NCBI GenBank assembly: GCA_021776335.1
Contig: JAJFGB010000010.1
Span: forward strand, 1 to 64,000
Direction of reading: 5' to 3'
DNA: 64,000 nucleotides
Source: Hyphococcus sp.
Lineage (GTDB): Bacteria > Pseudomonadota > Alphaproteobacteria > Caulobacterales > Parvularculaceae
Shown in pieces: positions 1-64,000 of the stretch (positions are counted from its first letter, which is position 1; every line of letters starts with the position of its first letter). The notes below the pieces were generated by a model that worked only from the letters and a program-made list of their open reading frames with translations, made no database searches and had not been told where the DNA came from. The position numbers and the translations under genes are program-made.

Positions 1-731
1 AACTGACCGAGCAGTTGAAAAAAACTGCATTAATTACTGACATTAGTACGTCACAAAACAAAACTTCGAATAAACGAAGTTTGGTTTGTAAACTGAAAAA
101 CGTCAGTGATGGTCAGTCCTGTTTGATCCGTCAATTTAATAGAATTAAATTGTCGGTTCATATTCTGTTGCCAGAATATCGCCAGGACGCCGCCGCCCAC
201 GTTTCTCTTCCTCAATATTCAATTTTCAAAGAGCCCGGCCCTCTCCACCTTTTCAGGATTTGAGAACCTGCCGACCAGACCCTGAAATTTGAAATCGAAA
301 CTTCAAAAATCAAAATACAGCCGACAAAAAACCGACGTTCCCGAAGCCGCCCTACGAAGCTTTGTCTGCCCCGTGGCGGCCACTTCGGCCGCGTCGGTGA
401 AGCGCGGATTTACTCACCCATCCCCGCCCTGTCAACGCATTATTCAAACTTTTTTTCGCGGAGAATCCCGGGGTCATTTTCCCCAATTTTTCCGCATTAC
501 ATTTTGCAGCGCCAAGGCGCCCTCGCACATGTCGTAAAATGCGCAGAACCCTTATTTATAGGGGTGTTTAGGAATATTCAAGCGTATATTTACCTAATTG
601 GCGAATCTGTAATCTGCCGCGTAAACGGCAAATTCCCCAACCGGGATTTGTGATTGTTCCGCAGATTCTTTGGTTATTTTTTCTGTAACTTCAGGGAATG
701 GTCACCGAATCCGTGAATATTCTGGTGAACC
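1..731. other. Gene-free left edge with inverted repeats
   Basis: No convincing coding sequence is seen here. Two clear inverted repeats are present: an 8-bp stem with a 6-nt loop at 61-82 and a 9-bp AT-rich stem with a 3-nt loop at 132-152. A shorter one (AACTG-N6-CAGTT) lies at 1-16. The rest is AT-rich with long T runs near 449 and 677, and leads into the start of the patatin gene at 732. Two 82-codon open frames here have no ribosome site or recognisable content. Confidence 0.5.
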
Positions 732-1694
732 ATGACCGAAAATATGGATTTTCCAGCCCCCCCAAACCGCGATGCAAACGCGCACAGACCATTAATCGGG
801 CTTGCGCTTGGCGGCGGCGTTGCCCGTGGCTGGGCCCATATTGGCGTGGTTCAACGCCTCGATGAGATCGGGCTTCGACCCGATATCGTCGCCGGCACTT
901 CCGTCGGCGCGCTCGTCGGCGGATTTTGGCTCGCCGGCCATCTCCAACCGCTTGAGAGTTGGGCGCGCAGCCTGACAAAGACACGAATGCTCAGCTATTT
1001 CGATGTGGTGCTGAACGGATCAGGCCTGATGGGCGGCAAACGCCTCGAAAAAGCACTGCAACGCTATCTTCCCACGACAAATATTGAAGATCTGAATGAA
1101 CGCTTTGTTGCCGTAACGGCCGAACTCGCGACGGGACACGAGATTTGGCTGATGGAAGGCGATCTCGGAGATGCAGTCCAGGCAGCCTATGCCCTGCCCG
1201 GCGTCTTTCCGCCGCGCGCTATCAATGGCCGCTGGCTAATCGACGGCGCGCTGGTCAATCCACTCCCGGTCTCGGCATGCCGCGCCCTCGGCGCGCGCCT
1301 TGTGATTGCCGTTGGCCTGCATACGGGCGCCTTCGGTCAGGGTGTCAAACAGCGAAAAGAGCGGTTTGATATTTTGTCCGACGACGCAGGCAAAGAGCTT
1401 GAAGCGGCGGCAAAGGGCAACCTTGCGGAAAAACTGATGTTGCACCGCCTGTTCCACGCCAGCAACAATGCACCAGGTGTCGGCTCAGTCATGCTCGCTT
1501 CATTCAACATTTTAATGGATCGCATCACGCGGTCACGCTTGGCGGGCGATCCGCCAGACGTCTTGGTGGCGCCCCAGGTGGGACACATACCGTTACTTGA
1601 TTTCGATCGCGCAGATGAGTTGATCAAACTTGGTCGAGACGAAGTCGATCGCCAAATGCCGGAAATCGAAAGCGCGATGGAATATTTGGCGTAA
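732..1694 (+). CDS. Patatin-like phospholipase, RssA/NTE type
   Basis: Predicted serine lipase of the patatin/NTE group acting on phospholipids or lysophospholipids. The 320-residue protein shows the glycine-rich oxyanion motif GGGVARG (residues 27-33), the nucleophile elbow GTSVG with Ser57, and the catalytic Asp in the DGA motif at residue 171, so the Ser-Asp dyad is intact. There is no signal peptide, and the length fits bacterial RssA-like proteins (about 300). Its substrate cannot be read from sequence. It stands alone and is followed by a 230-bp gap with a dispersed repeat. Confidence 0.9.
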   Translation: MTENMDFPAPPNRDANAHRPLIGLALGGGVARGWAHIGVVQRLDEIGLRPDIVAGTSVGALVGGFWLAGHLQPLESWARSLTKTRMLSYFDVVLNGSGLMGGKRLEKALQRYLPTTNIEDLNERFVAVTAELATGHEIWLMEGDLGDAVQAAYALPGVFPPRAINGRWLIDGALVNPLPVSACRALGARLVIAVGLHTGAFGQGVKQRKERFDILSDDAGKELEAAAKGNLAEKLMLHRLFHASNNAPGVGSVMLASFNILMDRITRSRLAGDPPDVLVAPQVGHIPLLDFDRADELIKLGRDEVDRQMPEIESAMEYLA

Positions 1695-1876
1695 CACTTG
1701 TCGAACGGCGCCAGCGGCAATCTATCCGTCGCGCGTTGCAATAAATATTGGCGGCATCGCGACCAGGACCTTTCCGAGATAAAGTGGTTCCGGTCTGTGG
1801 TCTCCGACCGCGAACGCGGTCAAGATATTGGTTAGCGCGCCTTCGCGCGCGGGAAACGCCTCAGATTGATATCCAA

Positions 1877-1926
1877 GCGAATTTTTTATCGGAAAACCGC
1901 GTCACACTTTTCCTGAAATGCGCTAA
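1877..1926. repeat. Dispersed intergenic repeat, copy 1
   Basis: A roughly 50-bp element containing ATCGGAAAACCGCGTCACAC followed by TTTTCCTGAAATGCGC. The reverse complement of 56552-56602 matches almost base for base, and 44312-44352 is a shorter third copy. All three sit in gaps next to the 3' ends of genes; this copy touches the stop end of the CBS gene. Similar motifs are familiar between genes of alphaproteobacteria; the function is unknown to me. Confidence 0.65.
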
Positions 1927-2351
1927 GATGCGATGTACTCTTTCAGCGCTGCGGCTTCCTGTTCAGCCTGCTCAATTTTGCGTTTGACGACGTCGCCGAT
2001 TGATATCACACCGACAAGCGCGTCGCCCTCAGTTACCGGCAGATGCCGAATGCGCTTTCGCGTCATCAGCGCCATGACTTCGTCGAGTGTCGTGGATGGC
2101 GGGCAAGTGAAAGGTTTCGGGGTCATACAATCACTGACCCGCATTGAAAGAGCATCCTTCCCCTTATCCCCGAGATGTCGGACGACATCGCGCTCCGACA
2201 AAATCCCGACAACATTTTCCCGGTCATCTCTAACAATAACGGCGCCAATATTTTTTTCACTTAACATCGATACGGCGTCCGCTATCAAATCGCCCGACTT
2301 TACAGCAAAAACTTCTACGCCCTTTGACTGAAGAATTTGTTCGACTTTCAT
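1923..2351 (-). CDS. CBS domain-pair protein
   Basis: A 142-residue protein made almost only of two CBS domains (about residues 8-60 and 72-127), a Bateman module that usually binds adenosyl nucleotides such as AMP or ATP. Typical signatures are seen: GAVIVRDDRENVVGILSERD in the first domain and HLPVTEGDALVGVISIGDVV in the second. The C-terminus is a short charged helix. No catalytic domain is attached, so it probably acts as a free-standing energy or nucleotide sensor. The partner is not evident from neighbours. Confidence 0.9.
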   Translation of the reverse strand: MKVEQILQSKGVEVFAVKSGDLIADAVSMLSEKNIGAVIVRDDRENVVGILSERDVVRHLGDKGKDALSMRVSDCMTPKPFTCPPSTTLDEVMALMTRKRIRHLPVTEGDALVGVISIGDVVKRKIEQAEQEAAALKEYIAS

Positions 2352-2440
2352 ATCAGCCTCCCTCTTCGGTTAACTGCATATTGCCTTCGAAATGCCAAAA
2401 CGACAATAGGCCAAGGCTGATCGTATTGTAACCTGTCGCA

Positions 2441-3199
2441 TCAAAATGCGCGGGCGACCCGTTCAAACAGCGGATACGCGAACAGACCAAATACAAAGCC
2501 GCCAATATGTGCTTCCCAAGCGACATTCACGCCGCCGCCCATAAGCGCGCCGCCAAACACACCGACGGCCAAATTCGATACGATGATGAAACTTGAAAAT
2601 GCGATCACGCTGGGCGCCGAAAGCGGGCTTATAGTTGCGGTTTCCGGTCCGAACAGCGTCGAGCGATTAAATGCAAATCGCGCTACACCGCCCATCAATC
2701 CGGAAATGCCGCCGGAGGCGCCGATAAGCAATGTCATTTCATTTGGATGCGCAACAACAAAAGTAAGCGCACCGACGATTCCGCTAAGAAAGTAAAATGT
2801 TAAAAACAAGGATGCGGCGGCGAATGCGGAAAAAGACTGAAGCGCATACTCGCCCCCCATGCGGCGCGCCGTCGGCGTGCCGACAGCTAAAAGCCAGAGC
2901 GAATTAAACAGCAGGTGCGGCACGCTGGCGTGAAAAAACATATGGGCAATCAACGGCGATAACATCGCAAGAACGCCGCCATTTAGTTCAGGGCCCATCA
3001 ATAAGCGTCGCGGCGACACCGCTGCTGCTTCCACAAGCCTTTCCATATGCAACGGCGCAAATACCATCGCCGCGAAGACCAAAATCATCGCCCCCGCGAT
3101 CAATAATACGACGCCTGGGACGTTAAACATCCGCTTTTCGTCGATTTCGCCGCCTGGCCGTCGCAACCTATATGGTGGTTTTTCAGATGCATCACTCAT
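2441..3199 (-). CDS. Rhomboid family intramembrane serine protease
   Basis: Membrane-embedded serine protease of the rhomboid family, 252 residues. The oxyanion segment HMFFHASVPHLLFN (Asn99), the nucleophile motif GASGGISG with Ser162, and the general-base His231 in AHIGG are all present, so it should be active. A charged cytoplasmic N-terminus of about 28 residues precedes the first membrane segment (about 29-48). An inserted stretch between the Ser and His helices (about 182-195) is unusual but compatible with the fold. The substrate is unknown. Confidence 0.88.
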   Translation of the reverse strand: MSDASEKPPYRLRRPGGEIDEKRMFNVPGVVLLIAGAMILVFAAMVFAPLHMERLVEAAAVSPRRLLMGPELNGGVLAMLSPLIAHMFFHASVPHLLFNSLWLLAVGTPTARRMGGEYALQSFSAFAAASLFLTFYFLSGIVGALTFVVAHPNEMTLLIGASGGISGLMGGVARFAFNRSTLFGPETATISPLSAPSVIAFSSFIIVSNLAVGVFGGALMGGGVNVAWEAHIGGFVFGLFAYPLFERVARAF

Positions 3200-3379
3200 A
3201 GACGAAATCTCGGACCCCTCGCTTCAACAATGTGTTAACTTTAGACGGTCAAACCAATCCTTGATAGCGGCGTCAGTGACAATTCACAGATAGCTTTCTC
3301 AAGGTCTTAGGGCCCGAGCGAAAAGCTTTGTTCACCAAAACGGCGTATTGTGTATCGAATTTGCGTTACAGGTTAGCGA

Positions 3380-4072
3380 ATGGTTAAAAATCCGAGCGAA
3401 ATCGCCGGCGACGTTGAAAACACGCCGGAAGATTATTCCGACCGCCGGAAGTATTTCCGGGCCGATCTACCACTGAAAGCCCGATTCCTCACCAAGGACG
3501 GGCAGGAGCGCGGCTGCATCGTGTCCAACATATCAGCGGGCGGCGCCATGCTGCGCGCAAAACATCCCCCCGCCGCAGGATCAAAAGTCGTTCTTTATGT
3601 CGATCAACTCGGTCGTTTCGAAGGAAAGGTCATTCGTTCCGGCGACAAAGTTTTTGCTATCACCTACACCAAGCGACGCGCCAAAGCGGCAAAGATCGCT
3701 GATAATTTGACGCAAGTGATGAATCGCGGCCAGCGGGACACAGACCGGCGCAACAGCCCACGCATACAACAGGACGCACCCGCAATGGTTCAGCTGGAAG
3801 ACGGCCGAACTGCTCAATGCGCAATACTCGATATATCGTTAACCGGCGCATCCATCGAAATTAGCCCGCGCCCTCCCCTTGGCTCCCATCTCGTTTTGGG
3901 ACGCATGACTGCGAAGGTCGTCCGGCGTCATGAAAAAGGCATCGGCGTTGTCTTTACCGGCCCCGCGGAACGCATGGATGATGTAATCGCAGAAGCCTCA
4001 CTCGTCGAACCAGAGCCAGAAACTGGCCCGGACGTTGCACCCACCTTTGGCAAGAAAAGCGCTCCCGCCTGA
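3380..4072 (+). CDS. Tandem PilZ-domain protein
   Basis: A 230-residue cytoplasmic protein with two PilZ-like domains. The first (about 20-100) starts DRRKYFRADLPLKARF and has NISAGG where PilZ proteins carry D-x-S-x-x-G. The second (about 122-210) has RRNSPR and DISLTGA, matching the c-di-GMP-binding RxxxR and DxSxxG motifs better. c-di-GMP binding is therefore more likely in the second domain. Followed 20 bp later by a GYF-like gene, possibly in the same transcript. The downstream effector is unknown. Confidence 0.82.
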   Translation: MVKNPSEIAGDVENTPEDYSDRRKYFRADLPLKARFLTKDGQERGCIVSNISAGGAMLRAKHPPAAGSKVVLYVDQLGRFEGKVIRSGDKVFAITYTKRRAKAAKIADNLTQVMNRGQRDTDRRNSPRIQQDAPAMVQLEDGRTAQCAILDISLTGASIEISPRPPLGSHLVLGRMTAKVVRRHEKGIGVVFTGPAERMDDVIAEASLVEPEPETGPDVAPTFGKKSAPA

Positions 4073-4092
4073 ACCATTAACAGGGATTGATT

Positions 4093-4680
4093 ATGATTGC
4101 CGCTGAAAATTGGTGCATCAAAGTGGCCGACAAAGTATACGGCCCTTATTCTTCCGACCAAATGCGTAAATTGGCGCATGAAGGACGCCTGGCGTCATGG
4201 TCTCTCATTTCTCCGGCGGGAAGCCGCGCGTGGCGCGAAGCCCGCGAAGAGTCTCGATTTGCAAATTTCTTCGGACAAACCGAAGCCCTGGCGGGCGCGC
4301 GGAGCGAGGGCGCTCTCAACAAACCTGGCAAGGATTTCGGCAAAAACGGAAAAACCACAGCCAAATTTGGAAGGTCAGCGCCTGAAACGCACAGTCGCAC
4401 AGCTAATTTTGTCGTCGTTTTCGATGCAGCTTGCGGAACAGCGAACCGCGTTGAAGCGGCAATGTTTAGTTTGGGCCCTGCATTCAGGCTGACGGAAAAT
4501 GTTTGGAGCGTAACCTGCGAGCTTACGGCCGTTGGTGTGCGCAATGCGATTGCTCCGTATCTCACACCGCATGAACTGATCTTTGTCGTTGACTCAACAC
4601 GCGGACGCAGCTCCTGGCAAAACTTTTCACTCGAAGAGCAATCAAAAGTGGCCGCCGCTTATGCGCTTGGAAAACAATAG
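4093..4680 (+). CDS. GYF_2-like (DUF4339) domain protein
   Basis: The N-terminal 55 residues resemble the GYF_2/DUF4339 domain: NWCIKVADKVYGPYSSDQMRKL and a later SLISPAGSRAWREA, a small aromatic-rich fold that binds peptides or sits at the end of membrane proteins. A linker rich in Gly and Lys follows (about 75-105) and then an unrecognised C-terminal domain of about 90 residues. Start: ATG 4093 with AGGGA six bases upstream is preferred over an in-frame TTG at 4087. Function unknown; linked to the PilZ gene by close spacing only. Confidence 0.65.
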   Translation: MIAAENWCIKVADKVYGPYSSDQMRKLAHEGRLASWSLISPAGSRAWREAREESRFANFFGQTEALAGARSEGALNKPGKDFGKNGKTTAKFGRSAPETHSRTANFVVVFDAACGTANRVEAAMFSLGPAFRLTENVWSVTCELTAVGVRNAIAPYLTPHELIFVVDSTRGRSSWQNFSLEEQSKVAAAYALGKQ

Positions 4681-4944
4681 CATCTAGTGCACGCGATAGC
4701 GCTTTCGAGTTCCACTAAAAAATCAAATTCCCGCTCGGCGTAACCGCTGCGAAGAGTGATAGTGAAAACGGTAACTGATTCGCACAGCATCAGGCCGTGT
4801 AATGCCCTATGCCGAATATGCGAGCACAAATCTTGCGCCATGCGCAGATACATAAGCGCATGGCGTCATTCTTTACACAGCACCGTTAGACTGAACGACG
4901 CGAAAATCAGCGCCAATTCTCATCTCTGCTGCAAAGCAGGAGAA

Positions 4945-5185
4945 GCCAATGATGAAGCGCAAAATTGCTCATATGGCCAGTTGAAAATGTTGCTGACTCG
5001 GCTTGGATGGAATTCGTCCATGGTGGTCACCGGCGATCCGGAACAAAGCGACTTGCCCGACGCCTGTCAAAGTTGCAGGATTCGCGGAACGGCTTGAAAA
5101 GATTGACAATGTTGAGGCGGTGCGGTTCTCGCGCAATGATGTTGTGCGCCATCCACCGGTGGCGGAGATGATCGAGGCGCTCTGA
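4945..5185 (+). pseudogene. Relic of phoH (3' end), frameshifted
   Basis: Frame 1 reads [19 protein letters not shown] and then [13 protein letters not shown], matching the Walker B and following motif of PhoH ATPases (DEAQN..., MVVTGDP.Q.DLP). At about 5060-5075 the match moves to frame 2, where [17 protein letters not shown] and DVVRHPPVAEMIEAL match the PhoH C-terminus, ending in TGA at 5183. The N-terminal two thirds, including Walker A, are missing. It is a non-functional remnant; an intact phoH should exist elsewhere in the genome. The rest of 4681-5272 holds nothing I can assign. Confidence 0.75.
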
Positions 5186-5272
5186 TCATCGGCGCTGGCC
5201 AAACGGGATTTTCAGAAAACCCGGCTCGTGTTAAGGCTGCCGCCATGCACAGCGTCGATAAGGTGATTTAGT

Positions 5273-6034
5273 ATGGGTAATGGGCAAGGTTTTAGCGGTG
5301 ATGAGGTCAAAGAGGAGTCTAGCTGGCGGTATCCGCTCGGCATCTTCATGGCGACCCTCGTTCTTTGTGCGATATTTCTTTATTATTATGTAGGCCCGAG
5401 TGTTGAGGAATTCAGCGGCAACGTGCCAAGCCCGGCGATCACTGAAGAACCGGTAATGATCGAGATAGCGGGAACGCACTTCACCCCGTCAGCCAACTAT
5501 ACAGTGTATCCTCGGGCGCGCCGTGGCGGCATCAGAGATGAAGTATCGCTTTACGTATTGTGGCCGTTGATGAACGGCTATGCCCCGGCGCAGCGACGGG
5601 AATTCATCGAAAACGATCCCGACACGCGGCGCATCGACATCACGATTTCCAGGCGCACATCTCCATTTAACGAAACACAGCGATTTGAAACGCTCTATCT
5701 ACCGCAGACCGTAGATCAGCGCGGTGTCAAGACACCGTATCATTTGTCGAAATTTACATTCAAAGACCAGCGCGCAAATGTGCCGACGAGCGGATATGCT
5801 GATTCAGAAATGTTTGTCGGCGTTGATAATGACAACCAGCTCCTGGCGCTTTTCTGTTTTGAGGAACGCGAAGATATCCGCAGCCCCGAATGCTGGCGAG
5901 AATATGAATATAGCGACGCCATCGAAGTGAGTTATCGGTTCAAGCGCCCATATCTTCCGGAATGGCGCGCTATTGACACCAAGGTCCGGGAATTTGTGGC
6001 GGATCTCGATCAGGCGCAACAAGCCAATCAATAG
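5273..6034 (+). CDS. Conserved-looking single-span membrane protein, unknown
   Basis: A 253-residue protein with a short cytoplasmic N-terminus, one membrane helix (about 20-41, LGIFMATLVLCAIFLYYYVG) and a large presumed periplasmic domain with two Cys (about residues 196 and 206) that could form a disulfide. I do not recognise the family. The stop overlaps the stop region of the converging membrane gene by 7 bp (6028-6034). ATG 5273 is the first start after a TGA-free stretch, with weak upstream Shine-Dalgarno character. Confidence 0.6.
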   Translation: MGNGQGFSGDEVKEESSWRYPLGIFMATLVLCAIFLYYYVGPSVEEFSGNVPSPAITEEPVMIEIAGTHFTPSANYTVYPRARRGGIRDEVSLYVLWPLMNGYAPAQRREFIENDPDTRRIDITISRRTSPFNETQRFETLYLPQTVDQRGVKTPYHLSKFTFKDQRANVPTSGYADSEMFVGVDNDNQLLALFCFEEREDIRSPECWREYEYSDAIEVSYRFKRPYLPEWRAIDTKVREFVADLDQAQQANQ

Positions 6035-7452
6035 CGTCCGGTTTTTGCGCTCATCGCGATCATCATGACCGGCGCAAGAATTAAGCTGATGACGCCGGTT
6101 GCTGCAAAATAGGCGGCGGCCATAAAGCCTCCCTCCCATGCGAAAGATTGCGCGACCGCGATCAATGACGTGGTCCCTATACCGATTGCCGCAAGGAAAC
6201 GATGCAATCCGTCAGCCATCGCATTCTGGGCAATGTCACGCGCATTGCGCCAGACCTCACCGGCGTTGCGCCAACTTACGGTTAGCTGGCTTAGCGCTAT
6301 CGCCGTCAGTGTGAGTGCTGTGAAACGGTCGGTTAATGAAGGCGGCGTTACACCAAAAACCGCATAAAAATAATCTGCCAGAAGCGCACTCGCCAATAAC
6401 ATCGCAACGATCAGCAAGCTTGTGCGCAGGGAAACGAATGTCACCGCCGCGGCGCCAAAAATGATCACATAAAACAACAAAAAATTCACTGGCGCACCCA
6501 AGCCAACGTCGAATGCAGCGATAACGACAAAAACGCCGGCGATAGCCGTCGCAGCGAGCGCCGTCGTCGCGGGAAGGATGCGCCTTAGCGGCCGCCAGGC
6601 ATGCGCGAACCACTCGCGGCGGCGATTTTCATCTACAGCAACTTGCTCGCTGGCGCGTTCCAGCGACAATGATCCGGTCACGGCCACCAGCGCTGCGGAC
6701 GCTGCGAGCACGGATACGCTGACGCCGCCCCATAGAACCGGCCATTCGACAGCGCCAAAATTGGTATTCAGCGTTTGCACCACCATCATCGCGCCCGCCG
6801 CAAAGATGGCGAACACCGTCGGCGCAATCACGGCATGGCAAGCTGCCGCAGCCGATTGCTGGCTGGCCGCGCCCTTTGCGAAATTTTTAGAAAAATCAGC
6901 AGCGACATTTAAGCCGGTTGTTCCCCCAATCGTCAACGCCACAGCTACAGCCGTCGCCGCGGCGGGAGACCCCAAAAGACCTTCAAGCGCGAGATAGCCG
7001 GCGCCGCCTGCGGCGCCGAGAATAGCTGCAAGCGGCGCCAAAACGCCGAGGCGTACCGTCCCTTGCATGAAAGGCGCAAGCGCTGTCAAAAATGCAAACA
7101 GTCCTGCGGCAGATATCGTCATGAGCATGGGTGGGGGCGCCAAAAATGCCGGCATCGGTAATGCTCGCTGCGCCGATGCCGCAAGAGCGCCCGAAACAAT
7201 AAAAACCAAAATGATAAACAGGCCCCGGTTTAATGGTCGCCGCGGCATCACAGCCGCGAGCGTAAGGGGCACACCAACTACAAAAAAGGCGTTTCTAATC
7301 AGGCTGACGACCAGACTGGCATTCTCGGCAGCCGCACTGCGGCGCACACCCACGACGCAAAGAGCCGTCAGGCCCAGCGCCAACACCGTTGTCGCCAGCA
7401 ATGGCCGCTGTGCGGCCAATTTTCCGAAAAAACCAGTGGGCGCGCCCGCCAA
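6028..7452 (-). CDS. Polytopic membrane protein, unknown
   Basis: 474 residues, strongly hydrophobic, with about ten or more predicted membrane segments and one long basic cytoplasmic loop (about 267-295, ERASEQVAVDENRRREWFAH). No transporter or enzyme motif that I recognise. Codon use resembles neighbours, so it is probably a native gene. Downstream of and co-directional with the DUF3126 gene (10-bp gap), so the two may be transcribed together. Function open. Confidence 0.6.
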   Translation of the reverse strand: MAGAPTGFFGKLAAQRPLLATTVLALGLTALCVVGVRRSAAAENASLVVSLIRNAFFVVGVPLTLAAVMPRRPLNRGLFIILVFIVSGALAASAQRALPMPAFLAPPPMLMTISAAGLFAFLTALAPFMQGTVRLGVLAPLAAILGAAGGAGYLALEGLLGSPAAATAVAVALTIGGTTGLNVAADFSKNFAKGAASQQSAAAACHAVIAPTVFAIFAAGAMMVVQTLNTNFGAVEWPVLWGGVSVSVLAASAALVAVTGSLSLERASEQVAVDENRRREWFAHAWRPLRRILPATTALAATAIAGVFVVIAAFDVGLGAPVNFLLFYVIIFGAAAVTFVSLRTSLLIVAMLLASALLADYFYAVFGVTPPSLTDRFTALTLTAIALSQLTVSWRNAGEVWRNARDIAQNAMADGLHRFLAAIGIGTTSLIAVAQSFAWEGGFMAAAYFAATGVISLILAPVMMIAMSAKTGRY

Positions 7453-7462
7453 TGCCTACGGC

Positions 7463-7687
7463 TCAACTTGCGGGGCGTTCTGGAAGGTCGATTTCCAGAA
7501 TCGCCATGTTAAAGTCATAAGAAACTTCGCCGTCTTCAGCGTCGCGAAAAATCACACCGATAAATTCATCACCAAAGTAGACCTCAGCTGAATCGTCCTT
7601 ATTGGAGCGACCCCGCACTGTAAGGTTTGGCACATTAAATTTTGACTGCAAATATTGCTGCAGCCGTGCGATATCAAGCGGATTCAT
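7463..7687 (-). CDS. DUF3126 family protein
   Basis: A 74-residue protein from the ATG at 7687 (MNPLDIARLQ). Diagnostic stretch: DSAEVYFGDEFIGVIFRDAEDGEVSYDFNMAILEIDLP, paraphrased here as the DUF3126 core with its GDEFIGV and SYDFNMAIL elements. The family is small, alphaproteobacterial and of unknown function. An upstream in-frame ATG at 7741 would add 18 residues, but the inner ATG has GGAAGAGA placed 4 bases before it and matches the family N-terminus, so I prefer it. Confidence 0.8.
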   Translation of the reverse strand: MNPLDIARLQQYLQSKFNVPNLTVRGRSNKDDSAEVYFGDEFIGVIFRDAEDGEVSYDFNMAILEIDLPERPAS

Positions 7688-7810
7688 AGCGTCTCTTCCT
7701 TTTGTCACGCCCGTCTTACCCGTATCCGTCCCGGGCGCCAACCATGCCGCATTGATTGTCAGCGCATCGACGATCTAGACTTTCCAGACTAGGGTTTAAG
7801 GAGCCGGAAA

Positions 7811-8341
7811 ATGCGCGTTTCGAGAATGGGCGCCCTCACAATCATCGCCGCACTTTCAACGGCGTGCGGTGACAATGTCACGTCAAAAGACCCAGGAAAT
7901 AGCCATAAAGAATCGGCGGAAAACCATTGTGTCGCATCGGCGGATATAGCGGTGTCCGACGCATGGATACGGTCGTCGAGAGCCGGCCAGCCGACCAGCG
8001 CCGCCTATCTGACGATGACAAACTGCGGCAAAGAGGATGACACGCTGATCTCCGCGTCATTCGACGGTTCGGGCGCCGTCGAATTGCACATGACCGCGAT
8101 GACGGGAGACGGGATGACCTCAATGGCGTCTATGACGCCAACGCACGGCGTCACTCTGCCCGCCGGTGAGACAATTACACTCGAGCCCGGCGGCGGTCAT
8201 ATTATGCTTATTGGCATGACAGAAAGTGTCGTGACCGACAGTAATCCAGTCTTAACACTGGAATTCGAAAAAGCAGCGACCTTAAATATTACCTTCGAAG
8301 TGCGCGACGCCATTCACGGCAATGATCACAGCACACATTGA
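7811..8341 (+). CDS. PCu(A)C-type copper chaperone lipoprotein
   Basis: Periplasmic copper(I) carrier of the PCuAC/DUF461 family that supplies cytochrome c oxidase or handles copper. A lipoprotein signal peptide ends at LSTAC (Cys19). The domain begins at DAWIRSSRAGQPTSAAYLTM and carries the copper ligands in the usual order: His-Met in VELHMTAMTGDG, and His-x-Met in GGHIMLIGM. 176 residues fits the family. There is no Sco or cox gene beside it here; it stands between DUF3126 and an unknown membrane protein, converging with the latter with a 6-bp gap. Confidence 0.85.
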   Translation: MRVSRMGALTIIAALSTACGDNVTSKDPGNSHKESAENHCVASADIAVSDAWIRSSRAGQPTSAAYLTMTNCGKEDDTLISASFDGSGAVELHMTAMTGDGMTSMASMTPTHGVTLPAGETITLEPGGGHIMLIGMTESVVTDSNPVLTLEFEKAATLNITFEVRDAIHGNDHSTH

Positions 8342-8347
8342 GGCACG

Positions 8348-9550
8348 CTATTCCATCCGATTTCGATCGCGGAACGTGACAATCTGCAACTTGTCTTCAC
8401 CAACATGGTCGCGAATGGTCGTGTCGAGATCGACAGAATAAAACCGGCTCCACTCATTTGATTCAAGCACCCGAGACATCATCCCAGTGGTCCGGCGCAT
8501 AATCGCCCCGGTCGCAAATAAATAAACGATCGCTGCTCCGGAAAAAGAACCAAGCGTCGTTTTGTCTGCGCCATTTACCGCCAACCCCATGAACAACAAA
8601 GCTGCCGCCAGGCCAGTGAGGCCAAGACCGGCAACCCAATAGAGCGTTGTATTGCGTCGCACCTGATAAAATTTATTACGCAACACCAACTCGCATAGAA
8701 ACAAACGCATGGCGAACCAATGATAAGCAAGGGTCCATGAGCCCGCTTCATCTTTCAACTCTTCCCGTTCGGTCATACGTTTGTTGCGTTCCACATTTAG
8801 TGCGCGGCGTTTTGCAACCTGGAAATTGTTGTTGATTCGAGCAAATTTCGACGTGATATAATTATCGAGGTTCATCAAATTGCGCTGCTGCACCACCTTG
8901 AACGGCCAGCTATAAACGAGAAATGTCAAAGCAAACCCAGCCACAGCAGCCGCCGCGTAAGCCACGCCAGCATTCGGTATCGAATCCGCGACCTCCGGAA
9001 AAACAATATTGGCATTCGATTGCACAAGATACGATGCCGGCAAGAATACCGCCAGAAACAGGAATGGCAGCCAATAGGTGAGCATGCGGCGCGTATTGCC
9101 ATTAAGCATCCGGCGGAACAGCGTTGTTACATCCAGGAAGCGGCGATCAATGCTGTTTTCCTCAAAACCGAGGGTCTGGTTTAGATATTGCTCTTCTACT
9201 TCCTCGTAAAAGAAGTCGCTGCGCGTAAAGAGTGGAAATTGATGACGATAAAATCGTTGAGCCTGCGCCGCATAGGTCGCTGCCTGTTCGAGGGTTAAAT
9301 CGGACGCCGCGCGCTCAGTCAGCCGCGGGCGCGGCAATTGTGTAAAAAGAACGGTCTCAATGCCGCTCGGCGGCTCCTCACGATATTCTTCTTCCAACAG
9401 CTCACCAGCAGCCGCTTTCGCGACATAGGCCCCGCCCGTTTTTGCGGTCGTGCGTGACGCCTTAGAGGCGCCCCGAGCGCCAAAACGCAAAAGCTTGCTT
9501 GCTTTTCTGATGGGCCAACTGAGAAATCTCCAAATAGCAACCAACATCAC
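8348..9550 (-). CDS. Four-helix membrane protein of unknown family
   Basis: 400 residues. The N-terminal 60 residues are basic and Ala-rich, followed by a soluble part (about 60-155) and two pairs of membrane segments near 160-180, 195-215, 305-325 and 335-355. The loop between the pairs is long and charged. The last 45 residues look cytoplasmic (VDLDTTIRDHVGEDK). No family recognised and no catalytic motif. It is divergent from the ABC-F gene at 9694. Confidence 0.6.
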   Translation of the reverse strand: MMLVAIWRFLSWPIRKASKLLRFGARGASKASRTTAKTGGAYVAKAAAGELLEEEYREEPPSGIETVLFTQLPRPRLTERAASDLTLEQAATYAAQAQRFYRHQFPLFTRSDFFYEEVEEQYLNQTLGFEENSIDRRFLDVTTLFRRMLNGNTRRMLTYWLPFLFLAVFLPASYLVQSNANIVFPEVADSIPNAGVAYAAAAVAGFALTFLVYSWPFKVVQQRNLMNLDNYITSKFARINNNFQVAKRRALNVERNKRMTEREELKDEAGSWTLAYHWFAMRLFLCELVLRNKFYQVRRNTTLYWVAGLGLTGLAAALLFMGLAVNGADKTTLGSFSGAAIVYLFATGAIMRRTTGMMSRVLESNEWSRFYSVDLDTTIRDHVGEDKLQIVTFRDRNRME

Positions 9551-9693
9551 GCGCCCTCCGCCTTAACGTTAAATTGGGAACGACAGGCGTCTCAGGCAAG
9601 CTTTGTCAAAATTTCTTCATAAAAGTGCTGGCGCGAATGGACAAATTTTTCGCACCTGCAATATAAGGCGCTCTTTCAACCCCGGCGTGAATT

Positions 9694-11580
9694 ATGCTGC
9701 ACATCAATGATCTCGACTATCATATCGAAGGCCGCCCATTATTCGACAAGGCAACCGCAGCCATATCCGATGGCTGGAAGGTTGGTTTTGTCGGGCCTAA
9801 CGGTTCAGGCAAGTCGACGCTATTGCGCATAATCAAGGGCGAAATTCATGCGGGAAGTGATGAAATTTCCGTGCGCAAGAATCGGCGACTGGGCTCAGTC
9901 GATCAGGAAGCCCCGGCAACTGATAAAAGTCTGATTGAAACCGTACTGGAACAGGATGTTGAACGGGCCGCATTGTTGACCGAAGCGGACACTGCCGCAG
10001 ATCCGCATCGAATCGCTGAAATACAAACCCGTCTTGCAGATATTGGGGCTCACTCGGCTGAATCACGAGCAGCGGGCATATTGGCCGGTCTTGGATTTCC
10101 TGCGAGTGATCAATTGCGCCCCTGCGCCGAGTTTTCCGGCGGCTGGCGAATGCGCGTAGCGCTCGCCGGAGTGCTGTTTGCGGCCCCTGACCTTTTGCTT
10201 CTCGACGAGCCCACCAACTATCTTGATCTTGAAGGCGCCATTTGGCTCGAAACCTATCTTAAACGTTATCCGTATACGGCGCTCATCGTCAGCCACGATC
10301 GAGACCTGCTAAATAATGCGGTAACGCATATCTTGGCGCTCGAGAACGGAAAGCTATCGATTCACGCTGGCGGGTATGACACTTATGAACGTAAGCGCGC
10401 CGAGACTCAGGCCCACGCCTTATCTTTTCGTGCGCGGCAAGACGCACAGCGCAAACATATGCAGGAATTCGTCGACCGCTTTCGCGCCAAAGCATCAAAG
10501 GCAAAACAGGCCCAAAGCCGCTTGAAGGCGCTCGAAAAACTCCAAACAGTCGCGACGCCAGTTGCGGAGCGCACACTACCCTTCGTTTTTCCCAACCCCA
10601 AACCCATGGCGCCGCCAATCATTCGTGTGGTCGATGGCGATCTCGGTTATGAGGCAGGAAACCCGGTGCTACACAAACTGAATCTCCGCCTCGACAACGA
10701 CGATCGGATCGCCATCCTCGGACCGAATGGCGAAGGCAAATCAACGCTGGTTAAATCACTCGCCGGGCGCATCCCGCCGCTATCCGGCAATATTTATAAA
10801 CACAAAAAACTTCGCATCGCATACTTTGCACAACATCAGGTCGACGAACTAAAACTAAAAGAGTCCGCATATGATCACGTAAGAACGCTCATCCCTGATG
10901 CGACAGAGGCGCAAACCCGCGCAGCAACGGCACGCCTCGGATTTGGACCGCAAAAAGCGGATACTGCCGTTGAAAAACTCTCCGGTGGTGAAAAAGCGCG
11001 ACTGCTTCTCGGCCTTATTACATTTCACGGCGCCCACCTTCTCATCCTCGATGAACCAACAAACCACCTCGATATTGGCGCCCGGAAAGCTCTGGTGCAG
11101 GCGCTAAATGATTTTCAAGGCGCAGTGCTGCTGATTACGCATGACGCACATCTCGCCGCTGCTGTCGCTGACCGTCTCTGGCTCGTAAACAAGGGCGCCG
11201 CTGCGCCCTATGAGGGCGATTTAGCTGAATATCGTGCACTTGTTCTGGCCGCCAGCAAGACACCGTCGAAATCTGGCGGCGGGATCGTTGCGCTGGATGA
11301 ACGCCAGACAGCACGTAAATCGGCTGCCAATGCCAGACTTGCCCGGCAACCATTGAAAAAAACCGCAAAAGCCGCAGAAGATCGCGTTGGTAAACTCAAC
11401 CATACGCTGCAGCGTCTCGATCAGGCGCTCGCGGAACTGGGAAATGAAAAAAAGAACCGCGTCCGTGTAACAAAACTATCCAAGGAACGACGCGCCCTGG
11501 TCACCGCCATCCAACGCGCCGAATCAGACTGGGTCAGCGCTTTGGAAAAATACGAGAACGCTTTAGAGCAAGGTGCATGA
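9694..11580 (+). CDS. ABC-F family ATPase (Uup-like)
   Basis: Soluble twin-ATPase of the ABC-F family, which acts on ribosomes or replication intermediates and not in transport. First Walker A GPNGSGKST at 34-42, second GPNGEGKST at about 343-351; signature motifs FSGGWRMR and LSGGEKAR; Walker B LLLDEPTNYLDL and LILDEPTNHLDI. The linker between domains (about 230-290) is the basic helical arm, and a coiled coil of about 70 residues ends the protein (from about 555), which is the Uup-type architecture. 628 residues fits. There are no membrane segments. Confidence 0.92.
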   Translation: MLHINDLDYHIEGRPLFDKATAAISDGWKVGFVGPNGSGKSTLLRIIKGEIHAGSDEISVRKNRRLGSVDQEAPATDKSLIETVLEQDVERAALLTEADTAADPHRIAEIQTRLADIGAHSAESRAAGILAGLGFPASDQLRPCAEFSGGWRMRVALAGVLFAAPDLLLLDEPTNYLDLEGAIWLETYLKRYPYTALIVSHDRDLLNNAVTHILALENGKLSIHAGGYDTYERKRAETQAHALSFRARQDAQRKHMQEFVDRFRAKASKAKQAQSRLKALEKLQTVATPVAERTLPFVFPNPKPMAPPIIRVVDGDLGYEAGNPVLHKLNLRLDNDDRIAILGPNGEGKSTLVKSLAGRIPPLSGNIYKHKKLRIAYFAQHQVDELKLKESAYDHVRTLIPDATEAQTRAATARLGFGPQKADTAVEKLSGGEKARLLLGLITFHGAHLLILDEPTNHLDIGARKALVQALNDFQGAVLLITHDAHLAAAVADRLWLVNKGAAAPYEGDLAEYRALVLAASKTPSKSGGGIVALDERQTARKSAANARLARQPLKKTAKAAEDRVGKLNHTLQRLDQALAELGNEKKNRVRVTKLSKERRALVTAIQRAESDWVSALEKYENALEQGA

Positions 11581-11647
11581 TTGCCTTTTTGAACGTGGCT
11601 GCGTTCCATGGGACGGTCAGCAAAGCGCCGAGCATCAAGGAAACATT

Positions 11648-11941
11648 ATGAAAAAAGCCACTGATTGCCGGGACATGACCGAAGTGCGGACCGAAATAGA
11701 CCGTGTTGATCGTGCGCTGGTGGATCTCCTTGCTGAGCGCTGGACCTATGTTGACCGCGCCTGGGTGTTCAAACGCTCGCCGGAAGAAGCATCGGTACCG
11801 TGGCGCAACAAAGAGGTGATCGAAAAAGTACGCGTTCGCGCCGAAGAAACTGACATGCCGCCTGAATTAGCCGAATCCCTGTGGCGGCTGATCATAGGCT
11901 GGGGCATTCAATATGAAGAAGAGCGGTTGCGAGAAGAATGA
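11648..11941 (+). CDS. Chorismate mutase, AroQ class II
   Basis: A 97-residue helical enzyme that converts chorismate to prephenate (or acts as isochorismate pyruvate-lyase, as in PchB). The N-terminal helix EIDRVDRALVDLLAERW is typical of AroQ proteins, with Arg and Lys later in AWVFKRS and VPWRNKEVIEKVR that would bind the substrate carboxylates. Start ATG 11648 has CAAGGAAA upstream; longer in-frame reading adds nothing family-like. The stop overlaps the start of the thioesterase gene (ATGA at 11938), so they are translationally coupled. Confidence 0.85.
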   Translation: MKKATDCRDMTEVRTEIDRVDRALVDLLAERWTYVDRAWVFKRSPEEASVPWRNKEVIEKVRVRAEETDMPPELAESLWRLIIGWGIQYEEERLREE

Positions 11942-12402
11942 GCGGCGAGATTAATCCAGCCATTGGCGCAATGCTGAAAAATGCCCGCGACTGGCTGACG
12001 CACGAGCATTCGCTTTTCCGGTCTTTGAATTTGGAGCCAATGCTGATCGGCAAAGGTAAGGCGACTTTCGCCGTTGATCTTCCCGGCGATTTTACCGGCA
12101 CAGACGGCGTCATCCATGGCGGGCTGCTGACCATCATTATGGATTCAATATTCGGGCTTAGCGTGTTCACTGCCCTCGATGAATTAAAACCCATCGCAAC
12201 GATCAATTTGCGTTCCGACTATCTCGCTGACGCTGCACCCGGCGAACGGGTAATCTGCGATGCGGACTGTTATAAAATTCTCAACGAAGTAGCGTTCGTA
12301 ACCGGGAAGGTCACGGTCATGAGTTCGGGATTGTTACTCGCCTCCGGCTCGGGCGCCTTCATGGTCGGCACGCGCGGCATTTCCAAAGGGTCGCGGCTGT
12401 GA
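11938..12402 (+). CDS. PaaI-type hotdog thioesterase 1
   Basis: A 154-residue hotdog-fold acyl-CoA thioesterase. The active-site segment GVIHGGLLTIIMDSIFGLS holds the HGG turn and the Asp/Ser of the central helix typical for PaaI/4HBT proteins. Coupled by ATGA to chorismate mutase upstream and by GTGA to a second thioesterase downstream, so the three form one operon. The acyl substrate is not predictable; an aromatic CoA thioester would fit the chorismate neighbour but this is only inference. Confidence 0.85.
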   Translation: MSGEINPAIGAMLKNARDWLTHEHSLFRSLNLEPMLIGKGKATFAVDLPGDFTGTDGVIHGGLLTIIMDSIFGLSVFTALDELKPIATINLRSDYLADAAPGERVICDADCYKILNEVAFVTGKVTVMSSGLLLASGSGAFMVGTRGISKGSRL

Positions 12403-12812
12403 CGGACAAACTCAGAAAATTTGTCGCGGCGTCCAACATTGCCGAATGGCTTGGCTTTTCTTTTACCAAAGAAGACGGCGCATTCAGATATGCGCTTTCA
12501 TTCGATGAACAACATATCGGGAACCCGGCAATTCGGGCGCTGCATGGCGGCGCCATTGCGACATTTCTCGAAATTGCAGCGCAATGCGAACTCCTCGATC
12601 AGCTTCCCGAGAATGCAACGATCAAAACTGTGAACTTGGATATTGATTATCTTGCCTCGTCGCGCGCGCAGGACATGCATGGGCGCGCGCGCGTCACGCG
12701 CCTTGGGCGGCGCATTGCATTTGTTGAAGCCGAGGGCTGGCAAGACAGCAAAGATCGACCGGTTGCCCGGGCGCGTTTCCGCATTCGGGTTGAAACCAAT
12801 CAAACCGCTTAA
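12399..12812 (+). CDS. PaaI-type hotdog thioesterase 2
   Basis: A 137-residue hotdog thioesterase starting at GTG 12399, which overlaps the upstream stop. The signature RALHGGAIATFLEIAAQCEL gives the HGG turn and Glu on the central helix, the second subclass relative to the neighbour that carries Asp there. Two neighbouring hotdog proteins of different subclass may form a heteromer or split substrate ranges. The end is followed by the converging zinc-finger gene. Confidence 0.82.
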   Translation: MTDKLRKFVAASNIAEWLGFSFTKEDGAFRYALSFDEQHIGNPAIRALHGGAIATFLEIAAQCELLDQLPENATIKTVNLDIDYLASSRAQDMHGRARVTRLGRRIAFVEAEGWQDSKDRPVARARFRIRVETNQTA

Positions 12813-12868
12813 GCGAGCGGCCGCAAATCACATACAGACGATAATATGTAAGAAATTTCTGTCGCTCA

Positions 12869-13222
12869 CTACAACGCGCCAGCGCAGCCAACGCACATTT
12901 CCAGCGTTGGGTCGATCTCCAGACGCTTTACGGCGATCGCTTCGCCGCACTCGCTGCACCAGCCGAATTCACCAGCCTTTATGCGGTCGAACGCAGCATT
13001 GATGCCGCGAATTTCCACAGCACGCCGCGCATCTTGCGCTTTGGCCATCGCCTGTTGTTGCAAAGCATCCTGGCGTGACAATCGCCCGATCGATTGTTGA
13101 TCCAACTCGACGGGTTTGCGCGCATCAGCTGCGGCGTCTGATAAATTTGTCAATTCAGCGCGCCGATTTTCGAGCATTGTCCGAAACGCCTCGATATCAA
13201 TCCCTGCCGGGAGCCCGCTCAT
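12869..13222 (-). CDS. DksA/TraR C4 zinc-finger family protein
   Basis: A 117-residue protein: helical N-terminal hairpin (about 1-75) and a C4 zinc finger at the end, CSECGEAIAVKRLEIDP followed by CVGC, as in DksA/TraR proteins that bind the RNA polymerase secondary channel. Start ATG 13222 overlaps the holC stop (ATGA), which decides against a longer reading to 13300. The usual DksA tip acidic residues are not obvious, so I call family membership and not DksA itself. Confidence 0.82.
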   Translation of the reverse strand: MSGLPAGIDIEAFRTMLENRRAELTNLSDAAADARKPVELDQQSIGRLSRQDALQQQAMAKAQDARRAVEIRGINAAFDRIKAGEFGWCSECGEAIAVKRLEIDPTLEMCVGCAGAL

Positions 13223-13668
13223 GCCTGCTTTTCCCAGCGACCGGCTTCGGACTGCTTCCAATAAGTCGCCCCGTGACCAGCAGCGGCTGTCTCTTTCCAA
13301 AACCCCCGCGCGGCGCCCACAGCTTCTTCATCATTGCCGTCGAAAATCATGACGCATCTGTCGAGACCGCCCACAGTCGCAAGTTCCGTTTGTCCGCCGC
13401 CAACGAGAAAGAGTATTTGTGGATTATTTGGCGCATCATCGCCTGATGTTAGCCAAACCGGCTGATTGGCGTCCTCGCCCGTCGCTCCGTGAGGCAAGAA
13501 CGAATCATCTCGATAGGTCCATAAATGTCCGTCCAGCGCTTCGATCTGGTCTTGCGATCCAGTGCGCACGACGGCGCGCCAGCCTCGCTCGAGTGTTTTT
13601 TCCAACAACCCGGGCAACACGCTTTCAAGCGACGCGCGTTCAAGATGGTAGAATAAGACTTCAGTCAT
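13219..13668 (-). CDS. holC: DNA polymerase III chi subunit (HolC)
   Basis: Chi subunit of the clamp-loader complex, which links SSB to the holoenzyme. 149 residues from ATG 13668; the N-terminus MTEVLFYHLE and the segment LEKTLERGWRAVV are typical of alphaproteobacterial HolC, and DGHLWTYRDDSFLPHG is the conserved Trp-rich motif. An upstream ATG (13683) would add five residues and is less family-like. Sits downstream of pepA, an arrangement common in this class. Confidence 0.88.
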   Translation of the reverse strand: MTEVLFYHLERASLESVLPGLLEKTLERGWRAVVRTGSQDQIEALDGHLWTYRDDSFLPHGATGEDANQPVWLTSGDDAPNNPQILFLVGGGQTELATVGGLDRCVMIFDGNDEEAVGAARGFWKETAAAGHGATYWKQSEAGRWEKQA

Positions 13669-13711
13669 TACTTGCCTTACCAACGCCGGGATTACGAATG
13701 GCTCCTATTCC

Positions 13712-15202
13712 TCAACCCTCATAATTCGCCCGCACATATTCATCCAAAAGACGCACGCCATAGCCCGAGCCGCCTTTTGGAATTGTTGGTTTATCTTTTT
13801 CGTTCCACGCCATGCCAGCGATATCGAGATGCGCCCAGGAAACACCCTCCTTGATGAAACGCCCAAGGAATGCAGCAGCTGTTGAGGATCCAGCCCCTTT
13901 GCCGCCAATATTTTGCATATCGGCAATGTCGGACTTGATCATCTCGTCATGGTTTTTTGTGAGCGGCATGCGCCATAGGAGATCACCAGTCGCCTCCCCC
14001 GCGGCGGCCAGTTGCTTGGCAAGTTTGTCATCTTTGGTGAACATGCCGCCGAATTCATGGGCAAGCGAAACGATGATTGCGCCCGTCAAAGTCGCCAGAT
14101 CAATCATCGCTTTTGGTTTGTAGGTCTCTTGCGTCCACCAAAGTGCGTCTGCGAGAACCAGGCGACCTTCTGCATCAGTATTCAGGACCTCAATCGTCTG
14201 ACCTGACATTGACTTAACAACATCACCGGGACGTTGCGCATTGCCGTCCGGCATGTTTTCAACCAGACCGATCACGCCAATAACGTTGGCCTTGGCGTTG
14301 CGCCCGGCAATCGCCGCCATCGCCCCGGTCACCGCCCCGGCGCCGCCCATATCCCACTTCATGTCGCCCATGCCCGGACCCGGTTTCAACGAAATGCCGC
14401 CGGTATCAAAGGTCACACCCTTGCCGACTAGCGCAACCGGCGCCTCGCCCTTTTTACCGCCAAGCCATTCCATTGCGACGATCTTGCTGTCGCGAACGGA
14501 CCCCTGGCCGACACCCAAAAGTGCGCCCATACCAAGTTTTTTCATCTCAGGATCGCTGAGCACTTTAACTTTAACACCGAGCTTCACGAGCTCATTACAA
14601 CGTTTGGCAAAGGATGCCGGATAAAGAACATTTGCCGGCTCAGACACAAGATCGCGTGTCAGAAAAATGCCGTCGCCGATCTTATCAAACGTCTCATAAA
14701 TCGTTTTTGCTTTGGTCGTCGCCGAGTGAATGGCGATTTTCGCCAGCACCGGTTTCTCGGTTTTTTCTTCCTTGGTCCTGTATTTGTCAAAGCGATAGGT
14801 TTTCATACGCGCGCCATGGGCAATTCGCGCCGCAAGCTGCGCAGCGTCCAATTTCTTGGGGGTGATTCCCGCAACTGCAAAAACAGCGATCTTCTCTCTC
14901 GTAGAAAGAACTCTATTAATTGCCGAGCCGCCAAGCGCTTCTGCATCAAGCGCCGATAAGTCTTTCGAAGTCCCGGCGCCGATCAAAATCACACGCCCAT
15001 TGGCAATACCCGCCGGCGCAACGATCTCCAAGATGGCCCCCTTTTTGGCTTTGAACTCCGCGGCCTTTACTGCGCGCTCAATGGCGCCGTCGGTTGCGGC
15101 GTCGATATCGGCATAAGCCTTGGGTTTTTTCCCGTCTTCAAATAGCGGAATTATCACTGCACCGCTTTTGGGCAGGGCTGCGGTGGAAAAAGTGATCTGC
15201 AT
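13712..15202 (-). CDS. pepA: Leucyl aminopeptidase (M17)
   Basis: Cytosolic di-metal aminopeptidase releasing N-terminal residues from peptides. The signature NTDAEGRL is at 341-348. The expected metal and catalytic residues are visible: Lys261, Asp266, Lys273, Asp284, Asp343 and Glu345. 496 residues is the family length; the N-terminal macro-like domain covers about 1-165. PepA can also bind DNA in enterobacteria, but that is not to be assumed here. Divergent from lptF with a 133-bp gap, and upstream of holC and the zinc-finger gene. Confidence 0.95.
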   Translation of the reverse strand: MQITFSTAALPKSGAVIIPLFEDGKKPKAYADIDAATDGAIERAVKAAEFKAKKGAILEIVAPAGIANGRVILIGAGTSKDLSALDAEALGGSAINRVLSTREKIAVFAVAGITPKKLDAAQLAARIAHGARMKTYRFDKYRTKEEKTEKPVLAKIAIHSATTKAKTIYETFDKIGDGIFLTRDLVSEPANVLYPASFAKRCNELVKLGVKVKVLSDPEMKKLGMGALLGVGQGSVRDSKIVAMEWLGGKKGEAPVALVGKGVTFDTGGISLKPGPGMGDMKWDMGGAGAVTGAMAAIAGRNAKANVIGVIGLVENMPDGNAQRPGDVVKSMSGQTIEVLNTDAEGRLVLADALWWTQETYKPKAMIDLATLTGAIIVSLAHEFGGMFTKDDKLAKQLAAAGEATGDLLWRMPLTKNHDEMIKSDIADMQNIGGKGAGSSTAAAFLGRFIKEGVSWAHLDIAGMAWNEKDKPTIPKGGSGYGVRLLDEYVRANYEG

Positions 15203-15335
15203 GAAAGCCTCTTAATGGGTTGATTGGCCGTTGTTTGGATTGGACGCATTTTGCGCCCGCAAGACTTGTGCTAGGCCGGGTTCGAATTCAAGCCGTTAAT
15301 CTAGCGGCGTCGCGCCATAAGGGAAGAGCGCTCCA

Positions 15336-16451
15336 GTGAGCAGCCTGGACAAATATATTCTCCGACAATGCTTGACGCCCCTCGCGCTTATTCTGGTGGC
15401 GACAACCGCCATTGTATGGATGACCCAAACCCTGCAGCGCGTCGATATTCTGGTTGAATATGGGCAAGGAGTGGGCGTTTTCGCTTTTTTGAGCATTCTC
15501 ATCATCCCCAGCTTGCTCGCGATCATTATTCCTTTCGCCCTTTTTGGCGCAACGGTGTACGCGCTTTACCGACTTCATTCAGATAGCGAGATTGCCGCGA
15601 TGTTTGCCGCTGGCGTCAGTCGCCGGCAAATAGCGGGACCGATCCTGCTGATCACCTTTTTTGGGGCCCTCGTGACCTTCTATGTCAATGTTGATTTGAT
15701 GCCGCGCAGCTACAGGATTTTGAAACAAAAGATCGCGGACATTCGGGCAGACGTCGCCAGCTCTGTCTTGCGCAGCGGAGAATTCACAAGCGTGATCGAT
15801 GGGTTCACAATTTACGTCAATGAAGTGCGCCCCGGCAATCAGTTTGTAGGTTTGCTGGTTAGTGATCATCGCGATGGCGAGCATCCGGAAACTTACATGG
15901 CCGAGCGCGCGATTATCCAAGAAACGGACACAGGTTCGGTGCTCGTGCTAAAACGAGGCAATATTCAACGAGTCGCACGTTACACTGGAAAAGTCAGCAT
16001 CGTTCGATTCGAAGAATGGGCAATCAATCTCGCGGCGTTTAATGATCGCCCGCACGAACTGCAGCTTGAATTGACGGAGCGGTATCTCGGCGAGTTGTTC
16101 AACCCCGATATGTCAAACGCCTATGATCAGGCAAACGCAACCAAATTAATCGCGGAGGGACACGCCCGGATATCTGGCCCGATCTACACATTCGCGTATG
16201 TGCTGGTCGGACTCTATGCGCTCATCGGCGGCCCTTACAGTCGACGCGGTTATTTCTTGCGCGTTAGCATTGCCGGCAGCGTGATCTTCGTTATCCGCGT
16301 GTCGGGTTTTGTAGCCCAGGGGTTTGTTGAAACATCCGCAGCATACTGGACCCTTTACGCGATACCAACGGTTGTGGTGCTGACTGCTGGCATCCTGCTT
16401 TTCGCCCCCCAGATGCCGGTAAAACTTGTTTCCGCAGAAGGCGCTGCCTAA
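15336..16451 (+). CDS. lptF: LPS export permease LptF
   Basis: Inner-membrane subunit of the LptB2FG transporter that extracts lipopolysaccharide. 371 residues: N-terminal TKIL-like start MSSLDKYILRQCLTPLALIL, three membrane helices, a periplasmic beta-jellyroll domain (about 130-260), and three C-terminal helices. Start is GTG 15336. Its stop overlaps the lptG start (TAATG). First gene of the lptFG-lptD-surA-pdxA-rsmA set, so expression with lptD and surA is likely. Confidence 0.93.
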   Translation: MSSLDKYILRQCLTPLALILVATTAIVWMTQTLQRVDILVEYGQGVGVFAFLSILIIPSLLAIIIPFALFGATVYALYRLHSDSEIAAMFAAGVSRRQIAGPILLITFFGALVTFYVNVDLMPRSYRILKQKIADIRADVASSVLRSGEFTSVIDGFTIYVNEVRPGNQFVGLLVSDHRDGEHPETYMAERAIIQETDTGSVLVLKRGNIQRVARYTGKVSIVRFEEWAINLAAFNDRPHELQLELTERYLGELFNPDMSNAYDQANATKLIAEGHARISGPIYTFAYVLVGLYALIGGPYSRRGYFLRVSIAGSVIFVIRVSGFVAQGFVETSAAYWTLYAIPTVVVLTAGILLFAPQMPVKLVSAEGAA

Positions 16452-17545
16452 TGCCGCCAATCACGCTCTTTAGGTATATTGCGTTACGCGCACTGGCGGG
16501 GATCGGCGGCCTGTTCATTATCCTCGCCAGCCTCGTGCTGCTTATTGATCTTATTGAAAACATGCGCTTTGCCGGAAAAATCGAAAGCGGCGATTTCAGT
16601 CTGGCGCTCGCCCTCACAATATTGCGTGTGCCCGCCCTTACCCAGGCGCTCATCCCCTTCGTCTTCCTGTTTGGGTCAATCTGGATGTTCAATCAATTGA
16701 ACCGGCGGTCAGAAGTTTCGGTGATGCGCTCGGCTGGACTATCAGTCTGGCGTTTGCTCGGACCAGCAGCGCTGATCGCCGCATTCGTCGGCGTGTTGAT
16801 TATCACCGCAATTGATCCAATCTCAGCAAAGATGCTCTATTATGCCGAAGCGCTCAAAAACATCAAAACCGGCCAGGATCGAAGCATTGTAAGCGTCACA
16901 GACGATGGCATTTGGTTGCGCCAGCGTGACGCTAATATGCAGCTCATTATCAACGCACAAAATTTTGATGACGAACGCGCGGCGCTCGAGCGCGTAACGG
17001 TATGGCGCTTTGGCAGCGAAAGTGTCTTTCTTGAACGTATTGACGCGGACCAGGCGTTCCTCTCGGGGCGCACGATAGAGCTTCACAATGCCCGCCTGAT
17101 ATCAATTGCAGAACAGATCGAACGACGCAGCCCGGTCTTCGCCATACCAACCGCACTTTCGCCCGGCGATCTGCGCGCACGCGTAGCGCCTCCGGAAACC
17201 ATGTCCCTCTGGCAATTGCCACGCTTTATTCTTCTCGCGGACGCCGCCGGATTACCGACTGTGCGATACCATATGCGATTTCATGATTTGTGCGCGACGC
17301 CGTTGAAATTACTCGCCATGGTCCTGATCGCGGCGGCGTTCTCGCTGCGACCAATGCGCATGGGTGGCGCGCTGCCGCTATTGTTGTTTTCAGTCGGCGC
17401 GGGCTTCCTTCTCTATATGCTTTCGGAAATTTCCACAGCATTTGGTGAATCGGGCCTCGCGCCGGTTGCGCTTGCCGCCTGGACGCCGGCCCTGATTGCA
17501 ACCCTCGCCGCTGTGACGGCGCTTTTACATCTCGAAGACGGTTAG
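16451..17545 (+). CDS. lptG: LPS export permease LptG
   Basis: Partner of LptF in the LptB2FG complex. 364 residues with the same architecture: start PPITLFRYIALRALAGIGG, membrane helices near 15-35, 55-75 and 95-115, a periplasmic domain (about 130-265), and helices at about 280-300, 305-325 and 335-355. The Arg-rich coupling segment LNRRSEVSVMRSAGLS is where LptB docks. The start codon overlaps the lptF stop. The ATPase lptB is not in this window. Confidence 0.93.
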   Translation: MPPITLFRYIALRALAGIGGLFIILASLVLLIDLIENMRFAGKIESGDFSLALALTILRVPALTQALIPFVFLFGSIWMFNQLNRRSEVSVMRSAGLSVWRLLGPAALIAAFVGVLIITAIDPISAKMLYYAEALKNIKTGQDRSIVSVTDDGIWLRQRDANMQLIINAQNFDDERAALERVTVWRFGSESVFLERIDADQAFLSGRTIELHNARLISIAEQIERRSPVFAIPTALSPGDLRARVAPPETMSLWQLPRFILLADAAGLPTVRYHMRFHDLCATPLKLLAMVLIAAAFSLRPMRMGGALPLLLFSVGAGFLLYMLSEISTAFGESGLAPVALAAWTPALIATLAAVTALLHLEDG

Positions 17546-17639
17546 CGCGTTTTCATCAAGCATCGGCTGGACCTCGGTCAACCGGTCATTTATCCCTAAT
17601 TTGGCGCGGTAGTTCCGATTCGCGCCGCAAGGAGTCGTT

Positions 17640-19976
17640 TTGAGTCGCAATCGCCGCATAGCGCGACTGTGGATTAGTACCGTTTTGGCTAGCGCCGGAG
17701 CGGCCTTTCCCTTTTTCGCCTATGCGCAATCAGATTTGGCAGTCACTGCGCGAAACGCCGCCCCACCGCCATCTGAGCCAGCTGACGCTGACGCGGATCA
17801 GGTACTGTTTGAAGCGGACACCGTTCTGCGCGAAAATGAAAACGGGCCTATTATCGCCGAAGGCGACGTGCGGGCTTTCTTTGGCGAACGCTATTTGCGC
17901 GCCGATAAGCTTATTTATGATCCGGCAGCCGACATTGTCATTGCCGAAGGCAATGTCTCAATTACCGATGAAAATCTTGATACTGCGTTCGCGGGACGCG
18001 TCGAACTTTCAGGTGATTTGCGTGACGGTATTGCGGAAAATTTCAGCGCTCTTCTCGAAGACAACGCCCGCCTTGCAGCAGAGAGCGCCGTGCGGGAGCG
18101 CGGCGCCAAGACCCGCCTCAACAAAGCAGTCTACACCGCATGCGACGTCTGCAACGGCGAAGGAGAGGCAAAAACGCCAACATGGCGCATTAAGTCGCTG
18201 CGCGTAACACGCGACGAGGAGCGCAAGGTTATCCGTTTTCATCATTCATTTGTTGAAATTAAAGGAGTTCCAATTCTCTATGTGCCGTTCCTGCAAGCGC
18301 CGGACCCGTCGGTAGAACGTCAATCTGGTTTTCTCGCCCCGCATATTGGCGCCTCCAGCCGCCTCGGTTTCAATTTCGAGATGCCCTATTATCTCGCCAT
18401 CTCTAATCACCAGGACGCTACGTTCTTTCCAAAATTCACTACTGAAGACGGCGTCTTGTGGCAGGGCGAATACCGCCGCCGCGGCAATCGCGGCTATCAT
18501 GTTCTGTCCGGCGGGGTCATAGATTTTGACAACCAGAATACGCCCGACAATGGCGTGCCCGGCGTGCGCTGGCACTATTTCGGTCGGGGTTATCGCAATT
18601 TCGGCGAGAACTGGCGCGCCAGTTATGATATCGAACGCGTTTCCGATGACGCGTATCTGAGAAACTACGATGTAGAACGGCGTGGCGATTTGCGGCAAGC
18701 GCTCAATCGCAGCAGCACCAACCAATTGCGCAGCAACGCCAAGCTCGCCTGGGCGAAAAACGGGTCGCGCCTGACGATCGATTCATATCTGTTCCAGGGG
18801 CTGCGGGTCCAAGATGACGCCCAGACCACACCTTATGTGTTGCCGCTAATCGACTTCCAACATGACGTCACGCAAAAAGTTGCTGGTGGTCGTGCTTCGC
18901 TCGGCGCCAACATCGCTTTGTTGCAGCGAACGGGCGGCGCCGACAGCAGGCGCTTTACTGCAAATGCCAACTGGGAGCGTGACCTCACAACGAGAGGTGG
19001 TCACCGGTTCAATTTGTTCGCCGAAGCGCGTGGAGACATCTACTATTTTGAAGATCTTGATGAGGGAACGGAAGTCTGCTCGGACCCCACTGCCGCGTGC
19101 GCGGTGAATTTTCCCGGTTTAACAAGCGGCGACCCGACAAAAGCTGAAACCCGATTTGCGCCCACCGTCGGTGTGGAATGGTCGTACCCACTCACCCGCG
19201 AGTTTGGTGGCGCCCGCTTGTTTGTCGAACCACGGGTGCAGCTCGTCGCCAGCCTTGCCAACCGTAACCCCGCCGAAATAATCAACGAGGATTCACAAAG
19301 CATCGAATTCGATTACGCTGGTCTTTTCGATTATAACAAAGCAACCGGCTTTGACGCTTTCGAGGACGGCCAGCGCATGAATATTGGCATTTCCGCGTCA
19401 GCGGTCTGGCCCAACGGCTTTGCAATTGAAGGCGCGATTGGCCAACAGCTCCGCGCCCAAACAACGAACGCTTTTGAATTCTCTTCCGGGCTGGGTGAGA
19501 CGTCGTCCGATATCGTCGGATCACTGAATCTGCGATATGGCTCAAATATCAGTATTGAAAACCGTTTTCGCATCGAAAATGACACGGGCGCGATACAGCG
19601 TGCTGAGTCGATGGCGTCCTATCGTTCCAGACGATTTCGCGCAAATGTGAGCTATGTGCGATTGAACGAGGAAAACATCAGCAACAATTTGGTTAGCCGT
19701 GAGGAACTGACAGCGCGTGGCAATATCAAGCTTTCTGAGCACTGGTCGGTCGGAGGAGCCTGGCGCCTCGACCTGGTAGGAAATCCGGTGACCGACCCGA
19801 TTACTATGGAGGTCGATGAAGGACCCCGAACGATCCGCCAGGATTTCATCATCGGATATGAAGATGAGTGTTCCACATTCGGGATTACTTATCGGCGTGA
19901 CCGCACACAGGACAATAATCTCACGCCCGATAACGCTGTCCTGATAAGTTTCACGCTGAAATCGCTCGCCAACTGA
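17640..19976 (+). CDS. lptD: LPS assembly outer-membrane protein LptD
   Basis: Outer-membrane beta-barrel that inserts lipopolysaccharide with LptE. 778 residues from TTG 17640, with AAGGAG seven bases upstream. Signal peptide to about residue 29 (FFAYAQ), then the OstA-like beta-jellyroll (about 50-165, with EGDVRAFFGERYLRADKL), then the C-terminal barrel with conserved HYFGRGYRNFGENWRASYD. Cys residues appear near the jellyroll end (TACDVC), mid barrel (EVC...AAC) and near the end (DEC), as expected for disulfide-dependent LptD. Confidence 0.93.
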   Translation: MSRNRRIARLWISTVLASAGAAFPFFAYAQSDLAVTARNAAPPPSEPADADADQVLFEADTVLRENENGPIIAEGDVRAFFGERYLRADKLIYDPAADIVIAEGNVSITDENLDTAFAGRVELSGDLRDGIAENFSALLEDNARLAAESAVRERGAKTRLNKAVYTACDVCNGEGEAKTPTWRIKSLRVTRDEERKVIRFHHSFVEIKGVPILYVPFLQAPDPSVERQSGFLAPHIGASSRLGFNFEMPYYLAISNHQDATFFPKFTTEDGVLWQGEYRRRGNRGYHVLSGGVIDFDNQNTPDNGVPGVRWHYFGRGYRNFGENWRASYDIERVSDDAYLRNYDVERRGDLRQALNRSSTNQLRSNAKLAWAKNGSRLTIDSYLFQGLRVQDDAQTTPYVLPLIDFQHDVTQKVAGGRASLGANIALLQRTGGADSRRFTANANWERDLTTRGGHRFNLFAEARGDIYYFEDLDEGTEVCSDPTAACAVNFPGLTSGDPTKAETRFAPTVGVEWSYPLTREFGGARLFVEPRVQLVASLANRNPAEIINEDSQSIEFDYAGLFDYNKATGFDAFEDGQRMNIGISASAVWPNGFAIEGAIGQQLRAQTTNAFEFSSGLGETSSDIVGSLNLRYGSNISIENRFRIENDTGAIQRAESMASYRSRRFRANVSYVRLNEENISNNLVSREELTARGNIKLSEHWSVGGAWRLDLVGNPVTDPITMEVDEGPRTIRQDFIIGYEDECSTFGITYRRDRTQDNNLTPDNAVLISFTLKSLAN

Positions 19977-20110
19977 TCCCTTGCGTCGCTGTCATTTAGG
20001 TCTATTTTCCGGGGAATAATCTGTTTTAGCGGCTGCTTTGCGGGCGGGCAGTGGCATGGACTATCAGCGAGCGGCGAGACGCCGCGCAATTTGAGGCAAC
20101 ACAACGTAAA

Positions 20111-21409
20111 ATGAGAATTTTAGAAGTTAGTTCAATTGCTTGTGGGTTTTTTCTAACCTTCTGCCCAACCATCGTTCAAGCTCAAGAATCCAGTGACAGC
20201 GTGATTTCACGGTCCGGCGTGCCAATCGAGTCGGTCGCCGCCATCGTCGGTGAATCTGTTATCTCCACCTTCGATGTGCGCCAACGGATGCAGCTCATGC
20301 TGATTTCTTCGGGGGGCAAAATCCCGGCAGAAGCGCTGCCGCAGCTCCAGCAACAGGCGATGCGCGACCTTGTGGAAGAGCGACTGAAGCTTCAGGAGGC
20401 GGCGAAATTTGAACTCGAAGTGTCCGATGAAGAGATAAACGAAGAAATTGGACTTATGGCCGCGCAATCAAATCTGACGGTGGATCAGCTGATTGCGACC
20501 CTCGAAAATGAGGGAATTTCGGCCAATTCGCTGAAAGAGCAGGTCAAAGCGGGGATCGCTTGGCCGTTACTCGTCCAGGGCCGTTTCCGCGACCGCGTCC
20601 GCGTTAGCGACGACGAGGTAGAAGATACGCTAACCCGCATGAAGGCTGACGCCAGCAAAGAACAATATCTCGTTTCCGAAGTCTGCATTCCGGTCGATAA
20701 CCCAGCGCAGGCGCAACAATATTATCAGGGCGGATTACAACTGATCGAACAAATGCGGCAGGGTGTGCCGTTCACCGTAGTGGCGCAACAATTTTCCGCT
20801 TGCACGACCGCCGCAGTCGGCGGCGATCTCGGTTGGGTGCGCGCTGGCGAATTGCCGCCCGAACTCGACGAAGCGATTCGCAACCTTCCACCGGGTTCTG
20901 TAACGAACCCCATTCCTTCAGAAGGCGCATTTATGATCCTTGCGGTACGCGACAAACGTGAAGCCGTCGTTGCGGGAGAGCCGACCTTCACTCTTGCATA
21001 CGCCGCTGCCTCTGAAACGATCGGAGAAAACGCTGCACGCCTCGCTATCGACAAGCTGTCGACCGCGGATGCGTGCTCAGGCAGACCTCTGCGGATTGAT
21101 ATGGGCGAAGGCGTTGGCGTCACGCTTCTTGAGAATATGACCGTCGATTCCATCGATCCGCGCTTTAACCCTTTCATTGAGGATCTAAACAGAGGCGACA
21201 CCAGCGCTGTCATCAAAGCCGATGGCGCTTATCACGCCGCCTATGTGTGCGATAAAGATGAAGGTCTTGGATTGCCGTCTCGAGATGCTCTTGAAAATCG
21301 CATCTATGGGCGTCAACTGTCTCGGATTGGCCAACAATATCTGCGCGATGTGGAACGTCAATCCATGGTCGATATCCGATTAAGAGGCTCCCTGGCGCCA
21401 GGTGGCTGA
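20111..21409 (+). CDS. surA: Periplasmic chaperone/PPIase SurA
   Basis: Periplasmic chaperone for outer-membrane proteins such as LptD, encoded just upstream. From ATG 20111 the first 24 residues form a signal peptide (ending IVQAQ). The N-terminal SurA domain starts VAAIVGESVISTFDVRQRM, and one parvulin domain has FTVVAQQFSACTTAAVGGDLGW. An in-frame GTG at 20051 would precede the signal peptide with 20 charged residues, so I prefer the inner start although its ribosome site is weak. Only one PPIase domain is clear, common in alphaproteobacteria. Confidence 0.88.
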   Translation: MRILEVSSIACGFFLTFCPTIVQAQESSDSVISRSGVPIESVAAIVGESVISTFDVRQRMQLMLISSGGKIPAEALPQLQQQAMRDLVEERLKLQEAAKFELEVSDEEINEEIGLMAAQSNLTVDQLIATLENEGISANSLKEQVKAGIAWPLLVQGRFRDRVRVSDDEVEDTLTRMKADASKEQYLVSEVCIPVDNPAQAQQYYQGGLQLIEQMRQGVPFTVVAQQFSACTTAAVGGDLGWVRAGELPPELDEAIRNLPPGSVTNPIPSEGAFMILAVRDKREAVVAGEPTFTLAYAAASETIGENAARLAIDKLSTADACSGRPLRIDMGEGVGVTLLENMTVDSIDPRFNPFIEDLNRGDTSAVIKADGAYHAAYVCDKDEGLGLPSRDALENRIYGRQLSRIGQQYLRDVERQSMVDIRLRGSLAPGG

Positions 21410-21457
21410 AGCATGACACCAACAATAATTGGGCGCCGTTTGCGATAAGAGCGGGAA

Positions 21458-22480
21458 TTGACATCATCACACCACATCGCATCGCCCCTGGCGCTGACTA
21501 TGGGCGAACCTGGCGGCGTTGGCGCTGAAATAACGGCGGCAGCCTGGAGCGCCTTGAACGGCAGCGCGATAACATTCTTCGTTATTGCTGATCCTGCAAC
21601 TTTCAAAAATTCAGGCGTCACTGTCGTTGAAATCGATGCGCCTTCCATGGCGTCCTCTGCATTTTCAAAAGCGCTGCCGGTACTGCCGCTAAAAACACAG
21701 GTCAATGCAACGCCTGGTGTGTCATCATCCGAAAACGCAGCCGCCGTTATCGAGAGCATTCGGTGTGCGACTTCATATGCTGTTGAGGGTGCGGCTTCAG
21801 GCATCGTGACCAATCCCATTCAAAAATCATCTCTCATCGAAGCAGGTTTCGAATTTCCGGGACACACCGAATTTTTAGCCGCTCTGACGAAGGATGCCCC
21901 AATCATTGAAGGTCGCGAGCGCGGGCCGGTTATGATGATTGCAGGACCACTTCTCAAAACCGTGCCGGTGACGATCCATCAGTCCGTTGTGAGCGCCATC
22001 GGTTCTTTGTCGACCGCAATGATCGTCAAGACCGGCCTGGTTACAGCGCAGGCGCTGCAATCAGATTTCGGGATCGCAGAGCCGTGTCTCGCGATCTCGG
22101 GATTAAATCCCCATGCGGGTGAAAGCGGCGTTTTGGGCCACGAAGATAATGAGATTATTGCACCCGCAGTTCAAATTCTGCGTGATGCGGGGGTCAACGC
22201 ACGCGGCCCCCTGCCCGCGGACACCATGTTTCACGAAGAGATGCGCGCAAGTTACGACGCCGCGCTTTGCATGCTCCATGATCAGGCTTTGATCCCAGCA
22301 AAGACACTCGCTTTTCATGACGCTGTGAATGTCACCCTCGGTCTGCCTATCATTCGCACGTCACCGGACCATGGCACAGCGCTCGATATTGCCGGCAAGG
22401 GCGAAGCGCGCGCGGACAGTCTGATCGCCGCGATAAAGCTAGCTGCTGAATTGACGACGCAGCGCAGGTCGCGCAAATGA
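21458..22480 (+). CDS. pdxA: 4-hydroxythreonine-4-phosphate dehydrogenase
   Basis: Enzyme of the DXP-dependent pyridoxal phosphate pathway. 340 residues; the N-terminal LALTMGEPGGVGAEI is the PdxA start motif. The metal-binding His residues lie in GHTEFLA, in VTIHQSV, and toward the end in MLHDQALIPAK. Start is TTG 21458, with GAGCGGGA upstream; an ATG start further in would remove the first beta strand. Its stop overlaps the rsmA start (ATGA at 22477). Confidence 0.93.
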   Translation: MTSSHHIASPLALTMGEPGGVGAEITAAAWSALNGSAITFFVIADPATFKNSGVTVVEIDAPSMASSAFSKALPVLPLKTQVNATPGVSSSENAAAVIESIRCATSYAVEGAASGIVTNPIQKSSLIEAGFEFPGHTEFLAALTKDAPIIEGRERGPVMMIAGPLLKTVPVTIHQSVVSAIGSLSTAMIVKTGLVTAQALQSDFGIAEPCLAISGLNPHAGESGVLGHEDNEIIAPAVQILRDAGVNARGPLPADTMFHEEMRASYDAALCMLHDQALIPAKTLAFHDAVNVTLGLPIIRTSPDHGTALDIAGKGEARADSLIAAIKLAAELTTQRRSRK

Positions 22481-23298
22481 CGTCAGCGCTGCCTCCACTG
22501 CGCGACGTGATTGAGCAATATGAACTCGGCGCAAAAAAATCCCTCGGTCAGCATTTTCTTCTCGATCTCAACATAACGAGGAAAATAGCACGCGCCGCAT
22601 CGGTCAACGCCGAAGATATGGTGTTGGAAATTGGTCCAGGTCCCGGCGGCCTGACGCGGGCGCTTCTGGAAACTGGCGCGCAAATCATCGCCGTCGAGCG
22701 CGATCGCCGCTGCATTGAAGCGCTGTCATCGCTTTCCATGCGCTATGGCGACAAGATTTCGATCATTGAAGCCGACGCCTTGACGGTGAATGAGGCAGCG
22801 CTCGCAGGTGGCGCCGCGCCCATCAAGATCATTGCCAATCTGCCTTACAACATATCAACGGAACTCTTGATCAAATGGCTCAAATTGGGTTCGACGCTTT
22901 GGTCCGGCATGGCGCTGATGTTTCAAAAAGAAGTCGCCGATCGCATTCTTGCGGCGCCAGGATCAAAAATTTACGGCAGACTGTCGGTTATAGCCCAGGC
23001 GGCAAGCACGCCGTCACGTGCATTTGATCTTCCAGCGCGCGCATTCACGCCGCCGCCGAAAGTTCAATCAACTGTTGTGCTATTCGCACCGCCCCGAGAC
23101 GATTGGAAACATTTGGGCGCGCTTGAGAAAGTTACGCAAGCTGCATTTTCACAACGGCGCAAAATGGTGCGAACCTCGTTAAAGTCGGCTTTTGGCGACC
23201 GGCTACAACAGGCGCTCGAAAATATCGGTATCAGGGAAACCCAAAGGGCCGAAGAAATCTCTGTTACACAGTTCAAACAGCTCGCTGAATTGCTGTAA
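22477..23298 (+). CDS. rsmA: 16S rRNA dimethyladenosine transferase RsmA
   Basis: SAM-dependent methyltransferase making m6-2A1518/1519 in 16S rRNA (KsgA). 273 residues; AKKSLGQHFL start, SAM site LEIGPGPGGLTRALL, and the catalytic NLPYNIST motif are all intact. C-terminal small helical domain follows with SQRRKMVRTSLK. Overlap with pdxA marks translational coupling; it closes the lptD-surA-pdxA-rsmA operon and converges with the acyl-CoA ligase gene 5 bp later. Confidence 0.95.
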   Translation: MTSALPPLRDVIEQYELGAKKSLGQHFLLDLNITRKIARAASVNAEDMVLEIGPGPGGLTRALLETGAQIIAVERDRRCIEALSSLSMRYGDKISIIEADALTVNEAALAGGAAPIKIIANLPYNISTELLIKWLKLGSTLWSGMALMFQKEVADRILAAPGSKIYGRLSVIAQAASTPSRAFDLPARAFTPPPKVQSTVVLFAPPRDDWKHLGALEKVTQAAFSQRRKMVRTSLKSAFGDRLQQALENIGIRETQRAEEISVTQFKQLAELL

Positions 23299-23303
23299 GC
23301 TCA

Positions 23304-24920
23304 TCAAGCGCTCAGCACCTTATATTCGTCACGCTGAAATGCTTCAGCCAGCTTGAATTTTTGAATCTTCCCAGACCCCGTCAGCGGCCAATCTTCAACA
23401 TAAACCCAATAGGCAGGGGTTTTTTGCGGCGACAGGCGTTCGCGAATAAATGCTTTGAGCCCCGAAGGATCGGGCGGGGTGTCGCTTGTCACCCGCATGA
23501 AACAAACGACTTGCTCGCCCCATTTTGCATCCGGTACGCCAATGACCGCAACTTCGGCTATGTCATCATGTTCAAGCATGGCGTTTTCGATTTCCGCCGG
23601 AAACAAATTTTCACCGCCGCGGATAATCATTTCTTTGACCCGCCCCGTGATCGTCAAATAGCCCCGCGCGTCCATGCGGCCGAGATCGCCCGTATGCAGC
23701 CAACCATCATCATCAATCGCAGCCTTTGTGGCCTGCGGATTGTCATAATATTCGGTCATTACAAGATAGCCGCGGGTGCATATCTCGCCCTGCTCACCCA
23801 CGGGAACAGTTTGGTTGGTTTTTGGGTCGCGAATTGATGCTTCGACATGAGGTAATGGCTGTCCAATAGTTTGCGTCAAATCTTCAATCGTATCGTCGCT
23901 GCGCGTTTGCGCAATAACCGGCGACGATTCCGTTTGGCCATAGACAATTTGTATCATGCTGCCGAATATTTCCTTGGCCTTACGCACCAATTCCGGCGCC
24001 ACCATCGCGCCACCGGACATCATGCGTTCGACAGATGTAATCCTGCGCCCGCTTTTTTCAGCTTCGTCAATCAGCGCGACAATCATTGTCGGCACACCAA
24101 GAATAAATCGCGGGCGCTCACGCTCCATCACACTCAGAATCATTGCGGGATCAAATATCGGCGCCAGCAACATGGTCGCGCCAACGCCAAGCCCGCCAAG
24201 AACAAGAATGGCGCATCCCGTCGTATGAAAAAGCGGCATATGGTGAATAAAAACGTCGCCGGATGTCACGCCAGCGCGCGTCAAGGTGTCAAATCCGTTC
24301 TGCACCAATCCGTGATGATGAAGCAGTGCGCCTTTTGGAAAACCCGTGGTGCCGGAAGTGTATTGTATCTGCACCGGATCCTCCGATGAGATTTCTGGAA
24401 GCACGCCATCATCAGCGCCGTCAAACAATGCATCATGATCGGTCAGCAATATTCGACGTTCAATTTCCGGTATTTGATCACATGCCTCATCGGCAATCGA
24501 TTGCATTGGGTTGCCGCGAAAACTATCGACATAATAAATCGCTTCAGATCTCGATTGCTCAAGAACGAATTTCAACTCGCGCATCTGATAGGCAGGGTTC
24601 ACGGTCACCAGCACAATGCCGGCCATTGCTGACGCCAGCTCCAACAACACCCACTCGGGAATATTGTTTGCATAAACTGCAATGCGCGCGCCTTTTTCAT
24701 GTCTTGTCGCCAGCGCCCGCGCCAAACGCGTCGCATCGGCCAGTAGTTCCTCATAGGTCCAGCGGCGAGTGACCGCACCGTCGAAATCGAGTTCATGCAA
24801 AGCAGGCCGGTCGGGAAACGCCGTCGCCTGACGCCGCAGCATATCGCCTATCGTCACAGAACTGGACGGCGCCCCTTCCTGCGCGGGGAAATAAGACTCC
24901 GTGAGAGACACTTTATACAT
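23304..24920 (-). CDS. AMP-dependent acyl-CoA synthetase
   Basis: Adenylate-forming ligase that activates a carboxylic acid to its CoA thioester. 538 residues; phosphate-binding loop IQYTSGTTGFPKG (about 189-201), the A5/A7 motifs YGQTESSPV and DDGWLHTGDLGRMD, and the A8 hinge GRVKEMIIRGGENLFP, with the catalytic Lys near the end in GSGKIQKFKL. Resembles medium/long-chain FadD-type ligases. It follows a thioesterase and a cupin on the same strand with a 12-bp gap, so fatty or aromatic acid metabolism is likely. Confidence 0.88.
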   Translation of the reverse strand: MYKVSLTESYFPAQEGAPSSSVTIGDMLRRQATAFPDRPALHELDFDGAVTRRWTYEELLADATRLARALATRHEKGARIAVYANNIPEWVLLELASAMAGIVLVTVNPAYQMRELKFVLEQSRSEAIYYVDSFRGNPMQSIADEACDQIPEIERRILLTDHDALFDGADDGVLPEISSEDPVQIQYTSGTTGFPKGALLHHHGLVQNGFDTLTRAGVTSGDVFIHHMPLFHTTGCAILVLGGLGVGATMLLAPIFDPAMILSVMERERPRFILGVPTMIVALIDEAEKSGRRITSVERMMSGGAMVAPELVRKAKEIFGSMIQIVYGQTESSPVIAQTRSDDTIEDLTQTIGQPLPHVEASIRDPKTNQTVPVGEQGEICTRGYLVMTEYYDNPQATKAAIDDDGWLHTGDLGRMDARGYLTITGRVKEMIIRGGENLFPAEIENAMLEHDDIAEVAVIGVPDAKWGEQVVCFMRVTSDTPPDPSGLKAFIRERLSPQKTPAYWVYVEDWPLTGSGKIQKFKLAEAFQRDEYKVLSA

Positions 24921-24932
24921 TCTGGCCTCGCT

Positions 24933-25343
24933 CTAAATTTTTCGAATCATTTGTGTCTGGGTGACGACAGCCGCCAGCTTTCCATCTTCCCGAAAGATTT
25001 CCGTTTTCCAGAGTTGCAATGTGCGGCCGATATTTACCGGCGTCGTCACTGCCCTTGCGACTTGCCCGACCGGCACAGGTCTCAGAAAATTGGTTTTGCT
25101 TTCAATAGTTGAGGTTGTGCAGCCCTCAGGCATATTCAAAAATGCGCCGCAGCCGCCAAGATTGTCCGCAAACGCCATGATGGCGCCTCCATGAAGCGTC
25201 GCCGGAATCGTGCAATGGTCAGGCGTCACTTCCAACTCGGCTTCGAGCCGGCCTTTCGTTGCCAGGGTCATTTTTACGCCCATCAATTTTGCAAAAGGCG
25301 CATTGCTTTCATTGAAAATTGCGGCGAGGTTTTCTTCGCTCAT
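24933..25343 (-). CDS. PaaI-type hotdog thioesterase 3
   Basis: 136-residue hotdog thioesterase with TLHGGAIMAFADNLGGCGAF as the active segment (HGG turn and Asp on the central helix). Its start ATG overlaps the cupin stop (TAATG at 25341-25345), and the acyl-CoA ligase follows 12 bp later. The pair of CoA ligase and thioesterase suggests control of an acyl-CoA pool. Substrate unknown. Confidence 0.86.
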   Translation of the reverse strand: MSEENLAAIFNESNAPFAKLMGVKMTLATKGRLEAELEVTPDHCTIPATLHGGAIMAFADNLGGCGAFLNMPEGCTTSTIESKTNFLRPVPVGQVARAVTTPVNIGRTLQLWKTEIFREDGKLAAVVTQTQMIRKI

Positions 25344-25882
25344 TACGTTCCTGCATTAATCAATACGGCGACGAAAAGCGCCGTTTCAGATCCGTTATTA
25401 ACCCAAGCATGGTTCGTCGCCCGCTGAATGACGACATCACCGGGTTTGAGCGACGTCGGCTCTCCTTCATCGAGCAACAAATCCACCTCGCCCCTAACAA
25501 GAATGATAACGTCGAGAGAATCTGTCTTGTGCATCATCGAATGACGGGTTGTATCGACCCGGCAGTGAGAAGCCCCGACAGCGCCAAAACCAAAGGCGGC
25601 AGCGGCTTCAAGCTCCTCACTAGTTTTCGATTTGTCTTCCGGCGGCATTGTAAACCAACGCACTTTCACGCCGCCTTGATCGGGTTCCAGTTTCAAATCC
25701 TCGGTCGAAAGCCGATCCGTTGCGTCGAATAATCTGTCGGGTTGCAAATCCGCAGCCCAGACTTCGGCAAGTCCCCCGTCCTCGACAGCGATCAATTTTG
25801 CGGCGGCGCCATCAATCAATATGCGCGACCGTCCAGCGCCGTCATTGTCAGTGACAATACGGCGAAGCGACTGCCAATCCAT
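25343..25882 (-). CDS. Cupin-domain protein
   Basis: 179 residues with a C-terminal cupin_2 barrel (about 95-175). Metal-site residues are partly visible: His in RHSMMHKTDSLDVIILVRGE and another His in ATNHAWVNNGSE near the end, with the intervening DLLLDEG...LKPGDVVIQ motif typical of this class. The N-terminal 90 residues lack a known domain. May be a dioxygenase-type or sugar-binding cupin; function not readable. Operonic with the thioesterase and CoA ligase. Confidence 0.75.
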   Translation of the reverse strand: MDWQSLRRIVTDNDGAGRSRILIDGAAAKLIAVEDGGLAEVWAADLQPDRLFDATDRLSTEDLKLEPDQGGVKVRWFTMPPEDKSKTSEELEAAAAFGFGAVGASHCRVDTTRHSMMHKTDSLDVIILVRGEVDLLLDEGEPTSLKPGDVVIQRATNHAWVNNGSETALFVAVLINAGT

Positions 25883-25887
25883 GGCGA

Positions 25888-26379
25888 TTATTCCGCTGCC
25901 GGTGCATCGATGGCGCTGACAATTGACGCAGCATCATAGACGTCATCATCATCCGGCGCATCACCAGCACCCATCAACACATCAAGACGAACGGTAAAAT
26001 AATCCCGCGCGCCGATTTTTCCAAAATTGCCGCCGACGCCAACTCCAACGCCTGATCGCCGCCCATATGATCCGCCGCCAACGCCCGCGCCAAGGGTAAC
26101 CCCGCCGCGCTGATCACGAGTGACATCACGCACTACAACGCGAAACCAGGTAAATCCTTCCTGCAGCGCAACCTCACCGGCACGGCGCATGGCATAGTCC
26201 TCGACTTGTTCGGGCGGCACACCGCCGGAACCCCGATAGACAATCCGATAGCGATCTTCCTCGATACGGGTTTCTTCATAGCCGAAACCTTTTTGATCCG
26301 CAGGACCATAGTTCGTTGGTCCAACCGCGGCGCAGGCGCCAAGAACAAAAGCTGTCACCAATACTAAAAGCTGTTTCAT
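25888..26379 (-). CDS. CC0125/CC1285-type lipoprotein
   Basis: 163-residue lipoprotein: signal peptide ending in LGAC (Cys16). The core YEETRIEEDRYRIVYRGSGG and VEDYAMRRAGEVALQEGFTWF match a family of small alphaproteobacterial lipoproteins known in Caulobacter (CC0125/CC1285), of unknown role. A Gly-rich middle (about 98-125) precedes a short C-terminal acidic tail. Located 5 bp upstream of the cupin gene on the same strand. Confidence 0.75.
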   Translation of the reverse strand: MKQLLVLVTAFVLGACAAVGPTNYGPADQKGFGYEETRIEEDRYRIVYRGSGGVPPEQVEDYAMRRAGEVALQEGFTWFRVVVRDVTRDQRGGVTLGAGVGGGSYGRRSGVGVGVGGNFGKIGARDYFTVRLDVLMGAGDAPDDDDVYDAASIVSAIDAPAAE

Positions 26380-26533
26380 GAAAGCGCCTCCATCTCTCCA
26401 ACCCGTTCCTTATACCTAACTTCGTCGCCAATTGGATGCAAAAAACACCCAGATTCCTGCTTTTTCCCTCAAGACGCCGGACTTCCGCCCTATTCAGCGT
26501 CCAACCTGAAGAGGCAGCGGGAGAGTGTCTGAA

Positions 26534-27679
26534 ATGGTAAACCAACAGTTCACAAACAACGACAGGCTCTATGATCTGGTTGTCGTTGGCGCCAGCTTCG
26601 CCGGGTTAATCGCTGCGCGCACCGCAGCCCATCGCGGCCTTAAAGTCGCGGTGCTCGACGCTAAGCCTGAGCCCGGCGCCCGGGTGCGCACCACCGGCAT
26701 TCTGGTCAAAGAGGCAGTTGACGCGTGCGACATTCCCGCTGCCCTGACACGGAAAATTCCCGGTGTGCGGCTTTACGCGCCGAACGGTTGTCATACTGAT
26801 CTATGCGCACCTGGATATTACTTTCTCGCTACCGATACGCCCGCCATCATGCGCTGGCTGGCGAGGGAGGCGGCGCGCGCCGGCGCAGATTTGTTCTTCG
26901 GCGCCCGTTTCAATGACGCAACAATCACGCAAGAACATGTGCACATTCACGGCCTCAGTCTCTCGGCGCGCTATCTTCTCGGTGCAGACGGCGCAAAATC
27001 ACAGGTCGCACAAACATTCGGGCTTGGGCGCAACAGTGAATTTCTAATCGGCATGGAAACCGAATATGAGGAAACGCCAACAGTTGATCCGGATTTTCTT
27101 CACTGTTTTGTCGACTCGAAATTGGCGCCCGGCTATCTTGGCTGGGTCGTTCCCGGCGCGAATATGACCCAGGTCGGTCTCGCCGTTTCAGACAGTCTCT
27201 TCGGCGCCAATCGCAAACCCGACTTTGGCGCGTTCGTGAATCGCATTGACACGCATTTTGCCCTATCCAACTGCGAGGTCCGCTGCAAACGGGCAGGTCC
27301 GATCCCCTGCGGCGGGCTGGTCTCGCCTTTATCGACCCATCGTGTCCTGTTAACAGGCGATGCAGCCGGTCTCGTTTCACCTTTGACCGCCGGCGGCATC
27401 CGCTTCGCATTTCAATATGGACGGCGCGCTGGAAGCGCTATCGCCAGCTATCTACAGGATGGCGGCGCCGACCCTGGCGTTTTGATGGCGCAGGAATATC
27501 CCCGCTTCGCGCTCAAAACATGGATGCGCCGTCTATGGTCCGCCGCGCCGCCCAACGCGATCCTCAACGCGACGCTGTTTACACCGCCGATGCGCGCGTT
27601 GGCGCAATGGATTTATTTTCAAAAACGCGCAGCGACCGAAACCACAAAAACCAAAAAGCCAAGGCTTCACGCAAGCTAA
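26534..27679 (+). CDS. FAD-dependent oxidoreductase (geranylgeranyl-reductase-like)
   Basis: 381-residue flavoprotein. The N-terminal Rossmann loop YDLVVVGASFAGLIAARTA and the C-terminal FAD motif LLTGDAAGLVSPLTAGGIRFA mark the group of geranylgeranyl reductase/squalene-type monooxygenases. The loop is GASFAGL and lacks the last Gly of GxGxxG, a tolerated variant in this group. Start ATG 26534 has GGAGA nine bases upstream; the GTG at 26525 lies inside that site. Substrate may be a prenyl or polyene lipid. The end overlaps the converging rhomboid gene by 4 bp. Confidence 0.78.
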   Translation: MVNQQFTNNDRLYDLVVVGASFAGLIAARTAAHRGLKVAVLDAKPEPGARVRTTGILVKEAVDACDIPAALTRKIPGVRLYAPNGCHTDLCAPGYYFLATDTPAIMRWLAREAARAGADLFFGARFNDATITQEHVHIHGLSLSARYLLGADGAKSQVAQTFGLGRNSEFLIGMETEYEETPTVDPDFLHCFVDSKLAPGYLGWVVPGANMTQVGLAVSDSLFGANRKPDFGAFVNRIDTHFALSNCEVRCKRAGPIPCGGLVSPLSTHRVLLTGDAAGLVSPLTAGGIRFAFQYGRRAGSAIASYLQDGGADPGVLMAQEYPRFALKTWMRRLWSAAPPNAILNATLFTPPMRALAQWIYFQKRAATETTKTKKPRLHAS

Positions 27680-28272
27680 CCGAATATCTGGCCGACGATT
27701 TCGGGCCGCAACAATACAGTCAGTACGACCCCACCAATGGCCCCGCCCAGATGGCCTTCATGAGCAATGCGGTTGCCCTCTCGGCCCATCAATCGGGCAG
27801 AGATAACGATGAAAAGCACACCATATATTATGGCCGGGATGCCGATAGGGATGAACATGATATAAATGTTGTTCAGCGGATAAAAAAGACAATAGGACAA
27901 CACGACGCCAGAAACAGCGTCGGATGCGCCGATAGAGGAATAAACGAGGTTCTCACGATTGGCGTAAAAGGACACAATGCCACTGACGAGAATGGCGCCG
28001 AAATAAACAACCAGAAACCCGGTGGTACCGAGAATGGATTCAACCGTCGGACCGAAAAACAGCAACGTCGTCATATTGAATAACAGGTGGAAAAAATCCA
28101 CATGCAGGAATGACGACGTAAAAACCCTGTAATGCTGTTTGCGGCGGGAGAGCGCACCAACATTGAAAGAAAAATCGCTGACAAATTGCCGGTCGCCCAA
28201 AAGCCCGTAAAGGCTCGCAATAAGATTAGCGACAATCAGCGCGTATGTCGCTGGCGCACCTTCGAATTCCAT
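27676..28272 (-). CDS. Rhomboid family protein (variant GASD motif)
   Basis: 198 residues, six membrane helices. HVDFFHLLFNM gives the oxyanion Asn, GASDAVSG gives Ser117, and EGHLGG gives His174. The usual GxSG reads GASD here, with Asp after the nucleophile; this position is normally Gly, so activity is uncertain. Shorter than the rhomboid at 2441 and without the insert. Convergent with the FAD oxidoreductase; not obviously linked to neighbours. Confidence 0.78.
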   Translation of the reverse strand: MEFEGAPATYALIVANLIASLYGLLGDRQFVSDFSFNVGALSRRKQHYRVFTSSFLHVDFFHLLFNMTTLLFFGPTVESILGTTGFLVVYFGAILVSGIVSFYANRENLVYSSIGASDAVSGVVLSYCLFYPLNNIYIMFIPIGIPAIIYGVLFIVISARLMGREGNRIAHEGHLGGAIGGVVLTVLLRPEIVGQIFG

Positions 28273-28397
28273 TTTGCTGTCCCACCCCGGCTAGGAAATC
28301 TATGTAGCTGGTTTCGATGCAATGCGTCACCCTAGTGGGCAGCCACTTTTTCGCCGATTGTTTTGGACAGCCAACAAAGGCTGATCATGATATGCGC

Positions 28398-28676
28398 TTA
28401 ACTGGCTTCGGCCTCTTGAGGCGTCTGCGTTTTCATAACGAGCGCGTGAATGGGCCCAGCCAGTTCCTCACGCAATATATCGTTCACAAGGCGCTGCCGC
28501 GCGACCCGGGTCAGGCCTTCAAATTGGGCGGAGACAATGGAGATTTTGAAATGAGATTGGCCGCCTTCCCTAGCGCCCGCATGCCCGGCATGCAGATGCG
28601 ATTCATCCTTGACGTCCAGCCTCGAAGGCGAGAGACGCGCGGTGATTTTCTGGTGAATGATTTCAGCGACGAGCAT
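28398..28676 (-). CDS. BolA family protein
   Basis: 92 residues: KITARLSPSRLDVKDESHLHAGHAG and FKISIVSAQFEGLTRVARQRLVNDILREEL are the BolA fold with the conserved His residues for [2Fe-2S] binding together with a monothiol glutaredoxin. The product probably works in iron-sulfur trafficking. Divergent from the J-domain gene with a 74-bp gap, a layout seen with cobS in other alphaproteobacteria. Confidence 0.88.
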   Translation of the reverse strand: MLVAEIIHQKITARLSPSRLDVKDESHLHAGHAGAREGGQSHFKISIVSAQFEGLTRVARQRLVNDILREELAGPIHALVMKTQTPQEAEAS

Positions 28677-28750
28677 CGGCGCGATGTCATCGCATATCCG
28701 GCGAATCTGTCAAGATTGTGCGAGCGGTCCAGCGGGACCATATTAGCGCC

Positions 28751-29386
28751 ATGGCCAGAAAAGAATATAAGCCGCGTCTCGGATTCGACATACGGGTAAA
28801 GCCCCCCGCCGGAAAGCAAAAGCCTCCGGCATGGGCGGAACCCAGCGATCGGACCTGCGAAAAGAAAGGCTGCGAGGAGCAGGCGGCATGCAGCCTGCCA
28901 AAATCGCCGCGTAATCCACGTAATCGCGTCTGGTACTGCTTGGTCCATGCGCGCGAGCACAATAAAAGCTGGAACTATTTCGACGGCCTGTCCGATGCTG
29001 AGGCCAAGGCGGCAAGAGACGCTAATATTTATGGCGACCGCCCAACCTGGTCCATGGGCAAGAATGACCGCGCCCGGGCCGCCACTCGGGCAACCGGGCC
29101 GGCCGATATGACTGACGCCTTTGGCCTGCTCGGCGAAGAGGCAAAAACACAACCCGAGCTGCAAGGTCAACATCGCAAAGGCAAACAGCTGACCAAGATG
29201 CAAGTGAACGCCTTTAACACGCTCGCGCTGCCCTATTCGGCCCCGGCGCTGGAAATTCGCCGCCGCTATGCGGAGCTGGTGCGCCGGTTCCACCCTGATT
29301 CAAATGATGGGGATCGCGGCGCGGAGGAGCAGCTGAACGAGGTCGTCAAAGCCCACTCGATATTAAAAAAAGCGCGCTTTTTGTGA
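28751..29386 (+). CDS. J-domain protein (DnaJ-like)
   Basis: 211 residues from ATG 28751 (MARKEYKPRLGFDIRVKPP). C-terminal J domain (about 155-205): ALPYSAPALEIRRRYAELVRRFHPDSNDG with an intact HPD motif, so it should stimulate a DnaK ATPase. The N-terminal 140 residues include a putative four-Cys cluster (CEKKGCEEQAACSLPK, and CLVHAREH) of unknown use. An upstream GTG (28718) is possible. It precedes cobS by 92 bp and is commonly found with it. Confidence 0.85.
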   Translation: MARKEYKPRLGFDIRVKPPAGKQKPPAWAEPSDRTCEKKGCEEQAACSLPKSPRNPRNRVWYCLVHAREHNKSWNYFDGLSDAEAKAARDANIYGDRPTWSMGKNDRARAATRATGPADMTDAFGLLGEEAKTQPELQGQHRKGKQLTKMQVNAFNTLALPYSAPALEIRRRYAELVRRFHPDSNDGDRGAEEQLNEVVKAHSILKKARFL

Positions 29387-29478
29387 CGCGTGGAATAGGC
29401 GCCATAAACCCTTGTCAGAATGTTCCTTTCAGGCGAGGTTCCGCCCGCCCAAAGTAGATTGAAGAGATCTCCAGTCCC

Positions 29479-30468
29479 ATGGCCGTAATTAGCGACAGCA
29501 GTTTCCTCGAAAAACCGGATAAAACCGTATCTGCCAAAAAAATGTTTGGCGTTGACCTCGATATCAAAATTCCGGCCTTTTCGAAGTCAAACGAATATGT
29601 ACCGCCGCTTGACGAGGCTTATCGCTTCAATCCGGAAACAACCATGTCGATCCTTGCGGGTTTTGCGCGAAATCGCCGCGTTATGGTCCAGGGTTATCAC
29701 GGCACAGGCAAGTCAACACATATTGAACAAGTTGCGGCGCGATTGAATTGGCCGTGCATCCGCATCAATCTCGACAGCCATATCAGTCGTATTGATCTGA
29801 TTGGTAAAGATGCGATTGTTGTTGAGGATGGCGTTCAGGTAACCGCGTTCAAAGAAGGCATATTGCCCTGGGCGTTTCAGCGCCCGGTCGCACTCGTTTT
29901 CGACGAATATGATGCGGGCCGACCAGACGTCATGTTCGTTATCCAGCGCATTCTCGAAGCAGAAGGTCGACTAACCCTGCTTGATCAGAACAAAGTGCTG
30001 ACGCCCAACCCCTGGTTCCGATTATTTTCAACCACGAATACTATTGGCCTCGGTGATACAACGGGTCTTTATCACGGTACGCAGCAAATCAACCAGGGCC
30101 AGATGGATCGCTGGTCCATCGTGGCAACACTTAATTACCTTGAGCATGACGAGGAGGCCGCGATCGTCATCGCGAAAGCGCCGCTTTATGAATCACCGGA
30201 TGGGCGCAAAGCCATCGACGCCATGGTGCGCGTTGCCGATATGACACGCAACGCCTTTATCGCCGGCGATATCTCTACCGTGATGAGCCCGCGCACGGTG
30301 ATCACCTGGGCGCAAAATGCTGAAATATTTCAAGATATTGGCTATGCGTTCCGTGTGACATTTTTAAATAAATGCGATGAGCTTGAACGCCCGACGGTAG
30401 CTGAATTTTATCAACGCGCCTTTGGCGAAGATTTACCCGAAGCCGCGCCTCAGGTAAGCGTCGCTTAA
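29479..30468 (+). CDS. cobS: CobS-type AAA+ ATPase
   Basis: AAA+ subunit of the cobaltochelatase complex CobNST. 329 residues; Walker [10 protein letters not shown] at 72-80, Walker [10 protein letters not shown] at 138-145, sensor-like STTNTIG later. The partner CobT normally follows at once, but here the next gene is a fatty-acid desaturase and no CobT is in the window, nor is CobN. Either CobT is elsewhere, or the protein acts on another partner. ATG 29479 is well placed. Confidence 0.85.
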
Positions 30469-30541
30469 GGCTTATATCCGATAAATCATACCCGATTTTC
30501 GTGAATTTGCGCCCGGTGCAAATCTCGCTAGAAGGATTTTC

Positions 30542-31630
30542 ATGGCTCAGTATGAAATAACCGCCCCGCCCGCCAGTGATCAGTCTCCAATGGCGCAATC
30601 CGAATCACAAGAAGCCGCCGTGCTGACGCGGATCGTTGCACATTGTAACGAATTTCGCGGCGCCGAGCTGTCACGCAGCCTCGGGCAATTGGTTCTTAAT
30701 CTCGTGCTCTTTGGCGGATTGGTCGCAGCCATGTATGCGACACTCGCAGGTGGCCTCTGGCCCATAACAATCTTGCTTATGTTGCCCGCTGCCGGCTTGC
30801 TCACACGCTTGTTTATCGTTCAGCACGATTGCGGACATGGTTCATTTTTCAAATCATCGCGCGCAAATCACGCTGTCGGATGGGCGCTCAGTGTACTAAC
30901 CTTTACGCCATATGGTTTTTGGCGCGACGCCCATAATCGCCATCACGCCAATTCCGGCAATCTGACCCGGCGCGGCATGGGCGGTGTCGACACGTTGACC
31001 GTCGAAGAATATCAGCGGCTGACGCCGTTCAAAAAAGGGCTCTATAAGTTTTACCGTAACCCGCTGACCTTGCTCGTCTCCGGGCCGCCAATTTATTTCA
31101 TCCTGTTGCAGCGCTTTCCCATCGCCAGCCCCATGCCCTATACGGAAGTCTATTATGGTATGAAAGGCCCGCGCATCTGGCAGAGCGTGATGTTGCTGAA
31201 TGTAGCGCTGATTGTGTTTTATAGTGCGCTTGCTTTTTTCTTCGGCTGGCTCGCGACGCTTATCGTGTTTTTACCAACCGTATCCCTCGCGGGCATTGCC
31301 GGCGCCTGGCTCTTTTATATTCAACATCAATATGAGGACGCTTATTGGCGCCCGCATAAGGAATGGGATTATACGCGCGCAGCGCTCTATGGCAGCTCTC
31401 ACTATGCGCTGCCCCCCGTACTGCAATGGTTCACCGGTAATATCGGCCTGCACCACATCCACCATTTATGTAGTCTTATCCCGAATTACCGCCTGCAGGA
31501 GTGTTACGATAAAAGCCCCGACCTACAGAAACTGCCCAAACTCACCTTTGTGGACAGCCTGAAGAGTGCGCGCTTGTCGCTGTGGGATGAGGCGCAAGGC
31601 CGAATGGTGGGCTTTTCAGCCCTTCGGTAA
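30542..31630 (+). CDS. Membrane fatty-acid desaturase
   Basis: 362-residue integral-membrane di-iron desaturase of the omega-6/Delta12-like group. The His boxes are HDCGH (95-99), HNRHH (131-135) and HHIHH (304-308), in the usual order with membrane pairs between them. Acts on acyl-lipids. Start ATG 30542, AAGGAT upstream. The 73 bp after cobS has no obvious promoter; a separate promoter is likely. Exact regioselectivity cannot be read. Confidence 0.9.
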   Translation: MAQYEITAPPASDQSPMAQSESQEAAVLTRIVAHCNEFRGAELSRSLGQLVLNLVLFGGLVAAMYATLAGGLWPITILLMLPAAGLLTRLFIVQHDCGHGSFFKSSRANHAVGWALSVLTFTPYGFWRDAHNRHHANSGNLTRRGMGGVDTLTVEEYQRLTPFKKGLYKFYRNPLTLLVSGPPIYFILLQRFPIASPMPYTEVYYGMKGPRIWQSVMLLNVALIVFYSALAFFFGWLATLIVFLPTVSLAGIAGAWLFYIQHQYEDAYWRPHKEWDYTRAALYGSSHYALPPVLQWFTGNIGLHHIHHLCSLIPNYRLQECYDKSPDLQKLPKLTFVDSLKSARLSLWDEAQGRMVGFSALR

Positions 31631-31757
31631 AATTGCGTGACGCGCCCTGTCAAAATCAGGCGCAAAATCAATTCACCAGAAAGTGCATCGACCGGCTCTA
31701 GCGGTTGAATTGCAATCCATGGCATGAATGAGAGCATTCTGAATTCAGAGGGGCTCC

Positions 31758-33176
31758 ATGAAACGTTTGATCCTATCCGCCTTTATCGCTGCGCTGCCTT
31801 TAAGCGCAAACGCACAATATGAAGATGTCATGTCTCGTATCGACGGGCGCTATGACCAGACCGCCGATATTGCGCGGCAAATCTGGGAATGGGCCGAGGT
31901 CGGTTACCAGGAAGAAAAAGCGAGCGGCCTTTTAAAAGACACGCTGCGCGCAGAAGGTTTTGACATTACCGAAGGCGTCGCCGGCATCCCCACCGCTTTT
32001 ACGGCGCAATTTGGCGGCGACGGTCCGGTGATTGCGCTGCTCGCAGAATTCGACGCCCTGCCCGGCATCAATCAGGACGCGGTATCAACGCGCACGCCGA
32101 TTGCGGACAAGAACGCCTCCCATGCATGCGGGCATAATTTGTTTGGCGCGGGCTCTGTTGGCGCGGCGATCGCCATCAAGGAATGGCTTGAAGAAACAGG
32201 AACGCCCGGAATCATCCGCCTTTACGGCACACCGGCTGAGGAAGGCGGCAGCGGCAAAGTCTATATGGTGCGCGAAGGCCTCTTTGAAGATGTCGACATC
32301 GCGCTTCATTGGCACGCCTCCAATAAAAACTCTGCGGCAGCGCAAACCAGTCTCGCTAATCGATCGGCAAAATTCCGTTTTCGCGGCGTCTCCGCGCATG
32401 CCGCTGGCGCGCCGGAACGTGCGCGATCAGCCCTCGACGGCGTTGAGGCGTTTAACATGATGGTCAATATGATGCGCGAGCATGTTCCGCAGGAAAGCCG
32501 CATTCACTACGTCATCACCGAAGGCGGTAATGCGCCCAATGTAGTGCCGGACTTTGCGGAAGTTTTTTATTATGTCCGTCACCCGGAAGCCAAAGGCGTT
32601 GAACATATTTGGGGCCGCGTTGAAGAGGCGGCCCGCGGCGCCGCACTTGGCACTGGAACAAAAGTCGATTGGGAAGTCATTCACGGCAACAACCCGCTTC
32701 TTGTCAATGAAACGCTGGCGAAGGTGATGGATGAAAAGCTGCGTGAGGTCGGCGGCGTCACTTACACCAAGGAAGAGGAAAAATACGCCAAGAAAATCTA
32801 TGCGAGTTTCACAAATCCCAAACTGGCGCTCGGATCACAAGAAGAAGTTCAACCTTATGAACGCTCCCTCGGTTATGGCTCCACGGATGTTGGCGATGTT
32901 TCATTTGCGGCGCCAACCGTTGGCCTCAACACCGCTACATGGGTGCCCGGCACATCCGCCCATAGTTGGCAATCAGCCTCAACCAGCGGCATGTCGATCG
33001 GTTTCAAGGGCGCGCAAGTCGCCGCCAAAACCCTGACCCTCACAGCAATTGAGCTTTATACAAATCCTGAATTGCGTGAAACCGCACGCGCTGAATTCGA
33101 AGAAGCGCGCGGCGAAAATTATAAATATCAGTCGCTCCTCGGCGACCGTAAACCGCCGCTTGATTATCGGAAGTAG
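31758..33176 (+). CDS. Secreted M20D amidohydrolase
   Basis: 472-residue zinc peptidase/amidohydrolase of the AbgB/IAA-amide group. A signal peptide ends near residue 19 (LSANAQ), so it acts in the periplasm. Metal-site motif HACGHNLFG (His122, Cys124, His126), GTPAEEGG with Glu161/Glu162 as the catalytic base, and a dimerisation domain (about 205-310). The Cys ligand supports the M20D subclass. Probably cleaves amide bonds of N-acyl amino acids or p-aminobenzoyl-glutamate type compounds; inference. Confidence 0.85.
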   Translation: MKRLILSAFIAALPLSANAQYEDVMSRIDGRYDQTADIARQIWEWAEVGYQEEKASGLLKDTLRAEGFDITEGVAGIPTAFTAQFGGDGPVIALLAEFDALPGINQDAVSTRTPIADKNASHACGHNLFGAGSVGAAIAIKEWLEETGTPGIIRLYGTPAEEGGSGKVYMVREGLFEDVDIALHWHASNKNSAAAQTSLANRSAKFRFRGVSAHAAGAPERARSALDGVEAFNMMVNMMREHVPQESRIHYVITEGGNAPNVVPDFAEVFYYVRHPEAKGVEHIWGRVEEAARGAALGTGTKVDWEVIHGNNPLLVNETLAKVMDEKLREVGGVTYTKEEEKYAKKIYASFTNPKLALGSQEEVQPYERSLGYGSTDVGDVSFAAPTVGLNTATWVPGTSAHSWQSASTSGMSIGFKGAQVAAKTLTLTAIELYTNPELRETARAEFEEARGENYKYQSLLGDRKPPLDYRK

Positions 33177-33206
33177 CGGGTGCGGCGCAGCGGGCAGCTT
33201 GCGCGT

Positions 33207-33303
33207 CTATTCGGCGGCGACCGCTTCGACTTCAATCTCAATTAGCCATGCCGGATTGACGAAGCCGTTCACCGCCGCGATGGTATTGACGGCCTTACAT
33301 CGT
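33207..33303 (-). pseudogene. Possible RidA C-terminal relic
   Basis: On the minus strand a short frame ends at TAG (33207-33209) and reads NGFVNPAWLIEIEVEAVAAE, which resembles the C-terminus of RidA/YjgF proteins (...LVEIEA.A). The rest of the gene is absent; 33177-33400 holds no other gene. Low-complexity match over 20-30 residues, so tentative. If correct, it is a deletion remnant after the M20 gene. Confidence 0.35.
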
Positions 33304-33400
33304 GAAAATGCTCTTTCCGCACATCAGTGGCGGTATATTGTTTGGAATTATGCTTGTGCGCGCGCCGGATCCCAGGCGCTCAAGAGACAGTCTTGCCCCC

Positions 33401-35428
33401 TCAACACATCATCATTGCTGCACATCGCGCAGCTATTTCGTCCATCTCGTCCCATTTGGGTTTAAGTAGATGTTCTACGATCAACTCGGCTAGATAACCT
33501 GGGCGCTCATTGTGAATCGAGTGCCCGGTGTTACGCAAAACAATCATCTCACCCTGAACGGTGAACGGGCTACCGCGCGCAATTAACTGCGTATTGTCTG
33601 CGAGAGACTCTGGTTCATGATTGTCTTCAGCGCCAGCGAGAAAAAGCAGATATCCGTTAAGGGAACGAAAGCGCGCATCCGGATTTTCCAGTTCACTGCC
33701 GACACCGTCTTGATGGCTGAAAATCAGCTGCTCATGAGAGCCGCGAAAATGCCATTTGCGATATTGTTCACTATAGACCTCGTTAAGATCGCGCCACGCT
33801 CGATTTCGAAATATATATTTGCAGGGTTGCCAGTTGTTGCGGTACCATCTGTCTGATCCTTGCGACCCCAACGGGCTTCGATCTATCGAATCTACTCCAA
33901 AGATGGCGTCATAGAGAAAGTGACGCTTTGCGGCGCTGTCTTCCGCGCTATTGTATTTATCTCTCGTGATGCGAACCGCTTCATGCTGGGCGAAATCATA
34001 GAATGAGCGTCTGTTCTCACCACGGCAGTCTACAGATAAGCAAGCGGGTCCGAATGACGGCCAAACCGACGCCGCCGACCAGGCCGCATTCCAGCGCGCC
34101 CAGACAGCAACCTCAGGATCCCTTCGAGAGCGTTCAGACAACCGCAGCGTAAGATTGCCGCCAAGGCTTCCGCCCATAACACCGACCATGCGATGTCTAA
34201 ATCCGGGATATCGCTCTTCCATTGCGCGCACAAAACGCACAACGAATTCTTCGTTAAAGTCCAACCAAGGATAGCCGGTGTTCCAGGCCGACGCCGAAGA
34301 CGGCGCGACCGCTTCATGGGAGACGTGAGTCGAATACCCTCTTGTCGGCAGGTCGAGGGAGATCACCGTGACGCGCCGCCCGTGACTTCGAACAAGATCT
34401 AGCAGCCCTGCGCGAACCGCATTTTGCCCCTCACGATGGGGAGGATCGATAATGTCATTGGCTTCTTCCGCGCGAGAGCCCAGTCCGTGCAAATAAATCA
34501 GAATTGGAGAAGTTACCCCAATTGCAGGCGGACGCTCAAGCGGCGGCGCGCCCAAATCGCTCGTTGTCCAGGGCGCCTCATCGTCCAACGTTGCGACGTA
34601 ATACCGAGCGGTTACGTCTATTAACGTACCGTCCGCAGCCGGCGTCGCCACCTGAATGTCGTCTTGCGGGTAAGGGGCAACCGGAATGTTAACCGGTCGA
34701 TGCGGCGGGTCGTCTTCAGCCGAAACAGCTATCCAGCCGAGACCCGCGCGCAATTCGCCGCGGCCGGCAACGGGCCCTCGCAGGGTCCACGCAACTTGAT
34801 AGGCCCGCTGCACCGCCGCACTAATTGCAGAGGTCAAAGCCGTATCGTCAATCGTATGGCCGCGGTCGAGAAATCGGATACGCGCTCGAACTGAAGTACG
34901 TAAACTTGGTGTAAGCGTGGGCGCGGCTGCGACAAAGCTTGTGTACGCCGCGCGCCCGGTTACGGCGAGATCCGCGAAGGCGATCGCTCTTTCTCTCAAT
35001 GGCGTTCGCGAAATATGGGATGAAAAATTGATGTTGGCGCCGGCGCTTCGATAAAATTCGATTGCGGCTTCGGTCAAAATGGTGGTGGCGTCTCTTGATT
35101 GCGCCGCTTGCCTGAGTAACGGTTCAAGTCTGAGGCAATTGTACGAATTGACGCCGGCGCCGAAAGGACAACTAGAAACAATCGTCGCCATCTGACTGTC
35201 TGTGGGCCAATCATATCCTTGAAAAATCGGCTCTGTACTGCGAAAATTTCTCAAAAGGTAGGTTCTGTCTGGGCCGCCTTCAAGTACACATTCCTCAACC
35301 GGAAATGGCGGATCAATTTCTCCGGTGACAGTCAACTGAGCCTGTGCGAAATCGGCGCAAAACACCGGCGCAGCTGCGATAGCGGCGAAAACGCTCAACC
35401 GCTTGAGTTTCAATAGGTGTTTCATCAT
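33401..35428 (-). CDS. Large secreted alpha/beta hydrolase, unknown substrate
   Basis: 675 residues with a signal peptide (to about residue 31, FAQAQ). The hydrolase domain starts with ILIYLHGLGS (oxyanion HG at 314-315), has the nucleophile elbow GGSLGG with Ser421, and a plausible His in NTGHSIHNERPG near the end. The N-terminal 270 residues are not recognised. Seven or more Cys residues could form disulfides. Esterase or depolymerase activity is likely, but not specific. GC and codon use appear a little lower than neighbours. Confidence 0.7.
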   Translation of the reverse strand: MMKHLLKLKRLSVFAAIAAAPVFCADFAQAQLTVTGEIDPPFPVEECVLEGGPDRTYLLRNFRSTEPIFQGYDWPTDSQMATIVSSCPFGAGVNSYNCLRLEPLLRQAAQSRDATTILTEAAIEFYRSAGANINFSSHISRTPLRERAIAFADLAVTGRAAYTSFVAAAPTLTPSLRTSVRARIRFLDRGHTIDDTALTSAISAAVQRAYQVAWTLRGPVAGRGELRAGLGWIAVSAEDDPPHRPVNIPVAPYPQDDIQVATPAADGTLIDVTARYYVATLDDEAPWTTSDLGAPPLERPPAIGVTSPILIYLHGLGSRAEEANDIIDPPHREGQNAVRAGLLDLVRSHGRRVTVISLDLPTRGYSTHVSHEAVAPSSASAWNTGYPWLDFNEEFVVRFVRAMEERYPGFRHRMVGVMGGSLGGNLTLRLSERSRRDPEVAVWARWNAAWSAASVWPSFGPACLSVDCRGENRRSFYDFAQHEAVRITRDKYNSAEDSAAKRHFLYDAIFGVDSIDRSPLGSQGSDRWYRNNWQPCKYIFRNRAWRDLNEVYSEQYRKWHFRGSHEQLIFSHQDGVGSELENPDARFRSLNGYLLFLAGAEDNHEPESLADNTQLIARGSPFTVQGEMIVLRNTGHSIHNERPGYLAELIVEHLLKPKWDEMDEIAARCAAMMMC

Positions 35429-35486
35429 TTTGCTGTCCTACAGATGCGTAGACATTGTAGAGATTTTTGGTCTGCGAAAGTATGCG

Positions 35487-35969
35487 CTAGTTCAACGATA
35501 CTTCGAAGACGACACAAGCCTCGTGTCCGACTGTCACCGGCCTTCCGGCAAGTCTTGCTGACAAAAGCATGCTCGACATGCGGTTCGTCTTGGCGATGCA
35601 GGTGGCATTGTCGTTGCAAGCCGGCGCAAGAAACACCGTCGGCGCTTCACCGTCCCAGCATTTTACCTCCGCACCGGATTCACCATTTGCGAAAAGCGTG
35701 AATTCAATGCTGCTCGCTCGGATAGCGGTTTCGTCCCGGACGGTTAGCCGGTTCAGATATCTTGCACTGGCATAAACGAGCTGCGGGTTTCTGAGGCTCG
35801 GCCGCGCTCTTTCTAAAGATTCACGGTCGATGACACGCTCGTCAAGTTGCGGCCCGTCAATTCGCTCCGGAATGCGAGCCTGCGTTTCGACGCGTGTCTG
35901 AGCGGTGGCGCTGTTTGTCGCAAAAATTGCCAAAATAACTGGAACTAAAACACTAAACTGAGTGGACAT
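35487..35969 (-). CDS. Small secreted protein, unknown
   Basis: 160 residues with a signal peptide (ATAQ, about residue 24) and four Cys in the C-terminal half (CWDG, APACNDNATC, EACVVF), suggesting two disulfides in the periplasm or outside. Middle region rich in Arg and Glu. No family recognised. It lies 58 bp upstream of the large hydrolase on the same strand, so the two may be one operon, with this as a partner or cargo. Confidence 0.6.
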   Translation of the reverse strand: MSTQFSVLVPVILAIFATNSATAQTRVETQARIPERIDGPQLDERVIDRESLERARPSLRNPQLVYASARYLNRLTVRDETAIRASSIEFTLFANGESGAEVKCWDGEAPTVFLAPACNDNATCIAKTNRMSSMLLSARLAGRPVTVGHEACVVFEVSLN

Positions 35970-36273
35970 ACTTCTTCTCCCCAGTCGCTGCTTTCCTATA
36001 CGTTATGCGGCGCATAGTGCATACAAGATCATGGAAAAACAAGAGCGAGTACTAGGTTCCTAAACCGGCGCACAGGCACAGGCGAGAGTTTTTGGGCGAT
36101 CGCCTTCCACGACGGGTCTTTTTTTTGATTCCGTCGCATTCGTATTTCCAGGCGATCAAACATCTATTGAACTGTTTACAACGTCTGCAATGAGGACGAT
36201 ATCAGCCGTTCACAATAGGATATCTCAATGCCTACAAAGGGCCAATCCATGACTGTCGCCCCGCGGCTTTCTT
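35970..36273. other. Intergenic gap 304 bp
   Basis: Separates the secreted-protein gene from the carotenoid oxygenase. AT-rich in parts, with GGCGATCGCC at 36098-36107 and a T8 run around 36120. I see no gene, clear terminator or tRNA. The promoter of the 35969 gene must lie here. Confidence 0.5.
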
Positions 36274-37659
36274 TCAAACCCCAACCGCCCATGTTCCGTG
36301 AAAACCAACCGGCACACGCTGGGGCAATTTGACTCTCGCAACAGTCGGCGCAGCGAAATTTTGTGCGTCGATAATATGCGCCTCTGAATTGCCGTTCATA
36401 TCCGCGGTGAATGTAACGAGATAACCGTCATCTTCGCTTCTTGCTCCAACGCGAGACGCAAATGCCGGCTCCGATCCGTAAACGCCTTTTGGAAATTCAT
36501 GACGCTCGCTCGTTCCCGTCTCGAGATTGTATTTCACGAGCGCTGAAAAACGCTGCTCAATGCAATTGTCAAACACAACGTGATAGGAATGTTTTGTTTT
36601 TCGCCCCGAAAATTCATTATTCACTACCGGAAATTCCGACACCGCGTCATCAATCTGTTCTTCACGGCCCTCGCCGGTCTTCATATTCATCCGCCACAGG
36701 AATGGCTGTGCGCGCAGCGCCAGCACATCCGCCATCGCCGCATAGGGGCCGTATTGCGGGTCGGGCTTAAAACCGTTTGGAACCATCCGGCATGCCGCCA
36801 TAATAACTTCATCGCCCTCCTCCCAGCTGTTGATCACGTGATAAACATAACAGGTGGGAAATTCGAACCATTTGGGGGCGCCGCCTTTGCGCGGCACAAC
36901 GCCAAAACGCGTGGGTTGATCGGCAACGTGGATTTTCCACATCCGGTTTCTGATCGCGGCATCAGAAAAAACCACCGGCAGATCATGCAGGATGACATAA
37001 TTCTCCGTCATGCCCATATCATGCGGCAGGCGCGGGCCTGGCAGATCAATCTCCTGAAAATGTGTCAGCGCACCTCCCGCGGAGACGGCGCCTGTCCACA
37101 TCTTTGGCTCGTACAGCGCATAGTCAAAGAAAACCAGCTCGCCGGTTTCAGGATCAACTTTCGAATGCGCTGAAATATTGTGCGGCAGTCGTCCGTTAAA
37201 ATTCTCAACGCCAATAGTTTCCAGCGTCTGCGCATCCACGGCCACAGGCTGACCGGAAATATACCACAGCGCCAAGAGCCTGCCATTGTGAAACACGAGA
37301 TCAGTATTGGCGGTATCCCTGTAATGGACCTTCCGACCGGACGCGTCGCGTGCCGGATCAAATATCCCGGCCAGCGCGCCATCGCCATTGGCCATATAGT
37401 CCTGTGTCTGAACATAACGGTTGCGATAACGCGCCGCGCCATTTTCAAACCAGACGCCATGGATCATGCCGTCACCGTCAAACCAGTGATGCATACCCTT
37501 TGGCGGCGTTTTCGGATTGGGCCCGTTGCGGAAAAAACCGCCATGAAGATCTTTTGGAATCTCCCCAATGACCTTCAGTTTCTCAGCGCTTACTTCCTCT
37601 TTGATGGGTGCATAGAGGCCGTGAAGATAGGGGTTCATCTCGTTGAGAGCAGCAGTCAT
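36274..37659 (-). CDS. Carotenoid cleavage dioxygenase
   Basis: Non-heme iron dioxygenase of the RPE65/carotenoid oxygenase family that cleaves polyene or stilbene double bonds. 461 residues from ATG 37659; the start motif GGFFRNGPNP and the iron-ligand regions HNISAHSK, LPHDMGMTENY and HVI are visible, with the last His in GFHGTWAV near the C-terminus. A longer start at 37734 is possible but adds a Lys/Arg-rich tail not typical of the family. It lies divergent from the FG-GAP gene. Confidence 0.85.
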   Translation of the reverse strand: MTAALNEMNPYLHGLYAPIKEEVSAEKLKVIGEIPKDLHGGFFRNGPNPKTPPKGMHHWFDGDGMIHGVWFENGAARYRNRYVQTQDYMANGDGALAGIFDPARDASGRKVHYRDTANTDLVFHNGRLLALWYISGQPVAVDAQTLETIGVENFNGRLPHNISAHSKVDPETGELVFFDYALYEPKMWTGAVSAGGALTHFQEIDLPGPRLPHDMGMTENYVILHDLPVVFSDAAIRNRMWKIHVADQPTRFGVVPRKGGAPKWFEFPTCYVYHVINSWEEGDEVIMAACRMVPNGFKPDPQYGPYAAMADVLALRAQPFLWRMNMKTGEGREEQIDDAVSEFPVVNNEFSGRKTKHSYHVVFDNCIEQRFSALVKYNLETGTSERHEFPKGVYGSEPAFASRVGARSEDDGYLVTFTADMNGNSEAHIIDAQNFAAPTVARVKLPQRVPVGFHGTWAVGV

Positions 37660-37849
37660 ATCCAGCGATTTCCTGTTGTGCCCGTCAAGAATAACACAAA
37701 GACGATTACTGCCGCGACGCCTTTTGGCAGCCATATGAGATACGATCCCTGCCCAATTTGTGATCGCTAATCACCACTATGCGCCTATCAATGGCAGGCG
37801 CTGCATTCTAGGACATGTCCGGACGGGACCGGCTAGCGAAGGGAAGCGC

Positions 37850-39481
37850 ATGCAAGATCTGCTCAACCGAAAATACCTTGTCATTAGCGTTGGCTGCATA
37901 TCGCTGATCGCAATCATTAGCGTCATCACCCTGGCAGGGTCTAGCCTTCTCGGCTTTCGCCTGTGGCAAAAAGAATGGACGCCCCAGGGCGAAACCGATT
38001 TGCGGTTCGATGCCGCGCGCGTCGATTTTCATCATCAGGCGGACCTCGAAAACTCTCTTCCCTTCATGGCAGCTGCGGCGATCGATATTGACGGCGACGG
38101 GCGAGACGAAATGTTCATCGGCGGCGGAAAAAATCAGCCGGACGCAATCCTGAAATTTGACAATGGCGCCTTCGTCAACAATTCGGCGCAATATAACCTT
38201 ACCAAAGACGATAATGACGCCACCATGGGCGCCGCATCGCTTGATCTCGACGAAGACGGTGTGCCGGAACTTGTCGTCGCCCGCGAAAGCGGTGTTTGGC
38301 TGCACCGATTTGCAAACGGCGCGGCGACCAGCGAAAAACTACCCTTTGACCTTGCCGATAATACAACGCCGCTCTCGATTGCTTTTGGCGATGTCAACAA
38401 AGATGGCTGGGCTGATATTTATGTTTCCGGCTATATCAAGATCGATCAGGTGGAAGGCGAAACCGTTTTCACCGGCAACTATGGGGGCTACAGCTATCTT
38501 TTCCTCAATAATGGCGACAACACATGGACCGATGTCAGCCGTGAGGCAGGCGTCTTCCGTCAGCACAATACGTTTTCGGCAGTCTTCGCTGATCTCGACA
38601 ATGATCTCGACAGCGATCTTGTCATCGCACAAGACACCGGCCGCGTAGAAATTTATGAAAATCCGGGCGACTTCCCATTTCGCCTGATCGAGAACCCGTC
38701 GGTCTACAGCTATCCAATGGGGGTCGCGGTCGGAGACTATGACAATGACGGGCTTGTCGATCTTTATTTTTCTAATGTCGGATACACTTTGCCACCGGCG
38801 CTCCTGCGCGGCGACTTACCCAAAGACGCTGATTTCAATCCGGAATATATGTTGTTTCACAATGATGGTGATCTGAAGTTTTCCGACGTCGCCCGTGACG
38901 CTAACGCGGCAAAATTTGGATTTGGCTGGGGCGTTGTCTTTGCCGACATGAATCTTGACGGATATGAAGATCTCATGGCGGCGCAAAATTATGCGCGCTT
39001 TCCCGCCAACGATCTGCTGGAACATTATCCCGGTAAGCTTTTGCAATTCTCACCAGACGAGCAAAAATTCCATCCCGTTGAAATCGTCGCCGGCGTAGAA
39101 AATGAACATTTCGGCATTGCGCCAGTTGTATCCGACTTTAACGGCGATGGCTGGCCGGATTTATTCTGGGCAAACCTCAACGAACCCGCGCTCGCCTACA
39201 TCTCAAAAGGCGGCGAACGAAACTGGCTGAAAGTAAAGCTGCCGAATAATACCGCCTCGCTTAACGCAATCGTCAGTGTGGAATTGGAAAACGGCGAAAA
39301 ACTGACAAAGCAATTAATGACAAGCCAGGGGTTGGGTTCTGATCAGTCGCGCGCCTTCATTTTTGGCCTTGGCGACAAAAAGGCGAAACGCGTCATTGTG
39401 CAATTCCAGGATGGCGATGCCCGCACCTATGAAACACCAACGCCCGGCTCAACAATTAGTGTAGAGCATCGGGGGAACTGA
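37850..39481 (+). CDS. FG-GAP/VCBS repeat protein, ASPIC/UnbV type
   Basis: 543 residues from ATG 37850, with GAAGGGAAGC just upstream. One N-terminal membrane helix (about 12-34) anchors it to the inner membrane with the rest in the periplasm. FG-GAP repeats of the type DIDGDGRDEMFIGGG, DLDEDGVPELVVA and DYDNDGLVDLYFS would form a calcium-binding beta-propeller. The C-terminal ASPIC/UnbV-like stretch (about 470-540, NNTASLNAIVSVELENG) is present. Role probably adhesion or scaffold; unknown in detail. Confidence 0.82.
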   Translation: MQDLLNRKYLVISVGCISLIAIISVITLAGSSLLGFRLWQKEWTPQGETDLRFDAARVDFHHQADLENSLPFMAAAAIDIDGDGRDEMFIGGGKNQPDAILKFDNGAFVNNSAQYNLTKDDNDATMGAASLDLDEDGVPELVVARESGVWLHRFANGAATSEKLPFDLADNTTPLSIAFGDVNKDGWADIYVSGYIKIDQVEGETVFTGNYGGYSYLFLNNGDNTWTDVSREAGVFRQHNTFSAVFADLDNDLDSDLVIAQDTGRVEIYENPGDFPFRLIENPSVYSYPMGVAVGDYDNDGLVDLYFSNVGYTLPPALLRGDLPKDADFNPEYMLFHNDGDLKFSDVARDANAAKFGFGWGVVFADMNLDGYEDLMAAQNYARFPANDLLEHYPGKLLQFSPDEQKFHPVEIVAGVENEHFGIAPVVSDFNGDGWPDLFWANLNEPALAYISKGGERNWLKVKLPNNTASLNAIVSVELENGEKLTKQLMTSQGLGSDQSRAFIFGLGDKKAKRVIVQFQDGDARTYETPTPGSTISVEHRGN

Positions 39482-39484
39482 ACC

Positions 39485-40150
39485 ATGACCGCAGACCACG
39501 CGACAAAACATAAAAACGCTATCCTGCTGACCGGTTTTGCCGGCCTTGCGGCCGCACTCCTTGTCGGCGCCGGGGAGTTCATGCTGCAATTTAATTCCCT
39601 TGGCGGCTATGAAGCTGCGGACTACGCTTATTTCGGGCGCGTACCTATTGAGAGACTGACGGCAGGGCATTTCCTCGCGGTTCTCGCAGCCCCGCTTTAT
39701 GTGGTTGGTTACTGGCATCTTTTTAAAATGCTCGAACCCGCAGGGCCAAAATTATCCTGCGTGGTTTTTTTGCTCGGCGGATATTCCTTCATTATCGGTA
39801 CGGCCTGGATCAGCCAACGGGTATTTCTCGGCCTCACCGTTCACGAGATACAGGCCGGCGCCAATCTCTCTGGGCTTCTTGCGATTTTTGCCGCGCATAA
39901 TGAACCACTCGTCAATGTTCTCCGCGTTGCGATGCTTCTCGTCTCAGGGATTTGGATTTTTCTGATCATGAGCGGGCGCAGCCATTATCCGAAATGGATG
40001 GCGCTTTTTAGCCCCTTTGCGATTCTTGCATCGATCTTTGCCTTATATTTCATCATTCCAGCAATCGGTCTTTATGTGATCCCCATTGCCATGAATGTGA
40101 CGCACGCCATCGTCTTTGGTTTGTCGCTCATCGCTGCGCGCAAGCTTTGA
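39485..40150 (+). CDS. Six-span membrane protein, DUF6796-like
   Basis: 221 residues with about six membrane helices and little outside them. I see similarity in hydrophobic pattern and the GAGEFMLQF start to proteins annotated DUF6796. The start is 4 bp after the FG-GAP stop and the stop overlaps the next gene, so it belongs to that operon. No functional motif; membrane partner of the propeller protein is possible but unproven. Confidence 0.6.
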   Translation: MTADHATKHKNAILLTGFAGLAAALLVGAGEFMLQFNSLGGYEAADYAYFGRVPIERLTAGHFLAVLAAPLYVVGYWHLFKMLEPAGPKLSCVVFLLGGYSFIIGTAWISQRVFLGLTVHEIQAGANLSGLLAIFAAHNEPLVNVLRVAMLLVSGIWIFLIMSGRSHYPKWMALFSPFAILASIFALYFIIPAIGLYVIPIAMNVTHAIVFGLSLIAARKL

Positions 40151-40152
40151 AA

Positions 40153-40578
40153 ATGAATGAAAAACTGTTGCGATGGTTTTTTCTGGCGCTGTTGATCGCG
40201 GCAACAGGTTTTGGCGCAGTGTCTTCAGGGCTGTTAGCATTTAACGAAATCCGGTCCGGAAATATATGCCCGACGCTTGGTCCCGTCCCACTCTGCTATG
40301 TTGTATTCGCCGGTTATGCGGCAATGTTTCTGGCCGCCTCATTCGGCGTTGCTCGTTATCGACGCGCCTTTTCATTTGGCCTCGCGCCGGTATTTGCCCT
40401 TGCGGCAGTCGGGGTCGTTTCCGAATTGATCATCGGCGACATATGTCCGCAAACCCCGGCAGGCGTTCCGCAATGCTTTATATCGCTTGGTCTCATCTGC
40501 CTCATTTTCGTGTTATGGGCGGTTCTGCTCAAAGGGCGGCATGGCCTCTTGCGCCGCGGCCGCGGAATCGGTGAATAA
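40153..40578 (+). CDS. Small membrane protein with Cys pairs, unknown
   Basis: 141 residues, four membrane helices, with the pattern ICPTLGPVPLCY and a second ICPQTPAGVPQCF in the loops, two Cys pairs of the C-x(7-10)-C type that may form periplasmic disulfides. It follows the DUF6796-like gene without a gap (the in-frame TTG at 40147 overlaps its stop; ATG 40153 preferred). Function unknown. Confidence 0.6.
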   Translation: MNEKLLRWFFLALLIAATGFGAVSSGLLAFNEIRSGNICPTLGPVPLCYVVFAGYAAMFLAASFGVARYRRAFSFGLAPVFALAAVGVVSELIIGDICPQTPAGVPQCFISLGLICLIFVLWAVLLKGRHGLLRRGRGIGE

Positions 40579-40601
40579 GACGGCAGCGTAGAAAGGTTCC
40601 T

Positions 40602-41966
40602 GTGGCGCGAATTTCTGACACTTATGTCTGCCAGTCCTGCGGCAATATCACGGCGAAATGGGCCGGACGTTGCGATGCGTGCGGGGAATGGAACACCATC
40701 ACGCAGGAAGCGTCTGAGGCCGGCCCGCCAGGCTCTCTTGGTGGCGCGCCCGCAAAAACCAAAGCCAAGAAAATTGAATTTACGTCGCTTTCCGGCGGCG
40801 CCGAAGATATCGCGCGGCTGGCGACCGGCAATGGCGAGTTTGACCGCGCCTGCGGCGGCGGGCTGGCCCATGGTTCTGCGCTCCTGATCGGCGGCGATCC
40901 GGGCGTTGGCAAATCGACTTTGCTCCTGCAGATCGCAGCAGGCCTTTCCAGAGGCGGCCATGCGGTCGCCTATATCTCAGGCGAAGAATCTCCAGGTCAA
41001 ATTCGCCTTCGCGCAAAGCGGCTGGGCGCTGAGGACGCGCCCGTCCATCTCGCCTCAGCGACGTCGCTGCGCGATATACTGGCGACATTGAAGGCCGAAA
41101 AACCGGACGCCGTCATCATCGATTCGATCCAGACCCTGTGGTCTGACACGCTTCCGGCAGCGCCAGGCACCGTGACGCAAGTGCGCGCCTGCGCCCAGGA
41201 ACTTGTGCGCTTTGCAAAATCTTCCGGCTGCATCGTGCTGCTCGTCGGCCATGTCACCAAGGACGGCCAGATCGCTGGCCCCCGCGTAGTCGAACATATG
41301 GTTGACGCGGTGATGTATTTCGAAAGCGAACAGGGCCGCGACTTTAGAATTTTGCGTGCTGTGAAAAACCGTTTCGGCGCCGCTCATGAGATCGGCGTTT
41401 TCGAAATGTCGTCATCTGGCCTTCAGGAGGTCACCAACCCTTCGGAGCTCTTCCTCACCGGCGGCGATCAGTCGGTATCCGGCGCAGCAGTATTTGCCGG
41501 CATTGAAGGCACGCGGCCGGTGCTGGTTGAAATCCAGGCGCTTGTCTCTCCCTCCACTCTGGCGGCGCCGCGGCGTGCCGTCGTCGGCTGGGATGGGGCG
41601 AGGCTGTCGATGTTGCTGGCGGTCCTTGATGCCCGGGGCGGCCTCGATTTTGGCCGACATGACGTATTTTTAAATGTCGCCGGGGGCTTACGAATCGCAG
41701 AGCCCGCCGCCGATCTCGCAGCCGCAGCGGCCCTGTGCTCGTCACTGTTCGACGCCCCCTTGCCCTCGACCCGTGTGGTTTTCGGCGAAGTGGCGTTATC
41801 CGGTGCGGTTCGCCCGGTTAACCAGACCGAAGCGCGATTGAAGGAAGCCCAAAAACTCGGGTTTTCCGGGGCCCTGGCGCCAACGGGCGTTGATGGCGCA
41901 GCAATTAAGGTAACTGCGGCCTCTACCCTAGCAGATTTAGTCGCCTGGGTCCGCGCAGGCGGTTGA
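40602..41966 (+). CDS. radA: DNA repair protein RadA (Sms)
   Basis: RecA-like branch-migration helicase for recombination. 454 residues from GTG 40602. Four-Cys zinc finger (Cys10, 13, 24, 27), Walker A GGDPGVGKST at 97-106, the RadA motif KNRFG at 254-258, and a Lon-like C-terminal domain (about 330-454). Complete. It leads the cvpA-purF block. Confidence 0.95.
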   Translation: MARISDTYVCQSCGNITAKWAGRCDACGEWNTITQEASEAGPPGSLGGAPAKTKAKKIEFTSLSGGAEDIARLATGNGEFDRACGGGLAHGSALLIGGDPGVGKSTLLLQIAAGLSRGGHAVAYISGEESPGQIRLRAKRLGAEDAPVHLASATSLRDILATLKAEKPDAVIIDSIQTLWSDTLPAAPGTVTQVRACAQELVRFAKSSGCIVLLVGHVTKDGQIAGPRVVEHMVDAVMYFESEQGRDFRILRAVKNRFGAAHEIGVFEMSSSGLQEVTNPSELFLTGGDQSVSGAAVFAGIEGTRPVLVEIQALVSPSTLAAPRRAVVGWDGARLSMLLAVLDARGGLDFGRHDVFLNVAGGLRIAEPAADLAAAAALCSSLFDAPLPSTRVVFGEVALSGAVRPVNQTEARLKEAQKLGFSGALAPTGVDGAAIKVTAASTLADLVAWVRAGG

Positions 41967-42050
41967 GCTCAACCCTGATCGCCGCTATGGACATAGGTGG
42001 GGGAACTAGAGCCACGTTTCCTTTCGGGGCGGTAATCGGCAGGTTAGTAC

Positions 42051-42755
42051 ATGTTTGACATTCTCGTGCTCGCGGTCGTCGCACTTTCAACGGCTTTTGC
42101 AGCGCTGCGCGGCGGCTTGCGCGAACTCTCAACATTAGTGGCGCTCGGAATTGCCGGCGGCTTAACGCTTCTCCTGATCGAGCCCATTCTCAATGTGACG
42201 GGCCAGGCAGGCAGTTTTTTTGGTATGGTGATTATTGCCGGTGTCCTGATCGCCGGTTTTTTCATTCTCGCCCACATTGGTTGTCATCTCGTCCTCAAGC
42301 GGATGCCCCTAGAAAACAACGCCAAGCTGTATGACCGGATCGGCGGCGGCGCCTTCGGTCTGTTTCGCGGCCTTGTCCTGATTGGCCTCGGCTACCTTGG
42401 ATACACTTATTATCTTGACGAAGCGCAGCAGCCCGAAGAAGTGAAAACAGCGTTTACACGGCCGGTTGCAGCAGGCATGGCGCATTGGTTTGAAAGCTTC
42501 ACACCAGAACAAGCCTATATCGAAAACGCCAATGACGAAGCCGAAGATGATGCGGTGGATGCATCTCTGAATGGCTATGATCGCGGCGACCGCAATGGCC
42601 TTTCAGAAATTGTGACGACGGCGACGACAACGGATCCGCTAATAGAAGCGACCGCCGGTGAAAATCCCGAATCGGAAGACGAGACAGAAGAATCGGTTGA
42701 TGAGCTGTCCGTAGACGCCATCGCCGATATTTTGATCGAGGACGAGTCTCAGTGA
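42051..42755 (+). CDS. cvpA: CvpA family membrane protein
   Basis: 234 residues: four membrane helices in the first 115 residues, with the CvpA start FDILVLAVVALSTAFAALRGGLREL. The C-terminal 120 residues are acidic and low complexity, likely cytoplasmic or periplasmic linker. Its stop overlaps purF (GTGA at 42752), the conserved cvpA-purF linkage. Confidence 0.88.
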   Translation: MFDILVLAVVALSTAFAALRGGLRELSTLVALGIAGGLTLLLIEPILNVTGQAGSFFGMVIIAGVLIAGFFILAHIGCHLVLKRMPLENNAKLYDRIGGGAFGLFRGLVLIGLGYLGYTYYLDEAQQPEEVKTAFTRPVAAGMAHWFESFTPEQAYIENANDEAEDDAVDASLNGYDRGDRNGLSEIVTTATTTDPLIEATAGENPESEDETEESVDELSVDAIADILIEDESQ

Positions 42756-44311
42756 ACCAGCCCGGCGACGCCCCGACCCCCCTTCATCAACGCGCCGCCA
42801 GATTCCTAAAAAAAGCCGGCCCTCTCTACCGCCGCCGCCAGTCGGAACTCGATAGTTTGCTTGGCGGACCAAAACTCAAAGAAGAATGCGGCGTATTTGG
42901 CGTGATCGGCACCAAAGACGCAGCCGCACTCACGGCGCTTGGTCTTCACGCGCTGCAACATCGCGGACAAGAAGCCGCGGGCATCGCGAGCTTTGACGGC
43001 GAGCGTTTTCACACGGAACGACAGCTCGGCCTTGTGTCCGATCAATTTTCAGAGGCCAAAACCCTCGGCCGGCTTCGCGGCGAGGCGGCAATCGGGCACA
43101 CCCGGTATTCCACCCAAGGCGATACCGTCCTGCGCAATGTCCAGCCGCTTTACGCAGATCTTGATCAAACTGGCCTCGCCATCGCGCATAATGGCAACCT
43201 CACCAACGCCAAAACGCTGCGCGCTGATCTAGTGCGGCGCGGCTGCATTTTTCAATCGACTTCAGACTCTGAAATTTTCCTGCAGTTAACAGCGCGCTCA
43301 CAATACCTGTCAGCGACCGACAAACTGATCGAAGCGCTAAAACAGGTCGAAGGCGCCTACGCCCTTGCGGTTTTGACACCAGAAGGCCTTATCGGCGCCC
43401 GCGATCCGGTCGGCATTCGCCCGCTCGTTCTCGGCGACCTTAAGGGCGCGCCAATTCTCGCATCAGAGACCTGCGCCCTCGATATTATCGGCGCGACCTT
43501 TGTGCGCGACATCAAGCCAGGCGAAGTCGTGATTTGTCGCGCAGACGGCGCTGTCGAAAGCCGTCAGGTCTTTCCCGAACCGGCGCAGGCGCGACCTTGT
43601 ATTTTTGAGCTGATCTATTTCGCCAAACCGAATTCCGTCGTCGACGGGCAGAGCGTTTATGAATTGCGCAAGCGCCTCGGTGAACGTCTCGCGCGCGAAG
43701 CGCCTTGTGACGCTGACCTCGTCTCGCCGATCCCCGATAGCGGCGTACCGGCAGCTATTGGTTATGCACAGAAATCGAGCCTTCCTTATGAAATGGCGCT
43801 GATCCGCAGCCATCATATCGGACGCACTTTTATCGAACCGGAGCAGAAAATTCGCGAAGCGGGCGTCGCGCGCAAACATTCTCCCAATCGCGAGCTGATC
43901 AAAGGCAAACGCGTCGTCTTGATCGACGATTCCATCGTGCGCGGCACCACATCGCGCAAGATCGCGCAAATGCTGCGCCATGCAGGCGCTGCAGAAGTCC
44001 ATATGCGCATCGCCTGCCCGCCAATCCTGCATCCTGATTTTTACGGGATCAACACACCGTCCCATGAGGAATTGCTGGCCGTCGACCGAAGCGTCGAAGA
44101 AATGCGCGAATTGATCGGCGTCGACAGCCTCGCCTTCTTATCACTCGACGGCCTGTATAAAGCCTTCCGCAAAGGCGCACGCAACAGCGACGCCCCGGCC
44201 TTTACCGATCATTGCTTTACTGGCGATTATCCGACGCGGTTGACCGACTGCGATGCGCAATCACGCGATGCCATGATCACGCAATTGTCGTTCCTCGCTG
44301 AGACGAGCTAG
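42752..44311 (+). CDS. purF: Amidophosphoribosyltransferase PurF
   Basis: First step of de novo purine synthesis: PRPP plus glutamine to phosphoribosylamine. 519 residues from GTG 42752. The mature N-terminal nucleophile is Cys46 in EECGVFG, so a propeptide of about 45 residues would be removed; this is longer than the usual 10 or so, and the extension is rich in Arg. The PRPP motif VVLIDDSIVRGTT follows near residue 390, and three Cys in the later half may be cluster ligands. Confidence 0.93.
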   Translation: MNQPGDAPTPLHQRAARFLKKAGPLYRRRQSELDSLLGGPKLKEECGVFGVIGTKDAAALTALGLHALQHRGQEAAGIASFDGERFHTERQLGLVSDQFSEAKTLGRLRGEAAIGHTRYSTQGDTVLRNVQPLYADLDQTGLAIAHNGNLTNAKTLRADLVRRGCIFQSTSDSEIFLQLTARSQYLSATDKLIEALKQVEGAYALAVLTPEGLIGARDPVGIRPLVLGDLKGAPILASETCALDIIGATFVRDIKPGEVVICRADGAVESRQVFPEPAQARPCIFELIYFAKPNSVVDGQSVYELRKRLGERLAREAPCDADLVSPIPDSGVPAAIGYAQKSSLPYEMALIRSHHIGRTFIEPEQKIREAGVARKHSPNRELIKGKRVVLIDDSIVRGTTSRKIAQMLRHAGAAEVHMRIACPPILHPDFYGINTPSHEELLAVDRSVEEMRELIGVDSLAFLSLDGLYKAFRKGARNSDAPAFTDHCFTGDYPTRLTDCDAQSRDAMITQLSFLAETS

Positions 44312-44352
44312 AGCGCGATCAGGAAAAGTGGAGATCGGTTTTCCGGCTCGAC
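44312..44352. repeat. Dispersed intergenic repeat, copy 3
   Basis: Directly behind the purF stop. Contains GATCAGGAAAAGTGGAGATC followed by GGTTTTCCGG, matching the middle of the elements at 56552 (same sense) and 1877 (reverse complement). More diverged than the other two copies. Confidence 0.55.
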
Positions 44353-44404
44353 CACGCGACTAACAAGAATGCTAATTGGAACTCGGATCAAATAACCATA
44401 GCGT

Positions 44405-47188
44405 TCACAACGCTTCCAGCCGCTCCAGCGCCGCAGTCAGCTTTTCGATTTGCGCTTCAAAATCGACGCGCCGCGTATGCTGTTCCTCAACAACCGCAGT
44501 TGGCGCACGTTCAACAAATTTTTTGTTGGCAAGCTTTTTATCGATCCCATCGATTTCCGCACGCACCTTGGCCTGCTCTTTTTCGAGGCGCGCTTTTTCA
44601 GCGCCAATGTCGATAATATCCGCAAGTGGCAATGCGAAAGTGTCGCCCTCATGAACGATTTGTACTGCGCCCTTCGGCGCCGCATCAGCGCTGGAAATAT
44701 CCGACAATCGCGCAAGGCGTTTTAAAACCTCATCGTGTCGTGCAAGCTTTTGCGCCGCTTCATCGCCGCCACCAGCAAACACCATGGGAATTTTCGCGCC
44801 CGCGGGCACATTCATTTCCTGGCGCACCGAGCGGATTGCCGTGATCAAATCAATCACCCACTCCAAATCCCTGGCCGCGTCGACATTTTGAAGCGCCGAT
44901 TCATGAACCGGCCAATCCGTCGTGATCAGCGCCGTATCGCGGCCGCCATATTCGCTCCACAGCTCTTCCGAAATAAATGGCATGAATGGATGTAAGAGCT
45001 TGACGATCTGATCGAGCACCCAGGCCGCGGTCGCCCGGCTTTCAGTTTTTGCAACGCCGTCGTCGCCCTGCAGCGCCGGCTTTGACAGCTCCAGATACCA
45101 GTCGCAGAAAATATTCCAAGCGAACTTATAGATCGCGCCCGCCGCGTCATTGAAACGAAAGGCCTCAATCTCGCGCGTTACCGTCGCTGCACATTCATTC
45201 GCTTCGTGAATGATCCATTGATTGATCGTCGATTTGACATTCGCCGGGTCAAACGCGGGGTCGGGTTTGCATTCGTTCATTTCGCAAAACCGCGCCGCAT
45301 TCCAGAGTTTCGTGCCGAAATTGCGATAACCTTCGATGCGCGGTTCGGAAAGCCGAACATTGCGCCCCTGGGCCGCCTGCGCTGCCAGCGTAAAGCGCAA
45401 AGCATCCGCGCCGTATTTATCGATCAGCACCAGAGGATCGATGACATTGCCTTTCGACTTTGACATTTTCTGGCCGTTCTCATCGAGCACCAGCGCGTGG
45501 ATATAGACCGTGTGAAACGGCACATCCTCCATGAAGTGGATGCCCTGCATCATCATGCGCGCGACCCAAAAGAAAATGATGTCAAAGGCGGTCACAAGCA
45601 CTGTCGTCGGATAGTGCTTCTTTAGCGTCGGCGTGGAATCAGGCCAACCTAAAGTGGAGAACGGCCAAAGCGCAGACGAAAACCAGGTATCAAGGACATC
45701 TTCATCGCGATAAATCCGAACTTTATCTCCAAGATCGCTCGGCGATTCCTGATCATTGACCCACCAAGCCTCGCTTCTATCAACGACCTCAACCATCCTT
45801 TGGTAGTGGTCCATTGCCGCGCTGATCGCTTCTCGCTCGGTTGGTGCACAAAATATTTCACCGTCGTGTCCATACCAGGCAGGGATGCGATGACCCCACC
45901 AAAGCTGACGTGAAACACACCAGGGCTCGATATTGCGCATCCACTGAAAGTAAGTTTTCGCCCAGTTTTCAGGAACGAATTTGGTCTTACCGGTTTCAAC
46001 AGCGGCAATCGCCGGTTTTGCCAGCTCCTCAGCGTTCACATACCATTGGTCCGTCAGCATCGGTTCGATAACAACGCCGGAGCGGTCGCCAAAGGGCTGC
46101 TTTACCTTTTTATCTTCGACTAAAATGAGAAGCCCGCGCGCCTCGATATCGGCAACGATGGCCTTGCGCGCCTCAAACCGATCCATGCCGCGATATTTTT
46201 CCGGCACGAAGTCGTCAGCAACCATGCATCCCTTTTCATCCATCAGGATATACATCGGAATGTTGTTGCGCTTGGCGACTTGATAGTCGTTGAAATCATG
46301 GGCGCCGGTAATCTTTACCGCGCCGGATCCAAAGTCCGGATCGGGATAGTCATCGCTGATGATTGGAATGTAACGATCGGCGAGCGGCAACAGGCAGCGC
46401 TTGCCGACAATCGGCGCATAACGTTTGTCGGAAGGGTGTACCGCAACGGCGCCGTCGCCAAGCATGGTTTCCGGCCGCGTCGTTGCGATCGAAATATAAT
46501 CGCGCGTTTCCCATTCGGTGGGATTGCCGTCTTCATCATGAGCGATCGGGAATTCATAGGTCTCGCCATTTTCCAGCGGATATTTGAAATGCCAGAAATG
46601 CCCGTCGACTTCGGTATTCTCAACTTCAAGGTCTGAGATCGCCGTCTGGAAATGCGGATCCCAATTCACAAGCCGCTTGTCGCGATAGATGAGGCCCTCT
46701 TTGTAGAGCTGGATGAACACTTTCAACACTGCCTCGGAAAGGCCGTCATCCATGGTAAAGCGCTCGCGGCTCCAGTCACATGAAGCGCCGAGACGGCGGA
46801 GCTGGCGCGTAATTGCCCCGCCGCTTTCCGCTTTCCAGCTCCAGACTTTTTCGACGAATTTTTCGCGGCCGATATCAGTGCGTTTTGGCTCCTGCCGATC
46901 GGCCATCTGGCGCTCTACGACCATTTGAGTCGCGATGCCGGCATGGTCCATGCCGGGCTGCCATAAGACGGACTTGCCGCGCATCCGCTCAAACCGGATC
47001 AGAATATCCTGCAGCGTGTTATTGAGCGCATGGCCCATATGCAGGCTGCCCGTGACATTGGGCGGCGGGATGACAATCGTATAGGGCTCAGCGCCAGCGT
47101 CTTCGCGTGGCTGAAAAGCCCCGGATTGCTCCCAAGCCGCATAAAGGCGGGCCTCCGCCTCTGCAAAATCGAATTTCTTGTCCAGCAT
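44405..47188 (-). CDS. valS: Valyl-tRNA synthetase
   Basis: Charges tRNA-Val. 927 residues; class I signature HMGH at 50-53 in PPNVTGSLHMGHAL and KMSKS near residue 573. The editing domain and C-terminal coiled coil (about 860-925, rich in Glu/Lys/Arg) are present. Complete. The popZ gene and a terminator hairpin lie upstream. Confidence 0.96.
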   Translation of the reverse strand: MLDKKFDFAEAEARLYAAWEQSGAFQPREDAGAEPYTIVIPPPNVTGSLHMGHALNNTLQDILIRFERMRGKSVLWQPGMDHAGIATQMVVERQMADRQEPKRTDIGREKFVEKVWSWKAESGGAITRQLRRLGASCDWSRERFTMDDGLSEAVLKVFIQLYKEGLIYRDKRLVNWDPHFQTAISDLEVENTEVDGHFWHFKYPLENGETYEFPIAHDEDGNPTEWETRDYISIATTRPETMLGDGAVAVHPSDKRYAPIVGKRCLLPLADRYIPIISDDYPDPDFGSGAVKITGAHDFNDYQVAKRNNIPMYILMDEKGCMVADDFVPEKYRGMDRFEARKAIVADIEARGLLILVEDKKVKQPFGDRSGVVIEPMLTDQWYVNAEELAKPAIAAVETGKTKFVPENWAKTYFQWMRNIEPWCVSRQLWWGHRIPAWYGHDGEIFCAPTEREAISAAMDHYQRMVEVVDRSEAWWVNDQESPSDLGDKVRIYRDEDVLDTWFSSALWPFSTLGWPDSTPTLKKHYPTTVLVTAFDIIFFWVARMMMQGIHFMEDVPFHTVYIHALVLDENGQKMSKSKGNVIDPLVLIDKYGADALRFTLAAQAAQGRNVRLSEPRIEGYRNFGTKLWNAARFCEMNECKPDPAFDPANVKSTINQWIIHEANECAATVTREIEAFRFNDAAGAIYKFAWNIFCDWYLELSKPALQGDDGVAKTESRATAAWVLDQIVKLLHPFMPFISEELWSEYGGRDTALITTDWPVHESALQNVDAARDLEWVIDLITAIRSVRQEMNVPAGAKIPMVFAGGGDEAAQKLARHDEVLKRLARLSDISSADAAPKGAVQIVHEGDTFALPLADIIDIGAEKARLEKEQAKVRAEIDGIDKKLANKKFVERAPTAVVEEQHTRRVDFEAQIEKLTAALERLEAL

Positions 47189-47287
47189 GCCGCCCTTGCC
47201 ATTATTGTGCGCCCGCGAAGGAGCCGGTGTATCGCCGGCGCGGGTTTAGCTCAATACCCACCGCTTCGCCGCGTTAAAACGCTCATA

Positions 47288-47318
47288 TGAAAAAAGCCGA
47301 CCCTGCGGCCGGCTTTTT
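47288..47318 (-). terminator. Intrinsic terminator after popZ
   Basis: On the minus strand a GC stem (GCCGGCC / GGTCGGC) is followed by a T6 tract, ending the popZ transcript before valS. On the plus strand AAAAAGCCG...CGGCTTTTT is a symmetric hairpin, so it could work in both directions. Confidence 0.8.
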
Positions 47319-47341
47319 CAAATTCCGTATTTGCCTCAGAC

Positions 47342-47833
47342 CTAAACGCGCCGTCTCGCGACACGCTGGACTTCCTCTTCAACCTTTTCTTCGACGATCG
47401 CCGGCAGGTTGGCGTCGAGCCATTCCTTGATCATCGGCCGCAGCATCCTGGTCACAATACCTTCTACGGTCTGCCCCTCGCCGCTGTCAGACACCCGCAC
47501 GGATTGCGAGAGCGACTGAAACGCCTGGGACGCAGCATCGGCAGATGAGCTGTCGAGGATCGCATCATCTTCATCCAGCGCGGCGGCTGTCACATTTTTC
47601 TTAATCATTTCAACATCTTCCGTTTCGAGATGGGATTGTGCAGTGTCTTCGTCAACGACCGGCGCAGGCTTCGATCGTTGTACCGGTTTTTCCGGCGCCT
47701 TCTCAGGTCTTTGAACCAGCGCGGGTCTGGCGGTTTCCGGCTTTGCCGGCGCGTCCTCATCGTCTTCGGAGATAATCCGACGTATCGATGCGAGGATTTC
47801 CTCCATGCTCGGTTCAGATTGTGCGTTGTCCAT
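47342..47833 (-). CDS. popZ: PopZ-like polar organising protein (DUF2497)
   Basis: 163 residues. N-terminal EPSMEEILASIRRIISEDDE is the PopZ partner-binding helix, the middle is Pro/Ala/Glu-rich and disordered, and the C-terminal helices (LRPMIKEWLDANLPAIVEE, followed by VQRVARRRV) are the oligomerisation region. In Caulobacter PopZ forms a polar matrix that anchors ParB. Order valS-popZ-tolC-pcm is conserved in alphaproteobacteria. Confidence 0.88.
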   Translation of the reverse strand: MDNAQSEPSMEEILASIRRIISEDDEDAPAKPETARPALVQRPEKAPEKPVQRSKPAPVVDEDTAQSHLETEDVEMIKKNVTAAALDEDDAILDSSSADAASQAFQSLSQSVRVSDSGEGQTVEGIVTRMLRPMIKEWLDANLPAIVEEKVEEEVQRVARRRV

Positions 47834-47946
47834 GAACAGAAGTCCCCTGAGCGGCTCGTATCAAATCTAGTGTATTGGCGCTTGGCCTGCCCGTTAAGGT
47901 ATTCAGGCGCTTCGCGATACTTATCAAGGCCTTCGTTACGCGCGCG

Positions 47947-49284
47947 TTAACGTCCGTAGAGATCAAGCGCTGATTCGCCCGCGCCCGCATCAGCAATACC
48001 AATCGCTTCGGGCGTCAAAATGCCAACCGCAGCCAGAAGCCCATAGGCAGCCGCCTGGGCGTCATATTCGGCGCTCACAAGGGCGACTTCAGCATTTAGG
48101 AGCTCTTGTTCGGCGTCAAGCACATCGAGCGTCGTCCGGGCGCCGACCAGCGCTTCCTGAGTGACGCCTTCGAGCGCCAGCCGATTGGCCTCAGCAGCCG
48201 CAGTCGTGGAGACAATGATCGCGCGCGCAGCCACGAGCCGCTCCCAGGCCGCCGTCACCTGCGCTGTCGCCAGCCGTTCAGCCGCCGCCAGGCGGGACCG
48301 ATCGCTGGAATGGAGCGCTTTAGCTTCGCGCACGCGCGAATAATTTATGCCGCCCAGAAACAAAGGCACCGATGCACGGGCGCCATAGGCGAACTGTTCA
48401 TCACTATCAACGAAACTGCTGGGTTCTTCTGCGTACTGATAACCAGCGGTCAGGGAAACAGATGGCAACAGCGCACCGCGCGCTATCGAAACCTGGCGGC
48501 GGGAAATTTCCGATTGCTCGCGCGCGCCAATCACTGCTGGTGCGAACTCAAATGCCAGCGCTTGTGCAACGTCGAGCGTGTCCGGGAGTTCGGGTAAATA
48601 ATCGACCTTTTCAAGCTCGCCTGGCGCCTGCCCTACAAGCTGCGCATAGCCGGCGCGCGCCACTGCCAGATCGCCCAATGCTCGCGACAGCTCAGCACGC
48701 GCGCCGGCAAGACGCGCATCAGCCTGAGCGACATCGGTGCGCGTGATCTCGCCCACTTCAAAACGAACCGCCGCCATTTCCTGCTGGCGAAACAAGACAG
48801 CAACATTCTTGGTTGTTAATTCGTGCACGGCCTGATTGCGCTGGACATTAAAATAAGCGGTTGCAACATCGTTCAACACCTGTTGCTCGGTCGCGACAAG
48901 TTGAGCGCCGCCGGCGCGGACGCGCGCGCCCGCCTGTTTAATCGCATTGAAATTCCGGAAGCCGGTAAAAATCGGTTGCTCGGCATTTACGGCAGCGTTC
49001 AATGTGTTGAGGTCAGAATTGATTGTCTGCGGGGTTCCCGTAAAATTTGACGATTGCGTGCTGTCAACCTTGTTATAAGAGCCGGTCGCGGAAATTTGTG
49101 GCAGTGCGCCAGCCCATGCTTGCGCTTTTGCCTCACCGGTCGCTCTGAGGCGCGCCCGTTCAGCGCGAATGGTCGGATTGGTTTGATAGGCGAGCGACAG
49201 GGCATCCTGCAACGTCTCCGCCGCAGCAGGCGCACCGTGCACGAGCGGCGCACAGGCGATAAGACTCAACAAAAATACCCGCAC
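47947..49284 (-). CDS. TolC family outer-membrane channel
   Basis: 445 residues with a signal peptide (to about 22, PAAAE). Two OEP repeats; start ETLQDALSLAYQTNPTIRAERARL and later repeat of ALAFEFAPAVIGAREQSEISR. Forms the trimeric outer-membrane exit duct of type I secretion or efflux systems. Located between pcm and popZ, the usual place of tolC in the group. No cognate pump adjoins it. Confidence 0.9.
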   Translation of the reverse strand: MRVFLLSLIACAPLVHGAPAAAETLQDALSLAYQTNPTIRAERARLRATGEAKAQAWAGALPQISATGSYNKVDSTQSSNFTGTPQTINSDLNTLNAAVNAEQPIFTGFRNFNAIKQAGARVRAGGAQLVATEQQVLNDVATAYFNVQRNQAVHELTTKNVAVLFRQQEMAAVRFEVGEITRTDVAQADARLAGARAELSRALGDLAVARAGYAQLVGQAPGELEKVDYLPELPDTLDVAQALAFEFAPAVIGAREQSEISRRQVSIARGALLPSVSLTAGYQYAEEPSSFVDSDEQFAYGARASVPLFLGGINYSRVREAKALHSSDRSRLAAAERLATAQVTAAWERLVAARAIIVSTTAAAEANRLALEGVTQEALVGARTTLDVLDAEQELLNAEVALVSAEYDAQAAAYGLLAAVGILTPEAIGIADAGAGESALDLYGR

Positions 49285-49431
49285 TGATCGCTCCCTTTAC
49301 TCAAAGCGACATCCATATCGAAGTGGACATTACCCTAATATCTGCGACGACGCCTTAAAACATCGTCTAAGTTTGCCATTTTTTACAGAAATCAAGCGGA
49401 ATCGGCAGCTGTGACACCCCGGAATATACCG

Positions 49432-50085
49432 CTAAAACACGAATCTCTGTGGCGCTTCAAATCCCGGTGCAATCGACTGCGTCGATGCATCGAAATATTT
49501 GGTGCAAGCAAATGCATCCCCGCTGCGCCGATAGAGCACACCGCATGAAATGCCGTCTTCTCGCAAAATCGTTGCAAGACGTCCGCCATCTTTCAATTGC
49601 TGGAGCAAGGGCGAAGGCTCACGCGCAATCGCAGCGCCAACGAAGATCAGGTCAAACGGGCCCTGATCTTCAGCGCCTGCCCATGCATCACCTGTGATAA
49701 CAGCTGCATTGGTCTTGCCCAGCGATGTCAGGTTTTCCTGCGCCTTGCCGGCAAGTGCTTCATCGCTTTCCAGAGAGACGACCATTTCGGTCAGCTGGGC
49801 GAGGATCGCCGTCGAGTAACCGCTGCCGCAAAGCGCGTTCAAAACAAGGTCTGTCGGTCTCGGATCCGCAATCGCGGCCAGTTTTGAAAAATCCCGCGCG
49901 GTCAAAAGCAACCGGCCCGGCGCATATTCAATCTCACGCTCAACATAGGCCTGGTCGCGCAGCTCCACCGGCAAAAAGATTTCGCGGGGCGTTGTTTCCA
50001 TCGCCGCCTGCAAGCCCAGATCCGTCACATCATGTGGCCGGACCTGGCTTTCAACCATGTGTCGGCGTGCGGTTTCGAAGTCCAT
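49432..50085 (-). CDS. pcm: Protein-L-isoaspartate O-methyltransferase family
   Basis: 217 residues. N-terminal MDFETARRHMVESQVRPHDVTD matches alphaproteobacterial Pcm-type proteins. SAM fold: DLVLNALCGSGYSTAILAQLTEMVVSLE, where the usual DVGxGSG loop reads NALCGSG, a subtype change that may lower or alter activity. Normally upstream of tolC, as here. Role: repair of isoaspartyl residues, or a related methyl transfer. Confidence 0.8.
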   Translation of the reverse strand: MDFETARRHMVESQVRPHDVTDLGLQAAMETTPREIFLPVELRDQAYVEREIEYAPGRLLLTARDFSKLAAIADPRPTDLVLNALCGSGYSTAILAQLTEMVVSLESDEALAGKAQENLTSLGKTNAAVITGDAWAGAEDQGPFDLIFVGAAIAREPSPLLQQLKDGGRLATILREDGISCGVLYRRSGDAFACTKYFDASTQSIAPGFEAPQRFVF

Positions 50086-50231
50086 TGGCGCCTCTAATAT
50101 TCCAAAATCTCACCAGCGGCATACATCTCTGCGCCGGTCCGTGCAACGCGCCAAAAACACCTTTTGACCGGCGCTATCGCCCGCGCTATGAGGGCGGCCC
50201 ACTCGCGAGCCGTTTTTACGGCTTTTCGGAC

Positions 50232-50305
50232 GGCCACGTGGCGGAGTGGTTACGCAGCGGCCTGCAAAGCCGTGTACGCCGGTTCGATTCCGGCCGTGGC
50301 CTCCA
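50232..50305 (+). tRNA. tRNA-Cys (GCA)
   Basis: Acceptor stem GGCCACG pairs with CGTGGCC at 50295-50301; discriminator T, encoded CCA at 50303-50305. Anticodon GCA at 50264-50266 in a 7-nt loop with a 5-bp stem, and a T arm with GGTTCGATTCC. Full cloverleaf can be drawn. Confidence 0.93.
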
Positions 50306-50548
50306 TTTTCGCGGCATTCTGGCCGCCCATAGGCCAACCGTGGCTTATATGCGACGGATAATGCCAAAACCTCTATTTCAAGGCCATGTTAGCGCCCGCG
50401 CGTTAACCATGATGTTATGATCCCCCATTAGCGTTGTCTCGGTGTGAAGCTGTCGTTCATCGCATGCTCGGAACTGCCCGCCGATTGGGGCTTGCAGTCC
50501 TCCGACGCAGCAGACAAGTAACGCTGAAAGAAAAAATAAGGGGCCGGC

Positions 50549-52012
50549 ATGCGTTCGCCAATTATCTCGGTTACAAAATCTGCACGCTTCGGCGGCGTTG
50601 CGTTCATTGCATTGATCGCCGCGTCTTGCGCCAGCGTTGATACAGAACTCCTGGAAGCGCAGCTCCCGGATATTCCATCTCAATGGACCGCCGACAGTGA
50701 AGCGGCGACGGCGCCAACCGGCGACTGGGTCGCTTCCTTTGATGACGACAATCTGCGCGGCCTTATTTCTGAGGCAATCGAAAACAACAACGACCTGCTC
50801 ACGGCCGCTTCAGCGCTCGAACAGGCACGCGCCGGCGCCAAGATTTCCAGAGCTGATCTGCTGCCATCACTCACCGCAAATTTTAACGCCGGTCGCAATG
50901 CCGTTGTCACCAACCCCACGACCGCCGCGCAAGCCGGCGGCAGCGGCGGCGGCAGCAGCCGCCTTTACATCAACAATTATTCTCTCGGCGGCCAATTAAG
51001 ATGGGAACTCGATCTTTGGGGCCGCCTCACCGATGAAACTCGGGCCTCATACAAAGATGCCTCCGCGGCTTACGCCGATCTGGCAGCAACACAGCTTTCC
51101 ATCGCCGCACGGGTTTCCCAGGCCTGGTTCTCCCTTATTGAAGCGCGCCAGCAGCGTGAGCTTGCCGAACGCGACGTGGTTGCGCGCGAAAGCAATCTCC
51201 GCGTCACCGACCGGCGCTATGATCGCGGTGTCGCTTCAAGCCTTGACGTTCGCTTGTCGCGTTCGGCGCTTGGATCAAGCCGCGCCAGCCTGGCGCTGCG
51301 CCAGCGGCTGGAACTGGAGGCATCGCGCAGTCTGGAAGTTTTGCTCGGGCGCTATCCCGCCGCCGAACTGCAGGCCGCTGAGGCACTGCCAAATCTGCCG
51401 TCGCTTGCCGGCGCTGGCGCGCCTGGCGATCTCCTTGCCCGGCGGCCCGATCTCATTGCCGCAGAATCCCGCATGACAGCAGCGGGCCTTCGCGCCCGCG
51501 CTGCGCGCAAACAATTGCTGCCGCAGATCACGTTGACGTCGCAAATTGGTACTTCCGGCCCGGTTATCGCAGATTTGATCGATCCTGAACGCCTTGCGGG
51601 CAACCTCATCAGCGGCATTGCACAGCCGCTCTTTCAGGGCGGACGGTTGCGTTACAACTCCAAGCGCGCGCGGGCGGCGGCGCAATCCTCGCTTTATAAC
51701 TACGCGCAAACCGTCCTGACGGCCTATGAAGAGGCGGAAAACGCGCTCGCGGCGGAAGCCCTCCTGGCGGTCCGCGAAGACGCTTTGCGCCTCGCCTTTG
51801 AAGAGGCCGCAGCAGCTGAAGAATTGACCGAACGGCGCTATGCCAGCGGCGCATCGACAATTTTTAACCTTTTGGACGCTCAGACCCGTCGTATTTCGGC
51901 TGAGAGCCAATATATCCAGTCACAACAGCAACGCGTATCCAACCGTGTGCAGCTTTACCTTGCGATAGGCGGGGACTTCCTGACCGAGGCAAAGCTGGCG
52001 GCGCTTGAGTAA
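50549..52012 (+). CDS. RND outer-membrane lipoprotein, NodT type
   Basis: 487 residues. Lipoprotein signal with Cys27 in LIAASCAS. OEP-type outer-membrane factor with two repeat halves, including WRELDLWGRLTDETRA-type motif (RWELDLWGRL at about residue 152) and LDVRLSRSALGSSRA. The exit duct of the tripartite pump encoded with the next two genes on the same strand (24 bp and 4 bp gaps). Confidence 0.9.
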   Translation: MRSPIISVTKSARFGGVAFIALIAASCASVDTELLEAQLPDIPSQWTADSEAATAPTGDWVASFDDDNLRGLISEAIENNNDLLTAASALEQARAGAKISRADLLPSLTANFNAGRNAVVTNPTTAAQAGGSGGGSSRLYINNYSLGGQLRWELDLWGRLTDETRASYKDASAAYADLAATQLSIAARVSQAWFSLIEARQQRELAERDVVARESNLRVTDRRYDRGVASSLDVRLSRSALGSSRASLALRQRLELEASRSLEVLLGRYPAAELQAAEALPNLPSLAGAGAPGDLLARRPDLIAAESRMTAAGLRARAARKQLLPQITLTSQIGTSGPVIADLIDPERLAGNLISGIAQPLFQGGRLRYNSKRARAAAQSSLYNYAQTVLTAYEEAENALAAEALLAVREDALRLAFEEAAAAEELTERRYASGASTIFNLLDAQTRRISAESQYIQSQQQRVSNRVQLYLAIGGDFLTEAKLAALE

Positions 52013-52036
52013 AACACCGGAGAGTAAGAAGGGGCT

Positions 52037-53308
52037 ATGTTTCGTAAGTTTTTCACGCTGATAGCGACAGCGGGCGTACTTTTAGGCGGGGTCGGGTTCA
52101 TCGCATTCATGGGCGCGCTACGCCCTGAGGTCGAAGCTCAAGAGCCGCAAATCACACCGCCCACCGTTTTCTACACCGTCGCCAAACCACAATCGGTAAC
52201 GCTAGACGTTACAACACAAGGTGAAGTTCGACCTCGCACGGATATCAGCCTGACGAGCCAGGTGTCCGGCCGTGTCGAGAAGACAGCAAACGCATTTGTC
52301 GACGGTGGCGCCTTTAACAAAGGCGATCTGCTGATCAAAATCGAAGATGCGGATTACCGCCTTCAGGTCACCAGCGCACGGGCGCGCGTCGCGCAGGCGC
52401 AGGAAACTCTAAGCCGTGAGCAAGCCGAATCCGATCTCGCCAGCCAGGATTTCGAGGAGCTGGGCATCGGCGGCGATGCATCTGATCTAACGCTGCGCAA
52501 GCCGCAGCTGGCGCAAGCGCGCGCGAATTACGAAGCCGCGGTGGCCGATCAGAGCGCGGCGCAGTTAAACCTCGATCGCACCGAAATCCGCGCGCCGTTC
52601 CAGGGCCGCGTACGCCAGCGTCTTTCAGGGCCTGGTCAGTTTGTGTCTCCGGGCGCGCAGCTCGGCACCATATTCTCAACTGATGTCGTCGAAATCAGAC
52701 TGCCGCTTACGGATAATGATCTTGCCAAACTTGGCCTGTCCGTGGCGTTTTTTGAAACCGAGGACAATGCGGGGCCGCCTGTCGCGTTGTCGGCGATTAT
52801 CGCCGGCGCACCCCATGGCTGGACCGGGCGCATCGCCCGCACAGACGGCGCCATTGATCCTGCGACCCGGCAGGTATCGGCGATCGCCGTTGTTGACGAC
52901 CCCTATGGCGCCGGCGCTGATGGCGATACGCCGCTCGCCGTGGGCCTCTTCGTTGATGCGCGCATCGAAGGACGCCCCTATGAGGGCGCGTTCATCCTGC
53001 CGCGCTCGGCGCTTTATGGCGCCGATATTATGTACGTTGTCTCTGGAGACGACACGCTTGAGCAACGACAAGTGCGTGTGGTCGCCAGCGCGCGCAATAC
53101 AGTGACAATTGCGGGCGGCATCGAAGGTGGCGAACGCGTCGTCACATCGCCGCTTCGCGGCGCCGGCAATGGCGACAAGGTCGCGCCCACCGATCCCAAT
53201 CAGAACACGGGATCAACGATAGGCGATGAAGACGCCGCGATCGCAGAAGGCATTGACGATCGCGCAACAGCGGCTGAAGCCGCCGAGGCGATTGAGGGAA
53301 GAGGATAA
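52037..53308 (+). CDS. RND periplasmic adaptor (MFP)
   Basis: 423 residues. N-terminal membrane anchor (about 5-28), then the lipoyl halves (GEVRPRTDISLTSQVSGRVEK and LIKIEDADYRLQV), coiled-coil hairpin (about 115-185), beta-barrel, and membrane-proximal domain. Acidic, Ala-rich tail (about 390-423). Joins inner-membrane pump to NodT-type channel. Substrate unknown; no regulator is adjacent. Confidence 0.92.
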   Translation: MFRKFFTLIATAGVLLGGVGFIAFMGALRPEVEAQEPQITPPTVFYTVAKPQSVTLDVTTQGEVRPRTDISLTSQVSGRVEKTANAFVDGGAFNKGDLLIKIEDADYRLQVTSARARVAQAQETLSREQAESDLASQDFEELGIGGDASDLTLRKPQLAQARANYEAAVADQSAAQLNLDRTEIRAPFQGRVRQRLSGPGQFVSPGAQLGTIFSTDVVEIRLPLTDNDLAKLGLSVAFFETEDNAGPPVALSAIIAGAPHGWTGRIARTDGAIDPATRQVSAIAVVDDPYGAGADGDTPLAVGLFVDARIEGRPYEGAFILPRSALYGADIMYVVSGDDTLEQRQVRVVASARNTVTIAGGIEGGERVVTSPLRGAGNGDKVAPTDPNQNTGSTIGDEDAAIAEGIDDRATAAEAAEAIEGRG

Positions 53309-53312
53309 AAAC

Positions 53313-56300
53313 GTGGGCGGTTTGATTTCCTGGTGGTCAAAAAACGGCGTTGCCGCGAATCTGTTGATGATCGCCATATTGGTCACCGGCGCGATGGCGT
53401 TTTTACGCCTTGAACGTGAGGTTTTTCCAAGCGCGACATTTAACGGCGCAACGGTTTCTGTTATCTGGCCCGGCGCCAGCCCGCGCGATGTTGAAGACCA
53501 GATCATCTTGCGGGTCGAAGAGGCCATCTCCGATATTGACGGCATCGTCCATGTTGACGCCACCGCGCGCGATGGACTTGCCACAATCAACATCGAAGGC
53601 AAGGACACCGTCGATCAGACCGGTTTTTTGAACGAAATCAAAAACCGCGTTGACGGCATTTCGACTTTTCCGTCCGACGCCTTTCCGCCAGTCGTTCAAC
53701 TCTGGCGCACCCAGGACGGCGCCATGTTTATGGGGCTTTATGGCGACCTTTCCGAACGCGAACTCAATCGCCTGGCGCGAAAACTTCGCGACGAGCTTGC
53801 CCAGGTGCCTAATGGCTCACCGCTGATCAATCTATGGGGCGAAAGCAAGGAAGAGGTTTCCATTGAGGTCTCCGAAGCAGCGCTGCGCCGCTATGGCCTG
53901 ACCTTTGACGATGTTGCACGCGCCGTGCGCGGCTCATCGGTCAATTTGTCAGGCGGTCAGGTCCGCACTGATACAGGCAATGTCGCCATTGGCGTGCGCT
54001 CCCTCGCCGATACGCAGGAAGAATTTGAAGCGATTGTCATACGCCAGCAGGAGAGCGGCTCAGTCGTCCGCGTGCGCGATGTGGCGACCGTCATCGACGG
54101 GTTTGAAGATCGCAAACAAAAACGCATGCTCAACGGCCAGCCGGCAATCCTGATGCAGGTTGTGGCGCCGGACGACCTCAACATTGTCAAGCTGTCACGT
54201 TCCATCAATGACTGGGTTGCTGAAAAGAACGAAGAGTTGGGCGATACCGCGCAACTTTACGTCTGGTTCGACACGTCGGACATTTATTTCGCCAGGATGG
54301 AACTCGTTTCATCAAACGCCGCCATCGGCCTTGTCCTTGTGCTTATTATCCTGCTGTTGTTCCTTAGGCCCACGGTGGCGTTCTGGGTAACAGCCGGCAT
54401 CGCCGTTTCTTTTGCCGGCGCCTTTATATTCATGCCGGTGACCGGCGTGTCGCTGAACATGCTGTCTCTCTTTGCGTTTCTTCTGGTGATCGGGGTCGTT
54501 GTCGACGACGCCATTATTGTCGGCGAGAGCATTCACAATCAGGTCGAGGAAGGAAACGCCAAGGGCGTCGAGGCTTCCATTATCGGCACGCAGCTCATCG
54601 CCAAACCGGTTTTGTTCGCTGTCATCACCACCATGATCGCCTTCATGCCCTGGCTTTTTATCTCCGGCGGCACAGCCCAATTCACCAAACACATCACGTT
54701 GACGATTATTTTTGCCCTGACGTTTTCTCTGGTCGAATGTTTTTTCATTTTACCGTCTCACCTGGCGCATATGAAAGCCCAGAACAAAGACGGCGTTTAC
54801 TACCGCCTGCAGGCTGTTTTTTCTGAAGGCCTCATGACAGTCGCTGATCATGTCTACCGCCCAATCGTGACGATGGCGGTCAAAGCACGCTATATTACCG
54901 CTGCGCTCTTCACAGTCGCTTTTGCAGTCGCGGTTGCGCTGATGGCGCAAGGCTGGGTGAGTTTTAAATTCAGCCCTGAAGTCCAAAGCACATTTATTTC
55001 ACTGGAAGTGCGTCTGCCGGAAGGCTCGTCTTTCGCCCGCAGCGTCCAGATTTACGATGAAGTGCAAGCCGGCGCCCTGCGCATGAAAGAAAAAATGGGT
55101 CAGGTAAAGGGCGAAGACTATGTAAAGTCGATCTATGTGCGCGCCGACGAGGGTCAGGTGACGTCTTATATGACCATCATCGATTCCGATAAGCGCAAGG
55201 AATCCGCCGAAGACGCCGCTGAAATGTTTCGCGACGAAGTTGGCGCTATTCCCGATGCGGAAGAAATCAATATCGGCTATACGATCAATAATAGCGGCCC
55301 CGACCTGTCTTTCGGTATTGAGGCCGACGAGCTTGAAGAGCTACGCCTCGCAACGCTCGACGTTCAAAACTACCTGAACACCCTGCCCGGCGTTTATGAT
55401 GTCCGCAATAACCTTCAATCCGCGACGGACGAGCTGCGCATCGAGTTAAAGCCCGGCGCCGAACGCTTTGGCCTGACGCTCGCCGACGTCTCCCGCCAGG
55501 TGCGCCAGGCATTTTTTGGCGAGGAAGTTCAGCGCCTGCCGCGTGAAGGCCAGGATGTAAGGGTGATGGTGCGTTATCCGTCAGCGGCCAGAAGCTCACT
55601 GACAACCCTCGATAATATGCGCATTCGCACCGCCGACGGCCGCGAAGTTGCCCTGCAAGCCGTCGCGCAAGCCTCATTCGAGCCAAGCTATAAACGTGTC
55701 GAACGCCGGGACCGCAAACGGGCGGCACGCATATCAGGAGAGTTGCGCGAAGGCGTTGATCGCGCAGCGGTCATGAAAAGCTTCCGCGAGGAATTTGTCC
55801 CTGAATGGGAGCGCCGACATCCGGAAGCAGCGCTCGCGCAACGCGGCGATCAGGAAGCGCAAGCTGAATTCCTTGCAGAGTTCCTGTCGCTTTACGCCAT
55901 CGCGCTATTTGCCATGTATATGTTGCTCGCGATTGCCTTCAGTTCCTACTGGCAGCCAATGCTGATCATGACGGCCATTCCCTTCGGCTTTATGGGCGCG
56001 ATGTTTGGGCACTTTTTGTTCGGCATTGATTTCGCGCTGTTTTCATTCTTCGGCGTTGGCGCCGCCGCCGGCGTTGTCGTCAACGATAATCTTGTGCTGA
56101 TCGATTATGTGAACCGTCTGCGCGCCAATGGCGAAGGCGCGCTTGCAGCCCTGGTCAAAGCCGGGGTCGGCCGCTTCCGCCCGATCATATTGACCTCGAT
56201 CACAACCTTTATTGGCTTGCTGCCAATCATGTTCGAAAACTCAACGGACGCGCAATTCCTCAAGCCCACCGTTGTGGCGCTCGCCTTTGGCGTTTTCTTC

Positions 56301-56543
56301 GCCACCAGCGTCACCCTGATCTTCGTGCCCGCAATGTACGCTGTCGGAGCGGATATCGCCCGGTTCTATCGCTGGGCCTGGACCGGTGAAAAACAGCTTG
56401 GGATTGGCGATGGCGCTTCCCGGGAGAGCGATTTTGAAGAACATCGCACCGAGTTATCGTCAGAGTTTCCGGAGGATTTGCATGAGCATGCGACCGTTGA
56501 TGGAAAGCGCCGGCGCAACCCGCTTTGGGGCCCTGCCGAGTAA
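53313..56543 (+). CDS. RND efflux permease (AcrB/hydrophobe type)
   Basis: 1076 residues from GTG 53313, with AGAGGA eight bases upstream; the same frame reads back to 53226, overlapping the adaptor gene, but without a fitting N-terminus. Twelve membrane helices; the loop VEDQIILRVEEAISDIDGI and the helix-4 stretch LSLFAFLLVIGVVVDDAIIVGESIHN with the Asp pair for proton relay. Third of a three-gene operon. Resembles the AcrB/MdtF superfamily but closer to uncharacterised alphaproteobacterial pumps. Confidence 0.92.
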   Translation: MGGLISWWSKNGVAANLLMIAILVTGAMAFLRLEREVFPSATFNGATVSVIWPGASPRDVEDQIILRVEEAISDIDGIVHVDATARDGLATINIEGKDTVDQTGFLNEIKNRVDGISTFPSDAFPPVVQLWRTQDGAMFMGLYGDLSERELNRLARKLRDELAQVPNGSPLINLWGESKEEVSIEVSEAALRRYGLTFDDVARAVRGSSVNLSGGQVRTDTGNVAIGVRSLADTQEEFEAIVIRQQESGSVVRVRDVATVIDGFEDRKQKRMLNGQPAILMQVVAPDDLNIVKLSRSINDWVAEKNEELGDTAQLYVWFDTSDIYFARMELVSSNAAIGLVLVLIILLLFLRPTVAFWVTAGIAVSFAGAFIFMPVTGVSLNMLSLFAFLLVIGVVVDDAIIVGESIHNQVEEGNAKGVEASIIGTQLIAKPVLFAVITTMIAFMPWLFISGGTAQFTKHITLTIIFALTFSLVECFFILPSHLAHMKAQNKDGVYYRLQAVFSEGLMTVADHVYRPIVTMAVKARYITAALFTVAFAVAVALMAQGWVSFKFSPEVQSTFISLEVRLPEGSSFARSVQIYDEVQAGALRMKEKMGQVKGEDYVKSIYVRADEGQVTSYMTIIDSDKRKESAEDAAEMFRDEVGAIPDAEEINIGYTINNSGPDLSFGIEADELEELRLATLDVQNYLNTLPGVYDVRNNLQSATDELRIELKPGAERFGLTLADVSRQVRQAFFGEEVQRLPREGQDVRVMVRYPSAARSSLTTLDNMRIRTADGREVALQAVAQASFEPSYKRVERRDRKRAARISGELREGVDRAAVMKSFREEFVPEWERRHPEAALAQRGDQEAQAEFLAEFLSLYAIALFAMYMLLAIAFSSYWQPMLIMTAIPFGFMGAMFGHFLFGIDFALFSFFGVGAAAGVVVNDNLVLIDYVNRLRANGEGALAALVKAGVGRFRPIILTSITTFIGLLPIMFENSTDAQFLKPTVVALAFGVFFATSVTLIFVPAMYAVGADIARFYRWAWTGEKQLGIGDGASRESDFEEHRTELSSEFPEDLHEHATVDGKRRRNPLWGPAE

Positions 56544-56551
56544 AAATTGAC

Positions 56552-56602
56552 TTGGCGCATTTTCCGGAAAAGTGTGAAGCGGTTTTCCGATAAGAAATGC
56601 GC
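56552..56602. repeat. Dispersed intergenic repeat, copy 2
   Basis: Starts 8 bp after the RND permease stop. Reverse complement of the element at 1877-1926 with about 85 % identity by eye over 50 bp; includes TTTTCCGGAAAAGTGTGAAG and CGGTTTTCCGATAAG. Confidence 0.65.
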
Positions 56603-56947
56603 AAAAGAATGAATCTCGGCGTTTTTGAACGGTAAACCGGGAGCCACTTTACCTAAAAAACGCCCGGGTCTGTTAACCTTATGTTAAGACCTTGATGAGA
56701 CCTTAACGTTGTCTTCTCCCGAGAAGATACCCCACCATACCCCACGACAGTGAGTAGCGGTCGCGTTCTCCCCCAAGGCGCGACCGTCTCGCTATTAGAC
56801 CTTTTCATCGGCCAATATCGCCGAAAGGCGCCGATTTTCAGGGCATTTGGCCTTTGCAGCTGGAAGAGGCGAAAAGTTTGCCGCAGCCCGAAAAAGACGG
56901 TGGATTCGCTTTCAGGGCTTTGCTATATCCCCCGCTCCCAACGGCAT

Positions 56948-57023
56948 TCCCCGATAGCTCAGTTGGTAGAGCAGCTGACTGTTAATCAGCTTGTCGCTGG
57001 TTCGAGTCCAGCTCGGGGAGCCA
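56948..57023 (+). tRNA. tRNA-Asn (GTT)
   Basis: Acceptor TCCCCGA pairs with TCGGGGA at 57013-57019; discriminator G; CCA encoded at 57021-57023. Anticodon GTT at 56981-56983, loop CTGTTAA, and T arm GGTTCGAGTCC. It marks the left side of the accessory region that reaches the window end. Confidence 0.95.
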
Positions 57024-57585
57024 TTATTCAACGCACTTTCAACAGCGCGCGCCTGCGCGTTTCGCGTCAGCAGCGCACTTTAAATTCCGGAGGCATCCGG
57101 ACGGCGCCATCGCAGTTTTGTGGTTACAGATCACGCCTGCTCTTCTCACCAGCGTAAATTCTGTCTTCGAGTCGGCGCCGAACTACAACATCCTATGATA
57201 CATTAGAGTCTGTACTATTATTCATCTTGGCAATGCCAGAGGATCATTTTATAAGCTGAGTCGCAGGGGGAGACCGCCGCATAGCCCTGCCGGGGGCGCC
57301 GAAACCCTCCCTCCCAGGGTTCTCTCTCAAACGCACTCGGCAAGGCATGCGGCGGCATTCCTCTTTTTTCCACAGCGCAAAGACCTGGCCCCGCCCTCAA
57401 TGATGAGCAGGCGCCGTATCGCACCGCTGCCGGGCAAGCCCTCGCCATTTCAAAAAGTTAATCGCCGAAAAGCCCCGTTTCCAGCGATTGCCTATTGCCT
57501 CACAGGCTCACCCGGATATAATGAACCGTAGTTTTTAATACTATGTTACATAGTATCACCTCAAAACCCGAATCCGGAGGCGCCC
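57024..57585. other. Intergenic region after tRNA-Asn
   Basis: Contains no credible gene. A 76-codon frame on the minus strand (57218-57448) lies over a GC-rich tract and is rejected. The segment includes a TTTTTT stretch near 57364 and ends with a perfect palindrome just before the next gene. The absence of an integrase leaves the island origin open. Confidence 0.45.
57538..57556. promoter_or_regulatory. Palindromic operator candidate
   Basis: Perfect inverted repeat ATACTATG-TTA-CATAGTAT, 30 bp upstream of the GTG at 57586. It is the size and shape expected for a dimeric winged-helix regulator, and two GntR proteins are encoded downstream. Confidence 0.55.
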
Positions 57586-58335
57586 GTGAGACCATTCCCG
57601 CAAAATGGCGGCATCAGCGCCTCGGCCCCTGCCGGCTTTGACAGCCTGCCTTTCCCGCCGGACCAGGGCCTGGAAAAATTCTCCCACAACCGGGCCGATA
57701 CCCCGCTGAAGCTGATCGCGGTCAGTCAAAGCGTGCAGGTCACCACAGAAGCCGGCGGCGCGACCCGGCGGCAGGACGTTATTGACCAGTCATGGGCAGC
57801 GCTGCTTGAAGCCTGTGGTTGCCTCGCCCTGCCTGTTCCAAATCACCCACATTCCGCAACACGCTTTCTGGACGAGGCGCCAATCGATGGCGTGCTTCTT
57901 ACCTGCGGCAACGAATTGACAATCAATGGCGGCAACGCGCCGGAACGGGACAGGACAGAATTCGCGCTCGTCACGCATGCCGTCCATAATAATTTGCCGG
58001 TTCTGGGGATCGGCCGCGGCATGCAGATTATTCAGCGCCTGTTCAGTGTACCGCTTAAAAAAGTGGATGATCACATTTCCCCGGCCCTCAAAATCAACGT
58101 CAACGGCGAAGATGAAATCGTCAACAGCGATCATCGCTATGGCGCCGTAGCAACGGCGCCGGGGCTCAATATCTGGGCGCACGCGCGCGACGGCGTTGTG
58201 AAGGCTGTCGAGAACAAAAGGCACAATCTGACCGGCATTATGTGGCGGCCGGACCGGACGCACCCCTTTGCGGCGAGTGACATCGCATTAATCAGAAGAA
58301 CATTTGACATGAACCGGCGCGCCGCAAATCTTTGA
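57586..58335 (+). CDS. Class I glutamine amidotransferase-fold protein, catalytically degenerate
   Basis: 249 residues from GTG 57586 with GGAGG upstream. Fold of the C26/gamma-glutamyl hydrolase group: LIAVSQSVQV start, DGVLLTCGNEL, NAPERDRTEFALV, VNSDHRYGAVA and a final GIMWRPDR. In active members the nucleophile sits in GxCRG; here it is GIGRG, Gly143 in place of Cys. The later His-Pro-Glu is Arg221-Pro222-Asp223. Both catalytic changes argue for a pseudoenzyme. Opens the island that ends in the lasso genes; a role as sensor or binding protein is inference. Confidence 0.78.
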   Translation: MRPFPQNGGISASAPAGFDSLPFPPDQGLEKFSHNRADTPLKLIAVSQSVQVTTEAGGATRRQDVIDQSWAALLEACGCLALPVPNHPHSATRFLDEAPIDGVLLTCGNELTINGGNAPERDRTEFALVTHAVHNNLPVLGIGRGMQIIQRLFSVPLKKVDDHISPALKINVNGEDEIVNSDHRYGAVATAPGLNIWAHARDGVVKAVENKRHNLTGIMWRPDRTHPFAASDIALIRRTFDMNRRAANL

Positions 58336-58551
58336 CAGGCGCGCCCACGAACAAAACCGTGATATGGATAAAAGCAACCTCAAATCGTCAACCCAGAGTG
58401 CATGCTGCGTGGCGGCCATGCCGCAGGATGAAACACCATGTATGGGCCCGGCCTTCAGGAAAGCCACCCTCTCCTATCAACCCTACGGGCAGGACGCCCA
58501 GCAATCCTGTTGCGACGAGATCGGCCCTGAGTCTCATGGAAAAAAGAAAAT

Positions 58552-58571
58552 ATATGTATGAAAATACATAT
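58552..58571. promoter_or_regulatory. Inverted repeat, candidate GntR operator
   Basis: ATATGTAT-GAAA-ATACATAT, a perfect 8-bp inverted repeat located 220 bp upstream of the first GntR gene. The TGTAT/ATACA half-sites fit the TnGTnnnACnA type consensus of the FadR branch only loosely. Confidence 0.45.
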
Positions 58572-58791
58572 GTGACCGGGACCAACCCCGTCAGGCAATA
58601 TGTCTCATACTGCATGGTAAAACGCGGCGTTGACGCGTAACGCAAGTAACGCCTTGACATGTTCACTTCAACGACAAGGAGATCATACCGGCAAAGAGAC
58701 TGGATACTGACACCTTCCCGGGAATGCAGCGAAGCAAATGCTCCACCGGTAACGCTTTAGAACAAAATTTGCACAGTTGAGGACTGAACCG

Positions 58792-59457
58792 ATGCACATG
58801 AATGGCGCGAACGCCGAAGCGGCCTATGATCTTTTGGAAGACCGCATTGCATTATACAAATATCGGCCGGGCATGCGCCTGTCGCCGGACCAGCTTTCAA
58901 ATGACATCCGCATCGGGCTGACGCCAACGCGCACGGCGCTACAATGGCTTCACCGGGACGGGCTGATCGGCCACCAGCACGGCCAGGGCTATTATGTCAA
59001 AACACCATCGACCGATGAATGCGCCGGGCTCTATCGCGGCAACAGAATTCAGCTTGACGGCGCACTTGCCCGGGCGGGCGCGAACGCCGCCAACGGCAAT
59101 AAAAACGACGTGTCACGTGAGAACGGGGTCGTGAAACCGGAAGACCTGGACGGCGCCCTCGACGCCGGCGCGATTAATCACGCGACGGCATATCTCTTTG
59201 CCGATATCGCCTCGCTCTCGGCCAGCGAAATCGTCATACGGGCCGTGCAGACCATCAACAGCCGTCTGCGGTTCATCCGGCTTATCGAGGCCGATGTTTT
59301 TGAGGGCGCTGACCGTGAACTGAACGCTTTGTATGCGTTGATGAATGACAAAAATTACGACGAGCTTCGCGGGGCTGTCGGGGCCTATCATGACAGGCGC
59401 CTAGCGGCTGTTCAGGAAGTTATCGATGCATCATTTGCGCGGGCGTTTCGCCAGTGA
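58792..59457 (+). CDS. GntR-type regulator 1
   Basis: 221 residues from ATG 58792, with GAGGA upstream. N-terminal winged helix (about 8-75): AYDLLEDRIALYKYRPGMRLS, LTPTRTALQWLHRDGLIGHQ and the wing GYYVKTP. C-terminal all-helical ligand domain with low similarity to the FCD group (GAYHDRRLAAVQEV near the end). It shares this ending with the second GntR protein, so the pair looks paralogous. Ligand unknown; likely controls the island. Confidence 0.82.
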   Translation: MHMNGANAEAAYDLLEDRIALYKYRPGMRLSPDQLSNDIRIGLTPTRTALQWLHRDGLIGHQHGQGYYVKTPSTDECAGLYRGNRIQLDGALARAGANAANGNKNDVSRENGVVKPEDLDGALDAGAINHATAYLFADIASLSASEIVIRAVQTINSRLRFIRLIEADVFEGADRELNALYALMNDKNYDELRGAVGAYHDRRLAAVQEVIDASFARAFRQ

Positions 59458-59555
59458 ACCTAGAAGAGAAGACCATCGGGAAATACAGAATTTGGAAGTG
59501 AGGTAACTGGATTTACATGAGCCACAATTAGCGCGCCGGGCTTTCATCCGCACCC

Positions 59556-59679
59556 GGAACCATCCTTCGAGGCCGGACTTTGTCCGGCCTCGAAGGATGA
59601 GGGGCGCGCAATGTGTTCCGGCACAATCCTCATCCTGAGGTGTGAGCAGCCTATGGCTGCGAGCCTCGAAGGATGGTTC
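59556..59679. repeat. REP-pair palindromic unit
   Basis: Two hairpins back to back: a perfect 17-bp stem with 5-nt loop (59561-59577 / 59583-59599) and a second imperfect one around GCAGCC-TAT-GGCTGC (59646-59660). The outer ends GAACCATCCTTCGAGG and CCTCGAAGGATGGTTC form terminal inverted repeats of the whole 124 bp. Looks like a BIME/REP unit known from alphaproteobacteria. Confidence 0.75.
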
Positions 59680-59718
59680 TAAACACGACGTTGTCACGTC
59701 AGCGCAAGGCGGCGGGCG

Positions 59719-59742
59719 TGTATACATTATTGTCATTATACA
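59719..59742. promoter_or_regulatory. Inverted repeat TGTATA-N12-TATACA
   Basis: Half-sites TGTATA at 59719-59724 and TATACA at 59737-59742, just upstream of the duplicated promoter element. A candidate operator for one of the GntR proteins; unproven. Confidence 0.35.
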
Positions 59743-59763
59743 AACTTTTAAGGTTACATGGTG

Positions 59764-59875
59764 GAATCATTCATATGATTCAAACAGCCATTCATTACAA
59801 AATCTTTTTACCGATATAGTTTGAAATCAGTTTTCATCGGGATTATTTTCACGATCGCCGCCTGGCGCGGCGCCT
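59764..59875 (+). promoter_or_regulatory. Duplicated upstream element, copy A
   Basis: Starts with GAATC-N8-GATTC (59764-59781), then ATTCATTACAAAATCTT (59790 on), then CGATATAGTTTG. The same series at the same spacing is found at 62777-62884 in front of the first lasso precursor, offset 3013 bp, with similarity continuing at about 60 % by eye to the start codon region. Suggests co-regulation or duplication of a precursor promoter. Confidence 0.7.
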
Positions 59876-59903
59876 GACACAGCCGCTCGCAACTGGAAAA
59901 AAC

Positions 59904-59945
59904 ATGTTCGCACATGGCGACCTTAGTTGAATGGATGGGATGACG
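59904..59945 (+). pseudogene. Relic of a lasso precursor gene (5' end)
   Basis: Downstream of copy A of the shared element, at the same distance as the real precursor (about 112-114 bp to the ATG), the sequence ATGTTCGCACATGGC aligns with ATGATCGCACTTGGA of the gene at 62915. It reads MFAHGDLS then TGA; a 2-nt deletion next to AGTTGAA would explain the break relative to LGKVSVET. The core region is missing. It appears as a dead copy of the leader-coding part. Confidence 0.5.
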
Positions 59946-60016
59946 GCCCGGTCGAAAACGCGCCAGGCGGTTTTGTTGCTCTCCAGTTGCACAAAACCCA
60001 AATACGCGGAAACAAA

Positions 60017-60718
60017 ATGCTTAACGCAGCGCACAGGACACGAATGATCACGGAAATTGCAGGCAATGGCGTTTATGAGCGCGTAAAGGCGCGCATCATC
60101 GCCCATGAATACGCCCCCGGAAAACGCATTCAGGTCGAGCCCCTGGCCGATCAGTGTTTTGTCAGCAGCACCCCGGTGCGCGAAGCGCTCATCCGCCTTG
60201 CCGCGGAACATGTGATCAATGATGTTCCGAAGGCCGGGTTTTTCATCAAGGAAATATCGGCGTCAGAGATCGAAGGTCTTTACGCCCTGCAGCAATTGTT
60301 GCTGGACTGGTCCCTGAGCACGATCGGAAATGATTGCCGGGGAAATGACAACAGGGCGCCGGGCATTCTCAAACCGCCCGATCTTCTTGGTGAAACGGAT
60401 CAAACGACGGAAATTTCCGCCGTGGCCGCCATACGCATCATGGACAATCTGTTTGTTCATATTGCCCGGCAATCCGGAAACACCGATGTCATCAGCCAGA
60501 TCGCAAACATAAATGACCGGACCCATTATATTCGCCAGAAATATTTTGAAATGTTCGAGGATACGAAAGGCGCCATCGCGAAACTTTGCGGGACCTATCA
60601 CGAAAAACAATTCGACAGGCTGCGCGACGATTTGAGGAATTATTTTCACGACAAAATGGACCGGCTGCCGGATCTGCTCCGGCTGCTGAGGGGATCCGCC
60701 CTCAGAACTTCTGCATGA
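60017..60718 (+). CDS. GntR-type regulator 2
   Basis: 233 residues from ATG 60017 (ATG 60044 also possible; the TTG at 59927 would overlap the relic). Winged helix: GVYERVKARIIAHEYAPGKRIQVEPLADQ, VSSTPVREALIRLAAEHVI and wing GFFIKE. C-terminal helical domain with the paralogous ending GTYHEKQFDRLRDDL. The HTH is closer to the GntR/FadR consensus than that of regulator 1. Ends 37 bp before the ABC exporter gene. Confidence 0.85.
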   Translation: MLNAAHRTRMITEIAGNGVYERVKARIIAHEYAPGKRIQVEPLADQCFVSSTPVREALIRLAAEHVINDVPKAGFFIKEISASEIEGLYALQQLLLDWSLSTIGNDCRGNDNRAPGILKPPDLLGETDQTTEISAVAAIRIMDNLFVHIARQSGNTDVISQIANINDRTHYIRQKYFEMFEDTKGAIAKLCGTYHEKQFDRLRDDLRNYFHDKMDRLPDLLRLLRGSALRTSA

Positions 60719-60755
60719 CGCTTCAGGCCGAATTTTCCCGAGACAGGAACGATCC

Positions 60756-62615
60756 ATGACAGGCGCCTTGAAACAAGCGATTTTTCTTGCATGGTCCGAA
60801 GCCGATGGTTTCGTCAAACGGCGCATGGCCCTGACGTTGCTTTTGGTTTTGGGAACAGCAGCGCTTGCGGCCCTGGCGCCGGTCGCCCTTAAATACGCCA
60901 TAGACGGATTGCGCATCAGCCCGCAAACGGCCCCCGGCTCCGCTGCGCTGACACTCATGAGTCCGGCGGTGCTCATTCTTCTTTATATTGTCAGCCTGTG
61001 GCTTTCCCGATCCCTTGGGGAAGCGCGATGGTTTTTATACGGTACGGCGGACCAGCGGCTGAACCGCAACCTCAGCCGTCGCCTGTTAAGCCATGTCATC
61101 GACCTTCCCATGTCGTTTCATCTCGACCGCAAGACCGGCGCGCTGAACCAAACCCTGGTCCAGGGCCTTGCCGGATACCGTATACTGACCAATCATGCGG
61201 TTTTTACAGTCCTCCCCGTGCTGGTCGAAGTCATGCTGGTCGCCGCCGTGCTGGTCTTTCTGTTTCAGGCCGAGTTTTTGTTGCTCCTCGGCGTTTCGAC
61301 TGCCGCCTATGCCGCGGTTTTCGGGCTCGGCGCCGCGCGCATCATCGGCCCGACCCGCGAGGTCTCCGCGACGCAGATTGAGGCCTATGCGAATATGACA
61401 GACAGCATCCTGAATACGGAAACCGTCAAATCGTTCAGCGCGGAGCGCCAGATCAATGATCGCTATGACAGCGCCCTGGCAAATTCTGAACGCTGGTGGT
61501 CGGTTTTTTACTGGCGCAAATCCGAGAACGGGTTGTTGGCGGCGGCGGTGTTTGCATTGTCCCTTGGCGCCGCCATGACCCTTGGCGCCCTGCGCGTTCA
61601 GCAGGGCGTCATTTCCGTTGGCGATTTCGTATTGATCAACGCCTATATGCTGCAGATCGTCCGGCCCCTGGAAACGCTGGGCGCCGCCTTTCGCGATATC
61701 GCCTATGGCGCCGCCTTCATTGAAAAAATGATGGGCCTGATGGGCCGACAACCGGAAGGTCGCAAAATCAAAGGCCTTAAAACCGAAAACCAAAAACACG
61801 CGGAGCCGGCGATCACCATTGTTGAAGGAGGCGCGCAAGCCCAGGCCGGCGCCGGCCGGCTGGAAATGCGCGCGATCAGTTTTTCCTACCTCCCCGGCCG
61901 AAAAATTCTTGAGGATATCGATTTCACCATCGAGCCCGGTGAGACCACAGCCATTGTCGGTAAAAGCGGCGCGGGAAAATCGTCTCTCATCCGATTGTTG
62001 ATGCGGTTTTACGAACCGGCAAGCGGTGAGATTCTACTGAACGCAAAATCGTCACGGGAAATGCCGCTGGAAGAGTTGCGGCAATCGATCGCGATCGTGC
62101 CTCAGGATACAATCCTCTTTAACGAGACCATCGCCTATAATATCGGCTTCGGCAGACTAGGCGCCGGCACGGCGGAGATCGAGCACGCCGCAAAATTCGC
62201 CCATATCCACGACCGGATCATGGCCATGCCCGACGGCTACCAAACCATTGTCGGCGAACGGGGCCTTAAACTCTCGGGCGGTGAAAAACAGCGGGTGTCG
62301 ATCGCCCGCGCCGTTCTTAAAAACCCGCAGCTATTTATTTTCGATGAAGCAACCTCTTCACTGGACGCAAAGACCGAACAAACCATTCTCGGCAATCTGA
62401 TCGAAATATCCAGGGGCATGACGACCCTGATTATTTCGCACCGTCTGTCCATGGTCGCCCATGCCGACGAGATCCTGGTTCTGGAACAGGGACGGATTGT
62501 CGAAAGGGGCCGGCATGACGCCCTTCTAAAGAACAACAGAAACTATGCCGCTATGTGGCGTACGCAACACCATCAGGAGACGGATGACCCGATCGGGAGA
62601 AAAGAGACCGCGTAA
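60756..62615 (+). CDS. ABC exporter, fused TMD-NBD (Atm1-like)
   Basis: 619 residues: six membrane helices in the first 330 residues, then an ATPase domain. Walker A GKSGAGKSS at about 402-410, signature LSGGEKQR at about 506-513, Walker B IFDEATSSLD at about 527-537. The fused exporter architecture is shared by Atm1/HMT1 and by lasso D proteins such as McjD. Position just before the precursors suggests export or self-protection, but the sequence alone looks more Atm1-like, so a D role is inference. RBS AGGAAC. Confidence 0.82.
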   Translation: MTGALKQAIFLAWSEADGFVKRRMALTLLLVLGTAALAALAPVALKYAIDGLRISPQTAPGSAALTLMSPAVLILLYIVSLWLSRSLGEARWFLYGTADQRLNRNLSRRLLSHVIDLPMSFHLDRKTGALNQTLVQGLAGYRILTNHAVFTVLPVLVEVMLVAAVLVFLFQAEFLLLLGVSTAAYAAVFGLGAARIIGPTREVSATQIEAYANMTDSILNTETVKSFSAERQINDRYDSALANSERWWSVFYWRKSENGLLAAAVFALSLGAAMTLGALRVQQGVISVGDFVLINAYMLQIVRPLETLGAAFRDIAYGAAFIEKMMGLMGRQPEGRKIKGLKTENQKHAEPAITIVEGGAQAQAGAGRLEMRAISFSYLPGRKILEDIDFTIEPGETTAIVGKSGAGKSSLIRLLMRFYEPASGEILLNAKSSREMPLEELRQSIAIVPQDTILFNETIAYNIGFGRLGAGTAEIEHAAKFAHIHDRIMAMPDGYQTIVGERGLKLSGGEKQRVSIARAVLKNPQLFIFDEATSSLDAKTEQTILGNLIEISRGMTTLIISHRLSMVAHADEILVLEQGRIVERGRHDALLKNNRNYAAMWRTQHHQETDDPIGRKETA

Positions 62616-62914
62616 GTAAGTTTCAGACCGCAGCATCTCGCACCGGAAAACCGACATGTGTTTACATGTGACGGCGGGATTTTTTTGCCCGCATTACCGA
62701 ATAATATAATTCAAATATAAAGCTGCTGACACTTTTCAACTTATCCCAACACAAAGTTTCTGATTTCAACCATATCGAATCACTCGAGAGATTCAGGCAT
62801 GTATTCATTACAAAATCTTCTTGTCGATATAGTTTGGAATCAATTTTTGCAGCAACTACTTTAAGAATTGCCACATGACGTGGCGTCAATGAGCAACCCA
62901 AAAAGGAGATCACC
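62616..62914. other. Regulatory gap before lasso precursor 1
   Basis: AT-rich 299 bp. Holds GCGGG-N9-CCCGC at about 62674-62692, which may end the exporter transcript, two ACATGT palindromes (62654 and 62664), copy B of the shared element, and GCCAC-N5-GTGGC at 62870-62884. No gene. Confidence 0.5.
62777..62884 (+). promoter_or_regulatory. Duplicated upstream element, copy B
   Basis: GAATC-N8-GATTC at 62777-62794, ATTCATTACAAAATCTT from 62803, CGATATAGTTTGG, ending in an inverted repeat GCCAC-ATGAC-GTGGC at 62870-62884. Same order and spacing as copy A. Likely promoter/operator of the first lasso precursor; the start codon follows 31 bp later. Confidence 0.7.
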
Positions 62915-63004
62915 ATGATCGCACTTGGAAAAGTTTCAGTTGAAACAAAAGCAACTGGAGTACAGCTCCTCGTTGAAGAAGAAACTGGGCAATTCTACAT
63001 CTAG
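62915..63004 (+). CDS. Lasso peptide precursor 1
   Basis: 29 residues. RBS AAAGGAG seven bases upstream of ATG 62915, and an in-frame TGA 138 bp... closer at 62876 rules out a longer leader. Leader MIALGKVSVETK (12 aa) ends with the LGxxSxET pattern of astexin/caulonodin leaders; Thr11 is the -2 residue. Predicted core ATGVQLLVEEETGQFYI with Ala1 and Glu9 (Glu21 of precursor) for the macrolactam, Phe15/Tyr16 as possible plugs. Ala1 cores are known from caulonodins. A core starting at Gly15 would lack Thr at -2. Followed by hairpins, a second precursor and a B gene. Confidence 0.8.
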   Translation: MIALGKVSVETKATGVQLLVEEETGQFYI

Positions 63005-63014
63005 AGTAGTCTAT

Positions 63015-63085
63015 GTGATCAGCATGCATCTACTTTTCGCCTGATCACAATTTTGAGGTGCCCGAGAAACTTTCCCGGGCATCTC
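63015..63085 (+). terminator. Tandem hairpins after precursor 1
   Basis: First stem GTGATCAG-N18-CTGATCAC (63015-63022 / 63041-63048), then GAGGTGCCCG-N11-CGGGCATCTC (63055-63064 / 63076-63085, one G-T pair). There is no strong T run behind the second, so partial termination or mRNA protection is more likely than full stop. Such stem-loops behind the A gene are common in lasso clusters. Confidence 0.6.
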
Positions 63086-63138
63086 ATTTCTCCTGTGTTG
63101 TTGCATCATTTCGCAGACGCACGGGCTGCAGATTCATT

Positions 63139-63154
63139 ACACAGTATACTGTGT
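63139..63154. promoter_or_regulatory. Perfect palindrome before precursor 2
   Basis: ACACAGTATACTGTGT, 16 bp without spacer, 198 bp upstream of the second precursor start and directly after an ATTCATTACA block (63132-63141) shared with copies A and B. Operator candidate. Confidence 0.5.
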
Positions 63155-63351
63155 GAGTGACAACGAATTACGAAACACTCCATGACACTCACTTGGGAAA
63201 CGTCGCCAGAAGCGCTGAAAAACATACGCTTTCACCGAACACTTTGCGTTTATTTCTGCAGAATTTTCGTATGTCGGAAACCAAGAAAACGATCAAGCTA
63301 AGGGCGTTAGGTTGATAGCTCACATAACAAGACATTCAAGGAGAATTAGTG

Positions 63352-63477
63352 GTGAAGAATTATGATCAGGTCCAGGCAACATCTTTGGTGATCCTCGGTA
63401 GTGTGACGAAGGAGACGGCTGCATGCTTTTGTATGATCGTACCGGAGGAAGATTTAGCGCTTTTTTATATGACATGA
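63352..63477 (+). CDS. Lasso peptide precursor 2
   Basis: 41 residues from GTG 63352, AAGGAGA eight bases upstream. Leader of 23 residues ending LVILGSVTKETA: Thr22 is at -2. Predicted core ACFCMIVPEEDLALFYMT (18 aa), Ala1 to Glu9 (Glu32) ring, Phe15/Tyr16 at the same core positions as in precursor 1. Two Cys (core 2 and 4) fall inside the ring, which is unusual. Pro8 precedes the acceptor. Encoded 96 bp before the B gene. Confidence 0.78.
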   Translation: MKNYDQVQATSLVILGSVTKETAACFCMIVPEEDLALFYMT

Positions 63478-63572
63478 ATCTGCAAGAAAACCGATTCACA
63501 CATTATATGACTGATGGTTGGTCTTCGTGATCTAGGCCTCTGCAATTTCAACACTCACAACACGGAGGTGTT

Positions 63573-64000
63573 TTGATTAATATGGAAAACAGCATCCAGG
63601 AGCCTGGTCATCAGTATCTATTAGCTAATCACATACACGCATGTAGCGCGAATGGCGATCTTGTATTCCTTGATTTGCATGCAGATGAGTATAGTTGTGT
63701 TTTACGTTCGCAAGCAGGCGCTTTTCACCAATTACTCTCCGCTGAACGTCGATTTCGAATCGCCAACGACTGTGGTGTCACATGTGCAGCTCAAGAAACG
63801 ATCCATAACATGGTGACGGCACGAATGTTAACTGAAGATCAATCGAAAGGTAGAATATTTAAGCCCGCCTCAATAGCGCATCCCATAAAAAGTTTTGTTG
63901 GGCAGAAAAAAACACAAAGAATTACCACCACATTATCCGAAAGATGGAACTTTTACATTGCATCATCGACCGCTTTAGCGCGCCTACGTTTTACGTCTCT
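63573..64000 (+). CDS. Lasso peptide B protein, RRE plus start of peptidase domain (partial)
   Basis: Open at the window edge. TTG 63573 (GGAGG four bases upstream) or ATG 63582. The stretch HIHACSANGDLVFLDLHADEYSCVL is the PqqD-like RRE of lasso B proteins (about residues 10-90), which binds the leader. From about residue 118 (LSERWNFYIASSTALARLRF) the transglutaminase-like leader peptidase begins; its catalytic Cys-His-Asp lie beyond 64000. A fused B is usual for proteobacteria. The asparagine-synthetase-like C protein should follow. Confidence 0.78.
   Translation, partial: MINMENSIQEPGHQYLLANHIHACSANGDLVFLDLHADEYSCVLRSQAGAFHQLLSAERRFRIANDCGVTCAAQETIHNMVTARMLTEDQSKGRIFKPASIAHPIKSFVGQKKTQRITTTLSERWNFYIASSTALARLRFTS

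Follow-up and report, generated by a model that had tools for sequence, protein, structure and literature searches.

Lasso peptide leaders generally count 20-40 residues, as stated in excerpts of a 2026 review (PMC13352647), and the leader of microcin J25, with 37 residues in nature, has been shortened by engineering: precursors that retain only the final eight residues of it continue to give detectable product (Cheung 2010, as cited in passages of PMC11420955). According to the same passages, only residues -12 to -10 of McjA form a strand on the RRE sheet in the predicted complex, Thr stands at -2, and therbactin and fusilassin use 6-7 leader residues for binding. Passages of a 2022 review (PMC9266682) describe the astexin, caulonodin and benenodin clusters with an A-B-C order, a divergent isopeptidase, a TonB receptor, a FecR/sigma pair and an upstream GntR gene, and call the function of isopeptidase-type lasso peptides enigmatic. 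They also place isopeptidase and ABC transporter clusters in separate clades, rubrinodin excepted; the occurrence of both genes in one cluster is unusual.

The locus reported here lies at the right edge of the window, a stretch of 64,000 nucleotides (C11:1-64000) from the 4.18 Mb, 11-contig genome of a Hyphococcus sp., and the contig was followed on to position 76000. It shares the above gene arrangement, the LG-x5-T precursor and the fused B with the astexin, caulonodin and benenodin clusters, but differs from them in the presence of an ABC transporter gene and in a precursor, A1, whose leader has 12 residues, as against 14-28 in nearly all other precursors called. An ABC transporter and an isopeptidase together with a TonB receptor and FecI/FecR are also reported, in passages of PMC9266682, for the rubrinodin cluster of Xiu et al. 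(2022), a likeness of gene kinds by description, with a putative isopeptidase on the side of the window. As for microcin J25, its short leader is man-made, whereas the one of the window is natural and recurrent. A close relative by flanking genes is a locus of Marinicaulis sp. OFTM65 (L055, identical to L078), which has the same GntR-GntR-ABC flank, receptor signalling domain, FecR and 12-residue leaders, but other cores and a distant maturation machinery.

Gene content of the cluster

On the plus strand the genes run GntR, GntR, ABC transporter, A1, A2, B and C, followed on the minus strand by an S9 peptidase, a TonB receptor, FecR and a sigma factor (Table 1). The receptor, the FecR/sigma pair and the GntR genes occupy the places usual for the isopeptidase-type (astexin/benenodin) subclass; this subclass is also characterized by lacking an ABC transporter, and here an ABC gene lies next to A1. 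The first-pass annotation, made from the window alone, had read this edge as an undescribed-looking lasso cluster of astexin/caulonodin layout, ordered D?-A1-A2-B, with two tiny precursor genes (LG-x5-T leaders, Thr at -2, acceptor Glu at core position 9), a B protein with an RRE, and a cyclase C predicted past 64000. The contig bears this out: the precursor features lie where it placed them, the order D-A1-A2-B-C holds, the B frame does not end early after 64000 but runs to 64316 (247 aa), an Asn_synthase gene follows, and the isopeptidase to be looked for downstream has a counterpart in an S9-type peptidase at the expected position, with the TonB, FecR/sigma and GntR genes completing the layout. 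The locus is therefore confirmed as a complete lasso cluster with the isopeptidase-type layout, of a kind already known. In this sense, "undescribed-looking" applies to the exact products and not to the kind of cluster: no report of these products, nor of natural 12-residue lasso leaders, was found in the mostly open-access literature searched, which does not prove the short leader to be novel.

Table 1. Features of the locus; positions are those of the contig, whose first 64,000 nucleotides form the window.
Feature	Position	Strand	Basis
GntR-family regulator 1 (chassis)	58777..59457	+	Pfam GntR 4.8e-9; 84% identity in L055
109-nt promoter/operator-like repeat D1, copy 5' of GntR2-ABC	59764..59872	+	direct repeat
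GntR-family regulator 2 (chassis)	59927..60718	+	Pfam GntR 6.7e-14; 75% identity in L055
ABC half-transporter, candidate exporter D	60756..62615	+	Pfam ABC_membrane + ABC_tran; 89% identity in L055
109-nt repeat, second copy	62777..62885	+	ends 29 nt before A1 start codon
A1 lasso precursor, 29 aa (12-aa leader, 17-aa core)	62915..63004	+	Shine-Dalgarno AAGGAG 6 nt before ATG 62915
A1 leader MIALGKVSVETK, residues -12 to -1	62915..62950	+	translation
A1 core ATGVQLLVEEETGQFYI, predicted Ala1-Glu9 lactam	62951..63001	+	mass computed; lactam inferred
Two strong RNA hairpins between A1 and A2	63014..63086	+	fold energy
A2 lasso precursor, leader 23-24 aa, core ACFCMIVPEEDLALFYMT	63349..63477	+	GTG start, AAGGAG
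B, RRE + Transglut_core3 leader peptidase	63573-64316 (in window to 64000)	+	profiles, model
C, asparagine-synthetase-like	64336-66162	+	Pfam Asn_synthase
Isopeptidase E (candidate)	66253-68859	-	S9-type peptidase, position
TonB receptor	68853-71705	-	profile
FecR	72249-73346	-	profile
Sigma factor	73350-73961	-	profile

B scores 72 bits against the NCBIfam model lasso_biosyn_B2 (NF033537, cut-off 33) and carries Pfam Transglut_core3. A model of its in-window part built with 41 relatives (mean pLDDT 83.7) is RRE-like, in line with the earlier claim, and Foldseek ranks leader-bound lasso B1/RRE structures (5v1u, 5v1v, 6jx3) first for it, the best at E 8e-3 and probability 1.00 and none at E<=0.001. 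In the five closest sets Cys189, His221 and Asp233 of B are invariant and are taken for the protease triad; the GGxDS of C is invariant as well. C reaches 79 bits against Pfam PF00733 (cut-off 21) and stays under the NCBIfam lasso cyclase cut-offs (72.7 of 300; 64.5 of 525). Compared with those of the window and L054, the C proteins of L055 and of a Marinicaulis flavus locus (L057) have an SGGxDS stretch shorter by one residue, reading GGLDS with the Ser missing. The 868-aa S9 peptidase aligns in its C-terminal part with the Atxe2-family model NF033523 (75 of 400 bits), and scores 27 bits against AtxE2 itself, behind other S9 peptidases; its candidacy as isopeptidase comes from the S9 fold, position and orientation.

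The two copies of the 109-nt repeat are 72% identical, and their 39-nt core occurs at two places only in the genome, allowing up to 3 mismatches. They match the stretch 5' of GntR2 in L055 at 85% (the GntR2 copy, over 108 nt) and 78%; at length, the repeat is found only in L003 and L055 among 13 loci compared. It is likely a common control site. Beside the GntR genes, positions 59540-59680 of the window hold a palindromic, REP-like dispersed repeat of the CATCCTTCGAGG type, which has 23 genome-wide matches, some of them lying where contig C6 ends. The window also contains tRNA-Cys (50232-50305) and tRNA-Asn (56948-57023) genes.

Short leaders in related clusters and the ABC transporter

The A1 frame reads MIALGKVSVETK as leader followed by ATGVQLLVEEETGQFYI as core. 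Its Met stands at -12 because no start codon lies upstream: an in-frame stop is found 12 codons 5' of the ATG, with no ATG, GTG or TTG in between, ruling out a longer leader from an upstream start. Both A1 and A2 carry Thr at -2 and a small first core residue, with Ala1 and Glu9. Against the NCBI benenodin precursor model (NF033522) A1 obtains 14.7 bits, the cut-off being 33, and aligns from model position 11 of 43.

Related clusters were found through C, with some match in 39 of 149 relatives: 41 C matches at E<=5.3e-41 besides the window's own were fetched as 40 regions, and a contig scan added the best 80 of 164 loci, so that the survey is a sample. Removal of six loci repeating others reduced 123 clusters to 117. 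A precursor was called from the motif together with a Shine-Dalgarno of at least 4 bases within 5 kb of C, and the strand served as control: in these 117 clusters, including the best 80 of 164 loci, 129 motif precursors lie on the strand of C and 1 on the other, the latter belonging to a second C gene on that strand. Calls were obtained in 96 of the 117 clusters (13 with a 12-13-residue leader, 83 with longer leaders only, 21 remaining uncalled); per precursor, leaders of 12-13 residues make up 17 of 131 and those of 14-28 residues 111 of 131, again including the best 80 of 164 loci. Three further leaders, of 38, 56 and 81 residues, seem to reflect odd start calls, a tandem gene or an unrelated frame. 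A profile built from 12 other short-leader precursors, with A1 left out, has A1 as its best place in the 4.18 Mb genome and matches it from its ATG (E 0.004); together with the strand control, this rules out A1 as a chance frame.

Nearly all short leaders begin with M-I-x-LG or close to it, and their genes count 27-32 codons, two of them 37. All 17 have a Shine-Dalgarno; seven lack any possible upstream ATG, GTG or TTG, and the remaining ten could formally start further upstream, but such starts rank lower by Shine-Dalgarno and codon scoring. Within the genus, the 13 clusters comprise that of the window, those of G012 and G017, and two of G022 (G022 presumably being Marinicaulis flavus SY-3-19, and G017 Marinicaulis sp. 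OFTM65); the other eight come from MAGs labelled Alphaproteobacteria, Kiloniellaceae, Steroidobacter, Bacteroidetes, Gammaproteobacteria, Sphingomonadaceae, Hyphomonadaceae and Pseudomonadota. M. flavus (L057 1-19501) has two divergent short-leader lasso clusters, each with its own GntR gene, and a single ABC gene lies between the two. When 12 of the 21 uncalled clusters were inspected again under looser criteria, two further short-leader cases emerged, in Eilatimonas milleporae DSM 25217 (L091 9058, plus strand; predicted core starting with Phe) and in a proteobacterial MAG (L098 6066, plus strand; predicted core starting with Asn), first core residues that fell outside the main precursor motif; no convincing precursor was recognized in the other ten. 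When a profile of seven short-leader precursors was run over 398 genomes of the order, its own seven rows appeared at E<=3.4e-12 and the next at 3.4e-4. Since this profile included A1, it counts only as a negative for further close cases, and speaks against a wide spread of short leaders.

None of ten short-leader precursors tested, A1 included, reaches the cut-off of any NCBI precursor model, that of benenodin (33 bits) included, and curated annotation therefore probably misses such genes. For seven of the ten, an alignment with the benenodin model is obtained that begins at its position 11 or 12 of 43; two, one of them among these seven, align with a lasso leader model, and two match nothing. 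In a FastTree tree of C all 13 short-leader clusters fall in one 51-row half, mixed with longer-leader clusters; with this mixing, several open forks and long branches, strict monophyly of the short leaders is not supported. The same tree contains a supported clade of eight C genes, mostly from gammaproteobacterial MAGs (L077, L079, L080, L082, L084, L095, L096 on the plus strand, and L109), where no precursor is recognizable by motif and some of the contigs are small or break off close to C; these clusters may use a different kind of precursor or have it at another location.

The ABC transporter of the window could be an unrelated neighbour and not the lasso exporter, a possibility that we consider rather unlikely. 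Among the best 60 of 265 solved ABC chains the closest relatives are ABCB/ATM1-type and none is a lasso exporter, so that an McjD-like assignment by sequence was discarded. In addition, 4 of the 13 short-leader clusters (L054, on a 13.4-kb contig, L092, L093 and L094) lack, on either strand, any ABC gene that scores above 200 bits at up to 7 kb from C. The remaining nine have one, compared with 1 of the 83 longer-leader and 5 of the 21 uncalled clusters, although three of these nine genes lie on the opposite strand, and two of these three (L057m, L096m) belong to a neighbouring cluster. When only genes on the strand of C and at most 4 kb upstream of it are considered, an ABC gene accompanies 6 of the 13 short-leader clusters, none of the 83 longer-leader ones and 4 of the 21 uncalled ones. 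All these counts are taken over related clusters, which are not independent. Furthermore, 6 of 28 genomes of the genus have a relative of this ABC protein at E<=1e-100, and 6 of the 8 places concerned are either right at a lasso C gene or about 8 kb from one at most, which argues against an unrelated neighbour. An ABC gene exclusive to short-leader clusters was ruled out, since it lies downstream of C in L076 (17-residue leader) and genus relatives also occur some 7-8 kb from the long-leader clusters L038, L071 and L072, past the 7-kb search range.

The two precursors

The A2 frame reads (V)VKNYDQVQATSLVILGSVTKETA followed by ACFCMIVPEEDLALFYMT. It matches no family model, and it is missed at E<=10 when the short-leader profile is run over the 4.18 Mb genome. 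Its best start is a GTG at 63349/63352, with AAGGAG 5-8 nt upstream, which gives 23-24 leader residues. The likeness between the A1 and A2 cores exceeds what composition provides, their score being reached by 6 of 200,000 shuffles, or 97 of 200,000 when residues 1 and 9 are kept fixed, and among 128 surveyed cores that of A1 is the most like that of A2. Given the length of the A2 leader from its best start and the failure of the short-leader profile to find it, the cluster seems to pair one short and one long leader for sister cores, and the short leader seems not to be the rule even inside its own cluster. It is nevertheless conceivable, if clearly unlikely, that the A2 leader also counts 12 residues, beginning at the TTG of SLVILG and leaving the longer frame untranslated: the start TTG-GTG-ATC-CTC-GGT would give MVILGSVTKETA, with the 12 residues usual in its group, but only a weak AGG precedes this inner TTG, as against the full AAGGAG of the outer GTG codons. 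Recomputed masses agree with those predicted in the first-pass annotation (1877.941 for product 1; 2076.907 for product 2, or 2074.891 with a disulfide).

The existence of a longer sister raises a third alternative, in which A1 would be a truncated, decaying copy of A2 that has lost the 5' half of its leader, with A2 as the real substrate. The common length of the A2 leader, the paralogous look of both genes and the lack of anything 5' of residue -12 would suit it. On the other hand, A1 keeps the Leu-9, Gly-8, Lys-7, Thr-2 and Lys-1 of the short-leader group, A2 has no lysines at -7 and -1, the promoter repeat stands 5' of A1, and leaders of 12-13 residues, each gene with its Shine-Dalgarno, are found in 12 other clusters. 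Because such leaders recur in 13 of the 117 surveyed clusters, decay of the A1 leader is very unlikely, and we favour a functional short leader. Between both genes, the stretch 63005-63100 folds at -33.3 kcal/mol (z -5.27). An intrinsic terminator after A1 was discarded, as a pattern scan of 62600-63600 was negative despite the two strong hairpins, which may be an attenuator or a 3' stabilizer of the A1 mRNA.

Probable cassette exchange and proposed working

Comparison with L055 separates two parts of the locus. Besides the GntR and ABC proteins (Table 1), FecR is well conserved (72% identity), whereas identity drops to 34% in B, 35% in C, 24% in E and 49% in the TonB receptor. Within the latter it is 98 and 82% around the signalling domain and 23-68% from residue 199 on, the plug beginning at residue 232. 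At the DNA level both loci align up to 62726 and again at contig positions 71019-71499, inside the receptor gene, and 72241-73619. The stretch in between, of about 8.3 kb and unaligned except for the promoter repeat, has a G+C of 0.43-0.53 for most of its length, against 0.51-0.59 in its left and 0.47-0.61 in its right flank, and the A genes, which precede B in the window, follow C in L055. The C protein of L055 is 64-71% identical to those of L085 and L081; its ABC protein is 55-69% identical to theirs and 89% to that of the window. A grouping of window and L055 is rejected by the C tree (cost of 119 log units, p-AU 1.1e-5), while the ABC tree joins them at 98/96; this pair had been named from the ABC identity before these trees and after the larger C tree, and it is unaffected by row L096m of the ABC tree, a gene of the other cluster on its contig.

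As the C and ABC trees conflict, an A-B-C-E-receptor-barrel cassette of about 8.3 kb was probably exchanged on a fixed regulatory chassis, a conclusion drawn from one genome pair. The break point is inside the receptor gene; the direction of the exchange might be read from the G+C and from the closeness of L055 to L081 and L085. RiPP cores and receptor barrels are able to evolve fast, but that A, B, C, E and the barrel merely did so relative to their flanks is hardly credible in view of the opposite affinities of C and ABC, the rejected grouping, the displaced A genes and the lower G+C of most of the cassette relative to its left flank.

We regard it as very likely that this is a working isopeptidase-type lasso cluster in which the A1 leader is close to the shortest that the enzymes need. 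The biochemical steps, lasso topology, transport direction, regulation and signalling proposed for it are modelled on known families. One type of promoter, probably controlled by one of the GntR proteins encoded at the locus, would stand before both GntR2-ABC and A1, the latter being translated as a 29-residue peptide. The RRE of B would hold leader residues -12 to -10 (MIA) as an added strand, and the LG at -9/-8 together with Thr at -2 would bring the bond between Lys-1 and Ala1 into the protease site of B. C would then activate Glu9 and link it with the amine of Ala1, closing a 9-residue ring around the tail EETGQFYI, and the ABC transporter would export the lasso product. Finally, the TonB receptor may import it and, by way of its signalling domain, notify FecR and the sigma factor of its presence; the candidate isopeptidase would open it. 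Natural short leaders retain just residues -12 (or -13) to -1, which may reflect a shortening down to the portion that B needs to contact. Since the therbactin and fusilassin precursors bind with more leader residues, A1 could be a weak substrate.

More tentatively, and at somewhat less than even confidence, the lasso peptides may be a private signal of their own receptor. A fixed chassis (the GntR pair, ABC exporter, receptor signalling domain, FecR and sigma factor) would take swappable cassettes in which precursor, maturation enzymes, isopeptidase and receptor plug and barrel travel together, with the leader shrunk to the 12 residues touching B as a natural lower limit. The right swap border, between the signalling domain and the ligand-binding part of the receptor, hints at a matching of peptide and receptor that could be tested by pairing cassettes and receptors. 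Natural 12-residue leaders would mark the part of the leader that cannot be lost and may supply cell-free lasso synthesis with minimal substrates. Annotation also seems to have a blind spot for precursor genes of 27-32 codons (two of 37), all ten tested lying under curated cut-offs. The value of the locus would thus lie in a recurrent minimal leader and in a cassette border within the receptor gene.
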